Below the pieces are notes generated by a model. That model did not search any database and had not been told where the DNA came from. It was given only the letters and a program-made list of their open reading frames with translations. The position numbers were made by a program, and so were the translations under genes. From the NCBI GenBank assembly GCA_945290265.1, contig CALYQW010000009.1, positions 1 through 64,000 on the forward strand: 64,000 nt of DNA, in the 5' to 3' direction. This document shows positions 1-64,000 of this stretch, piece after piece. Numbering within the stretch: the stretch's first letter is position 1; each line of letters opens with the position of its first letter. The DNA is from an uncultured Erwinia sp. Its GTDB lineage: Bacteria; Pseudomonadota; Gammaproteobacteria; Enterobacterales; Enterobacteriaceae.

Positions 1-48
1 TTCGCTTCCCCTGTGCAGCGGGACAGGAGGAAGCGATCGGATGACAAA

Positions 49-663
49 TCAAAACAGCGCGACTTTGATCCCCAGCGCAATCAACACGCCGCCCAGCACC
101 TTATCAATCACCCGCTGGGCTTTAGCCAGTCCGCGACGAACCGGTGCGCTCTGGATCAGGATCACCAGCAGCGGCCACCAGACCAGTGACATGCCGATAA
201 TAATTCCGGCATAGCCTGCTTTTTCCGCCAGACCGGAGTTGACGTTCAGCACCTGGGTAAACACTGACAGAAAAAACAGCGTGGCTTTTGGATTCAGCAG
301 GTTACACAGATAACCCTGCATAAACGCTTTTTTCAGCGAGGTTTTCTCCGGCTGAAGTTTGCTGAGATCCATCTTACTGTTGCCGTGCGAACGTAAAGCC
401 TGGATACCAATCCAGATCAGATAAGCGGCACCAACATATTTCAGCAGCATAAACAGCCAGGGGGTAGTGGTGATCACCACCGCCAGACCGGCGACACAAT
501 AGGCCATATGGGTGCTGACGCCGCAAATAACGCCGAAGGCGGTGACCAGTGCCGCCGGACGCGGGTAGCGGGCGGCATTTTTGATCACCAGAAAAAAATC
601 CGGTCCAGGAGAAAGCATTCCCAGAGCGGCAATGGTGGCAACAAATAAGCTGGTTTCTAACAT
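49..663 (-). CDS. LysE/RhtB-family amino-acid exporter, RhtC-like
   Basis: Predicted inner-membrane exporter of about 204 residues, the usual size for the LysE/RhtB family, which exports amino acids such as threonine, homoserine or lysine. The first membrane segment ends in SPGPDFF (residues 18-24), the family hallmark, and an LNPKATLFF motif lies in the middle. About six hydrophobic segments are visible. I start at the ATG at 661-663 because the first membrane helix follows directly, as in RhtC. An upstream in-frame ATG near 703-705 has a slightly better ribosome site and would add 14 residues. The gene sits where E. coli has kefC, beside folA and transcribed away from it. Substrate cannot be told from sequence. 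Confidence 0.85.
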   Translation of the reverse strand: MLETSLFVATIAALGMLSPGPDFFLVIKNAARYPRPAALVTAFGVICGVSTHMAYCVAGLAVVITTTPWLFMLLKYVGAAYLIWIGIQALRSHGNSKMDLSKLQPEKTSLKKAFMQGYLCNLLNPKATLFFLSVFTQVLNVNSGLAEKAGYAGIIIGMSLVWWPLLVILIQSAPVRRGLAKAQRVIDKVLGGVLIALGIKVALF

Positions 664-863
664 AGTGAGATGGCCGTATACCCAATGAAGGGGCGATTTT
701 AGCATGTCTTTTCCATTCAGCGCGGCAAATTGTGGCCTGTCAGCCATAATTAGATCGGGTCATATTCCTGCTGACTTTGCTGTTATCTCCGTCACCGCTA
801 TCGACGAAAGTTTCACCTTTACGTATGATGGCGAAAATTTTTTTCCTGTTGAGTTTTTTTATG

Positions 864-1343
864 ATGATAAGCCTGATTGCGGCCCTGGCGGCCGATCGTG
901 TCATTGGGATGGAAAATGCGATGCCGTGGCACCTGCCTGCAGATCTGGCATGGTTTAAGCGTCATACCCTGAATAAGCCGGTAATCATGGGGCGGCGCAC
1001 CTGGGAATCCATTGGCCGCCCGCTACCGGGACGTCTGAATATTGTGATTAGCAGTAAGCCGGGCGATGCCGGCGGCGTGACATGGGTGACGTCTATCGAA
1101 GCGGCGCTGGCTGCCGCTGGAGAGGTGGAAGAGGTGATGGTGATCGGTGGTGGTCGTATTTACGAGCAGCTGCTGCCCCAGGCCGGACGTCTCTATCTGA
1201 CCCATATCGATGCTGAAGTGGAAGGCGATACCCACTTTCCGGATTATGCACCGGATCAATGGGTGTCCGGATTCAGCGAATTTCATGATGCGGATGCACA
1301 AAATTCGCACAGCTTTTGTTTTGAGATCCTTGACCGTCGCTAA
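864..1343 (+). CDS. folA: Dihydrofolate reductase
   Basis: Reduces dihydrofolate to tetrahydrofolate with NADPH; cytoplasmic target of trimethoprim. The 159-residue product has the same length as E. coli FolA. The catalytic Asp is D27, and M20, W22 and L28 line the folate pocket. The E. coli N23 is a histidine here. The GDTHFPDY segment and the C-terminal CFEIL follow the family. Start: ATG codons occur at 861 and 864. The second gives the MISLIAALA start of E. coli and is preferred, the first would add one Met. It is convergent with apaH, separated by a strong hairpin. Confidence 0.97.
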
Positions 1344-1353
1344 AGCGGGCAAT

Positions 1354-1384
1354 GGCAGGTGGACAGGTTCAGCGTCCACCTGCC
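1354..1384. terminator. Hairpin between convergent folA and apaH, probable bidirectional terminator
   Basis: Perfect 11-bp inverted repeat (GGCAGGTGGAC at 1354-1364 with GTCCACCTGCC at 1374-1384) around a 9-nt loop, between the folA stop and the apaH stop. There is no clear T run on either side, so termination is inferred from position and stem strength. Confidence 0.6.
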
Positions 1385-1388
1385 GCAA

Positions 1389-2213
1389 TTACTTCTCCCG
1401 CTTGTGCTGCCCCTGCTGCACAAAGCGCTGTTTATCTTCCCAGCGCAACATGGTCAGCATGCCTCCCCAGCAGCAGCCAGTATCCAGGCCGATAATCCCT
1501 TCCGGCGTTCCTCTGCCTTCCAGTGATGCCCAATGTCCGAATACCACGGTATAGTCATGGGGAACCGGCCCTGCAATGTTGAACCAGGGTTTTAGCGGCG
1601 GCGTGGCATTTTCCGGAGAATCTTTGCAGATCATATCCAGCTGGCCGTTGGGAAAACAGTAGCGCATCCGGGTCAGGGCATTGGTGCTGAAACGCAGGCG
1701 CGCCAGACCTTTCAGCTCCGGCGACCAGTTATTGGGCATATCACCGTACATGGCATCCATAAACAGCGGATAGGTATCACTGCGCAGCACGGCTTCAACT
1801 TCAGCGGCGCAGCTTTTCGCCGTGTCAATATCCCACTGAGGGGTGATCCCGGCATGAGCCATCACCAGTTTTTTTTCTTCATCCAACTGCAGCAGTGGCT
1901 GACGGCGCAGCCAGTTAAGCAGTTCATCCACATCTTGCGCTTCCAGCAGCGGCGTCAGGCGATCCTTCGGCTTATTACGGCTGATGCCGGCATAGACCGC
2001 CAGCAGATGCAGGTCGTGGTTACCCAGCACCAGCCGCACGGCATCGCCCAGCGAGCGAACAAAACGCAGCACATCGAGGGAAGCCGGCCCGCGTGCTACC
2101 AGGTCGCCAGTCAGCCACAGCTGATCCTGTTGGGGGTTAAAATCGACCTGATTAAGCAGAGCACGAAGCTCATCGTAACAGCCATGAATATCGCCGATAA
2201 GGTAAGTGCTCAT
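1389..2213 (-). CDS. apaH: Diadenosine tetraphosphatase (symmetrical)
   Basis: Hydrolyses Ap4A symmetrically to two ADP and also removes Np4 caps from RNA in E. coli. The 274-residue calcineurin-like metallophosphatase shows the metal-binding motifs in order: GDIHG (residues 7-11), GDLVARGP near 40, and GNHDLHLL near 70. The ATG at 2211-2213 gives the family start [11 protein letters not shown]; an upstream in-frame start would add 17 unrelated residues. It is the last gene of the leftward cluster lptD-surA-pdxA-rsmA-apaG-apaH, the same order as in E. coli. Confidence 0.96.
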
Positions 2214-2305
2214 AACATCTGTCCTGATAAAAGCGAAATGCGCCGGGTTCTGAATCGCCAGCACCCGCAGCTGGCGCGTAACGCACGCGCCGTGCCGCCG
2301 GGTGA

Positions 2306-2689
2306 CTAGTGAATATGGTGGGTGACTGCCAGACGGAAGACAGGGATATCGACCAGGAACGCTGAGCCATCACTGTCGATCATCTGGTAATGGCCCTGCA
2401 TGGTGCCAATCGGGGTTTCCAGGATCGCGCCGCTGGTGTAGCGGAACTCTTCTCCGGGGGCAATATGCGGTTGTTCACCGACTACGCCTTCCCCCTGAAC
2501 TTCGGTTTCGCGGCCATTACCATTGGTGATAAGCCAGTAACGACCCAGCAACTGAACCGGCGTACGTCCGAGGTTACGGATAGTGATGGTGTAAGCAAAG
2601 ACAAAACGCTGCTCGTCAGGAACTGACTGCGACCTGACATAGCTGCTTTGAACATGAACACAAACACGAACCTGAGACGTCTCGACCAT
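2306..2689 (-). CDS. apaG: ApaG protein (Co2+/Mg2+ efflux-associated)
   Basis: Small 127-residue protein with the single ApaG/DUF525 immunoglobulin-like domain. It matches E. coli ApaG over its length, with the conserved core [20 protein letters not shown] and the GTMQGHY motif. E. coli mutants have cobalt-related phenotypes, but the molecular role is unclear. It lies between rsmA (2 bp upstream) and apaH in the conserved operon. The C-terminus ends HHIH, close to the E. coli end. Confidence 0.94.
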
Positions 2690-2691
2690 GA

Positions 2692-3507
2692 TCAGTTCTC
2701 CTGTGGATGCTTACTCAGCCAGTTTGCCAGCTGGCAATACTGAGCTACGGTAATATTTTCAGCACGAAGCGTTTGATCAATATTCAGCTCATCCAGAATC
2801 TCAGCGGAGAACAGGTGACCCAGGCTGTTACGCAGCGTTTTGCGGCGTTTACCAAAGGCTTCTGTTGTGATGCGACTGAGAACCCGCACATCTTCAACCG
2901 GGTATGGCAGTGTGGCGTAAGGCATCAGGCGAACGACGGCTGAATCCACTTTCGGTGCCGGAGTAAAGGACTCCGGTGGTACTTCCAGCACCGGGATCAC
3001 CTGACAGTAATACTGTGCCATCACGCTGAGACGACCGTAAGCTTTACTGCCGGGTCCGGCGACCAGACGATTGACCACTTCCTTTTGCAGCATAAAGTGC
3101 ATATCCCGGATAATACCCACATAGCTGAAAAGATGAAACATCAGCGGGGTGGAGATATTATACGGCAGGTTACCAAATACCCGCAGGGTCTGACCTTTTT
3201 CCTGTGAAAATGCTGCGAAATCAAAGGTCATTGCATCCTGCTGAAAAATAGTCAGCTTAGGGCCAAGGAAGGGGTGAGTCTGCAGACGTGCGGCCAGATC
3301 GCGGTCTAACTCAATGACCGTCATGGCATCCACCCGTTCACCGACTGGCTCTGTCAGCGCGCCCAGACCGGGACCGATCTCAACAATGGTTTCGCCAGGT
3401 TGCGGGTGAATGGCATTAACAATGCTGTCGATAATATAGCGATCGTTAAGGAAGTTCTGACCAAAACGTTTGCGGGCAAAGTGGCCCTGATGGACGCGAT
3501 TATTCAT
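2692..3507 (-). CDS. rsmA: 16S rRNA dimethyladenosine transferase
   Basis: Dimethylates two adjacent adenosines in the 3'-terminal hairpin of 16S rRNA, late in 30S assembly; loss gives kasugamycin resistance in E. coli. The 271-residue protein has the N-terminal RKRFGQNFL motif (12-20), the SAM-binding [14 protein letters not shown] segment from residue 42, and the catalytic NLPYNIS motif near 113-119. Its start overlaps the end of pdxA by 8 nt, which suggests translational coupling within the leftward operon. Confidence 0.97.
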
Positions 3508-4492
3508 TACTGCTCTTAATCATAGTAATGGCGAGGTTAAGCGCCGTCTTAAAGCTTCCCGCATCGGCCTGACCGCGGCCAGCCAGCTCAAGGGCTGTGC
3601 CGTGGTCAACGGACGTGCGGATAAATGGCAGACCGAGGGTAATATTAACCGCCCGGCCAAAGCCCTGATATTTTAACACCGGTAAGCCCTGATCGTGATA
3701 CATCGCCAGCACCGCATCGGCATGTTGCAGATATTTAGGCTGGAACAGGGTATCCGCAGGCAGTGGACCGGTGAGACTGATGCCCTGCTGACGCAGCTCA
3801 TCCAGTGCGGGAATGATCGTATCGATCTCTTCACGCCCCATATGACCCCCTTCACCGGCATGTGGATTAAGACCACAGACCAGAATATGCGGGCTGGATT
3901 TGCCGAATTTCGTCCGTAAATCATCATGCAGAATGGTGATCACTTCATGCAGGCTGTCACGGGTAATAGCGGCAGCGACATCTTTCAGCGGCAAATGGGT
4001 AGTTGCCAGCGCCACGCGTAATTCTTCCGTGGCCAGCATCATTACCACCCGCTGACAGCCAGCCCGTTCGGCAAAAAATTCGGTATGACCACTAAACGCA
4101 ATGCCGGCATCGTTGATAATGCCTTTGTGTACCGGACCGGTAATTAACGCCGCGAACTCGCCGTGCAGACAGCCATCACAGGCGCGGGCAAGGGATGCCA
4201 GCACATAGTGACTGTTATCAGCGCACAGCTCACCGGCGACAGCCGGTTGCGCCAGGCTAACCGGCAAAACGGTTAATGACCCCGCTGCCTGTGGCTGCGG
4301 TGTGCTGCCGGGCTGGTAATCATGTAACTGCAACGGTAATTGTAATGCTGCTGCGCGGGCGCGCAGCAGTTGAGGATCGGCACAGACCACCAGTTCAACT
4401 GGCCAGGCCTGCTGCGCCAGTTGAATAATCAGCTCGGGACCAATCCCGGCTGGCTCGCCGGGAGTGATAACAACCCGCTGGTTACTGGGCAT
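3500..4492 (-). CDS. pdxA: 4-hydroxythreonine-4-phosphate dehydrogenase
   Basis: NAD-dependent enzyme of the DXP-dependent pyridoxal phosphate pathway; oxidises 4-phosphohydroxy-L-threonine before PdxJ. The 330-residue product keeps the three metal-ligand neighbourhoods known in Pdx[19 protein letters not shown] and [15 protein letters not shown], with the [15 protein letters not shown]-type C-terminal region (here [12 protein letters not shown]). It overlaps both neighbours: its start lies 11 nt inside the surA end and its end 8 nt inside the rsmA start. Confidence 0.96.
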
Positions 4493-5777
4493 TCGGATCG
4501 AGGATCTTCACATAGGCTGCTGCACGTTGTTCCTGCATCCAGGTTTGCGCTTCTTCAGCAAACTTACGGTTAAACAGCATACGGTACGCGCGTTCTTTCT
4601 GCGCCGAGTCGGTTCTGTCCACTTTACGGGTATCCAGCAGCTGAATCAGATGCCAGCCGAATGAGGAGTGAACCACCTGGCTGGTTTCGCCTTTTTTCAG
4701 CTGTAACAGTGCATCGCGGAATGCCGGATCGTAAACTTCCGGTGAGCTCCAGCCGAGGTCACCGCCCTGGTTAGCTGAGCCCGGATCCTGTGAATACTGT
4801 TTTGCCGCCTGAGCAAAAGTAATTTTGCCGCTGTTAATCTCAGCAGCCAGCTCGCGCAGTTGCACCCGCGCCTGATCGTCAGACAGGATCGGAGAAGGCT
4901 TCAGCAGGATATGACGGGCGTGAACTTCGGTTACCGAGATATTTCGCATCCCGCCGCGCAGATCGTTCACTTTCAGAATATGAAAACCCACGCCGGAACG
5001 GATGGGGCCGATGATATCGCCTTTTTTCGCGGTAGCCAGTGCCCCGGCAAACAGGGATGGCAATTCCTGAATACGTCCCCAGCCCATATTACCGCCTTTC
5101 AGCGCCTGGGCATCGGCAGAGTAGGCGATCGCCAGCTTGCCAAAATCAGCACCGTCTTTCAACTGGGCCACCAGCTTCTGTGCCAGCTGCTCCTGGTCGT
5201 CGGTCTGCTCACGGGTCGGGTTTTCCGGCAATGGCAGCAGGATATGGCTGAGGTTTAATTCAGTACCGGCATCATTCTGGGAGCCGATCTGCGATGCCAG
5301 CTGATCCACTTCCTGCGGCAGGATGGTGATCCGGCGGCGCACTTCGTTATTACGCACTTCAGAAGTCAGCATCTCTTTACGGATCTGCTCACGGTAGGTG
5401 GCAAAACTCATACCATCATAAGCCAGACGGCTACGCAGTTGAGCAACGCTTAACTTGTTCTGAGCGGCAATATTGGCAATGGCATCATCCAGCTGGGCAT
5501 CACTAATCTGCATCCCGTTTTGACGCGCCATGCCCAGTAAAATAGAGTCCATCACCAGACGTTCCATAATCTGACGGCGTAGCGTTCTGTCATCAGGTAA
5601 CTGCTGACCAGCCTGCTGTGCCTGGCCTTTAATCGACTGCATCATGCCGTCGACATCACTTTCCAGCACCACACCGTTATTCACCACGGCGGCAACTTTA
5701 TCAACAACCTGTGGCGCTGCGAACGCGGTGCTGGCTGTTAGCGTTACACCGAGGATCAGCATTCTCCAGTTCTTCAT
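4482..5777 (-). CDS. surA: Periplasmic chaperone and peptidyl-prolyl isomerase SurA
   Basis: Periplasmic chaperone that delivers unfolded outer-membrane proteins to the BAM complex. The 431-residue product has a Sec signal peptide with predicted cleavage after AFA (about residues 19-21), an N-terminal chaperone domain, then two parvulin (PpiC-type) domains centred near residues 170-270 and 285-385. The second contains the ARHILLK and GGDLGW motifs. It follows lptD, one of its clients, as in E. coli. Confidence 0.97.
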
Positions 5778-5833
5778 ACTTTTTCCATTCTTTTATCCGC
5801 ACTGCGCGGGTTGGCGTATTACAGATTACAACA

Positions 5834-8176
5834 TCAGAAAGCGCGCTGATAAGGCATAATGCCCTGTCGCAGCATTTCACCGGTGCCTAAGCCATAGTTC
5901 GGGCTGAGGCCACGCAGTTCAATGTTGAACGAGATTTTATTGTCGTACTGACTGTCATTGTTTTTCCAGCTGGTGATCTTACGCTCATAGCCCAGACGGA
6001 TCGCATAACAGCAGGAGCTGTACTGCACACCCAGCAGCTGATCGGCTGGCTGATTGGCTTTGGTATCGTAATACCACGCGCCCACCACTGACCAGGCATC
6101 GGCCAATGGCCAGCTGGCGGTAGCACCTACCTGCGATATCCCTTTCTGATAAAGCGGGTTGGTGTACTGGCTCAGCGTCTGCTTAACATATTCCTCGCTG
6201 GTGTAACGGTAATTAAACTGCACCATCCGGTCAGCATCCTGCCGCCACTCCAATACCGCATTCCCCTGCGAGACATTGTTCAGCCGGGTGTCATACTGCA
6301 AGCCACCGCGTGCAGCCCACTGATCGCTGATTTTCCAGTAGCTGTCGCCGGCCCAGACCAGACTACCGCGATCGTCATTACTGGTGGTATTCAGGCCGGT
6401 GCGTGCCGGGGTAAACGAATAGATTTGACCAATGGAAGCATTAAAACGTTCAACCAGATCGTTATCAAAAATACGGGTAGTGACCCCGGTGGTCACCTGG
6501 TTGGCCGACGCGATGCGATCCAGGCCGCTGTAAGTGCGGTCGCGGAACAGACCGGTATAGTCGGTTTGCAGCAGGGTTGAGTCGTAGGCACGAATATCGC
6601 TCTGATTACGATAAGGCACATACAGATACTGCATCCGTGGTTCCAGCGTCTGGGTATAGCCTGGTGACCAGTTCATATCACGGTCAAAGACCATCTTGCC
6701 GTCAACTTTAAACTGCGGCATGACCCGGTTAACGGAGTTTTTCAGCTGGTTATTACTGCTGGTAGACAGTGAATTATAGTAATCAATATCAGTCTGCTCA
6801 TAGTGCGTCGCCAGCAGTTTCGCTTCGGTATTCAGGCTGCCCCAGCCGTTAGACAGCGGCAGATTCAGCGTTGGCTCGACGTGCAGACGCGTGACATCTG
6901 GCAGATTTTGGTTCACGTTAGTGAATTTAACCGCCTGTGCATACAGGTGGGCATCGAGTGGCCCCAGGTCATTTTTATAGTAGTTAAAGTCAAACTGCGG
7001 TTCAGCACGATAGACATCATTGGTGGTTTGGGTAGAGAAAATCTGGAACTGCTTGGTAGAAAGCGTGGCATTCCAGTTATCATCGGCATAGCCGACGCTA
7101 AATTTCTGCGTCACGTAACCATCAGTGGTTGAACCGTAAGTCGAGTCCAGATCGGTAAAATAATCGGGATCGCTGGCTTTGGTGTAATCAACGTCAAAGC
7201 GCCAGTGCTTATCGTAAACGCCGGAATGACGCCAGACATACAGCCAGCGGCTGGAGTTGCTGTCATCGGGGTTTTCGTCCCGGTATTTGCGGTCAGAGCT
7301 TAAATAGTCAAACTCCATCAGACCGGCACCCGCGTCTGACAGATAGCGGAACTCGTTCTGCCACTGCATACCCCGACGACTGATATAGTGTGGTGTCAGG
7401 GTGGCGTCCGCCTGCGGTGCAATATTCCAGTAGTAAGGCAGCACAAATTCAAAGCCGCTGTTACTGCTGTATTTAGCATTGGGGATCAGAAAGCCGGAAC
7501 GGCGTTTATCACCTACCGGTAACTGCAAATAAGGGCTGTAGAAAACTGGCACCGGACCGAGCTTAAAGCGCGCGTTCCAAATCTCCAAAAGTTGTTCATC
7601 TCGGTCATGAATGATTTCCGTTCCCACCACGCTCCAGCTGTTTTGCCCCGGCAGGCAGGAAGTAAACGAACCGTTTTCCAGAATCGCGTAGCGGTTATCA
7701 CCACGCAGTTTCATCTGGTCAGCGTCACCGCGTCCCTGGCGTCCGACCATCTGGTAGTTACCGTTCCAGACGTTGGTATCTTTGGTGTTCAGATTGGACC
7801 AGGCTTTCGGGCCTTTCAGAATAATCTGGTTATCGTCATAGTGGACATTGCCCAGTGCATCCACCGTGCGTACCGGATCGGGATGCTGCGGCAGCATTTT
7901 CTGATGCAGCTGCACTTCATCTGACTGCAGACGGCTGTTCCCCTGGGTAATATCCACATTTCCGGTGAAAACCGCATTATCAGGGTAATTACCTTTGGCG
8001 TTATCAGCGTCAATATTCACCGGGAGCTGGTTGGTTTCTTTGCCCTGCACCAGTGGACGGGTATAAGCAGGGACACCCAGCATACATTGTGATGCCAGGT
8101 CATCAGCCAGAGCGTACTGGCCGTAAAGTGCTGAGCCAATCAGAGTGGCCAGCAGGGTCGGTAATCTTTTTTTCAT
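5834..8176 (-). CDS. lptD: LPS-assembly outer-membrane protein LptD
   Basis: Outer-membrane beta-barrel that, with LptE, inserts lipopolysaccharide into the outer leaflet. The 780-residue product has a signal peptide ending at about A24, an OstA/LptA-like N-terminal domain (about 50-200), and a large C-terminal barrel. The four cysteines that form the maturation disulfides are present: C31 (SQCMLG), one in FTSCLPG, and the adjacent pair in YSSCCYA near the C-terminus. I use the ATG at 8174-8176, which gives the family start [10 protein letters not shown]; upstream starts add 12 residues ahead of the signal peptide. Divergent from djlA. Confidence 0.97.
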
Positions 8177-8359
8177 ACGCGGTATCTGGAATTCCATGAG
8201 CACTGGCATCATGCCGATAAACGGTCAGAGACTAACGCACCCGGCTGCATTGCGCTAGTTTAATCCTGGTTGTTTGATTGCTTCCCCATTAGGCGACGAG
8301 GCAAATGCCGGGTATGATAATGCAATTTTTAGCCTGTGGCATGGCGAATTGAGGATTAT

Positions 8360-9163
8360 ATGCGCTATTGGGGAAAAGTAATTGGTCTGATTCTGGGCGT
8401 TATGTCAGGTTTGGGCTTCTGGGGAGTGCTGACCGGCCTGTTAATCGGGCACTTTATCGACAGCGCGCTGCCAGCCAAAAGCGGACAACATAATCGCCAG
8501 GCGCTGTTTTTTCGCACCACATTTCGCGTAATGGGGCATTTAACCAAATCCAAAGGCCGGGTCACCACTGCCGATATTCAGATGGCTTCGCAGCTGATGG
8601 ATCGGATGCAGTTGCATGGTGATGCCCGCCTGCTGGCACAGCAGGCGTTTCGTGAAGGAAAAAACGAAAATTACCCGCTGCGCAGTGAACTGCGCCAACT
8701 GCGTCATGCCTGCTTTGCGCGCTTTGATTTAATTCGTATGTTTCTGGAGATCCAGATTCAGGCGGCGTTTGCCGATGGTGAGCTGCATCCTAATGAGCGC
8801 GAAGTACTGTTTGTGATCGCCGATGAGCTGGGTATCTCGCGGGTACAGTTTGACAACTTTCTGCGCATGGTGGCAGGTGGTCAGCATTTTGGTGGCAGCA
8901 GCGGGCAGAGTCAGGCGGGTGGAGGCTTCAGTGCCGGACGCAGCGGCCCAACGCTGGAAGATGCCTGTAGCGTGCTGGGGGTAAAAAGCAGCGACGACGC
9001 GACCACGATAAAGCGCGCTTACCGTAAGCAGATGGCGGAACATCACCCCGATAAGCTGGTGGCCAAAGGCTTACCGCCGGAAATGATGGAAATGGCTAAG
9101 GAAAAAGCGCAAGGCATTCAGGCCGCTTACGATCTGATTAAGCGCGAGAAGGGCTTCAAATAA
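8360..9163 (+). CDS. djlA: Membrane-anchored DnaK co-chaperone DjlA
   Basis: Type III inner-membrane J-protein that stimulates DnaK; in E. coli its overproduction induces capsule synthesis through Rcs. The 267-residue product has a single N-terminal membrane segment (about 6-30) rich in glycine, a TerB-like helical middle region, a Gly/Ser/Gln linker (about 180-200), and a C-terminal J domain with the HPD motif in EHHPDKL. The ATG at 8360 is preceded by GAGG with good spacing and gives the MRYWGK start. Confidence 0.96.
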
Positions 9164-9169
9164 ATTATG

Positions 9170-9192
9170 GCTCTGCCGCAGGCCGGCAGAGC
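9170..9192. terminator. Hairpin between convergent djlA and rluA
   Basis: Inverted repeat GCTCTGCC (9170-9177) and GGCAGAGC (9185-9192) with a 7-nt loop, 6 bp after the djlA stop and ahead of the rluA stop. No long T tract. Probable terminator serving djlA and perhaps rluA. Confidence 0.55.
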
Positions 9193-9239
9193 AACGTCCA
9201 TCCACCGAACTTAAGGCTGCCCGGTCAGCGCAGTAAAAC

Positions 9240-9896
9240 TTAAAAATCCGCCGGCTGGCGAAAGGTCATTGGCGTGCCGTACTTTGGATGCGTAATGGTC
9301 AGGCTTTCAGCATGCAGCTGCAGGCGGGGGGCCACGGTTAGCGCCTCTTCATGGGCGTAAAAGCGATCGCCGAGAATCGGATGACCGATAGCCAGCAGAT
9401 GTACCCGCAGCTGATGCGAACGTCCGGTGATCGGGCTGAGCTGCACCCGTGCGCTGTTATCCGCCGCATAGTCCAGCACCTGATAATGGGTCTGTGCTGG
9501 TTTGCCGCTGTCAAAGCACACTTTCTGCTTCGGACGATTGGGCCAGTCACAGACTAAAGGCAGATCGATCAGGCCTGTTTCCGGCTGCGGATGCCCCCAG
9601 ACGCGCGCCACATAGGTTTTTTGTGGCTCCCGCTCGCGAAACTGGCGTTTAAGCTCCCGCTCTGCCGCTTTATTCAGCGCCACCACCAGCACGCCGCTGG
9701 TGGCCATATCCAGCCGGTGCACCGACTCGGCGGCCGGATAATCGCGCTGGATACGGGTCATAATGCTGTCTTTATGCTCTGCGAGGCGTCCGGGGACGGA
9801 CAGCAGGCCGCTGGGCTTGTTGACCACCATAATATGCTGATCCTGGTAGAGCACATGCAGCCAGGGTTCCAGCGGCGGGTTATAGGGTTCCATCAT
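9240..9896 (-). CDS. rluA: Dual-specificity tRNA/23S rRNA pseudouridine synthase RluA
   Basis: In E. coli it makes pseudouridine at 23S rRNA position 746 and at tRNA position 32. The 218-residue protein has the catalytic RluA-family motif VHRLDMATSG with D63 as the expected catalytic aspartate. It also has RSHQLRVH, and the basic PNRPKQKV segment. Two adjacent ATGs (9894-9896 and 9891-9893) fit the family start; the upstream start used by a longer reading frame would add 20 residues not seen in E. coli. It follows rapA. Confidence 0.95.
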   Translation of the reverse strand: MMEPYNPPLEPWLHVLYQDQHIMVVNKPSGLLSVPGRLAEHKDSIMTRIQRDYPAAESVHRLDMATSGVLVVALNKAAERELKRQFREREPQKTYVARVWGHPQPETGLIDLPLVCDWPNRPKQKVCFDSGKPAQTHYQVLDYAADNSARVQLSPITGRSHQLRVHLLAIGHPILGDRFYAHEEALTVAPRLQLHAESLTITHPKYGTPMTFRQPADF

Positions 9897-9936
9897 ACGT
9901 TTCTCAACGGGGCCGGACGCTGCCGGCCCCTGGCTG

Positions 9937-12843
9937 TTACTGATGCGTGACCACAATCAGACGCAGCGCATCGAGACGCCAGCCAGCCTGATCCAGATTC
10001 AGCAGCACCTGTTCACGATTCTGCTCCAGAGTATCAATCTCATCCTGACGGATATTCGGATTCACCGCACTCAGCGCCTGCAAACGTGACAGTTCGGCAC
10101 TCAGGGTTTCATTGGCTTTGGCCCGTGCGTCATCAATCAGCTTACGCGCTTCTGCCGCCGCCTGATCTTCCGACAGTCGGATAAGTTCGTGAACTTCCTT
10201 TTGTACCGCATTCACCAGTTTGCTGCCGTTATGTCGGTTAACCGAGTTCAGCTGACGGTTAAAGCTTTCGAACTCCACTTTATTCGCCAGATTATTGCCT
10301 TTGCTGTCCATCAGCATCCGCAACGGCGTTGGCGGCAGGAAGCGGGTCAGCTGCAGCTGCTTCGGTGCCTGGGCTTCCACCACATAAATCAGTTCCAGCA
10401 GCAGGGTGCCGACCGGCAGCGCCTTATTTTTCAGTAGTGACAGGGCGCAGCTGCCCGTATCACCGGACAGGATCAGATCCAACCCGTTCCGGATGATCGG
10501 ATGCTCCCAACTGACGTACTGTGCATCTTCACGCGACAGCGCCTGGTTGCGGTTAAAGGTGATGGTACAGCCTTCTTCCGGCAGACCGGGGAAATCCGGC
10601 ACCAGCATATGATCGCCCGGCGTCAGTATGATCAGATTATCGCTGCGATCTTCCTGGTTGATTCCGACAATATCAAACAGGTTCAGCGCAAAGTTCACCA
10701 GCTCAATATCGTTATCCTGCTCGCTAATGCGATCCGCCAGCGCCTGTGCCTGTTCGCCGCCGTTAGAGTTCAGCTCCAGCAAACGATCGCGCCCCTGTTC
10801 CAGCTGGGTTTTCAGCGCATCATGTTGGCTGCGGCAGTCGCTGATAAAGCGCTCCAGGCCTTCGCTGTTTTCCGGTGCGGCGAGGTAATTCACCAGCTGG
10901 TCAAATACCCTGTCATAGATGGCGCGTCCGGTCGGGCAGGTGTGCTCGAAGGCATCCAGTCCCTGGTGATACCACTCCAGCATCACCGACTGAGCGGTTT
11001 TTTCCAGGTAGGGAACGTGGATCTGAATATCGTGCGCCTGACCGATACGATCCAGACGGCCAATACGCTGCTCCAGCAGATCCGGGTTAAACGGCAGATC
11101 GAACATCACCATCTGGCTGGCAAACTGGAAATTACGGCCTTCGGAGCCGATTTCAGAACACAGCAGCACCTGCGCGCCGTCTTCCTCAGACGCAAACCAG
11201 GCGGCCGCGCGATCACGTTCAATAATCGACAGACCTTCATGGAACACGGCAGCGCGGATCGCTTCGCGCTCGCGCAGCACCTGCTCCAGCTGCAGTGCGG
11301 TGGCGGCTTTGGCGCAGATCACCAGCACTTTTTTATCGCGATTGCTGGTCAGGAAGCCCAACAGCCACTCCACGCGCGGATCAAAGTTCCACCAGGTACC
11401 GCTGTCACCTTCAAATTCCTGATAAATCTGCTCCGGGTAGAGCATATCCAGCGCGCGGTCGCCCACGGTTTTACGGGCGCTCATAATGCCGGACACTTTA
11501 ATGGCGGTCTGATACTGACCCGGCAGCGGCAGGCGGATCTGATGCAGTTCGCGTTTCGGGAAGCCTTTAACACCGTTGCGGGTATTACGGAACAGGACGC
11601 GGCTGGTGCCGTGGCGATCCATCAACATTTTGATCAGTTCCTGACGCGCGGCGGCGTTACCGGCTCCCTCACTGTTTGCCGCCTGCAGTAGCGGTTCAAT
11701 ATCCTGCTCACTGACCAGATCGTTTAAGCGGTTCAGCTCGTCATTAGTCAGTTTCTTATCTGCCAGCAGCATCGCTACCGCATCGGCCACCGGACGGAAA
11801 TGCTGCTGCTCTGCGACAAACTGCGTAAAATCATGGAAGCGATTAGGATCAAGCAGGCGCAGACGGGCAAAGTGGCTTTCCAGCCCCAGCTGCTCCGGAG
11901 TAGCGGTCAGCAGCAGCACGCCGGGGATCTGTTCCGCCAGTTGCTCAATCACCTGATATTCGCGGCTCGGTGCCTCTTCAGACCACACCAGATGGTGCGC
12001 TTCATCTACCACCATCAGATCCCATTCGGCAGCGGCCAGCAGTTCCAGGCGCTGCTTGTTGCGCCGCACAAAGTCCAGTGAGCAGATAATCAGCTGTTCA
12101 GTGTCAAACGGGTTATCGCTGTCCTGCTGCGCTTCGCTGTAGCGGCTGTCATCAAACAGCGCAAAGCGCAGATTAAAGCGGCGCAGCATTTCTACCAGCC
12201 ACTGATGTTGCAGAGTTTCCGGCACGATAATCAGCACGCGCTCGGCACGTCCGGCCAGCAGTTGCTGGTGGATAATCATCCCGGCTTCAATGGTTTTACC
12301 CAGACCCACTTCGTCAGCCAGCAGCACGCGCGGCGCATGACGGCGACCGACATCATGGGCAATATGCAGCTGATGGGGGATCAGGCTGGTACGGGTACCA
12401 CGCAGGCCGCTGGTATCCAGACGGTACTGCTCGCTCTGATATTTACGCGCCCGGTATCGCAGGGCAAAGCGTGACATGCGGTCAAGCTGACCGGCAAACA
12501 GGCGATCCTGGGGTTTGCCAAACACCAGCTTACTGTCCAGCATCACTTCACGCAGCTTAACGCCTGACTCGCCGGTATCCTGACGGGTGCCGGTATAGCT
12601 GACTACGCCATTGTCAGTGCTGACGTCATCAACCGTTAACTGCCAGCCTTCATGGCTGGTGATGGTATCACCCGGATTAAAGATGACGCGGGTGATAGGA
12701 GAATCATTGACCGCGTACAGGCGGTTCTCGCCAGTGGCAGGAAACAGCAGTGTTACCATTCGGGTATCTACCGCAACAACAGTCCCTAATCCCAGTTCGC
12801 TTTCCGTGTCGCTTATCCAACGTTGACCAAGTGTAAAAGGCAT
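9937..12843 (-). CDS. rapA: RNA polymerase-recycling ATPase RapA
   Basis: SWI2/SNF2-family ATPase that binds RNA polymerase core and frees it after termination. The 968-residue length equals that of E. coli RapA. An N-terminal Tudor-like region precedes the helicase core: Walker A in [17 protein letters not shown] box in VVDEAHHLV, and the C-terminal helicase lobe with [12 protein letters not shown] and [11 protein letters not shown]. The ATG at 12841-12843 gives [18 protein letters not shown], the family start. It lies downstream of polB on the same strand with about 140 bp between them. Confidence 0.97.
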
Positions 12844-12983
12844 AAATATTCGGCTCGATTCCTGTCTGGTGTGTTTCAGGCAATAGTGCAACGTCCGGGC
12901 ATCAGCTGCCTGGCGTTAAATTCAGAACGATTTATTTTGAGGAAGGGGACTATGGTACTGCAAGGCTGGCGCGGCGTCACCTG

Positions 12984-15344
12984 TCAAAAAAGCCCTAATT
13001 GTCCGCTGACCAGCGTTGCGAAGTCCTCATCGATGAAGGGTAAAATGCCGTCGGCCACTGGCTGGAGCTGACGCGACAGATAGTGGTTATAGTCAAGCGG
13101 CGTGCTGCGCGCTTCCAGCGGCTCCGGGCCGGAGGTGGCGATTACATAGCGAATTTTACCGCCATTCTGGTACTGCAGTGGCCGCCCCAGCTGCTGATTA
13201 CGCTCATCGGCAATACGTGCGGCGCGCACATGCGGCGGCACGTTACGTTGATAATCATCCAGCGGACGGCGCAGGCGCTTGCTGTAAATCAGCTGGTCGT
13301 CCAGTTCGCCTGCCAGCAGCTGGCGCACGGTTTCGCGGATAAAGTCCTGGCAGGGCTGACGGGTAAAAATGCGCAGATAGAGCTGTTGCTGAAATTTTTG
13401 CGCCAGCGGGGTCCAGTCGGTGCGTACCGTTTCCAGCCCCTTAAATACCATCTGCGGCTGATCGTCAGTCTGCACCAGCCCGGCGTAACGCTTTTTACTG
13501 CCCTGATCGGTGCCGCGAATAGTAGGCATCAGAAAGCGGCAGTAGTGGGCTTCATACTCCAGTTCCAGTGCGCTCTCCAGCTGATATTCCTGCACCAGAT
13601 GCTGGCACCACCAGGCATTCACTTTGGCGGCCAGCCGCTGACCGGTGGCTGCCGCATCGGCTTCGGCATACGCCGATTTCAGCCAGACAAAGGTGGAGTC
13701 AGTATCACCGTAAATCACGTCAAAGCCCTCTTCTTCAATCAGGCGGCGGGTCTGCTGCATAATCTCGTGGCCGCGCAGCGTAATCGATGAGGCGAGGCGC
13801 GGATCGAAAAACCGGCAGGCGCTGGTGCCCAGTACGCCGTAAAAGGCATTCATAATGATTTTCAGCGCCTGCGAAAGCGGCGGATTATGCTGCTTTTTCG
13901 CCTGCTCACGTCCCTGCCAGATCTGGCTGACAATCGCCGGCAAACAGTTATGCTGGCGGGAAAAGCGTGCGCCAAGAAATCCCGGCACCGAATCGGCATC
14001 ATCGGGGTGCGCCAGTCCCTCCACCAGGCCGATGGGGTCGATCAGAAAAGTGCGGATAATCGACGGGTACAGGCTTTTATAGTCCAGTACCAGCACCGAA
14101 TCATACAGTCCGGGGCGCGAATCCATCACATAGCCACCGGGGCTGGCCTGCGGCGGTTTTTCACCCATATTGGGGGCGACAAATCCGGCGCGGTGCATAC
14201 GCGGTAAGTAGAGGTGGCTGAATGCCGCCACTGAACCGCCGTGGCGATCGGCGGCCAGCCCGGTCACGGCTGCGCGCTCCAGCAAAAACGGCATCAGCTT
14301 TGTGTGCTGAAAAATACGCGTTACCAGCTCGCAGTCTTTCAGGTTGTAGCGTGCCAGCGCCGGTTTATCCTGATTAAAACGCTGCTCAATCTCATCCATC
14401 CGCTGCCAGGGGGAACTGGTATCTTTGCCTTCCCCCAGCAGGGTTTGCGCCACATGCTCCAGACTGAATGAATCAAAATTCCAGAAGGCGGACTTCAGCG
14501 CTTCAATGCCATCAATAATCAGCCGCCCGCTGGCCTGGGCAAAAAATACCCCCGGCTTAAAGCCGTGTTCGCGCCATTCCAGCAGATCGCCACGACGCCC
14601 CAGCCGTAGCGGAATAGCGTAGCGATCGGCATGTTTCTGTAACACCCGCAGATCAAACTGCACCACATTCCAGCCAATCACCACGTCCGGATCATGGCGG
14701 GCAAACCAGGCATTGAGTTTTTCCAGCAGCTGCGGGCGGCTGGCAACGTACTCCAGATTAAAATCCAGCGTTGAAGCATCGCCATTTTCCGGCCCCAGCA
14801 TATACACATCACGCTGACCGCAGCCCTCGAGGCCAATACAGGACAGTTCGCCGTGGCGGCTGGTTTCGATATCCAGCGACACCCATTTCAGCTCCGGGCG
14901 GTAATCAGGATGCGGCTTCAGGCGGGTATGGCGCAGGCGCTGACCGTCAGGCTGGCCGCTGAACCACAGCGGGGCGGTAATAAAGCGCTCCATCAGAAAG
15001 CGATCCGGCGGACGCACATCGGCTTCATACACGGCAACACCGTTTTCGCGCAGCAGTTTTTCCAGCTTCAGCAACTGGCGGTACGCCGGGCAGTACAGGC
15101 CCACCACCGGGCGCTGGTGGAAATCTTTCAGTGCCAGCGTGGCGAAACGCCAGTGCTTTTCCTGCGCCAGCAGCGCGCTGGCCGCCGCCTGTTGCTCAAC
15201 CGGCACAAAGGCCACGCACTCTTGCGCAGGCAGCACCACCTGCTGCGGGCCGTTATCGGTGGCCAGCCACAGCGTGATTTCACTGCCCGCTGGCGTATCC
15301 CGCCAGTGGCGGGTCAGTACAAACCCTGCTTGTGCGTCGTTCAC
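12984..15344 (-). CDS. polB: DNA polymerase II (SOS-inducible, family B)
   Basis: Family-B polymerase with 3'-5' proofreading, used in replication restart and lesion bypass. The 786-residue product contains the exonuclease motif SLDIET, the polymerase motif [10 protein letters not shown], motif B with KIIMNAFYG, and motif C YGDTDSTF. The C-terminus QLGLF matches the beta-clamp binding peptide of E. coli Pol II. The start is GTG (15342-15344), preceded by GAGGGG. A LexA-like box lies just upstream. In E. coli the araBADC genes follow on this side; they are absent here. Confidence 0.97.
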
Positions 15345-15381
15345 CCCGGCCCCTCAGTTTGCTAATAACTGAATAATATTA

Positions 15382-15401
15382 GCATGTTTATTTATACAGT
15401 A
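15382..15401 (-). promoter_or_regulatory. Probable LexA (SOS) operator of polB
   Basis: On the minus strand the 20-mer starts TACTGTATAAATAAACAT. It matches the consensus TACTGT-N8-ACAGTA at about 15 of 20 positions, with an intact CTGT half and ACAT in place of ACAG. It lies 38-57 bp upstream of the polB GTG, and E. coli polB (dinA) is LexA-controlled. Confidence 0.75.
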
Positions 15402-15442
15402 GTGAGCTGGCGATGTTTTTTACTTCAGGATTTATCCAAAAC
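15388..15442 (+). repeat. Left copy of 55-bp imperfect direct repeat bracketing the effector island
   Basis: Two exact blocks, 11 nt (15388-15398) and 23 nt (15420-15442, containing TTCAGGATTTATCC), separated by 21 nt. The same two blocks recur at 16755-16765 and 16787-16809, again exactly 21 nt apart. This copy overlaps the polB LexA box. The middle 21 nt are only partly alike, so this is an aged duplication. Confidence 0.8.
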
Positions 15443-15631
15443 CGGGGGTGTACGGAGTTGTGGGGGAAAGCCGAAGAACTGTTTTTGCAACTGGCAAACA
15501 GCAAATGCAAAATCGATACAAAAATCTGAATTTTTTGAAGAAGACTGTTATCCATAAACGCGAATTAGTTATGCTTGACCCCCGCAACGATGTCATACAT
15601 GTGCAGTATTCTTAATACAGGGAGAGTGAGA

Positions 15632-15991
15632 ATGACGTGGACCTATAAGCAAAGCTCAGGTGAGTTATTTCATAATGGGCATTTTGTTGAAAAAGGCTAT
15701 TCTGGCCGCATGACCAATAAAAACAACCCTGAACGGCAACAGGTAAAAGGTCTGGGGCCATTACCCAGGGGAACTTATCGTATTACCGGGCAATCACGAT
15801 CTAAAGGGCCAATGACAATTATTCTGATCCAGACATCCGGGGAAGGATTTGGCAGAAGTGCTTTTCGTATACATGAAGAAAAGGTTCACGGTGTTCCTGG
15901 ATGAGCATCTGAAGGATGCATTATTATGGGGCCAGTAACCCGCAAACGCATTCTTGACTCAGGTGATACCCGACTGGAAGTAATCCGATGA
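15632..15991 (+). pseudogene. Tlde1-like T6SS peptidoglycan effector (DUF2778), interrupted by in-frame TGA
   Basis: Family knowledge: Tlde1-type effectors (DUF2778) are type VI-delivered L,D-transpeptidase-like enzymes that attack peptidoglycan precursors in the periplasm. The visible product starts at ATG 15632 (preceded by GGAGAG) as MTWTYKQSSGELFHNG. It continues through GYSG, LGPLPRGTYRI and FGRSAFRIH, all typical of the family. An in-frame TGA at 15902-15904 ends it at 90 residues. Reading on in the same frame gives ASEGCIIM, the catalytic-cysteine motif, and continues to TGA 15989-15991. The full frame would be 119 codons. The last stop overlaps the start of the next gene. AT-richer than its neighbours. 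As read, the product lacks the catalytic cysteine. Confidence 0.75.
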
Positions 15992-16515
15992 AATATGTAA
16001 CTGGTTTATTGTTTTTTTCCCTGTTCTTTGCCGGGTTCAGTTATGGCAAGACCTCTGAAAGTATAAATACCACTGAAAAAAGGGAGTTAAACTCTGTTAT
16101 TGATTGTGTGGCCAGCGGTGAACATACTTGTATAGATACATCACTAAACACCGCAGAAAGTCTTACTCTGAAAGACAGTATCAGGCTGAGAAAGGCGCTG
16201 GCACATTCCCTGATAACACATACGAACAATACGCTTGTCTTTTTTGCTGAAGTGGATAAAAGGATTGCTGAGAGAGGCCATTCTGCCATCAGAGATAACG
16301 CTGGTACGGATTCCGTCTGCGCTTATATGGTGGACAGTAGCAAATATGACAGGGTGTCCTTTTTTAAATACTATTTCATCGCCAAAACAAAGCTGGAAAA
16401 AACAGGTGCTAAAGGTAAAGCTTGCCTGGAACTGATGGATGCTTCAGTGGAAGAAATTATCTATGAAGAAAAAGCAGGGAAGATGATTTGGGGGAATAGT
16501 CAATATCCATTTTGA
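15988..16515 (+). CDS. Probable periplasmic immunity protein (Tldi1-like)
   Basis: The 175-residue product has a clear Sec signal peptide: K2, a hydrophobic stretch LLFFSLFFAGFS, and probable cleavage after SYG near residue 20. The mature part has four cysteines, compatible with disulfides. I do not recognise a domain by sequence. The immunity assignment is inferred from position: its ATG (15988-15990) overlaps the original stop of the Tlde1-like effector in an ATGA arrangement, and Tldi1 immunity proteins are periplasmic and encoded directly after the effector. The frame is intact although the effector is interrupted. Being translationally coupled, its expression may have dropped. Confidence 0.65.
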   Translation: MKYVTGLLFFSLFFAGFSYGKTSESINTTEKRELNSVIDCVASGEHTCIDTSLNTAESLTLKDSIRLRKALAHSLITHTNNTLVFFAEVDKRIAERGHSAIRDNAGTDSVCAYMVDSSKYDRVSFFKYYFIAKTKLEKTGAKGKACLELMDASVEEIIYEEKAGKMIWGNSQYPF

Positions 16516-16577
16516 TTTGGATAATCGAAGAAAGGATAGCAGGGATCCATGATGCAGCGGAATCCCTGTTGGAAATA

Positions 16578-16715
16578 TTATTCAGAGGTGGTGTCTGAAT
16601 TAGTGCTTTTTTGCATAGTTACATGATACTTGCCATCATCACGAACTAACCATTCTTTTATAATGCGCACGAAGTCCTGACGGTAGTACCCTCTGTTGAC
16701 GCGATCAGACCTGCT
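16578..16715 (-). pseudogene. Possible 3' gene remnant on the minus strand
   Basis: A 46-codon open frame with no ATG, GTG or TTG start that ends in TAA at 16578-16580. The translation looks protein-like: GYYRQDFVRIIKEWL followed by DDGKYHVTM and a Ser/Thr-rich tail. It is preceded by an in-frame stop at 16716-16718. I could not assign a family. It may be the C-terminal end of a gene lost when the island decayed, or chance. Confidence 0.3.
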
Positions 16716-16754
16716 TTACCGCAGCTAATGTTGGCTACCCCATCTCTTTGCTGA

Positions 16755-16809
16755 TTATTTATACATTTTCTGGCCGGGTATCTCTATTACTTCAGGATTT
16801 ATCCAAAAC
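16755..16809 (+). repeat. Right copy of 55-bp imperfect direct repeat
   Basis: Matches 15388-15442 in two exact blocks with identical spacing. The part equivalent to the LexA box reads ATGT-N8-TCAG on the minus strand, a degraded operator. It ends about 64 bp before yabI. The stretch 16516-16873 otherwise holds only the remnant at 16578-16715 and a weak hairpin around 16808-16835. Confidence 0.8.
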
Positions 16810-16873
16810 AAGCCTTGACGCTGTGGCAAGGGCTTAGCAGAATCCAGGGCTGGTTTATTTGATCTGGACGCGT

Positions 16874-17635
16874 ATGGAAGCCTGGCTACAACACCTTATT
16901 ACTCAGTCGCTGGCGTGGTCGTTACTGGCGGTGGGCCTGGTGGCGTTTTTTGAGTCGCTGGCGCTGGTCGGGCTGCTGCTGCCGGGAACGGTGCTGATGG
17001 CCTCCTTTGGCACGTTGATCGGCAGCGGTCAGGTGGCGCTGTATCCGGCCTGGGGGGCGGGTATTATCGGCTGTCTGCTGGGTGACTGGATTTCCTATCT
17101 GATTGGCTGGCAGTTTAAAGGGCCGCTGCACCGCTGGTCATTTATTAAAAAACACCAGACGATGATGGATAAAACCGAACATGCGCTGCATCAGCACAGC
17201 ATGTTTACCATTATTGTTGGCCGCTTTATTGGCCCGACGCGCCCGCTGATCCCGCTGGTAGCGGGGATGTTGGAGCTGCCGGTACGCAAGTTTATCCCGC
17301 CGAATATTATTGGCTGTGTGTTCTGGCCACCGCTGTATCTGCTGCCGGGAATTCTGGCCGGGGTAGCGATTGACGTGCCGCAGGATGCGCGCAGCGCAAT
17401 GTTTAAATGGCTGCTGCTGGCGGTAGCGTTGTTGCTGTGGCTGGGCGGCTGGCTGTGCTGGCGCTGGGCGCGCAGTCACAAGCCGCAGGACTGGGCCACG
17501 CCTTATCTGCCGTCTGCGCGCCTGCGCTGGCTGGCTCCGCTGGTGACCCTGCTGGCGCTGAGTGGACTGGTGGCGCTGCAGTTTCATCCGATGATGCCGG
17601 TTTTCCGTCATTTGCTGTGGCAGGTGTTTTTCTGA
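16874..17635 (+). CDS. yabI: DedA-family membrane protein YabI
   Basis: Inner-membrane protein of the DedA (VTT) family, implicated in envelope homeostasis and undecaprenyl-phosphate recycling in relatives. The 253-residue product shows the family features: FFESLALVGLLLPGT near the N-terminus, GDWISYLIG, and the GRFIGPTRPLIPLVAG motif with its conserved arginines and prolines, followed by two or more C-terminal hydrophobic segments. I use ATG 16874; a TTG 15 nt upstream is possible. It is convergent with thiQ, as in E. coli once the ara genes are removed. Confidence 0.92.
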   Translation: MEAWLQHLITQSLAWSLLAVGLVAFFESLALVGLLLPGTVLMASFGTLIGSGQVALYPAWGAGIIGCLLGDWISYLIGWQFKGPLHRWSFIKKHQTMMDKTEHALHQHSMFTIIVGRFIGPTRPLIPLVAGMLELPVRKFIPPNIIGCVFWPPLYLLPGILAGVAIDVPQDARSAMFKWLLLAVALLLWLGGWLCWRWARSHKPQDWATPYLPSARLRWLAPLVTLLALSGLVALQFHPMMPVFRHLLWQVFF

Positions 17636-17645
17636 CGCCTGCCGT

Positions 17646-18347
17646 TCAGCGCGGGCCGATCCCCAGTATTTCCGCCGCTTCGACCTCGCCGCGCTGCAGC
17701 TGCGCGGTGTCGCCATCCCAGTAAACCCGGCCATCAACAATCAGCAGGCTGCGCGCTGCAATGCGCGCGGCATCCTCAATGCTGTGTGACACCATCAGCA
17801 GGGTGATCTGACGTTCGGCGCAGACTTCATCCACCAGCGCCAGCATCTCTTTACGCAGCGCCGGATCGAGCGCTGAAAAGGGCTCATCCAGCAGCAGGAT
17901 CGGCTGCTGACGCACCAGACAGCGGGCGAGGGCGGCGCGCTGACGCTGCCCGCCCGACAGCTGATGCGGTAAGCGCTGCAGCTGTTCCTCTAATCCCACC
18001 CGGGTGGCAATTGCCTGCAGCTGTTGCTGCTGAGCGGCGCTCAGTTTCAGCCCCGGATGCATCCCCAGGCCAATATTCTGCGCCACCGTCAGATGAGGGA
18101 ATAAATTATTCTCCTGAAACAGCATCGACACCGGGCGGCGCGAGGGCGGCACATCATCCTGCCTGCTGCCGTTCAACCACAGCTCGCCGCTGCTGACCGC
18201 CAGAAAGCCGGCGATCAGACTCAGCAGGGTACTTTTTCCGGCACCGCTGGGACCGAGGATCGCCAGGCGTTCTCCGGCATCGGCGCTGAAGGTAAAGCGC
18301 ATTGGCAGATGATGGTAGAGGTAAGTCAGATTAGTCAGCGTGATCAT
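17646..18347 (-). CDS. thiQ: Thiamine ABC transporter ATP-binding protein
   Basis: ATPase subunit of the ThiBPQ importer for thiamine and its phosphates. The 233-residue product has Walker [10 protein letters not shown] (32-40), signature [13 protein letters not shown] near residue 128, Walker [13 protein letters not shown], and the H-loop histidine in MVSHS. The ATG at 18345-18347 gives the E. coli-like start [11 protein letters not shown]; the start lies within the 3' end of thiP, a 17-nt overlap. Last gene of the leftward thiB-thiP-thiQ operon. Confidence 0.95.
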
Positions 18348-19941
18348 GTTTGCCCGGCAATGTTTCAATCAGAGTAAACAGCAGAAAGCACAGCAACAAC
18401 AGCAGTAATGCGGTGACTGCGCCATCGCTGCTGCGATAGGCACCGATCTGCTGGTAGAGGTAAAAAGGCAGGGTGCGGAAGTCCTCATTACCAAACAGCG
18501 CCACTACGCCAAAATCACCGATGGACAGCACGCAGGCAAAGGCCAGCGCCTGGGCCAGCGGACGCGCCAGCGCGCGTAACTCAATCAGGCGCAGCCGGTT
18601 CCAGCCGCGAATATCCAGTGCCAGGCACAAGCGGTTATAGCGGGCGGCGATATCGGTCAGCGGGTTTTCCAGCACTTTCATCGCATAAGGGATGGCCATT
18701 AAGGCGTTGGTAAAAATCACCACGCCATCGGCAGACTCAGGCAACCCCACGCTGTTATTCAGCAGTAAAAAGAAGCCGGTTGCCAGCACGATCCCCGGCA
18801 TGGCGAGGATTAGCATGCCGCTCAGCTCCAGGCTTTGTCCCCAGCGCAGATGCTGGCGCAGGCGCAGCTCGCGGCTGCTCCACAGCAGCATCATGGTCAG
18901 CAGCACGCTGAGCAATCCGGCACCGGCAGCGATGCGCAGCGAGGTCCAGGTGGCCAGCCACAGCGCAGGCTGTTGCAGTACGCCGCGGAGGCTCTGATTC
19001 AGCCCGTCCACCACCACCGCCAGCAGCGGCGGCAGGATCAGTAGTAGCGCGAGGATAATCAGCAGCGTATCCGCGCAGCGCGCCGCCAGGCTGTCAGCGG
19101 GATTACGCCAGCTGCCGTGGCTGCTGCTGCCGGCGGGGAGATTTTTATTCAGCCGCTGGCTGAGCACCACCAGACCGAGACAGCACACCAGCTGTAACAG
19201 CGCCAGCAGGGCGGCGCGCCCCGGATCGTAGTCGTAACTCAGCGCCTGATAAATCGCCAGCTCAAGAGTGGTGGCCTGCGGCCCGCCCCCCAGCGCCAGT
19301 ACCGTGGCAAAGCTGGCAAAGCACAGCATACAAATCAGCGCCGCCGCCGGTAACAGCTGGCGCTGTAACCACGGCCACTCTACTATTCGCAACTGCTGCC
19401 AGCCGGACAGTCCCAGCTGCGCCGCCAGCTGGCGCTGCTCGGTGGGGATTTGCTGTAAAGCCTGTAACAGCAGGCGGGTAGCCAGCGGCAGGTTAAAGAA
19501 GACGTGTGCCAGCAGAATACCCTGCAGGCCGTAGGGCGAAAATAACCAGGGAATGCCCAGCAGTGCGCATAGCTGTGCCAGCCAGCCCTGGCGACCATAG
19601 ACGCTGAGAATACCAAACACCGCCACCAGCACCGGCAGCACCAGGGTCATGGCGCACAGGCGCAGCAGCGTGCTGCGGCCAGGAAAGCGGCGGCGATACA
19701 GCGCGCGCGCCAGCGGTATGGCGGGCAGGGTAGCCAGCAGGGTCGAGAGCAACGCCTGCCACAGCGAAAAGCGCAGTACATGCCACAGGTAGCTGTCCGA
19801 CCACAGGCTCCGCCAGTCGGCGTTTGGTGCGCTGAACCACAGCGCGCCAAACGCCAGCAGGGCAACGGCCAGCAGCAGCAGCGCCACGCTGGCACCGGGC
19901 AGCAGCCAGCCGGGGATCAGTGGCTGACGGCGCGTTGCCAT
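18331..19941 (-). CDS. thiP: Thiamine ABC transporter permease
   Basis: Inner-membrane permease of the thiamine importer, 536 residues as in E. coli ThiP. It is a fused double permease: two binding-protein-dependent transport domains with about six membrane segments each, and EAA-type loops near the middle and the C-terminus. The start at ATG 19939-19941 gives [13 protein letters not shown], the E. coli start, and lies 25 nt inside the end of thiB. Confidence 0.95.
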
Positions 19942-20900
19942 GCGGCAATCCACTGGCCGCGCTGGCTGGCAACCTGCTGAGGGGTAAACTCAAGGGTGGT
20001 GGCAGGCACCGTCAGGGAATCAAACCCGGCTGGCAGCGGAGTTTTTACTGCCGGGTACATCCAGTTACCGGTGGCCATCTGCTGCTGGAAGGCGGGCGTC
20101 AGCATAAACTGCAGGAACTGATGCGCCAGCTGCGGTTGTTTGCTGGATTTCAGCTGACCGGCCACTTCCACCTGTAAATAATGCCCTTCGCTAAAGTTGG
20201 CGGCAGCAAAACGATCGTCTTTCTCCGAGATCAGATGCCAGGCCGGGGAAGTGGTATAGCTCAGCACCATATCACTTTCGCCTTTCAGGAACAGGCCGTA
20301 GGCTTCGCTCCAGCCTTTGGTGACGGTGACGGTTTTCTGCGCCAGCTTTTGCCAGGCAGCAGGAGCCTGATCGCCATACACCTTTTGCATCCACAGCAGC
20401 AGCCCCAGCCCCGGGGTGCTGGTACGCGGATCTTCATAAATGATTTTCAGCGGGCGATCGCTTTCCACCAGCTGCTTCAGGCTGGTGGGCGGATTGGGCA
20501 GCTTAGTTTTGTTATACACAAAGGCAAACCAGCCGTAGTCATAAGGCACAAAGGTACTGCTATGCCAGCCACCCGGTACGCTGCTGCTGGCGGTGTCCAC
20601 CTTAGATGGGGCGAACAGGCCGGTTTTTTCCGCGGCATCCAGCAGATTGTTATCCAGACCCAGCACCACATCGGCCTTGCTGTTTTTTCCTTCCATTCGC
20701 ACCCGATTCAGCAGCGCTACGCCATCGGCCAGCGCGACAAATTTCAGTTCGCAGTCACAGCTGGCTTCAAAGGCTTTTTTCACCGCCGCGCCGGGGCCCC
20801 AGTCGGCGGCAAAGGAATCATAGGTGTAGACGGTCAGCGTTTCTTTTGCCTGGGCTGACAGGGCGCACAGCGCCAGCAGTGGCAGCAATTTTTTTAGCAT
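19917..20900 (-). CDS. thiB: Thiamine-binding periplasmic protein
   Basis: Periplasmic receptor (also called TbpA) that feeds thiamine, TMP and TPP to ThiPQ. The 327-residue product has a signal peptide ending in SAQA (residue 18) and the extracellular binding-protein fold, starting TLTVYTYDSF with a conserved DWGPGAAVKKAFE region. First gene of the operon. E. coli thiB has a TPP riboswitch in its leader. In the roughly 150 bp upstream here I cannot find the conserved CTGAGA and ACCCTTTGAACCTGA-type elements, only a small GTGTG/CACAC hairpin near 20954-20974. Confidence 0.95.
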   Translation of the reverse strand: MLKKLLPLLALCALSAQAKETLTVYTYDSFAADWGPGAAVKKAFEASCDCELKFVALADGVALLNRVRMEGKNSKADVVLGLDNNLLDAAEKTGLFAPSKVDTASSSVPGGWHSSTFVPYDYGWFAFVYNKTKLPNPPTSLKQLVESDRPLKIIYEDPRTSTPGLGLLLWMQKVYGDQAPAAWQKLAQKTVTVTKGWSEAYGLFLKGESDMVLSYTTSPAWHLISEKDDRFAAANFSEGHYLQVEVAGQLKSSKQPQLAHQFLQFMLTPAFQQQMATGNWMYPAVKTPLPAGFDSLTVPATTLEFTPQQVASQRGQWIAAWQRAVSH

Positions 20901-21092
20901 GATGGATCGGTTCCTCAGGGCCTGGCCGGTTGGTAGTGGATGATTCTAGAGATGTGTGCCTGCCAGCGCCACACTTTTGCCCGCTTGTAGTTAACTTCGG
21001 CGAAAACTCTTTGAATAGTGCTCCAGGCAGAAAGGCAATTGAATGAAATTCCTGTGAAATGTACAACTAAATGCCCATGTAAGGAGATTATT

Positions 21093-21314
21093 TTGCGCAC
21101 ATATAAGACTATTCAGCTTTGTACTAAGACTTCAGAAGTACCCGATGCAGCGACTCATGTCGAGCCGGTTGAAATAGCATACGGAGAGGGTACTCCGGCA
21201 GCCTTGATAAGCAAGGCTGCATTTGAAGCCTGCCAAAACGCCATACTTGATGCGGAGTTCAATGTCATTATGCAACGTCATGGCCATACCATTGAATTAC
21301 TGACAAACAGATAG
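21093..21314 (+). CDS. Small hypothetical protein, TTG start
   Basis: A 73-residue frame with a strong ribosome site (AAGGAG at 21081-21086, 6 nt before TTG 21093). The frame could extend upstream, but no other good start is seen. The product is soluble and acidic-to-neutral, and ends in a helical-looking segment (SKAAFEACQNAILDAEF). It has no signal peptide or recognised domain. The size and ending recall antitoxin-like small proteins, but no toxin gene follows. It lies between divergent thiB and the end of sgrR, where E. coli has no gene. Function unknown. Confidence 0.5.
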   Translation: MRTYKTIQLCTKTSEVPDAATHVEPVEIAYGEGTPAALISKAAFEACQNAILDAEFNVIMQRHGHTIELLTNR

Positions 21315-21425
21315 AGACATAAAGTAAGGGTACTGGCTTTCGCTTATTCCACCTTCTTACCTCGTTAAATTTGCATCAAGCTATCACTCAATCTCAGATA
21401 TTTAGACGCCATTGCGAAAGCAGGA

Positions 21426-23087
21426 TTATGCCTCCGGTGGTGCAAACCAGGCAGATTTAAAATCAAACCAGCCGAGGGTGTTCATTTTCACGCCGCGCAT
21501 ACTCTGCTGGCCGTGCAGCTGTAGCCAGTGATGAAACAGCGGGTGCAGATAGCCCTCGCTGACCAGCTGTTTACACCACTCGGCCAGGTTCAGCTTCTGA
21601 GCGCGCCACTGGCGCGCGTCCTGCTGCCAGTTCACCGGAATGCAGTGCTGCATCAGCGGTGATCCATACAGTTGATAAAACAGTGAGAATTCCAGCGGCA
21701 GGGTAAAGTTGGCGCTGCCCAGCCAGAGATCGCTGACCGCCTCACCACGCTGCCACTGCTGGTGATCGATCTCCTGCGTATTCAGGGTTACGCCGTGAGC
21801 GGCCAGTACCGGTTTCAGCAAGCGGGCGATGCCCTGATGCTCCATATGCTGGTTATACCAGGTCAGGGTCAGGGTGGTCAGGCCCGCCGGTTTTTCTGGC
21901 GGCACCATGCCATTGCGGTGATGCCAGCGCGGCAGGATCCCCCAGGCCGGGAACCAGTAACGCTGGCAGGCAATCCCCCCCTGATCGAGCAGGGTAATCG
22001 GATTAAAGATGGCGCTGATCCAGTGGCGTATCGCCTGGCTGCGTCCCGCTTCTGAACGCTGATCGAATAACAGAAAGTAACACCCTTCTTCCAGACGGCT
22101 CTCCTCTGGCTGTTCGTCGGTGCGATCGCTTTGCAGTTTTACCCCGGAATAGACCAGATCTTCGCTGATCTCCGGCAGTACCCAGATATTGACCTCATCA
22201 ATCAGCGCGCGGTAACCAAAATAGTCATCAAACGCGCGGATCCGCAGCTGGTTGCGGTTATTATGCGCTACCGCGTAAGGGCCGGTGCCGCTGGGCTGGC
22301 TGGCAAAGTTTTCCATTGATGGCCACTCGCGCGGCAGGATCATCGCGCTGACGCTGCCCAGCAGCCAGGGCAGCCAGCTGTCCGCCTGATTTAAATAAAT
22401 ATCCAGCGTCCACGGCTGGTGGGACTCAATGCGCTCGAAATGTTCAAACAGCGGTTGCTGCTGCAGCCGGTTTAGCGAGGCGATTACATCTGCCATCTCC
22501 AGCTCGCGACCGTGGTGGAAATGAATGGCCGGGCGCAGATAAAAACGCCAGTGCTGCGGGGATAGTTGCTGCCAGTGGTGGGCAATATCCGGCTCGGCTG
22601 CCCCGTTTTCCTCATTTATACGCGTCAGTCCGCTAAAGATTTGCCGTACGAGGTGGGTTTCTGAACGTCGTAGTGGCAGGCCGGGCAGCAGATCCAGCAG
22701 CGGGCGGTAGTAAAGTACCCGCAGAATATGCCGACCCTGACGGAAGCTGCGCCCGAGGTGGGACTGCAGCATCTGCCGCACCCGGGTTTTATCACCCACC
22801 AGTTGCACCAGCTGATCGATACGATCCTGCTCCAGCAGCGCATCCGCGCGCTGTTGCTGTAACGCCAGCCCGGTACAGAGGAAATGCAGCCGCGAGCGTT
22901 TACCGCGTCCGGCTTCTGCCTGCCACTCCAGCCAGCCCGCCTGCTGCATCGCATTCAGCAGGTTACGCATATGGCGGCGGGAGCAGCTTAAGCGCAGCGC
23001 CAGCTCGTTCAGGGTGGTTTCCTGCGTTTGCCCCTCGCAACACTGCCAGAGGCGGATAAACTGCTGCTGTAAACGCGTCGAGGACAT
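21426..23087 (-). CDS. sgrR: Transcriptional activator SgrR (sugar-phosphate stress)
   Basis: DNA-binding activator of the sRNA SgrS during glucose-phosphate stress. The 553-residue product has an N-terminal winged-helix region ([29 protein letters not shown]) and a C-terminal solute-binding-protein domain (SBP_bac_5 type) that may sense a small molecule. The ATG at 23085-23087 gives the family start [10 protein letters not shown]; an upstream ATG would add 31 unrelated residues. Divergent from the SgrS-like RNA, as in E. coli. The ending [17 protein letters not shown] is strongly conserved. Confidence 0.94.
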
Positions 23088-23154
23088 AAAAGGGGAACTC
23101 CACTCTGAAAGCCGTCTGTTTTTCCTGCCCATTATTATGGCAATAATTAACGCA

Positions 23155-23298
23155 GATGGAAGAGTGGGAGAATACGGCAACGTATTGCTCTTCGTCGCTT
23201 ACAGGAAGGCGTGCTGTCAGTAAAAGCAGCAAAGCCGGAAGACGTTTTTGAACAGGGTAAATTTTCCCAGCCAGCGGCGAAGGTCGCTGGCTTTTTTA
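23155..23298 (+). ncRNA. sgrS: Probable SgrS-like small RNA
   Basis: Position: between divergent sgrR and the leucine operon, where SgrS lies in E. coli. The presumed 5' end GATGGAAGAGTGGG resembles the E. coli start GATGAAGCAAGGGG, with an AATAAT -10-like box at 23142-23147. A 5' hairpin pairs GAAGAG/CTCTTC (23159-23164 with 23188-23193) and AATACG/CGTATT around a GCAA loop. The 3' part GGGTAAATTTTCCC followed by an AGCCAGCG/CGCTGGCT hairpin and T6 parallels the E. coli 3' end, where a short GGTG/CACC hairpin precedes a CCAGCAG terminator. SgrS base-pairs with ptsG mRNA through Hfq. No SgrT-like ORF is seen; the only internal frame (23138-23223) is unrelated to SgrT. Confidence 0.6.
23269..23298 (+). 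terminator. Rho-independent terminator of the SgrS-like RNA
   Basis: 8-bp stem AGCCAGCG (23269-23276) with CGCTGGCT (23285-23292), 8-nt loop, then six T. It lies 22 bp before the leuD stop. Confidence 0.85.
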
Positions 23299-23319
23299 TT
23301 GGGTGTTCAGGACAAATGA

Positions 23320-23925
23320 TCAACGCAGAAATGCGTGCTGTTGCTGCTCGTAGCGCGTGATGGCATCTTCATGTTGCAGCGTTAAACCAATCGCATCCAG
23401 TCCGTTCAGCAGACAGCGGCGGCGGAAGGGATCGATGGTAAACGAATACACCTTATCACCGGCCAGCACCTGCTGGTTTTCCAGATCCACGGTAAAACGC
23501 ATCCCCGGCTGAGCGCTGACCAGCTGGAACAGCTCTTCGACCTCAGCTTCACTGAACGTAATCAGCAGCAGCTGGTTATTAAAGGCGTTGGTAGTGAAGA
23601 TATCGGCAAAGTCCCTGCCGATAATCACCTGAAAGCCGTAATCGGTTAGCGCCCAGGGGGCATGTTCCCGCGATGAGCCGCAGCCAAAGTTTTCCCGGGT
23701 CAGCATAATGCTGGCATTGGCGAACGGTGGCTGATTGAGGATAAAGTCGGGGTCAGGGATCTGACCTTCGGCATCCAGATAGCGCCAGTCATAGAACAGA
23801 TTGCGGCCAAATCCGGTGCGCGTCACCATCTGCAAAAACTGCTTGGGAATAATCGCATCGGTATCGACGTTAGCGGTATCCAGCGGCAGCACAATGCCGC
23901 TGTGGCGGGTGAATTTTTTCGCCAT
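23320..23925 (-). CDS. leuD: 3-isopropylmalate dehydratase small subunit
   Basis: Small subunit of isopropylmalate isomerase (LeuCD), second committed step of leucine synthesis. The 201-residue aconitase-swivel domain begins with [12 protein letters not shown] and includes the [10 protein letters not shown] and [15 protein letters not shown] motifs that contribute substrate contacts. Last gene of leuABCD, 6 bp after leuC. Confidence 0.97.
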
Positions 23926-23931
23926 AATCTT

Positions 23932-27988
<4,057 letters not shown>

Positions 27989-28030
27989 GGAATAGTTCCT
28001 TGTGGTGTTGATGCGTCGTCACTGCGGGCA

Positions 28031-28062
28031 TAAAAAAACCCGCGCAGTGCGCGGGTTTTTTG
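28031..28062 (-). terminator. leu operon attenuator (terminator hairpin)
   Basis: On the minus strand a 7-bp CCCGCGC/GCGCGGG stem with a 3-nt loop (28039-28055) followed by seven T. It lies between the leader peptide and leuA and fits transcription attenuation controlled by leader translation. Confidence 0.88.
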
Positions 28063-28077
28063 TTTTGTCAGCCTGAA

Positions 28078-28161
28078 TCAGTTTCTGATCCCGCCCACAA
28101 CTCTCCCGCGCAGCGAAGGTGCGTTAAGTAGTAGAGACAGGAGGCGGATAAAACCAGTCAT
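28078..28161 (-). CDS. leuL: leu operon leader peptide
   Basis: A 27-codon frame starting MTGFIRLLSLLLNAP. It contains six leucine codons, five of them clustered as LL-S-LLL, and has CTA codons among them. The C-terminal half GRVVGGI matches the end of E. coli LeuL (GRPVGGI). When charged leucine tRNA is scarce, stalling in the leucine run should favour the antiterminator and expression of leuABCD. Confidence 0.9.
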   Translation of the reverse strand: MTGFIRLLSLLLNAPSLRGRVVGGIRN

Positions 28162-28194
28162 TGCTTCAGACCCCGTAAAAGTAAAGTTCCAATA

Positions 28195-28224
28195 GTGATA
28201 CCCGATAAACCGTAAGGCTGTCAA
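28195..28224 (-). promoter_or_regulatory. leu operon promoter
   Basis: Minus strand: -35 TTGACA (28219-28224), 18-bp spacer, -10 TATCAC (28195-28200). It is placed about 34 bp ahead of the leuL ATG. Confidence 0.7.
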
Positions 28225-28894
28225 GATGATTATCCAGGTAAATTATGATGGAGTAGCGGGCTGGTAAAGAAATAAATCAGCCGTGAAAGGAAACTGAGAG
28301 AATAATAACTTTCTGACATCATTACCCTTGCTGTTAATAATTGAAGTACCCGGGCGCGTAATAAGCCTGGTTAAAACAGCCTCTCTGTAACTTATTGTAA
28401 TAATTATGGTTGGTGGGTTTTTTTCTGGTTTATCTGCTGTGGATCCTGCTCTCGATGGCGCGATGTTTTAATTTTAATTATCAATACAGAATATAAATCC
28501 AGGAGTCTTCGCTTTCTTACCAATAACAGCTAAAGGGGGCTTGTTATAATTTTCATAACAAAAGGATAGCGTCGGAAAGGCCGTGCTGATTAGTATAATC
28601 TTCTGTGGTGGCAGCGTTATCTCAGTATTATTCTCGTCAATCACCCTGGCAGGCAGCAGCATAAACATCAGACCTTCAGGCGCAGGCACCGGCTGGCGTT
28701 TGCCTGCTCACTTTTCTGCGGTTAAGGTGATTGCCACAATAACGGGCGCTGCCCGCTCTCACTTATACCGGAAATTGATCCCGAGTACGGGCGCTGGACA
28801 TGATTTCCAGCGTCTGCATACAGAACCTCGGTTTGAACTTATCTGCTGACGCAAAGGCGGCAGATAACTCAGTACCTTACGCCTGGAGGCAAAA
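28225..28894. other. Intergenic region leu-ilvIH without leuO
   Basis: About 670 bp, partly AT-rich, between the leucine promoter and ilvI, where E. coli carries leuO. I see no LysR-type frame. Two weak frames exist: minus 28474-28689 with a GTG start and no clear ribosome site, and plus 28583-28849. Neither has recognisable motifs. A hairpin TATCTGC/GCAGATA (about 28839-28867) lies just before ilvI. The region probably holds the ilvIH promoter and Lrp sites, but I cannot pin them. Confidence 0.5.
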
Positions 28895-30613
28895 ATGGAA
28901 ATGTTGTCAGGAGCTGAAATGGTGGTCCGATCGTTGATCGATCAGGGCATCAGGCATGTTTTCGGCTATCCCGGTGGAGCCGTCCTCGATATTTATGACG
29001 CTCTGCAAACCGTTGGAGGTGTGGATCATATTCTGGTACGCCATGAACAGGCGGCAGTGCATATGGCCGATGGCTATGCCCGTGCCACCGGTGAGGTTGG
29101 CGTGGTGCTGGTTACTTCCGGACCCGGCGCGACCAATGCGATTACCGGTATTGCTACCGCCTATATGGATTCGATCCCGATGGTGGTGCTGTCCGGCCAG
29201 GTGATGTCTTCCCTGATTGGCTTCGATGCGTTTCAGGAGTGCGACATGGTGGGAATTTCCCGCCCGATCGTCAAACACAGCTTTATGATCAAGCAGGTGG
29301 AAGATATCCCCACCATTATGAAAAAAGCCTTCTGGCTGGCCGCCAGCGGCCGTCCCGGGCCGGTGGTGGTCGATTTGCCGAAAGATATGATGAGCCCGGC
29401 GCATAAGCAGCCCTATTTCTGGCCAGAAACCGTCAGTATGCGCTCCTATAATCCCACTGTTCAGGGACATAAGGGTCAGATAAAACGCGCGGTACAGACG
29501 CTGATGGCTGCGCAGAAGCCGGTGATTTATGCCGGCGGCGGAGTCATCACTGCGGACTGCCATCACGAGCTGCGTCAGTTAGCTGAACAGCTGAAAACGC
29601 CGGTCACCACGTCACTGATGGGGCTGGGGGCTTTCCCGGCAACCCATGCGCAAAGTCTTGGTATGCTGGGCATGCACGGCACTTACCAGGCGAATATGAC
29701 CATGCACCACGCGGACGTGATTTTTGCCGTAGGCGTGCGTTTTGACGATCGCACCACCAATAATCTGGCGAAATATTGTCCTGATGCCACCGTGGTACAT
29801 ATTGATATTGACCCGACCTCAATTTCTAAAACAGTGGCGGCGGATATTCCGGTGGTGGGGGATGCCAGAATGGTGCTGCAGCAAATGTTGAAACTGCTGG
29901 CGCAGAATGAGGCCGCGCAGGGTGGTTTGAGCGACTGGTGGCAGCAGATCGATCAGTGGCGTGGGTGTCAGTGCCTGGATTACGATCGCCACAGTGAAAA
30001 AATCAAACCACAGGCGGCGATTGAAGCACTGTACCGTCTGACCAGCGGTGCAGCCTATGTCACCTCGGACGTGGGTCAACATCAGATGTTTACCGCGCTG
30101 CATTATCCGTTCGATAAGCCGCGCCACTGGATTAATTCCGGCGGGCTGGGCACCATGGGTTTTGGTTTACCGGCCGCACTGGGTGTAAAGCTGGCGCTGC
30201 CCCGGGAAACCGTGGTCTGCGTAACCGGGGATGGCAGTATTCAGATGAATATTCAGGAGCTGTCCACCGCCCTGCAGTATGGCATACCGGTGCTGGTACT
30301 GAATCTCAACAACCGTTTCCTCGGTATGGTGAAACAGTGGCAGGACATGATCTATTCGGGGCGCCATTCGCAAAGTTATATGGAATCGCTGCCGGATTTT
30401 GTCCGCCTGGCGGAAGCCTATGGTCACTGCGGGATTTCGATCAACCACCCCGACGAACTGGAAAGCAAACTGGCTGAAGCGCTGAAACTGGTGGCACAGG
30501 AGCGTCTGGTGCTTGTTGACGTGGCCGTTGACAGCAATGAACACGTATACCCGATGCAGATCCGTGGCGGAGGAATGGACGAAATGTGGCTGAGCAAAAC
30601 GGAGAGGACTTAA
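28895..30613 (+). CDS. ilvI: Acetolactate synthase III large subunit
   Basis: Catalytic subunit of the valine-sensitive acetohydroxyacid synthase III, first common step of branched-chain amino-acid synthesis. The 572-residue TPP enzyme begins [11 protein letters not shown]. It has the catalytic glutamate region [13 protein letters not shown], the FAD-region RFDDRTTNN, and the TPP-Mg motif GDGSIQMN followed by LNNRFLGMV. ilvH follows after 2 nt. Confidence 0.97.
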
Positions 30614-30615
30614 TC

Positions 30616-31107
30616 ATGCGTCGCGTATTATCGGTACTGCTGGAAAATGAGCCGGGTGCGTTGTCCCGGGTAGTGGGGCTGTTCTCCCAGCGTGGTTACA
30701 ATATTGACAGTCTGACGGTGGCTCCGACGGATGATCCCACGCTGTCGCGCATGACTATTCAAACCCTGGGTGATGACAAAGCGCTGGAACAGATCGAAAA
30801 ACAGCTGCACAAGCTGGTGGATGTGCTGCGGGTCAGCGAGCTGGTACAGGGTGCCTTTGTTGAACGTGAAATTATGCTGGTGAAAATTCAGGCCAGCGGT
30901 CAGGGGCGTGAAGAGGTAAAACGTAACGCGGATATCTTCCGTGGGCAGATTGTTGACGTTACTTCTTCGCTGTATACGGTTCAGCTGGCGGGAACCAGTG
31001 ACAAACTGGACGCTTTTCTTAACAGCGTTCGTGAAGTGGCAGAAATTATTGAAGTTGCCCGCTCAGGCGTGGTTGGCGTAGCGCGTGGCGACAGAATTAT
31101 GCGTTAA
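30616..31107 (+). CDS. ilvH: Acetolactate synthase III regulatory subunit
   Basis: Small subunit that activates IlvI and confers valine inhibition. The 163-residue product has an N-terminal ACT domain ([18 protein letters not shown], about 1-80) and a C-terminal domain ending [16 protein letters not shown] 30616 is chosen over an upstream GTG because it gives the E. coli start and follows the ilvI stop directly. Confidence 0.97.
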
Positions 31108-31204
31108 TTTCGCGCGTCTCTGTCACGCTGAAAATGGGGGCAGGCATCAGTGTACGCTGGTGTCATCCCGCCGGTTACAGTGAGATGTTCAAGAAAAACC
31201 ACTG

Positions 31205-31233
31205 ACCCGGCGCTGTGCCGGGTTTTCATTTTT
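31205..31233 (+). terminator. Rho-independent terminator of ilvIH
   Basis: CCCGGC/GCCGGG stem (31206-31211 with 31217-31222), 5-nt loop, then TTTTCATTTTT. About 100 bp after ilvH. Confidence 0.85.
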
Positions 31234-31368
31234 ACGCTTAAACACCCATATACAGATTAAAAGCGGTTGCTCACGGCTCTTTTCTGCGGTTATATGTCAA
31301 ATATCTCTTATCCATAGCCGTTTTATGGCTATTTTCAGCCGCTGTGGCGTTCGACGTGTGGGGTTATA

Positions 31369-32376
31369 GTGAAACTGGATGAAATAGCGCGCCTCGCGGG
31401 GGTTTCGCGTACCACAGCCAGCTATGTGATTAATGGCAAGGCAAAACAGTACCGCGTCAGTGATAAAACCGTCGAGAAAGTGATGGCGGTGGTACGTGAG
31501 CACAACTATCACCCTAATGCGGTGGCCGCCGGATTGCGTGCCGGACGTACCCGCTCCATCGGGCTGGTAATCCCCGATCTGGAAAACACCAGCTATACGC
31601 GCATTGCTAATTACCTTGAGCGTCAGGCGCGCCAGCGCGGATATCAGCTGCTGATCGCCTGTTCTGAGGATCAGCCGGACAACGAAATGCGTTGCGTTGA
31701 GCACCTGCTGCAGCGTCAGGTGGATGCCATTATTGTGTCGACTGCGTTACAGCCGGAGCACCCGTTTTATCAGCGCTGGGTAAACCAGACGCTGCCGATT
31801 ATTGCCCTTGACCGGCCACTGGATCGCGAGCATTTTACCAGCGTGGTCGGGGCCGATCAGGATGATGCTCAAACGTTGGCCGCCGAGTTACGCCAGCAGC
31901 CAGTGAAAGATGTGCTGTTCCTGGGAGCACTGCCGGAACTGTCAGTCAGTTTTTTACGTGAACTGGGGTTCCGAGATGCCTGGGAAGGCGACGAGCGGCC
32001 AATACATTTTATTTATGCTGACAGTTTTGAACGTCATTCTGCCGCGGCCTGCTTTGAAAACTACCTTGACAGTCATGCGATGCCGGAGGCTTTATTTACC
32101 ACCTCATTTGGGTTGTTACAGGGCGTAATGGATGCCATGTTGAAGCGTGAAGGCCACTTACCCAAAGATTTGGCCATCGCCACCTTTGGTGACCACGAGT
32201 TGTTGGATTTTCTGGAATGTCCGGTACTGGCGGTTGGTCAGCGTCACCGTGACGTGGCAGAGCGGGTGCTGGAACTGGTGCTGGCGAGTCTGGATGAACC
32301 GAGAAAACCAAAACCCGGTTTAACCCGAATCCGACGAAACCTTTATCGCCGGGGCTGTTTAAATCGTAAACCTTAG
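31369..32376 (+). CDS. cra: Catabolite repressor/activator Cra (FruR)
   Basis: LacI-family global regulator of carbon flow that releases DNA on binding fructose 1-phosphate or fructose 1,6-bisphosphate. The 335-residue product has an N-terminal helix-turn-helix ([20 protein letters not shown]) and hinge ([18 protein letters not shown]), then the periplasmic-binding-like sensor domain. The start codon is GTG, as in E. coli. It lies between ilvH and mraZ in the conserved order. Confidence 0.96.
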
Positions 32377-32403
32377 TAAAAGTGGAAGATTGATTTTTCA
32401 ATC

Positions 32404-32421
32404 CGGCGGTGAAAACCGCCG
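32404..32421 (+). terminator. Hairpin after cra
   Basis: CGGCGGT/ACCGCCG stem closed by a GAAA tetraloop, followed by TGGTTGTTT. It starts about 28 bp after the cra stop. Weak T tract, probable terminator. Confidence 0.55.
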
Positions 32422-32461
32422 TGGTTGTTTATACGGATAAGTAAATAAATATTATCGCTTG

Positions 32462-32479
32462 GGGGAAATTAATTTCCCC
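32462..32479. repeat. Perfect 18-bp palindrome in the cra-mraZ spacer
   Basis: GGGGAAATTAATTTCCCC, fully self-complementary, in the roughly 530-bp AT-rich spacer. It could be a protein-binding operator or a cruciform. The rest of 32422-32828 shows no gene I can support. Confidence 0.5.
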
Positions 32480-32828
32480 ATACATCAAACGTGGCTGCTA
32501 GCAGATAAATTTATTGGTTTACCAGGTTATTTTGAGCCTGATAATGATGCAGCGCAGGACTGCCGTTACGCTGCTGATTCAATTTTATCCCGGTTATGCT
32601 CGTAACCGGATTCAGAAAGACCTTAAATCTTGCTGCAGCATAAATTAGCGAATAAAGGGTTATTTGGTGCAACAGCGGCGATTTTTTCTGTCAAACTCCA
32701 AAAGAAGATAGAAATTTCTTCCAGTATTCATCGGTTTATTTTTAGTATCTCTTTTCCTTCCGTGCAATAGCCGTCTGCGAAGGGAGAATTCCCTCGCAGA
32801 AATAATCTTATTCGCCTCCTGCCATAGC

Positions 32829-32858
32829 TTGACAATGTTTTCATTCGCTCCGTACACT
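32829..32858 (+). promoter_or_regulatory. Promoter of the division/cell-wall cluster (Pmra)
   Basis: TTGACA (32829-32834), 18-bp spacer, TACACT (32853-32858), immediately upstream of the MraZ repeats. This corresponds to the main E. coli mra promoter that drives genes up to ftsW and beyond. Confidence 0.85.
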
Positions 32859-32864
32859 CTTTTA

Positions 32865-32904
32865 GTGGGAATTTGTGGGTTAAAGTGGTGAATGGGGGTG
32901 AGAC
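32865..32904 (+). promoter_or_regulatory. MraZ operator: 10-nt repeats of GTGGG type
   Basis: Boxes GTGGG, GTGGG, GTGGT and GGGGT begin at 32865, 32875, 32885 and 32895, exactly 10 nt apart. They sit between the -10 and the mraZ ATG. MraZ binds such TGGG repeats and represses its own cluster. Confidence 0.8.
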
Positions 32905-32908
32905 TGGC

Positions 32909-33367
32909 ATGTTCCGTGGAGCAACGTTAGTCAATCTCGACAGCAAAGGGCGGCTGGCCGTACCCGTGCGCTATCGTGAAAAGCTGATTGATGAATCTGA
33001 AGGGCAAATGGTATGCACCATTGACCTTCATCAGCCCTGTCTGCTGCTTTACACCCTGCCTGAATGGGAAATTATTGAACAGAAACTGTCGCGCTTATCC
33101 AGTATGAACCCGGCAGAACGTCGCGTTCAGCGTCTGCTTCTTGGCCATGCCAGTGAATGTCAGATGGACAGTGCCGGACGTTTATTGCTGGCCGGAACCC
33201 TGCGTCAGCACGCCAGTCTGACCAAAGAAGTGATGCTGGTCGGACAGTTTAACAAGTTTGAGCTGTGGGATGAACAGACCTGGTATCAGCAGGTGAGGGA
33301 TGATATCGACGCAGAACAGACGTCTCAGCAACCGTTGTCTGAGCGATTACAGGATTTATCGTTATAG
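32909..33367 (+). CDS. mraZ: Transcriptional regulator MraZ
   Basis: AbrB-fold repressor of the dcw cluster. The 152 residues equal the E. coli length; the protein has two tandem SpoVT-AbrB-like halves, with the motif [11 protein letters not shown] in the first and [10 protein letters not shown] in the second. ATG 32909 gives the family start [11 protein letters not shown] and directly follows its operator. A GTG upstream at 32873 lies within the operator repeats and is rejected. Confidence 0.96.
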
Positions 33368-33369
33368 CT

Positions 33370-34311
33370 ATGCTGGAAACTTTTAAACATACCACCGTGT
33401 TATTAGACGAGGCAGTTAATGGCCTCAATATCAAACCTGATGGCATCTATATCGATGGCACTTTTGGGCGTGGCGGACATTCGCGCCTGATCCTTTCCCA
33501 TCTGGGGGAGCAGGGGAAACTTATCGCAATTGATCGCGATCCGCAGGCGATAGCGGCGGCGGCTAAAATTAGCGATCCCCGTTTCAGTATTATTCACGGT
33601 CCGTTTTCTGCGCTGAGCGAATATATGGAACAGCGCGGCCTGCTGGGTAAAGTCGACGGTATTCTGCTTGATCTGGGCGTGTCTTCGCCACAGCTGGATG
33701 ACGCCGGACGCGGTTTTTCCTTTATGCGTGACGGACCGCTGGATATGCGCATGGATCCGACCCGGGGTCTGTCGGCGGCAGACTGGCTGCTGCAGGCGGA
33801 AGAAAGTGATATCGCCTTTGTGCTGAAGACCTTTGGCGAGGAGCGTTTTGCGAAGCGTATTGCCCGCGCCATTGTTGAGCGTAACCGTGAACAACCGATG
33901 ACGCGTACCAAGGAACTGGCTGACGTGATTTATGCTGCCACGCCAGTTAAAGATAAATTTAAGCACCCGGCTACGCGCAGTTTTCAGGCGATCCGCATCT
34001 GGGTAAACAGTGAACTGGACGAGATTGAGCAGGCGCTGAAAGGGGCATTAATTACCCTGGCACCGACAGGACGTTTGTCGGTTATCAGCTTCCACTCGCT
34101 GGAAGATCGCATCGTGAAGCGTTTTATGCGGGAACAGAGTCGCGGGGCGCAGATCCCGCACGGTTTACCGATGACTGAAGCGCAGTTAAGTCAGTTGGGA
34201 GGACGCCAGCTGAAAGCCCTCGGCAAGATGATGCCGGGTGAAGCGGAAGTGGCAGAGAACCCGCGTGCGCGCAGTTCAGTGCTGCGTATTGCAGAGCGTA
34301 CCGCATCATGA
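33370..34311 (+). CDS. rsmH: 16S rRNA m4C1402 methyltransferase
   Basis: SAM-dependent N4-methylation of C1402 in the ribosomal P site (formerly mraW). The 313-residue product matches E. coli in length. SAM motif [13 protein letters not shown] near residue 34, [19 protein letters not shown] in the middle, and the C-terminal [14 protein letters not shown]. It starts 2 bp after mraZ, and its stop overlaps the ftsL ATG (ATGA). Confidence 0.97.
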
Positions 34312-34628
34312 TGGGCAACGAGCGTCACAGTCTGCCCGGGGTAATTGTTGGCGATTTGCTGCGGCACGCCAAAATCCCGCTGATTTTACTGATCGCGGTA
34401 CTGGTTTCTTCCATTCTGGTGGTCACTACGGCACATAAAACCCGCCTGTTGACCGCCCAGCGTGAACAGCTGGTACTGGAACGTGACGCGCTGGATATCG
34501 AATGGCGTAACCTGATTCTGGAAGAAAATGCGTTGGGCGATCACAGTCGTGTTGAACGTATCGCTACGGAGAAACTCCAGATGCAGCATGTTGATCCTTC
34601 TAAAGAAATTATTGTGGTGCAGCAATAA
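34308..34628 (+). CDS. ftsL: Cell division protein FtsL
   Basis: Bitopic division protein that forms a complex with FtsB and FtsQ and signals to FtsW-FtsI. The 106-residue product has a short cytoplasmic tail, one membrane segment (about 24-45) and a periplasmic leucine-zipper-like coiled coil ([19 protein letters not shown]). It is about 15 residues shorter than annotated E. coli FtsL at the N-terminus, beginning where an internal E. coli Met lies. Confidence 0.93.
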
Positions 34629-34643
34629 GGAAAACCGGACTCA

Positions 34644-36410
34644 ATGAGAGTCGTGAAGAAAACACAGAAGTCAAAACGGACAGAAAAAAAGGCCAGCTTT
34701 ATTAGCTGGCGTTTTGGTTTGCTGTGTGGCTGCATTGTTCTGGCACTGGCAGGGCTGCTGCTGCGCGTTGCCTGGCTACAGGTGATCAACCCGGATCGCC
34801 TGGTGCGCGAAGGGGATATGCGTTCACTGCGCGTGCAGCCGGTGCCGGCGGCGCGCGGAATGATCGTTGATCGTGCCGGCCGCCCTCTGGCGGTCAGCGT
34901 ACCAGTTAATGCCGTCTGGGCCGATCCTAAAGTGCTGCATGAAAAAGGCGGTGTGATTTTTGACAGCCGCTGGAAGGCGCTGGCGGATGCGCTCTCCATT
35001 CCTCTCGACCAACTGGCTGCACGCATAAATGCCAACCCTAAAGGACGTTTTGTCTATCTTGCCCGTCAGGTTAACCCGGCGATTGGCGACTACATTAAAA
35101 AACTGAAATTGCACGGCATCTTCCTGCGGGAAGAGTCACGCCGTTATTACCCGGCGGGGCAGGTCACTTCCCATTTGATCGGCTTTACCAACATTGACGG
35201 TCAGGGGATTGAAGGGGTCGAGAAAAGCTTTGATAAGTGGCTCACCGGCCAGCCGGGTGAACGCACGGTGCGTAAAGATCGCTTCGGTCGGGTGATTGAA
35301 GATATTTCCTCGGTGGACAGCCAGGCGGCACATAATCTGGCGCTCAGTATTGACGAACGTCTGCAGGCACAGGTGTACCGTGAACTGAGTAATGCGGTGG
35401 CGTTCAACAAAGCGGAATCGGGCACGGCGGTACTGGTGGATGTGAATACCGGCGAAGTGCTGGCGATGGCTAACAGCCCGGCCTATAACCCGAATAACCT
35501 GAGCGGTGTCACCAAAGACGTGATGCGTAACCGGGCGATTACCGATATTTTCGAGCCTGGCTCTACGGTGAAGCCGATGGTGGTAATGACCGCATTACAG
35601 CGTGGCGTGGTGCGGGAAAACAGCGTGCTGAACACCACCCCCTTCCGCATTAGCGGTCACGAGATTAAAGACGTGGCGCGTTACAACGAACTGACGCTGA
35701 CCGGGGTGCTGCAGAAATCTTCCAACGTTGGCGTTTCACGTATGGCGCTGGCGATGCCTTCCAACGCGTTGACCGACACATACTCACGCTTTGGGCTGGG
35801 GAAACCGACCAATCTGGGGTTGGTGGGGGAAAGTAGCGGCCTGTATCCGTCCAAACAGCGCTGGTCCGATCTGGAAAGGGCGACCTTCTCCTTTGGCTAC
35901 GGGCTGATGGTGACGCCGCTACAGCTGGCCAGAGTATACGCCACTATTGGCAGCTACGGGGTGTTTCGCCCGCTGTCGATTACTAAAGTTGATCCGCCGG
36001 TAGCCGGGCAGCGGGTATTTCATGAAGCGCTGGTACGTACCGTGATGCGTATGATGGAAAGCGTGGCGCTGCCGGGTGGTGGTGGTGTGAAAGCGGCCAT
36101 CAAAGGCTACCGCATTGCCATTAAAACCGGTACGGCGAAGAAAGTCGGGCCGGACGGCAAATACGTCAACAAATATATCGCTTATACGGCAGGCGTGGCG
36201 CCTGCCAGTCATCCTCGTTTTGCGCTGGTAGTGGTGATTAACGATCCTCAGGCCGGTAAGTATTACGGTGGTGCCATTTCTGCACCGGTATTTGGGGCCA
36301 TTATGGGCAGCGTTCTGCGTACGATGAACGTTGAGCCGGATGCCATCCCCACCAGCGACAAAAGTGAAATAGCTATTAACAAGAGTGAGGGTTCGAGTGA
36401 CCGATCGTAA
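34644..36410 (+). CDS. ftsI: Septal peptidoglycan transpeptidase FtsI (PBP3)
   Basis: Class B penicillin-binding protein that cross-links septal peptidoglycan with FtsW. The 588-residue product has one N-terminal membrane anchor (about 22-42), a pedestal domain, and a transpeptidase domain with the serine motif EPGSTVKPM (SxxK), KSSNVG (SxN) and IKTGTAKK (KTG). Its end overlaps the murE start by 14 nt. Confidence 0.97.
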
Positions 36411-37884
36411 CCTGCGCGACCTGCTGGCACCCTGGGTGCCTGATGTACCGGAGCGTCCGCTGCGAGAAATGATTCTGGACAGTCGCCTGGTGGCGGCTGG
36501 CGACCTGTTTGTGGCGATTAAAGGCCATGCCAGCGATGGCCGCCATTTTATACCGCAGGCGATTGCCCAGGGTGTCGCGGCGGTGATCGCCGAGGCCGAA
36601 GGTGGAGCGCATGAAGGGCATATCGTGATCAAACACGGCGTGCCGGTGATTTACCTGAGCCAGCTGCCCCAGCGCCTGTCGGCGCTGGCAGGGCGTTTTT
36701 ATCAACAGCCGGGTGAAAAACTGAAGCTGGTGGGGGTAACCGGGACTAACGGTAAAACCACCACCACGCAATTGCTGGCCCAGTGGGCGCAGCTGCTGGG
36801 GGAAACCGGTGCGGTCATGGGCACCGTTGGCAATGGCCTGTATGGCCAGCTGTCACCGGCTGAAAATACCACCGGCTCAGCGGTTGATATTCAGCATATG
36901 CTGGATTCTCTGGTACGTCAGGGCGCAACGCTGGCGGCGATGGAGGTCTCTTCTCACGGCCTGGTACAGCACCGCGTGGCGGCACTGCCGTTTGCCGCCG
37001 CCGTGTTTACTAACCTCAGCCGCGATCACCTCGATTATCACGGTGATATGACCCGCTATGAAGCCGCCAAGTGGCTGTTGTTCTCCGAGCATCAGGTGGC
37101 GCAAAATATTATCAACACCGACGATGACGCCGGTCTGCGCTGGCTGCAACAGCTGCCGGATGCAGTGGCGGTGACGATGGAAAATCGTCTTCCTGTCGAC
37201 TGGCACGGCCGCTGGGTGAAAGCGGATAACGTTAGCTACCACGATGGCGGTGCCCGGGTACGCTTCACCTCCAGTTGGGGAAGCGGCGAAATTGACAGCC
37301 GTTTGATGGGCGCATTTAACGTCAGCAATCTTTTGGTCGCTTTGGCTACTTTGCTGGCGCTGAATTATCCGCTGGCCTCCCTGACCGCCACGGCCAGTCA
37401 GCTGCAGCCGGTAACCGGACGAATGGAAGTGTTTACGGTAGCAGGCAAACCCACCGTGGTGGTCGATTATGCACATACTCCGGATGCCTTAGAGAAAGCG
37501 TTGCTTGCCGCACGGCTGCACTGCCACGGTCGCCTGTGGTGCGTGTTTGGCTGTGGTGGCGATCGTGACAAAGGTAAGCGCCCATTGATGGGGGCGATTG
37601 CCGAGCAGTATGCGGATGTGGTGGTGGTCACTGACGATAATCCTCGCAGCGAAGACGCAATGGCGATTATCAAAGACGTGCTGAGTGGCATGCTCGATCC
37701 GGGACGTGCCCGGGCCATGCCGGGACGTGCCGAAGCGGTGACCAGTGCGGTCATGCAGGCGCAGGACGGCGATATTGTGCTGGTGGCCGGCAAAGGTCAT
37801 GAAGATTACCAGATCATCGGCAGTCAGCGCTTTGACTACTCGGACCGGCTGACGGTCGCTGCGCTGCTGGGGGTGATGGCATGA
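36397..37884 (+). CDS. murE: UDP-MurNAc-L-Ala-D-Glu:meso-DAP ligase
   Basis: Adds meso-diaminopimelate to the peptidoglycan precursor. The 495 residues equal the E. coli length. ATP motif [15 protein letters not shown] near residue 116, and the DNPR motif (TDDNPRSED) that selects meso-DAP. I choose GTG 36397 over a GTG 12 nt upstream because it gives the E. coli-like [12 protein letters not shown] start and has GAGTGAGG upstream. Overlaps murF by 4 nt. Confidence 0.96.
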
Positions 37885-39242
37885 TTGCCTTCAGCCTGCA
37901 GCAACTGGCAGAAATCACCGGGGGGCGTCTGGAAGGAGCCGATGCTCTGATTGAAGCGGTGACCACCGATACCCGTAATGTGAGCGCGGGCAGCCTGTTT
38001 ATTGCGCTGCAGGGTGAGCGTTTTGATGCCCATAACTTTGCCGAGCAGGCTGTTTCTGCAGGCGCACAGGCTCTGCTGGTAAGTAAGCACTTACCGGTGG
38101 CGGTGGCTCACGTGATTGTCGCCGATACCCGTATTGCACTGGGGCAACTGGCTGCCTGGGTGCGTCAGCAGTCGCAGGCCAGAGTGGTCGCTCTGACCGG
38201 TTCATCGGGAAAAACCTCGGTGAAAGAGATGACGGCAGCCATTCTGCAGCAGTGTGGCACCACGCTGTATACCGCCGGCAACCTCAACAACGATATCGGC
38301 GTCCCGCTGACCTTACTGCGTCTGACCGCAGCGCATCAGTATGCGGTGATCGAACTGGGCGCGAATCACCAGGGCGAAATCGCCTGGACCGTTGGGCTGA
38401 CACGTCCGGAAACCGCGCTAGTCAACAATCTGGCTGCGGCGCATCTGGAAGGGTTTGGTTCGCTGGCCGGCGTGGCGCAGGCCAAGGGGGAAATATTCAG
38501 CGGTCTGCCTGCCGGTGGCACCGCGATTATTAACTGTGACAGTAACGACTGGCCGCGCTGGCAGCCCTCTCTGCAGGATAAAACCGTCTGGCGTTTTGCC
38601 CCGGAACAGCGTGGCGACAGTGATTTTTATACCAGTGAACTGACATTCAGCGCCGAAGGAACGGCATTCCGCTTGCATACCCCTCAGGGCAGCATCCCGG
38701 TCTGCCTGCCGTTACCCGGACGACACAATATCGCTAATGCCCTGGCCGCAGCGGCGCTGGCGATGTCGGTAGGGGCTTCGCTCTATGCTATCCAACAGGG
38801 GCTAAGTCAGCTGAACGCGGTGCCGGGGCGGTTGTATCCGATCCGGCTGGGCGACAACCGGTTATTGCTGGATGACAGCTATAACGCCAATGTCGGCTCC
38901 ATGACCGCTGCGGCTCAGGTACTGGCCGATATGCCGGGTTACCGGGTGATGATTGTCGGGGATATGGGCGAGCTGGGTGCCGATACCGCCGACTGTCACC
39001 GTCAGGTGGGCGAGGTCGCCCGTCTGGCCGGGATTGATAAAGTGTTAAGTGTCGGCATCCACAGTAAAGGCATCAGTGATGCCAGTGGTGTTGGTGAGCA
39101 TTTCAGTGACAAAGCCGCGCTCTGCGAGCGTGCGCTGACGCTGCTGACTGAACATCAACAAATTACCGTATTAGTTAAAGGTTCCCGTAGTGCCGCTATG
39201 GAGCAGGTAGTACTAACCTTACAGGAGAAAGGTGCATGTTAG
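37881..39242 (+). CDS. murF: UDP-MurNAc-tripeptide:D-Ala-D-Ala ligase
   Basis: Adds D-Ala-D-Ala to finish the UDP-MurNAc-pentapeptide. The 453-residue Mur ligase shows the ATP-binding motif [13 protein letters not shown] near residue 107, the [10 protein letters not shown] motif, and a C-terminal domain with [11 protein letters not shown]. Start ATGA overlaps the murE stop, and the end overlaps mraY by 7 nt. Confidence 0.96.
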
Positions 39243-40318
39243 TCTGGCTGGCCGAGCATCTGATTTCATTATATTCCGGCTTCAACGTTTTCAGTTATCT
39301 AACGTTTCGCGCGATTGTCAGTTTACTGACGGCGCTGTTTATCTCCCTGTGGATGGGGCCGCGCATGATTGCGCGCCTGCAGGAAATGTCATTCGGGCAG
39401 GTGGTACGTAACGATGGCCCTGAATCTCATTTCAGCAAGCGCGGGACTCCCACCATGGGCGGGATTATGATCCTGACTTCCATCACCATTTCCGTGCTGT
39501 TGTGGGCCTATCCCTTTAACCCGTACGTCTGGTGTGTCCTGGTAGTGCTGATAGGGTACGGTATTGTCGGTTTCGTTGATGACTACCGCAAAGTAGTGCG
39601 TAAAGACACCAAAGGGCTGATTGCCCGCTGGAAATACTTCTGGCAGTCGGTGATCGCGCTGGGCGTGGCGTTCACCATGTATATGGTCGGCAAAGATACC
39701 CCCGCTACGCAGCTGGTGGTGCCATTTTTCAAGGACGTGATGCCACAGCTGGGGCTGTTGTATCTGCTATTAAGCTACTTTGTGATTGTCGGCACCAGTA
39801 ACGCGGTAAATCTGACCGATGGGCTGGATGGCCTGGCGATCATGCCAACCGTGTTTGTCGCCGCCGGGTTTGCGCTGGTGGCCTGGGCGACCGGTAACGT
39901 GAAGTTTGCTGAATACCTGCATATCCCTTATCTGCGTCATGCCGGGGAACTGGTGATTGTCTGTACTGCCATTGTCGGTGCGGGGCTGGGGTTCCTGTGG
40001 TTTAACACCTATCCGGCGCAGGTATTTATGGGCGATGTCGGCTCGCTGGCGCTGGGTGGCGCGCTGGGCACTATTGCCGTACTGCTGCGCCAGGAGTTCC
40101 TGCTGGTAATTATGGGCGGCGTATTTGTGGTGGAAACGATGTCGGTGATCCTGCAGGTGGGTTCATTCAAGCTGCGCGGCCAGCGCATTTTCCGTATGGC
40201 ACCTATCCATCACCACTATGAGCTGAAAGGCTGGCCGGAGCCGCGCGTCATCGTGCGCTTCTGGATTATTTCGCTGATGCTGGTGCTGATTGGCCTGGCA
40301 ACACTGAAGGTGCGTTAA
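39236..40318 (+). CDS. mraY: Phospho-MurNAc-pentapeptide transferase MraY
   Basis: Polytopic inner-membrane enzyme that makes lipid I from UDP-MurNAc-pentapeptide and undecaprenyl phosphate. The 360 residues equal the E. coli length, with about ten membrane helices. Aspartate-rich motif [21 protein letters not shown], and the [14 protein letters not shown] loop are all present. Confidence 0.97.
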
Positions 40319-40320
40319 TC

Positions 40321-41637
40321 ATGGCTGACTATCAGGGTAAACAGGTGGTGATCATCGGGTTGGGGCTGACCGGCCTCTCCTGTGTTGATTTCTTTGTCGC
40401 GCGTGGCGTCACGCCGCGCGTTATGGATACCCGTGTGATGCCTGTTGGCCTTGAAAAGTTACCGGAAAATGTTGAGCGCTGGCTGGGATCGCTGAATGAC
40501 GACTGGCTGCTGGCCGCCGACCTGATTGTTGCCAGCCCCGGGCTGGCGCTGGCGCATCCGTCACTGGCGGCAGCGGCGCAAGCCGGGGTGGAGATCGTTG
40601 GCGATATTGAACTGTTCTGCCGCGAAGCCCAGGCACCGATAGTGGCCATTACCGGCTCCAACGGCAAAAGCACCGTAACCACCCTGGTAGGCGAAATGTC
40701 GAAAACCGCCGGCTGGCAGGTGGGGGTTGGCGGCAATATTGGCCTGCCGGCGCTGAAACTGCTGGAAACCCCGGCGGATCTTTATGTGCTGGAGCTGTCC
40801 AGTTTTCAGCTGGAAACCACCCACAGCCTGCATGCCGTGGCGGCCACCATCCTGAACGTCAGCGAAGATCATATGGATCGCTATCCGCTGGGGATGCAGC
40901 AGTATCGTGCCGCCAAGCTGCGAATTTATGAAAACGCCAAAGTATGCGTGGTGAATGCTGACGATGGCATGACCATGCCGGAGCGTGGCGCGGATGCGCG
41001 CTGTATCAGCTTTGGCGTTGATGTTGGTGATTATCACCTGAATCATCAGCAGGGCAGCACCTGGCTGCGGGTGTGCGGCGAAAAAGTGCTGAACACTGAT
41101 GAGATGCGGATGGTGGGTCAGCATAACTATACCAATGCCCTGGCCGCGCTGGCGCTCGCGGATGCGGTGGGACTGCCGCGCGCCACCAGTTTGCAGACGT
41201 TAACCACCTTTACCGGTCTGGCGCACCGCTTCCAGCTGGTGTGGGAGCACAAAGGTGTGCGCTGGATCAACGATTCCAAAGCCACCAATGTCGGCAGCAC
41301 CGAGGCGGCGCTATCCGGGCTGAATGTCAAAGGCACCTTGTGGCTGCTGCTGGGCGGCGACGGTAAATCAGCTGATTTCAGCCCGCTTAAGGCGCACTTA
41401 CAAGGCGACCATATCCGGGTGTACTGCTTTGGTCGCGATGCCGCCGCACTGGCCGCGTTACGTCCGGAGATTTCCCGTCAGACGGAAAACATGGAGCAGG
41501 CGATCAGAGAGATTGCACCGCAGACACAGCCGGGCGACCTGGTGCTGCTGTCGCCAGCCTGCGCCAGCCTCGATCAGTTTAAGAATTTTGAACACCGGGG
41601 CGAGCTGTTCGCCCGGCTGGCAGAGGAGGCAGGTTAA
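40321..41637 (+). CDS. murD: UDP-MurNAc-L-Ala:D-Glu ligase
   Basis: Adds D-glutamate to UDP-MurNAc-L-alanine. The 438-residue product equals E. coli MurD in length. N-terminal Rossmann-like [16 protein letters not shown] motif [14 protein letters not shown] near residue 110, and [15 protein letters not shown] in the C-terminal half. Its stop overlaps the ftsW start (TAATG). Confidence 0.97.
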
Positions 41638-42869
41638 TGCGTCTTGCTGCACTGGGATTTGTGGGCCGTCTGACCGGTGGCCTGATTGGCGGAACTGCGC
41701 AACGCCTGAAAAACTGGGTAATGGGAGCGCGTGAAAGCGATACCAGCACCCTGGTACTGTATGACCGCACCCTGCTGTGGCTGACCTTTGGCCTGGCAAT
41801 CCTCGGATTTGTGATGGTGACCTCGGCCTCAATGCCGGTGGGGCAGCGCCTGTCTGACGATCCCTTCTATTTTGCCCGGCGTGATGCATTTTACCTGCTG
41901 CTGGCGCTGGGAATTGCCGTGGTGACGCTACGCGTGCCAATGGATTTCTGGCAGCGTTACAGCAATATGATGCTGCTGGCAACGGTGGTGATGCTGCTGG
42001 TGGTGCTGGTGGTAGGCAGCTCGGTTAACGGGGCGTCGCGCTGGATTGCGCTGGGGCCGCTGCGTATTCAGCCTGCTGAATTATCCAAACTGTCGCTGTT
42101 TTGCTATCTCGCCAGCTATCTGGTCCGTAAGGTAGACGAAGTGCGCAATAACTTTTGGGGCTTCTGTAAACCGATGGGCGTGATGGTGGTGCTGGCGGTA
42201 CTGCTGCTGGCGCAGCCCGATCTGGGGACGGTGGTGGTGCTGTTTGTCACTACCCTGGCCATGCTGTTTCTTGCCGGTGCCAAGCTGTGGCAGTTTCTGG
42301 CGATTATCGGTTCCGGGATCTTCGCCGTTTGCCTGCTGATTGTGGCTGAACCCTATCGCATGCGTCGCGTCACCTCCTTCTGGAATCCGTGGGAAGATCC
42401 CTTCGGCAGCGGCTATCAGCTGACCCAGTCACTGATGGCCTTTGGACGTGGTGAACTCTGGGGACAGGGACTGGGGAACTCGGTGCAGAAACTGGAATAT
42501 TTACCGGAAGCACATACTGACTTTATCTTCTCAATTATTGGGGAGGAATTGGGTTATATCGGTGTGGTTTTAGCGCTGTTAATGGTATTCTTCGTCGCTT
42601 TTCGCGCCATGTCGATTGGACGACGCGCACTGGAGAACGATCAGCGCTTTTCCGGCTTTCTGGCCTGCTCTATTGGCGTCTGGTTCAGCTTCCAGGCGCT
42701 GGTAAATGTCGGCGCGGCGGCGGCGATGCTGCCGACCAAAGGTCTGACATTACCGCTGATCAGTTATGGTGGTTCGAGTTTGATCATTATGTCTACCGCC
42801 ATCGTATTTTTGTTACGCATAGATTTTGAAACGCGTCTGGCGAAAGCGCAGGCGTTTACGCGAGGGTAG
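41637..42869 (+). CDS. ftsW: Septal peptidoglycan glycosyltransferase FtsW
   Basis: SEDS-family polymerase that makes septal glycan from lipid II with FtsI. The 410-residue polytopic protein has about ten membrane helices, the family loops [19 protein letters not shown] and [17 protein letters not shown] (which includes the catalytic aspartate region), and LISYGGSSL near the C-terminus. The first 30 residues differ from E. coli but are of like length. Confidence 0.97.
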
Positions 42870-42872
42870 TCG

Positions 42873-43934
42873 ATGAGTGGAAAGCGACTGATGGTGATGG
42901 CTGGCGGTACCGGTGGACACGTTTTCCCCGGACTGGCGGTTGCCCACTATCTGATGGCGCAGGGCTGGCAGGTGCGCTGGCTTGGCACGGCTGACCGTAT
43001 GGAAGCCCGTTTAGTGCCTGAACAGGGTATCGACATTGAGTTTATCCGTATCAGTGGTCTGCGCGGTAAAGGAATCAAGGCATTGCTGGCCGCGCCGCTG
43101 CGAATTTTTCAGGCATGGCGTCAGGCGCGGAAAATTATGCAAGCCTGGCAGCCTGACGTAGTGCTGGGAATGGGCGGCTACGTTTCCGGCCCCGGCGGCC
43201 TTGCGGCCTGGAGTTGCGGTATTTCGGTGGTGCTGCATGAGCAGAATGGTATTGCCGGACTGACCAACAAGTGGCTGGCAAAAATCGCCACCAAAGTGAT
43301 GCAGGCATTTCCGGGGGCGTTCCCCAACGCTGAGGTGGTGGGCAACCCGGTGCGTAACGATTTACTGGCACTGCCTCTGCCGGCGGTGCGTTTAGCCGAT
43401 CGCAATGGCCCGGTGCGGGTGCTGGTGATTGGCGGCAGCCAGGGGGCGCGGGTACTGAACCAGACGCTGCCCGAGGTTGCGGCTCTGCTGGGCGATAACA
43501 TCACCCTCTGGCATCAGGTGGGGAAAGGGGCGCTGGAAAGCGTCAATCGGGCTTATGCCGCGTTGAACCAGACGCAGCATCGTGTGTCGGAGTTTATCGA
43601 CGATATGGCTGCTGCCTATGGCTGGGCTGACGTGGTGGTATGTCGCTCCGGCGCGCTGACCGTCAGCGAAGTGGCCGCCTGTGGTTTAGCCGCGATCTTT
43701 GTGCCGTTTCAGCATAAGGATCGTCAGCAGTACTGGAATGCGCTGCCGTTAGAGCAGGCTGGTGCGGCAAAAATTTATGAACAGCCGCAATTTACCTCGC
43801 AGGCGGTGGCAGCCACGCTGTCCGGCTGGGATCGCGCCACGCTGTTAGCCATGGCGGAAAAAGCCCGGGCAGTGGCCATTCCGGACGCTACCGAACGGGT
43901 GGCTGCCGAGGTCAGTAAGGCGGCAGGTAATTAA
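42873..43934 (+). CDS. murG: Lipid II-forming GlcNAc transferase MurG
   Basis: Peripheral membrane enzyme that transfers GlcNAc to lipid I. The 353-residue GT-B protein has the two glycine-rich loops [12 protein letters not shown] (near 11) and [11 protein letters not shown] (near 103), and the donor-site motifs [11 protein letters not shown] and [15 protein letters not shown]. It starts 3 bp after ftsW. Confidence 0.97.
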
Positions 43935-44000
43935 TTTTGACGGAGCCTGCGCAGGCGGCTCTGAACGTGGGTGCAAAGGCACACTGACAGGCATAAAGAG

Positions 44001-45452
44001 ATGAATACACAACAACTGGCGAAACTGCGTTCTGTCGTGCCCGAGATGCGTCGCGTCCGGCACATTCACTTTGTTGGCATCGGTGGTGCCGGCATGGGCG
44101 GTATTGCCGAAGTGTTGGCCAATGAAGGTTATCAGATTAGCGGATCCGATCTGGCACCCAATGCCGTGACGCAGCATTTGCAGGGGCTGGGTGCCACGGT
44201 TTATTTCAACCACCGGCCGGAAAATGTCAGTGATGCCAGCGTGGTGGTGGTGTCTACTGCGGTGGCTCAGGATAACCCGGAAGTGGTGGCCGCGCGTGAA
44301 GCGCGAATCCCGGTGATCCGCCGCGCCGAAATGCTGGCCGAGCTAATGCGTTTCCGCCACGGTATTGCGGTCGCCGGTACTCACGGTAAAACCACCACTA
44401 CGGCAATGGTGTCCAGTATTTATGCCGAAGGTGGGCTGGATCCGACCTTTGTTAATGGCGGTCTGGTGAAAGCTGCCGGCACTCACGCCCGCTTAGGCAG
44501 CAGTCGGTATCTGATCGCTGAAGCGGACGAGAGCGATGCCTCGTTTTTGCATTTGCAGCCGATGGTAGCGATTGTGACCAATATCGAAGCCGACCATATG
44601 GATACTTACCAGGGCGACTTTGAGAATCTGAAGCAGACGTTTATTAATTTTTTACACAATTTACCGTTTTACGGGCGGGCCGTGCTCTGTGTCGATGACC
44701 CGGTAGTGCGGGACCTGATCCCGCAGGTAGGGCGTCAGATCACCACTTATGGTTTCAGTGATGATGCCGATGTACGGGTAGAGGATTATCGCCAGCAGGG
44801 CGCTCAGGGGCACTTTACGCTGGTGCGTCATGATAAACCGCTGATGCAGGTGACGCTGAATGCGCCGGGTCGCCACAACGCGCTGAATGCGGCAGCAGCG
44901 GTAGCAGTTGCTACTGAAGAAGGTATTGAAGACAGCGAAATTCTTACGGCACTGGAGAGCTTCCAGGGAACTGGACGCCGCTTCGACTTTCTCGGGGAAT
45001 ATCCGCTGGAAAACGGCAGTGCGATGCTGGTGGATGATTATGGTCACCATCCCACCGAAGTCGATGTCACCATTAAAGCGGCACGCGCTGGCTGGCCGGA
45101 TAAAAATCTGGTGATGATTTTTCAGCCGCACCGCTATACCCGTACCCGTGATTTGTACGATGATTTTGCTAATGTGCTGTCGCAGGTTGATGTATTGCTG
45201 ATGCTGGGAGTCTATGCGGCGGGCGAAACGCCGATCCCGGGAGCCGACAGCCGCTCACTGTGTCGCACTATTCGTGGCCGTGGAAAAATTGATCCTATCC
45301 TGGTTTCTGAGCATGAGGCGGTACTGGAAATGTTACTGCCGAAGCTGACCGGTAACGATCTGATCCTGGTTCAGGGTGCGGGTAATGTCGGACGTATTGC
45401 GCGCCAGCTGGCCGGGAAAAAGTTACAACTGCAGACTAATGAAGGGGAATAA
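44001..45452 (+). CDS. murC: UDP-MurNAc:L-alanine ligase
   Basis: Commits UDP-MurNAc to peptide stem synthesis. The 483-residue product has [16 protein letters not shown], the ATP motif [12 protein letters not shown] near residue 123, and YGHHPTEV. It is 8 residues shorter than E. coli MurC, mainly through a gap after the EYPLENG segment. ATG 44001 with upstream AAAGAG gives the family start [10 protein letters not shown]; an earlier in-frame start would add 10 residues. About 66 bp separate it from murG. Confidence 0.96.
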
Positions 45453-45453
45453 G

Positions 45454-46374
45454 ATGGCGGATAAAGTTGCCGTATTACTGGGTGGAACATCCGCAGAGCG
45501 CGATGTCTCACTGCTTTCGGGTGCGGCAGTGCTGGCGGGTCTGAAAGAGACTGGTGTTGATGCACATTCGGTAGATATCCGTGATTTTCCGGTAATGGGT
45601 CTGAAGGACGCGGGCTTTACTAAAGCATTTATTGCCCTACACGGGCGCGGGGGCGAAGACGGTACGCTGCAGGGCGTACTGGAGTTTTTATCTATCCCCT
45701 ATACTGGCAGTGGCGTGATGGCGTCGGCTATCACCATGGACAAATTGCGCAGTAAATATCTGTGGCAGGGCTGTGGGCTGCCGGTGGCACCTTTTGTGGC
45801 GTTAACCCGGGCACAGATGGACGCCGGGCTGAGCAGCGAGGTTGAAGCGCGTATCAGCGCGCTTGGGCTGCCGCTGTTTGTTAAGCCGAGCCGTGAGGGC
45901 TCCAGCGTGGGGATTTCGCGGGTTAACCAGGCGACTGAACTGCCAGCCGCGCTGACTGAAGCGTTTCGTTATGATGATGAAGTGCTGGTTGAAGCCTTTC
46001 TTAGCGGCCCGGAATACACCATCGCGGTGATTGGCGAGGAAGTGATGCCTTCCATCCGTATCCAGACTGCCAGCGAGTTTTATGATTATCAGGCAAAGTA
46101 TATCTCTGATGAAACGCAGTATTTTTGTCCGAGCGGGCTGAGTGCAGAGCAGGAAGATGAACTGAAAGCGTTAACGCTGGCGGCATGGCGCTCGCTGGGC
46201 TGTAGTGGCTGGGGGCGCGTTGACGTGATGATGGGCGGTGACGGTCAGTTTTACCTGCTGGAGGTGAATACCTCTCCGGGGATGACCAGTCACAGTCTGG
46301 TGCCAATGGCGGCGAAACAAGCCGGTATGAGCTTCCCGCAGCTGGTTGCGCGTATTCTGGAACTGGCTGACTGA
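45454..46374 (+). CDS. ddlB: D-alanine-D-alanine ligase B
   Basis: ATP-grasp enzyme that makes the D-Ala-D-Ala used by MurF. The 306 residues equal E. coli DdlB. Motifs: [36 protein letters not shown], and [15 protein letters not shown] at the C-terminal metal site. ATG 45454 (with GAAGGGGA upstream) follows the murC stop directly; a longer frame starting inside murC is rejected. Confidence 0.97.
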
Positions 46375-46375
46375 T

Positions 46376-47215
46376 ATGTCTCAGGCGGCTCTGAACGTCC
46401 GTAACCGTGACGCAGCGGAAAAAGCCCGCTCCGGTCGGAGCAACGGCACGCGTCTCGCCGGCATCGTGTTTCTGCTGATGGTGATTGGCGTCATGCTGGC
46501 AGGTGGTCTGGTGGTGTTGAAGTGGATGAATGATGCCTCAAGACTGCCACTTTCACGGCTGGTGGTCACCGGGCAGATGCGTTACACCACGCATGATGAT
46601 ATCCGCCAGGCGATCCTGTCTCTGGGCGAGCCGGGCACGTTTATGTCGCAGAATGTGGACATTATCCAGCAACAAATTGAACGATTACCTTGGATCCAAC
46701 AGGTTAGTGTACGCAAACAGTGGCCGGATGAGCTAAAAATACATTTAGTGGAATATATTCCTGTTGCGCGCTGGAATGATGTACACATGGTTGATGCCGC
46801 AGGGAAATCCTTCAGCATCCCGGCCAGCCATCTGGGTAAAGAGAAACTGCCCATGCTGTATGGCCCGGAAGGCAGTGAAAGTGAGGTGCTGACCGGCTTT
46901 CACCAGATGCAGGCTTTGCTGGCGTCGGCCAGATTTAAGCTGAAAGCGGCATCAATGACGGCAAGACGCTCGTGGCAGCTGGTACTGGATGATGATACCC
47001 GCCTTGAACTGGGGCGTACGGATGATATGAAGCGCCTGACGCGATTTATCGCGTTGTATCCTACCCTGTTACAGCAGGGGCAGGCGGAGAATAAACGTAT
47101 CAGCTACGTAGATTTACGTTACGACTCCGGCGCAGCAGTAGGATGGACTCCGGCACTCATGACAAACGCTGACAGCGATCAGCAACAGAATCAGGCACAG
47201 GTTAAACAACAATGA
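46376..47215 (+). CDS. ftsQ: Cell division protein FtsQ
   Basis: Bitopic divisome protein that recruits FtsL-FtsB. The 279-residue product has a short cytoplasmic tail, one membrane helix (about 30-50), a POTRA domain starting [11 protein letters not shown], and a beta domain containing [12 protein letters not shown] and [20 protein letters not shown] 46376 gives [10 protein letters not shown] as in E. coli. It starts 1 bp after the ddlB stop and overlaps ftsA by 4 nt. Confidence 0.96.
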
Positions 47216-48468
47216 TCAAGTCGACGGACAGAAAACTGGTAGTTGGACTGGAGATAGGTACCGCGAAGGTTGCCGCCTTAGTGGGGGAAGTTCTGCCCGA
47301 TGGCATGGTCAATATTATCGGGGTTGGCAGCTGCCCGTCCCGTGGGATGGATAAAGGTGGCGTAAACGACCTGGAGTCGGTAGTCAAATGCGTACAGCGT
47401 GCTATCGATCAGGCGGAGCTGATGGCGGACTGCCAGATTTCCTCGGTGTATCTGGCGTTATCCGGAAAACATATCAGTTGCCAGAACGAAATAGGGATGG
47501 TTCCTATTTCAGAAGAAGAAGTAACTATGGAGGATGTGGAAAATGTGGTCCATACCGCGAAATCCGTAAGGGTTCGTGATGAACATCGCATCCTGCACGT
47601 CATTCCTCAGGAATATGCGATTGACTATCAGGAAGGGATAAAAAATCCGGTAGGGTTGTCAGGTGTGCGCATGCAGGCAAAAGTCCATCTGATCACCTGC
47701 CATAACGATATGGCTAAAAATATCGTGAAGGCGGTGGAACGGTGTGGTCTGAAAGTTGACCAGCTCATCTTTGCCGGTCTCGCGGCCAGCTATGCTGTAT
47801 TGACGGAAGATGAACGCGAACTGGGCGTCTGTGTCGTGGATATTGGCGGTGGAACCATGGATATTGCCGTCTATACTGGCGGTGCGCTGCGCCACACCAA
47901 AGTGATTCCTTATGCCGGGAATGTGGTGACCAGTGATATCGCCTATGCTTTTGGCACGCCGCCAACCGATGCGGAAGCGATTAAAGTGCGTCATGGCTGT
48001 GCGCTGGGCTCAATTGTAGGTAAAGACGAAAATGTCGAAGTGCCGAGTGTCGGTGGCCGACCTCCGCGCAGCCTGCAGCGCCAGACGCTGGCTGAAGTGA
48101 TTGAGCCGCGTTACACCGAACTGCTTAATCTGGTAAATGATGAAATCCTGCAATTGCAGGAACAGCTGCGCCAGCAGGGCGTGAAGCACCATCTGGCGGC
48201 GGGGATTGTCCTGACCGGCGGTGCCGCGCAGATTGAAGGGCTGGCAGACTGCGCCCAACGGGTATTCCACACCCAGGTGCGTATCGGCCAGCCGCTGAAT
48301 ATTACCGGATTAACCGACTATGCGCAGGAGCCGTACTACTCTACTGCAGTAGGGCTGCTGCATTACGGAAAAGAGTCTCACCTGAATGGTGAGGCTGACG
48401 TCGAAAAAAGAGCCTCAGTGGGTAACTGGTTCAAGAAAATCAACAGCTGGCTGAGAAAAGAGTTTTAA
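47212..48468 (+). CDS. ftsA: Cell division protein FtsA
   Basis: Actin-like ATPase that tethers FtsZ to the membrane and activates the divisome. The 418-residue product has the phosphate-1 motif [15 protein letters not shown], the adenosine region [13 protein letters not shown], and the C-terminal amphipathic membrane-targeting helix [18 protein letters not shown] overlap with the ftsQ stop. Confidence 0.97.
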
Positions 48469-48539
48469 TTTGTACCGAGGGGAGCCGGCTAAAGCCATTT
48501 AGTCATCCCCGGTTTACAAACACATAACGGAGAGAAATT

Positions 48540-49694
48540 ATGTTTGAACCTATGGAATTAACCAATGACGCGGTGATTAAAGTCATCGGCGTCGGCGGCG
48601 GCGGCGGTAACGCCGTAGAACATATGGTCCGTGAGCGTATTGAAGGCGTGGAATTCTTCGCGGTGAATACCGATGCTCAGGCACTGCGGAAGACTGCCGT
48701 TGGGCAAACCATCCAGATTGGTAATGGAATTACCAAAGGTCTGGGTGCGGGGGCGAACCCGGAAGTTGGCCGCAACTCAGCTGAAGAAGATCGTGAAGCG
48801 CTGCGTCAGGCACTGGAAGGTGCAGACATGGTGTTTATCGCTGCCGGCATGGGGGGCGGTACGGGTACGGGTGCTGCCCCGGTGGTGGCTGAAGTGGCGA
48901 AGGACCTGGGCATCCTCACCGTTGCCGTGGTGACCAAACCCTTCAATTTTGAAGGCAAAAAGCGTATGGCTTTTGCCGAGCAGGGGATCGCTGAGCTGTC
49001 CAAGCATGTGGACTCGCTGATCACCATCCCTAACGACAAACTGCTGAAAGTGCTGGGCCGCGGTATCTCCCTGCTGGATGCGTTTGGCGCAGCGAATGAC
49101 GTACTGAAAGGCGCGGTGCAGGGTATTGCCGAGCTTATCACCCGTCCGGGTCTGATGAACGTTGACTTCGCCGACGTGCGCACCGTGATGTCCGAAATGG
49201 GTTATGCCATGATGGGATCCGGCGTAGCCTGTGGTGAAGACCGTGCTGAAGAAGCCGCTGAAATGGCGATTTCCAGTCCGCTGCTGGAAGATATCGATCT
49301 GTCCGGTGCGCGTGGTGTGCTGGTTAACATCACCGCTGGTTTCGACCTGCGTCTGGATGAGTTCGAGACCGTGGGTAACACCATCCGTGCCTTTGCATCC
49401 GACAACGCCACTGTGGTTATTGGTACTTCACTGGATCCGGAAATGAACGATGAGCTGCGCGTCACCGTGGTGGCTACCGGTATCGGTATGGACAAACGTC
49501 CTGAAATTACCCTGGTCACTAACAAGCAACCAGCTCAGCCGGTAATCGACCATCGTTATCAGCAGCACGGTATGTCACCGCTGCCGCAGGAACAGAAACC
49601 TGCTGCTAAAGTGGTCAACGAGCCGGGTGCCGCTGCAGGTAAAGAGCCTGACTATCTGGACATTCCTGCTTTTCTGCGGAAACAGGCAGACTAA
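48540..49694 (+). CDS. ftsZ: Cell division GTPase FtsZ
   Basis: Tubulin-like GTPase that forms the Z ring. The 384-residue product has the tubulin signature [10 protein letters not shown] (near 104-113), the T7-loop region NVDFADV, a variable linker (about 320-365), and the C-terminal conserved peptide [14 protein letters not shown] that binds FtsA and ZipA. A 71-bp spacer with AACGGAGAG upstream of ATG gives a strong ribosome site. Confidence 0.98.
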
Positions 49695-49765
49695 GAATTG
49701 TCAGTTAATAGTAAATTCGGCTCTTTGTGCTAAACTGTCGCCGCGTCGGTCTGGTAAACTCATGA

Positions 49766-50713
<948 letters not shown>

Positions 50714-50759
50714 GCTGGTACTCAGTTTCCGCCGGCCCTTCCCGGCGGAGAAAGCAGGA

Positions 50760-51269
50760 TTAACGACTGGTTGAGCGGGTACTCTCTCCGGCGCGCGCAG
50801 CCAGTCGTTCTAATGTTTCTTTCAGCTTTTTCGGACTGCGCTCCGCTACTCCACGTAAAATCTCCGCACTGTCTGCGCTTAGCTGGCGTAATAACGGTTT
50901 TTCAACGGTTGTTGGCTGAGTGCTGCTTTCTTGCACGGATTTCTGCCCTTTTGCAGCCAGCGAGGGATTTATCCTGATGTCGATCGCCGTTAATGATGGT
51001 AATATCTGGCTGCGTAATGCCGATAATAAACTGGACTGTTCATAGCGTAAACGCATCAGCCAGCTGGCATTCGCCGTTTCAATAACCAGAATTCCCTGAC
51101 GGAAATTTGCCACGCGGCACCAGGGATGTAACTGTGCCGGAATAATCCCCTGCACTGCACGATTAAGCTGGTTCAACGCAATGGCGCGTTGCTGCACCTG
51201 TTGCAGAACGCTTTGCTGCTGAGCCTGATCGAAAAAAATTTCAATTGATTGTGGGCGACTATCACGCAT
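50760..51269 (-). CDS. DUF721/DciA-like protein
   Basis: A 169-residue protein convergent with lpxC and divergent from secM. The N-terminal half resembles the DUF721 fold (about residues 25-95): LNQLNRAVQGIIPAQL, WCRVANFRQGILVIETANASW and a final LRSQILPSL. The C-terminal part is a basic, Ser/Thr-rich tail with KKLKETLERLAARAG. In bacteria without DnaC, DciA loads or operates the replicative helicase DnaB. Enterobacteria use DnaC, so the role here may be secondary. Assignment to DUF721 is from recall of fold pattern and position, not a search. Confidence 0.7.
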   Translation of the reverse strand: MRDSRPQSIEIFFDQAQQQSVLQQVQQRAIALNQLNRAVQGIIPAQLHPWCRVANFRQGILVIETANASWLMRLRYEQSSLLSALRSQILPSLTAIDIRINPSLAAKGQKSVQESSTQPTTVEKPLLRQLSADSAEILRGVAERSPKKLKETLERLAARAGESTRSTSR

Positions 51270-51290
51270 AGCAAGCTCCGGCGGAACACT

Positions 51291-51788
51291 GTGATTGGTA
51301 TTCTAAATTGTTGGCGACAATTTGGCAGGCGTTTTTTCTGGCCACATCTCCTGTTGGGGATGGTCGCGGCTACGCTTGGCCTGCCACAGGCATCAGCCCA
51401 CGATCGCGCGGCTTTAGCAGAAACTCCATCGCGCAGCCTGAATATCGGTTGCGTCAGCGCTATCGACCATCTGGCGTTACTGCAAAGCAGCCTGCGCCGC
51501 GCATCCTGCAATGTTGATTACTGGCATCAACATGCTATCCGCACGGTTATTCGCCATCTCTCTTTCACCCTGACGCCGGCGGTTGCCGAACCTGCTCAGC
51601 CTTTGCAGGCGCATCAGCAGCGCGCATTACTCAATACGCTGAACGCGTTACTCACGCTTGAGGTTCAGCCCGCGGCGACGATTCGCTCTGTGGCGCTGCC
51701 TGATATCCGCGCAACGTCCGGCTACTGTTGTCGCTTATGGCTGGCGCAGGTGCAGGGGATCCGCGCCGGACCTGCCCTTCTCATCTGA
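51291..51788 (+). CDS. secM: SecM, secretion monitor with translation-arrest motif
   Basis: Leader protein whose translation stalls inside the ribosome until the SecA-driven export machinery pulls it, raising SecA synthesis. The 165-residue product has the family N-terminus CWRQFGRRFFWPHLLLG with an extended signal peptide (to about residue 37), DYWHQHAIRTVIRHLSF in the middle, and the C-terminal arrest region ending WLAQVQGIRAGP-ALLI. Against E. coli, F150 is Tyr and I156 is Leu; W155 and GIRAGP are kept. Start is GTG 51291, which corresponds to the E. coli start. Confidence 0.93.
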   Translation: MIGILNCWRQFGRRFFWPHLLLGMVAATLGLPQASAHDRAALAETPSRSLNIGCVSAIDHLALLQSSLRRASCNVDYWHQHAIRTVIRHLSFTLTPAVAEPAQPLQAHQQRALLNTLNALLTLEVQPAATIRSVALPDIRATSGYCCRLWLAQVQGIRAGPALLI

Positions 51789-51822
51789 TAAAAAAATTCT
51801 GTCTGAAACCTATTATTACAAA

Positions 51823-51840
51823 GTCACCATCACCGGTGAT
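51823..51840 (+). promoter_or_regulatory. Hairpin upstream of the secA ribosome site
   Basis: TCACC/GGTGA pairing (51823-51838), or the self-complementary ATCACCGGTGAT at 51829-51840, directly before the secA AGAGAAG. In E. coli a secM-secA hairpin hides the secA ribosome site until SecM stalls. The pairing here leaves the ribosome site just outside, so other folds with secM may matter. Confidence 0.45.
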
Positions 51841-51858
51841 TAAGAGAAGCTATTGATT

Positions 51859-54564
51859 ATGTTAACGAAAATACTGACTAAAATTTTTGGCAGCAGCAAC
51901 GATCGTACGCTGCGCCGCATGCGCAAAGTTGTTGAGCAGATTAATCAGATGGAGCCGGATTTTGAAAAACTGTCTGATGATGAGCTGAAAGCGAAAACCG
52001 TCGAATTCCGTGCCCGTCTGGAAAAAGGCGAAGTGCTGGAAAACCTGATCCCGGAAGCTTTTGCTACCGTGCGTGAAGCCAGTAAGCGTGTGTTTGGTAT
52101 GCGCCACTTTGACGTACAGCTGCTGGGCGGTATGGTACTGAACGAGCGCTGTATTGCCGAGATGCGTACCGGTGAAGGTAAAACCCTGACGGCAACCCTG
52201 CCTGCTTATCTGAACGCCCTGAGCGGCAAAGGCGTTCACGTTGTCACGGTGAACGACTATCTGGCACAGCGTGATGCGGAAAATAACCGTGGGCTGTTTG
52301 AGTTCCTCGGACTGAGCATCGGCATTAACCTGCCGGGCATGCCGGCACCGGCCAAGCGTGAAGCTTATGCGGCGGATATTACCTACGGCACCAACAATGA
52401 ATACGGCTTTGACTATTTGCGTGACAATATGGCGTTCAGCCCGGAAGAGCGGGTACAACGCAAGCTGCACTATGCGCTGGTGGATGAGGTTGACTCGATT
52501 CTGATTGATGAAGCGCGTACCCCGCTGATTATCTCCGGCCCGGCGGAAGACAGTTCAGAACTGTATATCAAGGTAAACAAAATCATTCCTGGTCTGATCC
52601 GTCAGGAAAAAGAAGATTCCGATACCTTCCAGGGAGAAGGTCACTTTTCTGTAGACGAAAAAGCGCGCCAGGTTCATCTGACTGAGCGCGGCCTGGTGGC
52701 GATTGAAGAGCTGATGGTCAGCGAAGGGATCATGCAGGAAGGTGAATCCCTCTACTCGCCTAATAACATTATGATGATGCACCACGTTACAGCGGCGCTG
52801 CGTGCTCATGTGCTGTTTACCCGTGACGTTGATTACATTGTTAAAGATGGTGAAGTGATCATCGTTGATGAACACACCGGGCGTACCATGCAGGGACGTC
52901 GCTGGTCTGATGGTCTGCATCAGGCAGTCGAAGCCAAAGAAGGCGTTGAGATTCAGAACGAAAACCAGACGCTGGCTTCAATCACTTTCCAGAACTACTT
53001 CCGTCTGTATGAAAAACTGGCGGGTATGACCGGTACTGCAGATACCGAAGCCTTTGAATTCAGTTCGATCTATAAGCTGGATACCATTGTGGTGCCAACC
53101 AACCGGCCAATGGTGCGTAAAGATATGGCTGACCTGGTCTATATGACCGAGAAAGAGAAAATCGATGCCATTATCGAAGATATCCGTGAGCGCACGGCGA
53201 ACGGTCAACCGGTGCTGGTAGGGACGATTTCCATCGAAAAATCAGAAGTGGTCTCTAACGAACTGACGCGCGCCGGTATCAAACACGCAGTACTGAATGC
53301 TAAATTCCATGCCCGTGAAGCGGATATCGTGGCACAGGCAGGCCAGCCGGGTGCGGTGACTATCGCCACCAATATGGCCGGTCGTGGTACCGATATTGTG
53401 CTGGGGGGAAGCTGGCAGGCGGAGGTCGCTGCGCTGACTGAACCGACAGAAGAGCAGATTGCTGAGATCAAACGTCACTGGCAGGTTCGTCATGATGCTG
53501 TGCTGGCTTCCGGTGGTCTGCATATCATTGGTACTGAGCGCCATGAATCACGCCGTATTGATAACCAGCTGCGCGGTCGTTCCGGCCGTCAGGGTGATAA
53601 CGGCTCTTCACGTTTCTACCTGTCTATGGAAGATGCGCTGATGCGTATTTTCGCTTCAGATCGTGTCACCAATATGATGCGTAAGCTGGGGATGAAACCT
53701 GGCGAAGCCATTGAACACCCGTGGGTGACGAAAGCGATTGCCAATGCGCAGCGTAAAGTTGAAAGCCGCAACTTTGATATCCGTAAACAGCTGCTGGAAT
53801 ATGACGATGTGGCCAACGATCAGCGCCGTGCCATTTACTCCCAGCGTAACGAGCTGTTAGATGTGTCTGATGTGTCCGAAACCATCAACAGCATTCGTGA
53901 AGACGTGTTTAAAGCGACCATCGACAGCTTTATTCCACCGCAGTCACTGGAAGAAATGTGGGATGTGCCTGGTTTGCAGGAGCGTCTGAAAACCGACTTT
54001 GATCTTGATCTGCCGATTGCTGAGTGGCTGGATAAAGAGCCAGAACTACATGAAGAAACGCTGCGCGAGCGTATTATGCAGCAGGCGCAGGAAATGTATC
54101 ACGGTAAAGAAGAAGTGGTTGGCGCTGAAATGATGCGCAACTTCGAGAAAGGCGTGATGTTGCAAACCCTGGACTCGTTGTGGAAAGAGCACCTGGCTGC
54201 GATGGATTATCTGCGTCAGGGGATTCATCTGCGCGGCTATGCGCAGAAAGATCCTAAGCAGGAGTACAAGCGTGAATCCTTTGCGATGTTTGCGGCGATG
54301 CTGGAATCCCTGAAATATGAGGTGGTCAGCTCGCTGAGCAAGGTTCAGGTACGCATGCCGGAAGAAGTTGAGCAGATGGAAGAACATCGTCGTCAGGAAG
54401 CTGAGCGCCTTGCGCAGCATCAGCAGTTGAGTCATCTGAATGATGATGATCAGGCTGCTCAGTCACTGGCGGCCCAGGGTGGCGATCGAAAAATAGGCCG
54501 CAACGATCTCTGTCCTTGTGGTTCCGGAAAAAAATATAAGCAGTGTCATGGCCGTCTGGTCTGA
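51859..54564 (+). CDS. secA: Preprotein translocase ATPase SecA
   Basis: Motor of Sec-dependent protein export. The 901 residues equal the E. coli length. Walker [29 protein letters not shown] (Walker B), the second nucleotide domain with NMAGRGTDI and [11 protein letters not shown], and the C-terminal zinc site [15 protein letters not shown] choose ATG 51859, which gives [12 protein letters not shown], over a TTG 6 nt upstream. Follows secM in a two-gene unit. Confidence 0.98.
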
Positions 54565-54573
54565 TAATCTGCA

Positions 54574-54598
54574 GGGGCCCCGTCAGGGGCCTTTTTTT
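54574..54598 (+). terminator. Rho-independent terminator after secA
   Basis: GGCCCC (54576-54581), GTCA loop, GGGGCC (54586-54591), then seven T. Confidence 0.92.
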
Positions 54599-54667
54599 GG
54601 GTACTTTTCTGAGATTTTGCCTGCTTTCTCTGTGCGTTTTATAGTGAGCAAAGCGGCTGCCACATGC

Positions 54668-55156
54668 TCAGCGGCTGAAAAATCCTCTAAGGGTATTTAG
54701 CCAGGCAGGGGAGTGATCGGCAGAGTTCGCAGGAGAGTGGCGCTGTACTGATTCTGTCCGTGTATGACGCGCTTTTATTTCAGGTTGCGCTGGCTGATTT
54801 ATTTTTCGTAATAAACTTTTGTCCAGTTTCAAACCATAGTAGGGAACCGTAACCAGAATGCCTGCAGGAAGCTGATTACGTTGAAAAAGCGCACGTAACT
54901 GAAAGACCATTTGATGATAATTATTACTGCGTACCGGCAGCTGGCTTTCGCACCAGACAACACTGATAATATCTTTTTTACTGGTTATATTTTTCAGTAA
55001 ACAGATTAGCAATCTTTTCTGGCTTTCAGTAATAGAAATTTTTTTGTTAAGCTGAGGGAATATAAGTTTATTATTCAGACAGTCAACATCCAGTACATCT
55101 TCAAACTGGATGTTTTCAATATTGATAATATTCTCGCACTGGACAAGAGTGAACAT
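54668..55156 (-). CDS. Orphan winged-helix transcriptional regulator
   Basis: A 162-residue protein with a winged-helix DNA-binding domain of the OmpR/CadC C-terminal type (about residues 38-112): ITESQKRLLICLL, then DIISVVWCESQLP, a recognition-helix-like YHQMVFQLRALFQ, and the wing TVPYYGLKL. There is no receiver domain and no membrane segment; the C-terminal 45 residues are basic and Ser/Pro-rich. The gene and its upstream are AT-rich compared with secA, suggesting acquisition. It lies between secA and mutT, which are adjacent in E. coli. Targets are unknown. The ATG 55156 is preceded by AAAGGA at a rather long distance. Confidence 0.7.
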   Translation of the reverse strand: MFTLVQCENIINIENIQFEDVLDVDCLNNKLIFPQLNKKISITESQKRLLICLLKNITSKKDIISVVWCESQLPVRSNNYHQMVFQLRALFQRNQLPAGILVTVPYYGLKLDKSLLRKINQPAQPEIKARHTRTESVQRHSPANSADHSPAWLNTLRGFFSR

Positions 55157-55641
55157 TTCTTGTTTATTCCTTTGTGACTTTTACTGTAATGGCAAGCAAA
55201 AAATGCCAACGGATGAGTGACGCTGTTCAACACTGTTATCGCTTCAGAGGTGCGATTTTTTCTCCGCATCCCAATATTAAAACTGAATAATTTTAACGCA
55301 AGAGCAATGTGTTTTATTAATTTATGAAATCATGAAATATAATTTAACTTACTTTGTTATTGAAATTTATTGCCGCTAAAATTGGGTGATTAATCTACAG
55401 GTGGCGGGGAATCAGCAACCTGTTTTTAACCAGGAGACTTAATTCGCTTATGTATTAATATTAGCGCAGGATATATCGGGCATTATAATATACTTTTAAC
55501 ATATCAACATCATAGGGTTGATGATATGCTGCGGTTAATCTGGAGTCGCACCAGGCAACGATGATATTATTAAGCATTATTTTTGCTCTGCTTTGACGGG
55601 GAAGGCACCCGATAACGTCATAGCCTGACAACTGGATAATC
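55157..55641. other. AT-rich spacer upstream of mutT
   Basis: About 485 bp, strongly AT-rich, containing the probable regulatory region of the winged-helix gene and, at its mutT end, a decayed fragment annotated separately. No other gene supported. Confidence 0.5.
55461..55577 (-). pseudogene. Possible decayed winged-helix fragment
   Basis: A 38-codon frame whose start, LNNIIVAWCDSRL...YHQ, resembles DIISVVWCESQLP...YHQ of the intact regulator at 54668-55156, also at the nucleotide level around CTGGTGCGA. It lacks the rest of the domain. Probably a remnant of a related regulator or of a duplication, though it could be chance. Confidence 0.35.
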
Positions 55642-56040
55642 ATGAAACATTTACAGGTCGTAATTGGGATAATCCGCAGATCGGATAACAATATCTTTCT
55701 GGCTCAGCGGGCCGCGGATTCTTCAATGGCAAATATGTGGGAGTTTCCGGGGGGGAAAATCGAGCCGGGTGAAACACCAAAGCAGGCACTGACGCGCGAG
55801 TTACAGGAAGAAACCGGGATCGAGGTGGTATCCGCTCAGGCCTGGGATCGTGTTGAACATATCTACGACGATCTGATGCTGACGCTTCATTTCTTTATGG
55901 TGGATAAATGGCATGGTGAACCCTGGGGAAGGGAAGGTCAGCCTTCGCGTTGGGTCGCTCAGCGTGATTTACAGGCGGATGAGTTTCCACCAGCCAATGC
56001 GGACATTGTGGCGCGCCTGTTGGCTGAAGCCACTGCCTGA
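55642..56040 (+). CDS. mutT: 8-oxo-dGTP diphosphatase MutT
   Basis: Cleanses the nucleotide pool of 8-oxo-dGTP. The 132-residue Nudix protein has the Nudix box GGKIEPGETPKQALTREL followed by QEETGI (near 37-59), with the catalytic glutamates in place. It ends PPANADIVARLL as in E. coli relatives. ATG 55642 gives MKHLQVVIGII. Confidence 0.96.
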   Translation: MKHLQVVIGIIRRSDNNIFLAQRAADSSMANMWEFPGGKIEPGETPKQALTRELQEETGIEVVSAQAWDRVEHIYDDLMLTLHFFMVDKWHGEPWGREGQPSRWVAQRDLQADEFPPANADIVARLLAEATA

Positions 56041-56105
56041 TTAGCATACTCCTGACGGACAGGCTCTGTCCGTCAGAGAAGCACAAAGGCTGAAGGTTCG
56101 CTGAC

Positions 56106-56309
56106 TCAGTCAGTGTCCGGCGAGGCTTCACTCCATTCTTCGCTTTCGTTCTGTTCACCGCGACTGGCAATACGCTTTTCTTCAGCCGCCCATTCGCCCA
56201 AATCTATTAGCTGGCAGCGTTTAGAGCAGAATGGACGCCAGTGACTTGCTCCATTCCAGATAACCGCTTTGCCACATCCGGGGCAGTCTACTTTAGTGAT
56301 CACATTCAT
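56106..56309 (-). CDS. yacG: DNA gyrase inhibitor YacG
   Basis: Small zinc protein that binds GyrB and inhibits gyrase in E. coli. The 67-residue product has a four-cysteine zinc site, CPGCGKAV and [14 protein letters not shown], and an acidic C-terminal tail. Follows zapD on the same strand, 11 bp apart. Confidence 0.94.
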
Positions 56310-56320
56310 CGCTGACTCTC

Positions 56321-57064
56321 TTAACAGCAGGCAAGTTCAAAATCCAGTCGTGCGGGTACTTCGCCGCGTTCACTGTCCAGAGGCATAAAACGAATGGCGT
56401 AACGGCTTTTATGGCCGGAAACCTGGGGGTAAAGGGAAGCACTCAGCTGGATTTGCAGACGTAACAAATCGGCGTCTTCAGCGTTATCCTGGAAGAAACC
56501 ATTCAGGCTGGTGTGATTACGGAAGGTGCCGGCCTGGCGGATCAGCTCAAGTACCAGTGCCAGCGCATCCTGAATCGGAGCCAGTGATGCCATCCATTCT
56601 GCGACCTGCTGATCGCGGATATTTTGCTCAATATGCAACCAGATATGCAGGGTCGGCAGATCAAAGTTACAGCAACCGCCGGGGATACTCAGGCGCTGGC
56701 GTACCAGACCTATCAGCCGGTTTTCGCGCAATAACTGTCCCATTCTGGGAGCCGCCATCAGGATTTCTGCACGCTTTTTGAGATTACTGCTGAGTGCTTC
56801 GACACGCGAGATATCGACACCCGGTATTTCGGACCACTGACGTAATTTCTGTTGCTGGCGCTCTAATTCTTTCAGAATATCAGTACGCAATTCCCCCCGT
56901 TCAAACACATCCAGCAGCTCGGCAAGATTACGGAAAAAGGTTAGCGTACTCAGGTGGTTAACCAGTGGCTGACATTCAGAAAGCTGCTTAAGCAGGAACT
57001 CAATACGTAGCCAGGTGCGCATTTTTTCATTCAGTGGATACTCAAAAAGAACTGTTGTACTCAT
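56321..57064 (-). CDS. zapD: Z-ring-associated protein ZapD
   Basis: Cytoplasmic protein that cross-links FtsZ filaments. The 247-residue length equals E. coli ZapD. Family segments: [52 protein letters not shown], and [18 protein letters not shown] 57062-57064 gives the family start; a longer frame extends about 95 residues upstream through coaE in another phase and is rejected. Middle of the coaE-zapD-yacG unit. Confidence 0.95.
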
Positions 57065-57068
57065 GCTG

Positions 57069-57680
57069 TTAGTCCCGATCGGTTGCCGCAGCCAGCGCCA
57101 GATAACGCTGATTGAGTTCGGCAACGTGAGCCGCCACCGCTTCGGGTGAGGCTGCGTTATCAATAATGTCATCTGCGGTTGCCAGGCGCATTTCACGTGT
57201 TGCCTGGGCAGCCAGAATATTTTCCGCCTGGACACGGCTGACCCCATCACGTGCCATGGTACGGGCCAGCTGGCTTTCCCGATCAAGATCGACGACCAGT
57301 ACCCGGTCAGCCTGATGCTGCAGGTTATTTTCCACCAGTAGGGGGACAACCCATAAACACCATGCAGAACGCGCCGATGTTAACTGACGACGTGTCTCCG
57401 CATGGATAAGAGGATGTAACAGGTTATTAAGCCACTGCTTATCGGCGGGTGAGCTAAAAATAGTCTGACGAAGCTGCGGCCGGTTCAGGGTGCCGTCAGC
57501 CAGCAGTATTTGATCACCAAAACGCTGATGGATCGCAGCCAGTGCAGGCTGACCGGGTTCCACAACCTGACGGGCAATAACGTCAGCATCAACGACATCA
57601 ATGCCCAGCCGGGCAAAGGCAAGTGCAATGGTACTTTTTCCGCTGCCGATGCCGCCGGTCAGCGCCACGGTATAGGACAT
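57069..57680 (-). CDS. coaE: Dephospho-CoA kinase
   Basis: Last step of coenzyme A synthesis. The 203-residue P-loop kinase has GGIGSGKST (9-17), the [13 protein letters not shown] motif, and [12 protein letters not shown]. First gene of the leftward coaE-zapD-yacG unit, 4 bp ahead of zapD. In E. coli guaC lies next on this side; it is absent here. Confidence 0.96.
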
Positions 57681-57928
57681 AGCCTTCTACTCTCAGCCGC
57701 TGCTGTTATCAAACCGGGCGGAATTATACCGATTTTTCTGGCATAACAATGGTGACATTAAGCCCGGATAACAGCGCTGTTTTACGCATATAATTACTGG
57801 ATTGTAGCGCAGATATGCATAATTTCGCACTTTTGATCCGCTGTTTTTGACGCATTAAATCTGAGCCAGATGAAGATTTTAGCGACATCAGTCAGTAATT
57901 TGACCATTCTGGCTGAAAAACCGGCACT

Positions 57929-57959
57929 TTCAACAATGATACCTGATGGAACAGGCTCT
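57929..57959. repeat. Degenerate end of an intergenic repeat
   Basis: About 24 of 31 positions match the right end of the element at 63801-63946 (TTCAACAATGA... ending ACAGG-TCT). The left end is not recognisable. It lies in the coaE-hofC spacer. Confidence 0.45.
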
Positions 57960-57973
57960 GAAGGTTGAGCGGA

Positions 57974-59173
57974 CTAACTTAATGTATCACCCAGCCGAAA
58001 GACGGGCAAATACATGGCAATCACCAGCGTGCCAACAATCAGCCCGGTGATAACCATCATCAGGGGTTCCAGCGTTGCAGCCAGATTATCCGCGCGTTGA
58101 TGTGTTTGCGTCTGGTGCCAGTCGGCCAGTCGCGCCAGCATCAGATCAAGGGAGCCGGATTCTTCCCCGACTTTAATCAGTTGATAACATAAAGGGGTAA
58201 ACAGCGGATGCGAACGTATTATCTGACAGAGCGGATTACCGGCGGCGATATGCCGTTGTAACTCACAGAGGGCCTCGCGCCACAACAGGTGGTCCAGCGT
58301 GTTTTCGGCTGCCTGCAGGCTCTGCAACAGGGTTAATCCTGAATGTTGGGTCAGAGAAAGCGTGGTGTAAATCTGGCTCAGCTGGCTGCCGCGGTACAAT
58401 GCCGCGAGTGCCGGTAACGCCAGTAACAGTTGCTGTTCACGTCGCTGCCAGTTTTGGGATTTTTGGCTTTGTCGGCGACGAAAAAGGGCGGCGAAGAATA
58501 AGAGTAAAAGCAGCACCGGAGCCAGATGCTGTAGCTGCTGTGACAGTGCAATGATTGCCCGGGTAAAAAGGGGAAGCGGGGCATCAAAGGTCTGATAAAT
58601 CGCGACGAATTCCGGCAACACCACCAGCATCAGTCCGATGCTGACAACCAGAGCGACGGCCAGCACCAGTAACGGATAGCGCAGCGCTTTTTTGACCTTC
58701 AGACGTAATTGCCGCTGTTGTTCCTGTTGACGGGCTAAACGCAGACAGCATTCATCCAGGGTGCCGGTCAGTTCACCCGTATGGATCAGTGCAGCATAGA
58801 GTGGGGGAAAAATATCGGGCCACATACCCAGAGCTTGCGAAAAGGGAAAGCCGCTGGCGATATGTTGCTGCAGGCTGTTGAGCAGAGCCTGCCAGCCTGG
58901 ATCGGGGTGATCTTGCGCCAGTAACTGCAGGCTGCCAGTCAGCGGCATCCCGGCTTTTAACAGGGTTGCCAGTTGCCGCACGAAAGCAATCTTATGGATT
59001 TCGCGCCAGTGGCTACTACGGTAATCCCGTCCGGCATACACTTTTAGCGGTAGTTGTCCGGCTGCGGTTAACAGCCCGAGTACCTGTTCCCGACTGTTGG
59101 CAAATTGGTAACCCTGAAAAAGTTTGCCGCTGTCATCTGTAGCCTGCCAGCGAAACAACTGGCGTTTAGTCAT
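57974..59173 (-). CDS. hofC: Type IV pilus assembly inner-membrane protein HofC (GspF/PilC family)
   Basis: Inner-membrane platform protein of the type IV pilin system. The 399-residue product has two T2SSF domains (about 65-190 and 270-390) and three hydrophobic segments, with the family motifs FVRQLATLLKAGMPL and GEESGSLDLMLARLAD. The start overlaps the end of hofB by 8 nt. Downstream of ppdD-hofB, as in E. coli. Confidence 0.93.
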   Translation of the reverse strand: MTKRQLFRWQATDDSGKLFQGYQFANSREQVLGLLTAAGQLPLKVYAGRDYRSSHWREIHKIAFVRQLATLLKAGMPLTGSLQLLAQDHPDPGWQALLNSLQQHIASGFPFSQALGMWPDIFPPLYAALIHTGELTGTLDECCLRLARQQEQQRQLRLKVKKALRYPLLVLAVALVVSIGLMLVVLPEFVAIYQTFDAPLPLFTRAIIALSQQLQHLAPVLLLLLFFAALFRRRQSQKSQNWQRREQQLLLALPALAALYRGSQLSQIYTTLSLTQHSGLTLLQSLQAAENTLDHLLWREALCELQRHIAAGNPLCQIIRSHPLFTPLCYQLIKVGEESGSLDLMLARLADWHQTQTHQRADNLAATLEPLMMVITGLIVGTLVIAMYLPVFRLGDTLS

Positions 59174-60548
59174 CGGCTTCCCCGGTCACCCTGGTCAGTT
59201 CTTCCAGCGTGGTGTCTCCGCGGTTAACCAGATGCAGTCCGGCAACAAACAGGGAGTTCATCCCCTGCTGTTGGGCGATCAGGAACAGTTCATCAGGAGC
59301 CGCCCCCTGTGCCAACGCATTTTGTAACCGGGGAGTGATAACCAGCACTTCGAATAGCGGCACCCGGCCATAATAGCCTGAAAAACAGCGTTCACAGCCG
59401 CCGGCACGCCAGTTCTTAACCGTACCGGGCCAGATGCGGGAAGGGAAGTGTGCCAAAGCTTCTGCTGGCTGGCGGCAGTGGGGACACAACCTGCGCACCA
59501 GCCTTTGGGCAATAACCAGTTTAAGCGCGGAAGCGAGTAAATAGCCCGGCACTCCCATCTGGCCCATTCTCACCAGGGTTTCGGTGGTGGAATTGGTGTG
59601 CAGCGTTGACAGCACCAGATGGCCAGTCTGGGCGGCTTTAACTGCAATACTGGCTGTTTCGCTGTCACGAATTTCTCCCAGCATAATCACATCGGGATCC
59701 TGACGTAGCAGTGCACGTAATATGCAGTGGAAATCCAGACCGGATTTAGGGTGAACCTGTGTTTGATTCACACCGGAAAGTGGGATCTCAATGGGATCTT
59801 CTACGCTGCACAGATTACGGCTGGCGATATTCAGCCAACTGAGACCACTGTAAAGCGTAAACGTTTTGCCGCTGCCGGTTGGTCCGGTGACCAGAATCAA
59901 TCCCTGCGGACGTGACAATGCCTGTCGGTAGTGCTTCAGCAGTGGAGCTGGCATCCCTAATTTCTCCAGAGAGATTGCCTGTGCATCGCTTTGCTGCAAG
60001 CGGATAACGGCCTTTTCGCCAAAGCGGGTCGGCAGCGTTGAAAGCCTGAATGAAGTCGGCTGATTGTCCAGCTGCAGTGAAAATTGCCCGTCCTGGGGGA
60101 TGCGGCGTTCAGCAATATCCAGACTGGCAAGAATTTTGAGTCTTGCCAGCAATTGTGCACTGTTTTCATCGGTCACGTCCGGCAGCTTTTGCAGAACACC
60201 ATCCACCCGCAGCCGGATCCGCACTCCCTGCTGTTGCGGTTCAATGTGAATATCAGACGCCCGCTTCTGTAGTGCCTGTAACAGCAACAGGTTGATGCGT
60301 TCAATCACCGTATTGCTGTTTTGCTGTGCAGAGAGGGGCTCCTGATGGCGGATAAACTGTTCCAGCCGGGCCTGTGGCCAGTATTCGACTTCAATGGTGC
60401 AATGCGAAGCAAAACGCAACTCGGTCATCATCTCCTCTGGCGGGGGAGTCGCCACTGCGATATGGAGTTGTTGTGCGCTACATTTGATAATCGCCGCCTG
60501 GTAACGCTGACAGATAGTTTCAACGGCGCGCTGACTGGCTGATTTCAT
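59166..60548 (-). CDS. hofB: Type IV pilus assembly ATPase HofB (GspE/PilB family)
   Basis: Cytoplasmic hexameric ATPase that powers pilin assembly. The 460-residue product has Walker A VTGPTGSGKTFTLYS near residue 224, the Asp box EDPIEIPL, Walker B MLGEIRDSETASIA, the His box TGHLVLSTLHTNS, and a tetracysteine zinc site (CPHC ... CERC). It starts inside the ppdD stop (ATGA overlap). Confidence 0.95.
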   Translation of the reverse strand: MKSASQRAVETICQRYQAAIIKCSAQQLHIAVATPPPEEMMTELRFASHCTIEVEYWPQARLEQFIRHQEPLSAQQNSNTVIERINLLLLQALQKRASDIHIEPQQQGVRIRLRVDGVLQKLPDVTDENSAQLLARLKILASLDIAERRIPQDGQFSLQLDNQPTSFRLSTLPTRFGEKAVIRLQQSDAQAISLEKLGMPAPLLKHYRQALSRPQGLILVTGPTGSGKTFTLYSGLSWLNIASRNLCSVEDPIEIPLSGVNQTQVHPKSGLDFHCILRALLRQDPDVIMLGEIRDSETASIAVKAAQTGHLVLSTLHTNSTTETLVRMGQMGVPGYLLASALKLVIAQRLVRRLCPHCRQPAEALAHFPSRIWPGTVKNWRAGGCERCFSGYYGRVPLFEVLVITPRLQNALAQGAAPDELFLIAQQQGMNSLFVAGLHLVNRGDTTLEELTRVTGEADD

Positions 60549-60985
60549 GATGGCTCCTGCTCAAAGCGGAACAGTTCCTGACAGCCCTGAACCAGACTGG
60601 CTGACTCGCTGGTACAGTGACGCTGCCAGCGGAGTTGCCCCTGATCGCCGTTCCATAACGGGGTCAGTTGAACGCTAAGCCCTTTCAGGCTTTCCTGGCC
60701 GGTAACGTTGATCACCCCGGCGGTGACGCTCAATGCTGAGACATAGCGTGATGTGGCCGCATTGGGAATGCCATTATCTCCGCTGTTACAGATGGCCGGG
60801 TTGCCGCGTTCGATAGTGCATAACTCCACGGCGGTTTTGAATGGGATGGTAGTTTGCAGCATGTCGGTAAGCGCCGCTTTTTGTAGGTATCCCTGGTAGG
60901 CGGGCAGACCGATGGCGCTTAAAATAGCGACGATAGCGATGACTATCATCAGTTCAATTAAGGTAAATCCCTGTTGGGTATTCAT
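60545..60985 (-). CDS. ppdD: Type IV major prepilin PpdD
   Basis: Prepilin cleaved by a PilD-type peptidase and assembled into type IV pili or used for DNA uptake. The 146-residue product has a very short leader MNTQQG, then the N-methylated FTLIELMIVIAIVAILSAI hydrophobic helix with the conserved Glu at mature position 5. Four or more C-terminal cysteines probably form disulfides. ATG 60983-60985 with GAGG upstream is chosen; the frame is open 50 residues further but those lack family similarity. Confidence 0.95.
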   Translation of the reverse strand: MNTQQGFTLIELMIVIAIVAILSAIGLPAYQGYLQKAALTDMLQTTIPFKTAVELCTIERGNPAICNSGDNGIPNAATSRYVSALSVTAGVINVTGQESLKGLSVQLTPLWNGDQGQLRWQRHCTSESASLVQGCQELFRFEQEPS

Positions 60986-61182
60986 AGCGAACCTCAGGCT
61001 GGTTAACGAGCAGGCACCATAACCAGCGACCAGGCTCACGGCGACAGGAGATATTGAATTTTCAGAGACGGATTGGAGGGAATTTACCGGTTTGCAGTGG
61101 GTTACAGTCGGCGCTGTGATGCAGTATAAAAAAACCAGCATCAGGTGCTGGCTGTTGTATAGGTTAAGCCGTGCTAGCGGGA

Positions 61183-62381
<1,199 letters not shown>

Positions 62382-62927
62382 ATGCTGTTGCAGGATGGAT
62401 GGATACAGGGCATCAAACACGTTATTTCGCCACACGTTAATCAGCGGCCGGACGGGCAGGCACCGACCTTACTGGTTATTCATAATATCAGTCTGCCACC
62501 GGGTGAATTTGGCGGGCCGTGGATTGATGCACTGTTTACCGGTCAGTTGGATCCGCTGGCGCATCCTTACTTTGCCGACATCCATCAGTTACGGGTTTCG
62601 GCGCATTGCCTGATCCGTCGCGATGGAGAAATTGTACAATATGTACCCTTCCATCTGCGGGCCTGGCATGCCGGCGTTTCCTGCTATCAGGGCCGCAGTG
62701 TCTGCAATGATTTCTCCATTGGTATCGAACTGGAAGGAACGGATGAACTGCCTTATACCGATGCACAGTACCGGGCACTGCAACAGGTAACCCTACTGCT
62801 GGCAGAACAATATCCCGGTATTGAGCAACATCTTACCGGGCACAGTGATATTGCGCCCGGACGTAAAACCGACCCCGGTCCCGGCTTTGACTGGCAACGT
62901 TATAAACATAGCCTGACAACAGGTTAA
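62382..62927 (+). CDS. ampD: 1,6-anhydro-N-acetylmuramyl-L-alanine amidase AmpD
   Basis: Cytosolic zinc amidase that recycles cell-wall muropeptides; loss induces AmpC beta-lactamase in species with ampR-ampC. The 181-residue product keeps the zinc ligands: H34 (VIHNISL), the His in TGHSDIAP, and the Asp in RKTDPGPGF, plus the substrate-binding SAHCLIRRDGEIVQYVPF. The E. coli GHCD is GHSD here. ATG 62382 gives MLLQDGW. Confidence 0.96.
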   Translation: MLLQDGWIQGIKHVISPHVNQRPDGQAPTLLVIHNISLPPGEFGGPWIDALFTGQLDPLAHPYFADIHQLRVSAHCLIRRDGEIVQYVPFHLRAWHAGVSCYQGRSVCNDFSIGIELEGTDELPYTDAQYRALQQVTLLLAEQYPGIEQHLTGHSDIAPGRKTDPGPGFDWQRYKHSLTTG

Positions 62928-62946
62928 TACACAGGAGATTTAGGGC

Positions 62947-63801
62947 ATGACGTTATTCAGCCTACTACTGGTTCTCGGTTGGGAACGCTTATACAAAATG
63001 GGGGAACACTGGCAGCTGGAAAGGTATCTGACGCCGCTGTTCAATGGTAGTCGTCACTTTTCATTGTGGCGCACGCTGGGGATGACGCTGCTGGCGATGG
63101 CGATTACTGCGATCTGCCTGCATGGCTTACAGGGATTGTTCTTTGGCGTACCGCTGCTGGTGTTTTGGGTGCTGGTTGGCCTGTTATGCATTGGTGCCGG
63201 CACGGTGCGTTTACACTATCACGCTTATCTGCAAGCGGCTGCGCGCAATCAAACGGATGCGCATAATGCGATGGCAGAAGAGCTGGCATTAATTCATGGT
63301 ATTCCCGGTGACTGCGACGAACGCAGCTATCTGCGTGAGCTACAGAATGCTTTATTGTGGATTAATTACCGTTTTTATCTGGCTCCTGTCTTCTGGTTCG
63401 TCGCTGGTGGTCGCTGGGGACCGGTACTGCTGGTGGGGTATGCGTTTCTGCGTGCCTGGCAGAGCTGGCTGGCGCGGCAGCACCATCCGCTGTCGCGTAC
63501 CCAGTCGGGGGTTGATACCCTGCTGCACTGGATTGACTGGATCCCGGTGCGACTGGTGGGGGTAGCTTATGCGCTGCTGGGACATGGTGAACGTGCTTTG
63601 CCGGCCTGGTTCGCCAGAATGGGTGACTTCCACACCCCGCAGTATAAAGTTCTGACCCAGTTGGCCCAGTTCTCACTGGCGCATGATCCTCACAGCGATA
63701 AAGTTGAAACGCCGAAAGTTGCTGTGGCCCTGGCGAAAAAGATCTCTTTGATACTGATTGTGGTGGTCGCCCTGTTGACCATTTACGGCACCCTGGTCTA
63801 A
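62947..63801 (+). CDS. ampE: Inner-membrane protein AmpE
   Basis: Inner-membrane protein with about four hydrophobic segments, 284 residues as in E. coli, 19 bp after ampD. The family motifs [17 protein letters not shown] and the long cytosolic loop are visible. Its function is uncertain; it was proposed to act in beta-lactamase regulation signalling. Confidence 0.93.
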
Positions 63802-63946
63802 GAGCCTGTCCAATCAGGCTATTTTATTTGTCATTTTGAACCAGGGCAGTGCTCAGAATCCTCACGTACTACCTGTACGCTGCGGTTCCTGCGCGCTGGC
63901 CGTGTCCAAACTGACTTCAACAATGACGCCTTCCGGGACAGGTTCT
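63801..63946. repeat. Intergenic repeat with terminal inverted repeats (MITE-like)
   Basis: A 146-bp element directly after ampE. Ends AGAGCCTGTCC (63801-63811) and GGACAGGTTCT (63936-63946) are inverted repeats with one mismatch. The inside has a partly self-complementary CCTCACGTACTACCTGTACGCT-type core (near 63858-63880). No ORF. Its left end includes the last base of the ampE stop. Confidence 0.65.
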
Positions 63947-63950
63947 AACG

Positions 63951-63981
63951 CTTACCGGGCACCCTGCGGTGGCCGGTAACG
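63951..63981. terminator. Hairpin at the window end
   Basis: TTACCGG (from about 63956) pairs with CCGGTAA (to about 63981) and an inner CACC/GGTG extends it. It lacks a T run. Probably the terminator of ampE or of a convergent gene outside the window. Confidence 0.4.
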
Positions 63982-64000
63982 TTGCTAACTACCGCTAAAA

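What the first reader, a model, noticed from the sequence alone, without database searches (positions are those of the whole stretch)
15632..15991. Tlde1-like peptidoglycan effector stopped by TGA just before its catalytic cysteine motif
Seen: an open frame with Tlde1/DUF2778 features ends at TGA 15902, one codon before ASEGCIIM, and the same frame then runs on for 28 sense codons to TGA 15989-15991, overlapping the next ATG. Known: ASEGC-type motifs carry the catalytic Cys of these L,D-transpeptidase effectors. Inference: a single substitution (for example from CGA or GGA) disarmed the effector while the overlapping immunity gene survived. Alternatives: sequencing error, or UGA readthrough. 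The result would be a strain that is immune but unarmed.
Basis: partly seen in the sequence, partly recalled or inferred. Interest (0 to 1): 0.72.

Follow-up and report, generated by a model that had tools for sequence, protein, structure and literature searches.

The report
Disarmed bacterial weapon, shield gene kept
A bacterium of a plant-associated group carries a small gene for a cell-wall-damaging weapon used against rival bacteria that is cut short by a stop signal just before its active site, while the partner gene that protects against that weapon is still whole; this is a clear but fairly ordinary example of a known kind of event.

Summary
Window 15632-15901 encodes the first 90 residues of a short (about 119 aa) Tlde1-domain T6SS effector (PF10908 over its cut-off). 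TGA 15902-15904 directly precedes ASEGCIIM, 28 sense codons follow, and TGA 15989-15991 overlaps the ATG of a 175-aa putative immunity gene. It is not a natural end: in 50 of 50 intact named relatives the frame runs on through the catalytic Cys. The effector also has Glu for the near-invariant Gly after the catalytic His. No Hcp gene lies in the window, although 51 of 57 relatives are hcp-effector-immunity cassettes. The pair forms a 1.4-kb islet between polB and dedA, flanked by a direct repeat and absent there in 29 of 29 other Erwinia loci examined. Best reading: a recently disarmed effector beside an intact, probably protective, immunity gene. The organism is not unarmed: its assembly has T6SS core genes and six other Tlde1 loci without a visible lesion (a seventh is frameshifted). 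Across 37 Erwinia genomes, loci with broken effector and unbroken immunity (11 of 60) far outnumber the reverse (1 of 60). Sequencing error and UGA read-through are not excluded. A known kind of event, here well dissected.

The parts
15385..15442 (.). left copy of a 58-nt imperfect direct repeat; begins in the A/T-rich box that relatives keep upstream of polB (LexA-like by recall, not tested)
   Evidence: 78% identical to 16752-16809; last 23 nt identical; box seen in the 11 relatives printed
15632..15901 (+). N-terminal 90 codons of a short Tlde1-domain T6SS effector, truncated
15875..15877 (+). Glu codon at the position that is Gly in 49 of 50 intact relatives (Ala in 1), directly after the catalytic His
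15902..15904 (+). in-frame TGA stop directly before the ASEGC motif
15905..15988 (+). 28 sense codons after the stop: catalytic-Cys motif ASEGCIIM and C-terminal tail; the LEV codons at 15974-15982 hold GGAAG, the likely ribosome-binding site of the next gene
15988..16515 (+). unbroken 175-aa ORF with signal-peptide-like start: putative periplasmic immunity protein, family without a Pfam name
16578..16697 (-). C-terminal remnant (39 codons and stop read) of an unidentified reverse-strand gene inside the islet
   Evidence: one search gave only weak matches (best E 0.06, annotated DNA-binding protein)
16752..16809 (.). right copy of the flanking direct repeat

Best explanation
This is an acquired effector-immunity islet whose effector has been recently inactivated. 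The effector belongs to a group of short (about 118-123 aa) Tlde1-domain proteins that are usually encoded right behind an Hcp gene and are presumed to ride in the Hcp tube into a neighbour's periplasm, where an L,D-transpeptidase-like Cys/His site alters peptidoglycan. In the window no hcp is present and translation stops directly before the Cys motif, so the product has no nucleophile and should not work. The overlapping immunity gene has its own ATG, and its likely ribosome-binding site lies in the last effector codons, downstream of the stop, so it can still be made and most likely protects the cell against related effectors of rivals. Shown: anatomy, stop, conservation in relatives, missing hcp, islet position. 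Inferred: loss of activity, Hcp loading, horizontal acquisition, protection, recency.
For: PF10908 match over cut-off. 50 of 50 intact named relatives have a sense codon at the stop column and the Cys, and 50 of 50 have an ORF of at least 141 aa starting in an ATGA/GTGA overlap. The immunity ORF is unbroken and 40-47% identical to the partners of the five closest intact effectors. Unusual His-Glu in place of His-Gly. Hcp within 1.5 kb upstream in 51 of 57 relatives, none in the window by tblastn. Islet absent from the polB-dedA gap in 29 of 29 other loci examined; flanking direct repeat. Lesions of this kind are common in the family: 19 of 60 Erwinia short-Tlde1 loci have a broken effector, 11 of these with an unbroken immunity ORF; 1 of 41 intact-effector loci lacks an unbroken immunity ORF. 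Recency: the window's dN to its five nearest relatives (piece 1, 0.09-0.12) is like that between the distant pairs of those relatives (0.09-0.13), and no further stop or frameshift lies after the TGA.
Against: One draft assembly carries the stop; no second strain was found. The effector shows no general rate excess, which fits a very recent lesion but also an error. Immunity function is inferred from position and family only; no credible Pfam or PDB match. The immunity ORF lacks a Pro that at least 90% of the 30 aligned proteins have; its ribosome-binding core (GAAG) is a weaker kind, seen in 6 of 50; and a terminator-like hairpin lies right after the TGA (15905-15919; 1 found, 1.3 expected by shuffling), so the stop might lower expression of the immunity gene.
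Confidence: 0.74

Rival explanations
1. Ordinary decay: the effector died, and the immunity gene is merely not yet broken and gives no present benefit.
For: In 8 of 19 broken-effector Erwinia loci no unbroken immunity ORF is recognised either, so both members do decay; the window lesion looks recent.
Against: Members of the immunity family without a short-effector match nearby exist in the genus (G021:C3:2329544, G004:C1:1071043 and 1071595; one search held), which hints at retention; but no selection test was possible on the single window copy.
Confidence: 0.22
2. Sequencing or assembly error created the TGA in a working effector gene.
For: Only one draft assembly; the residues after the stop are still conserved; no overall rate excess.
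Against: A substitution error in a given 360-base gene is rare in modern assemblies (general knowledge), whereas broken effectors are common in this family (19 of 60). The gene also has a second odd change at a near-invariant site and no hcp partner.
Confidence: 0.08
3. UGA is read through at a low level, or as selenocysteine, giving some full-length effector.
For: UGA is the leakiest stop (general knowledge); the frame stays open and conserved; the genome has a tRNA-Sec gene (67.9 bits, gathering score 47); 72 nt around the stop fold slightly better than shuffles (z -1.4, 16 of 200 shuffles as good).
Against: No SECIS-like Rfam match; relatives have an aromatic residue, not Cys or Ser, at this column (50 of 50); z -1.4 is not significant; the missing hcp and the His-Gly change argue that function is gone.
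Confidence: 0.06

Closest known systems
Tlde1 family T6SS effectors (Tlde1a of Salmonella; DUF2778, PF10908)
   Same: Tlde1 domain with a His ... S-x-G-C active-site block; immunity gene next to it
   Different: The window member is of a short, usually Hcp-linked type (about 118-123 aa in 50 intact relatives); a profile of 16 such proteins finds no PDB chain at E up to 1, so the type is well diverged from solved structures; here it is truncated before the Cys
Orphan T6SS immunity genes and immunity arrays (Vibrio cholerae, PMC5361080, passages; rAID of Bacteroidales, PMC12247911, passages; S. Typhi islet, PMC7400221, abstract)
   Same: Immunity gene kept where its own effector is absent or useless
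   Different: For V. cholerae the proposed main route is displacement of effectors by incoming modules; here the effector is still in place and broken by a stop, in an isolated islet outside the T6SS cluster
hcp-tlde1-immunity cassettes of Pantoea and Erwinia (e.g. plasmid NZ_CP077368.1: tssD, tlde1 domain-containing protein, hypothetical protein)
   Same: Same effector group (86.7% over piece 1) and immunity family (50.3% over 84%)
   Different: The cassette is complete there; the window copy lacks hcp and has the stop

Membership tests
Tlde1 (PF10908) effector | profile match over the curated cut-off | tested here: met
   34.7 bits vs 30.1 for piece 1 alone; 42.2 bits for the locus with one TGA inside
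Tlde1 (PF10908) effector | catalytic His and Cys in the translated product | tested here: not met
   His is present (residue 81) but followed by Glu; the Cys lies after the TGA
Tlde1 (PF10908) effector | peptidoglycan L,D-carboxypeptidase/transpeptidase activity and T6SS export | not testable with these tools
   no experiment; expected absent without the Cys
Hcp-linked effector-immunity cassette | hcp directly upstream | tested here: not met
   51 of 57 relatives have it within 1.5 kb, 50 of these with a piece ending at most 46 bp before the effector; none in the window
Hcp-linked effector-immunity cassette | immunity ORF overlapping the effector stop (ATGA/GTGA) | tested here: met
   window 15988; 50 of 50 intact named relatives
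orphan T6SS immunity gene | unbroken immunity gene without a working cognate effector | tested here: met
   at sequence level: 175-aa ORF unbroken, its effector truncated, one match of the immunity profile in the assembly
orphan T6SS immunity gene | protects against a related effector | not testable with these tools
   needs an assay

The most novel reading that the evidence does not exclude
In Erwinia and relatives, short Hcp-linked Tlde1 cassettes are repeatedly converted in place into immunity-only loci by stops, frameshifts and deletions inside the effector, and this route is favoured because the immunity gene's ribosome-binding site is written into the effector's last conserved codons (LEV; GAGG or GGAGG in 40 of 50), so that point lesions disarm the cell while leaving protection translatable.
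Probability: 0.35. Interest if true: 0.45.

Novelty: new member of a known kind. Interest (0 to 1): 0.3.

Why it matters
Orphan immunity genes have been explained by displacement or transfer of effector modules (PMC5361080). This locus catches an earlier state: effector still present but cut by one stop, immunity whole, in an isolated islet. With the genus count (11 effector-only against 1 immunity-only lesion) it makes the order of decay of weapon and shield countable. It also marks PF10908 annotations that would overstate a strain's arsenal, and an immunity family that has no Pfam name.

Tried and rejected
Natural shorter isoform: rejected, 0 of 50 intact named relatives end at this codon. 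Hcp 3' remnant upstream of the effector: local alignment scores did not exceed the best of 200 shuffles for any of six relatives. Another copy of the islet flanks: none in 37 Erwinia genomes for 15400-15640 or 16513-16760, apart from the 23-nt repeat. E. coli genomes: no match. SECIS or other Rfam element: only a chance snoRNA hit at E 0.85. Reverse-strand remnant 16578-16697: only weak matches. dN/dS on the single window copy: dS high or not computable, so used only as a rate comparison. Promoter scan: 3 sites found, 3.4 expected, none in front of the effector. A literature search for T6SS + effector + 'premature stop codon' + 'immunity gene' (7 papers, listing only) showed no title or abstract start that describes this locus; nothing outside the held library was searched.

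Counting notes. One search gave 67 rows; I merged 4 split rows and dropped 3 rows that hit long-type Tlde1 loci, leaving 60 loci. 41 have an intact effector (39 checked in one loop, 2 beside it): 40 with and 1 without (G018:C31, frameshift in the signal-peptide region) an unbroken immunity ORF. 19 are broken: 11 with an unbroken immunity ORF (the window; L163, L064, L070, L220, L152, L212, L221, L027, L218; G021:C3:4366106), 8 where none was recognised with the 74 immunity proteins used as queries (L028, L066, L213-L217, L219; an unknown immunity family would be missed). Immunity matches in L152 and L221 are weak (33%, 28%). L027 lacks only the first 9 residues and any start codon in front of them. 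Some species share near-identical loci (G002 and G035), so loci are not all independent; the binomial 0.0008 (11 of 12) ignores this. In the named set of 57 50 are intact, 6 broken with an unbroken immunity frame (L099, L100, L104, L112, L125, L129; L100's ORF as called starts late), and L130 was dropped because no immunity gene was recognised; L104 and L129 are the same loci as G012:C61 and G007:C4. Relatives' lengths are counted from the match start.

Full report
What is there. Window 15632-15901 reads as 90 codons and stops at TGA 15902-15904; the frame then runs 28 sense codons (15905-15988) through ASEGCIIM to TGA 15989-15991, which overlaps the ATG at 15988 of a 175-codon ORF. Piece 1 alone matches Pfam PF10908 (Tlde1_dom; DUF2778 by recall and in plasmid annotation) at 34.7 bits against a cut-off of 30.1; piece 2 has no match; the 175-aa ORF has none over a cut-off.

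Where it is. The window is contig C9 of a 3.44-Mb, 62-contig assembly, 98% complete. The pair lies between polB and a dedA-family gene. In 29 of 29 other Erwinia dedA loci examined (30 loci fetched with its own, of 37 genomes with the gene) the pair is absent from the 1.5 kb upstream of dedA; 28 of the 29 have the polB start there, 19 of them about 148-175 bp away. The islet is bounded by a 58-nt direct repeat (15385-15442 and 16752-16809, 78%; the last 23 nt identical), and its flanks have no other copy in the 37 genomes. Insertion by recombination at the repeat is an inference.

Is the stop natural? A scan of named genomes gave 57 relatives. In the 50 intact ones (50 distinct proteins, 118-123 aa from the match start) the stop column is always a sense codon with an aromatic residue, the Cys is present in 50 of 50, and an ORF of at least 141 aa begins in an ATGA (43) or GTGA (7) overlap. 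Piece 1 is 83-88% identical to the effectors of E. endophytica, Mangrovibacter phragmitis, Pantoea agglomerans and Erwinia sp. ErVv1. So the TGA is a lesion, or an error, in a gene that is longer in these relatives. The finding's own refutation test did not refute it.

Other signs of lost function. The residue after the catalytic His is Gly in 49 of 50 and Ala in 1, but Glu in the window. In 51 of 57 relatives an Hcp match lies within 1.5 kb upstream on the same strand, in 50 of these with a piece ending at most 46 bp before the effector; tblastn with the same Hcp finds none in the 64-kb window, and no hcp remnant is detectable upstream. In P. agglomerans NZ_CP077368.1 the order is annotated tssD, tlde1 domain-containing protein, hypothetical protein. 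The motif HXX14-17-(S/T)HGC with catalytic Cys is given for Tlde1a in PMC9638812 (passages read). That a product without the Cys is inactive is inference from that work.

Why the shield can survive. The last effector codons carry GAGG or GGAGG shortly before the immunity start in 40 of 50 relatives and GAAG in 6; the window has GGAAG. This site lies after the TGA and is intact, so the immunity gene can be initiated on its own. Loss of coupling, a weaker site and a terminator-like hairpin right after the TGA (no more than chance) may lower its expression (inference). The 30 aligned immunity proteins share two invariant Cys, and a signal-peptide-like start is seen by eye; they have no Pfam family beyond single weak hits and no credible PDB relative.

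How recent. Nonsynonymous distances from window piece 1 to its five nearest relatives (0.09-0.12; piece 2 0.09-0.17) are like those between the distant pairs of these relatives (0.09-0.13; close pairs 0.02-0.03), and no second stop or frameshift lies beyond the TGA. So the lesion is recent, or it is an error. The immunity gene is more diverged (dN 0.42-0.56) with dS above 1.6 or not computable.

Is the strain unarmed? No. The assembly has 8 Tlde1-domain loci. Besides the window copy, the C61 copy is broken by a frameshift at a run of eight A and it too keeps an unbroken immunity ORF; the other six show no stop inside the match. T6SS core genes are present on C30 (TssA, B, C, F, G, J, K, L, M, Hcp and a ClpV-like ATPase); VgrG, PAAR and TssE were not checked.

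How common is this state? In 37 Erwinia genomes I grouped into 60 short-Tlde1 loci: 40 with both genes unbroken, 11 with the effector broken and immunity unbroken, 8 with the effector broken and no unbroken immunity ORF recognised, and 1 with the effector unbroken and immunity frameshifted (G018:C31). If first lesions fell by gene length, 11 of 12 on the effector has a probability of 0.0008, with the caveat that loci are not all independent. Outside Erwinia four named loci are further effector-only lesions (L099, L100, L112, L125). L112 (Chimaeribacter californicus) is a close parallel: an in-frame stop in the effector and an unbroken immunity gene. The asymmetry is what toxin-immunity dependence predicts; orphan immunity genes are established in print (PMC5361080, passages; PMC12247911, passages; PMC7400221, abstract).

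Alternatives. A sequencing error cannot be excluded from one assembly, but broken copies are common in this family and this copy has other marks of disuse. Selenocysteine is unlikely: a tRNA-Sec gene exists, but no SECIS-like element was found and relatives do not have Cys or Ser at the column. Low-level UGA read-through remains possible and untested.

Verdict. Interpretation: effector disarmed and immunity kept, yes at this locus; strain unarmed, no. It is a new member of a known kind.

Noticed in passing
G000:C61:403-767 (L163): Second short Tlde1 effector in the same genome is frameshifted at a run of eight A, with an unbroken 113-aa overlapping immunity ORF of another family; homopolymer, so slippage or sequencing error is possible.
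   Followed up: partly
L102 6246-7718; L112 6360-7793 (Chimaeribacter): The immunity ORF is 491/478 aa as called and seems to hold three tandem immunity domains behind one effector (the effector is broken in L112).
   Followed up: no
L125 about 5920-6279 (Rahnella sp. AA): A deletion seems to have fused the first residues of an Hcp in frame to the Tlde1 domain from residue 27 on; the immunity ORF is unbroken.
   Followed up: no
last codons of short Tlde1 genes, e.g. window 15974-15982: The conserved C-terminal LEV codons seem to double as the Shine-Dalgarno site of the immunity gene (GAGG/GGAGG in 40 of 50).
   Followed up: partly
G018:C31 (L057): The only one of 41 effector-intact Erwinia loci without an unbroken immunity ORF: frameshift in the signal-peptide region, near a run of T.
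   Followed up: partly
window 15385-15442 and 16752-16809: The direct repeat flanking the islet includes the polB-side A/T-rich box; the second copy of the box is degenerate.
   Followed up: partly
L196/L197 about 287-1363: Two Erwinia genomes carry an unrelated 356-aa ORF (membrane-protein-like by eye) in the same polB-dedA gap, so this gap accepts other insertions.
   Followed up: no
G021:C3:2329544, G004:C1:1071043 and 1071595: Members of the immunity family without a short-effector match nearby: candidate orphan immunity genes, tandem in G004.
   Followed up: no
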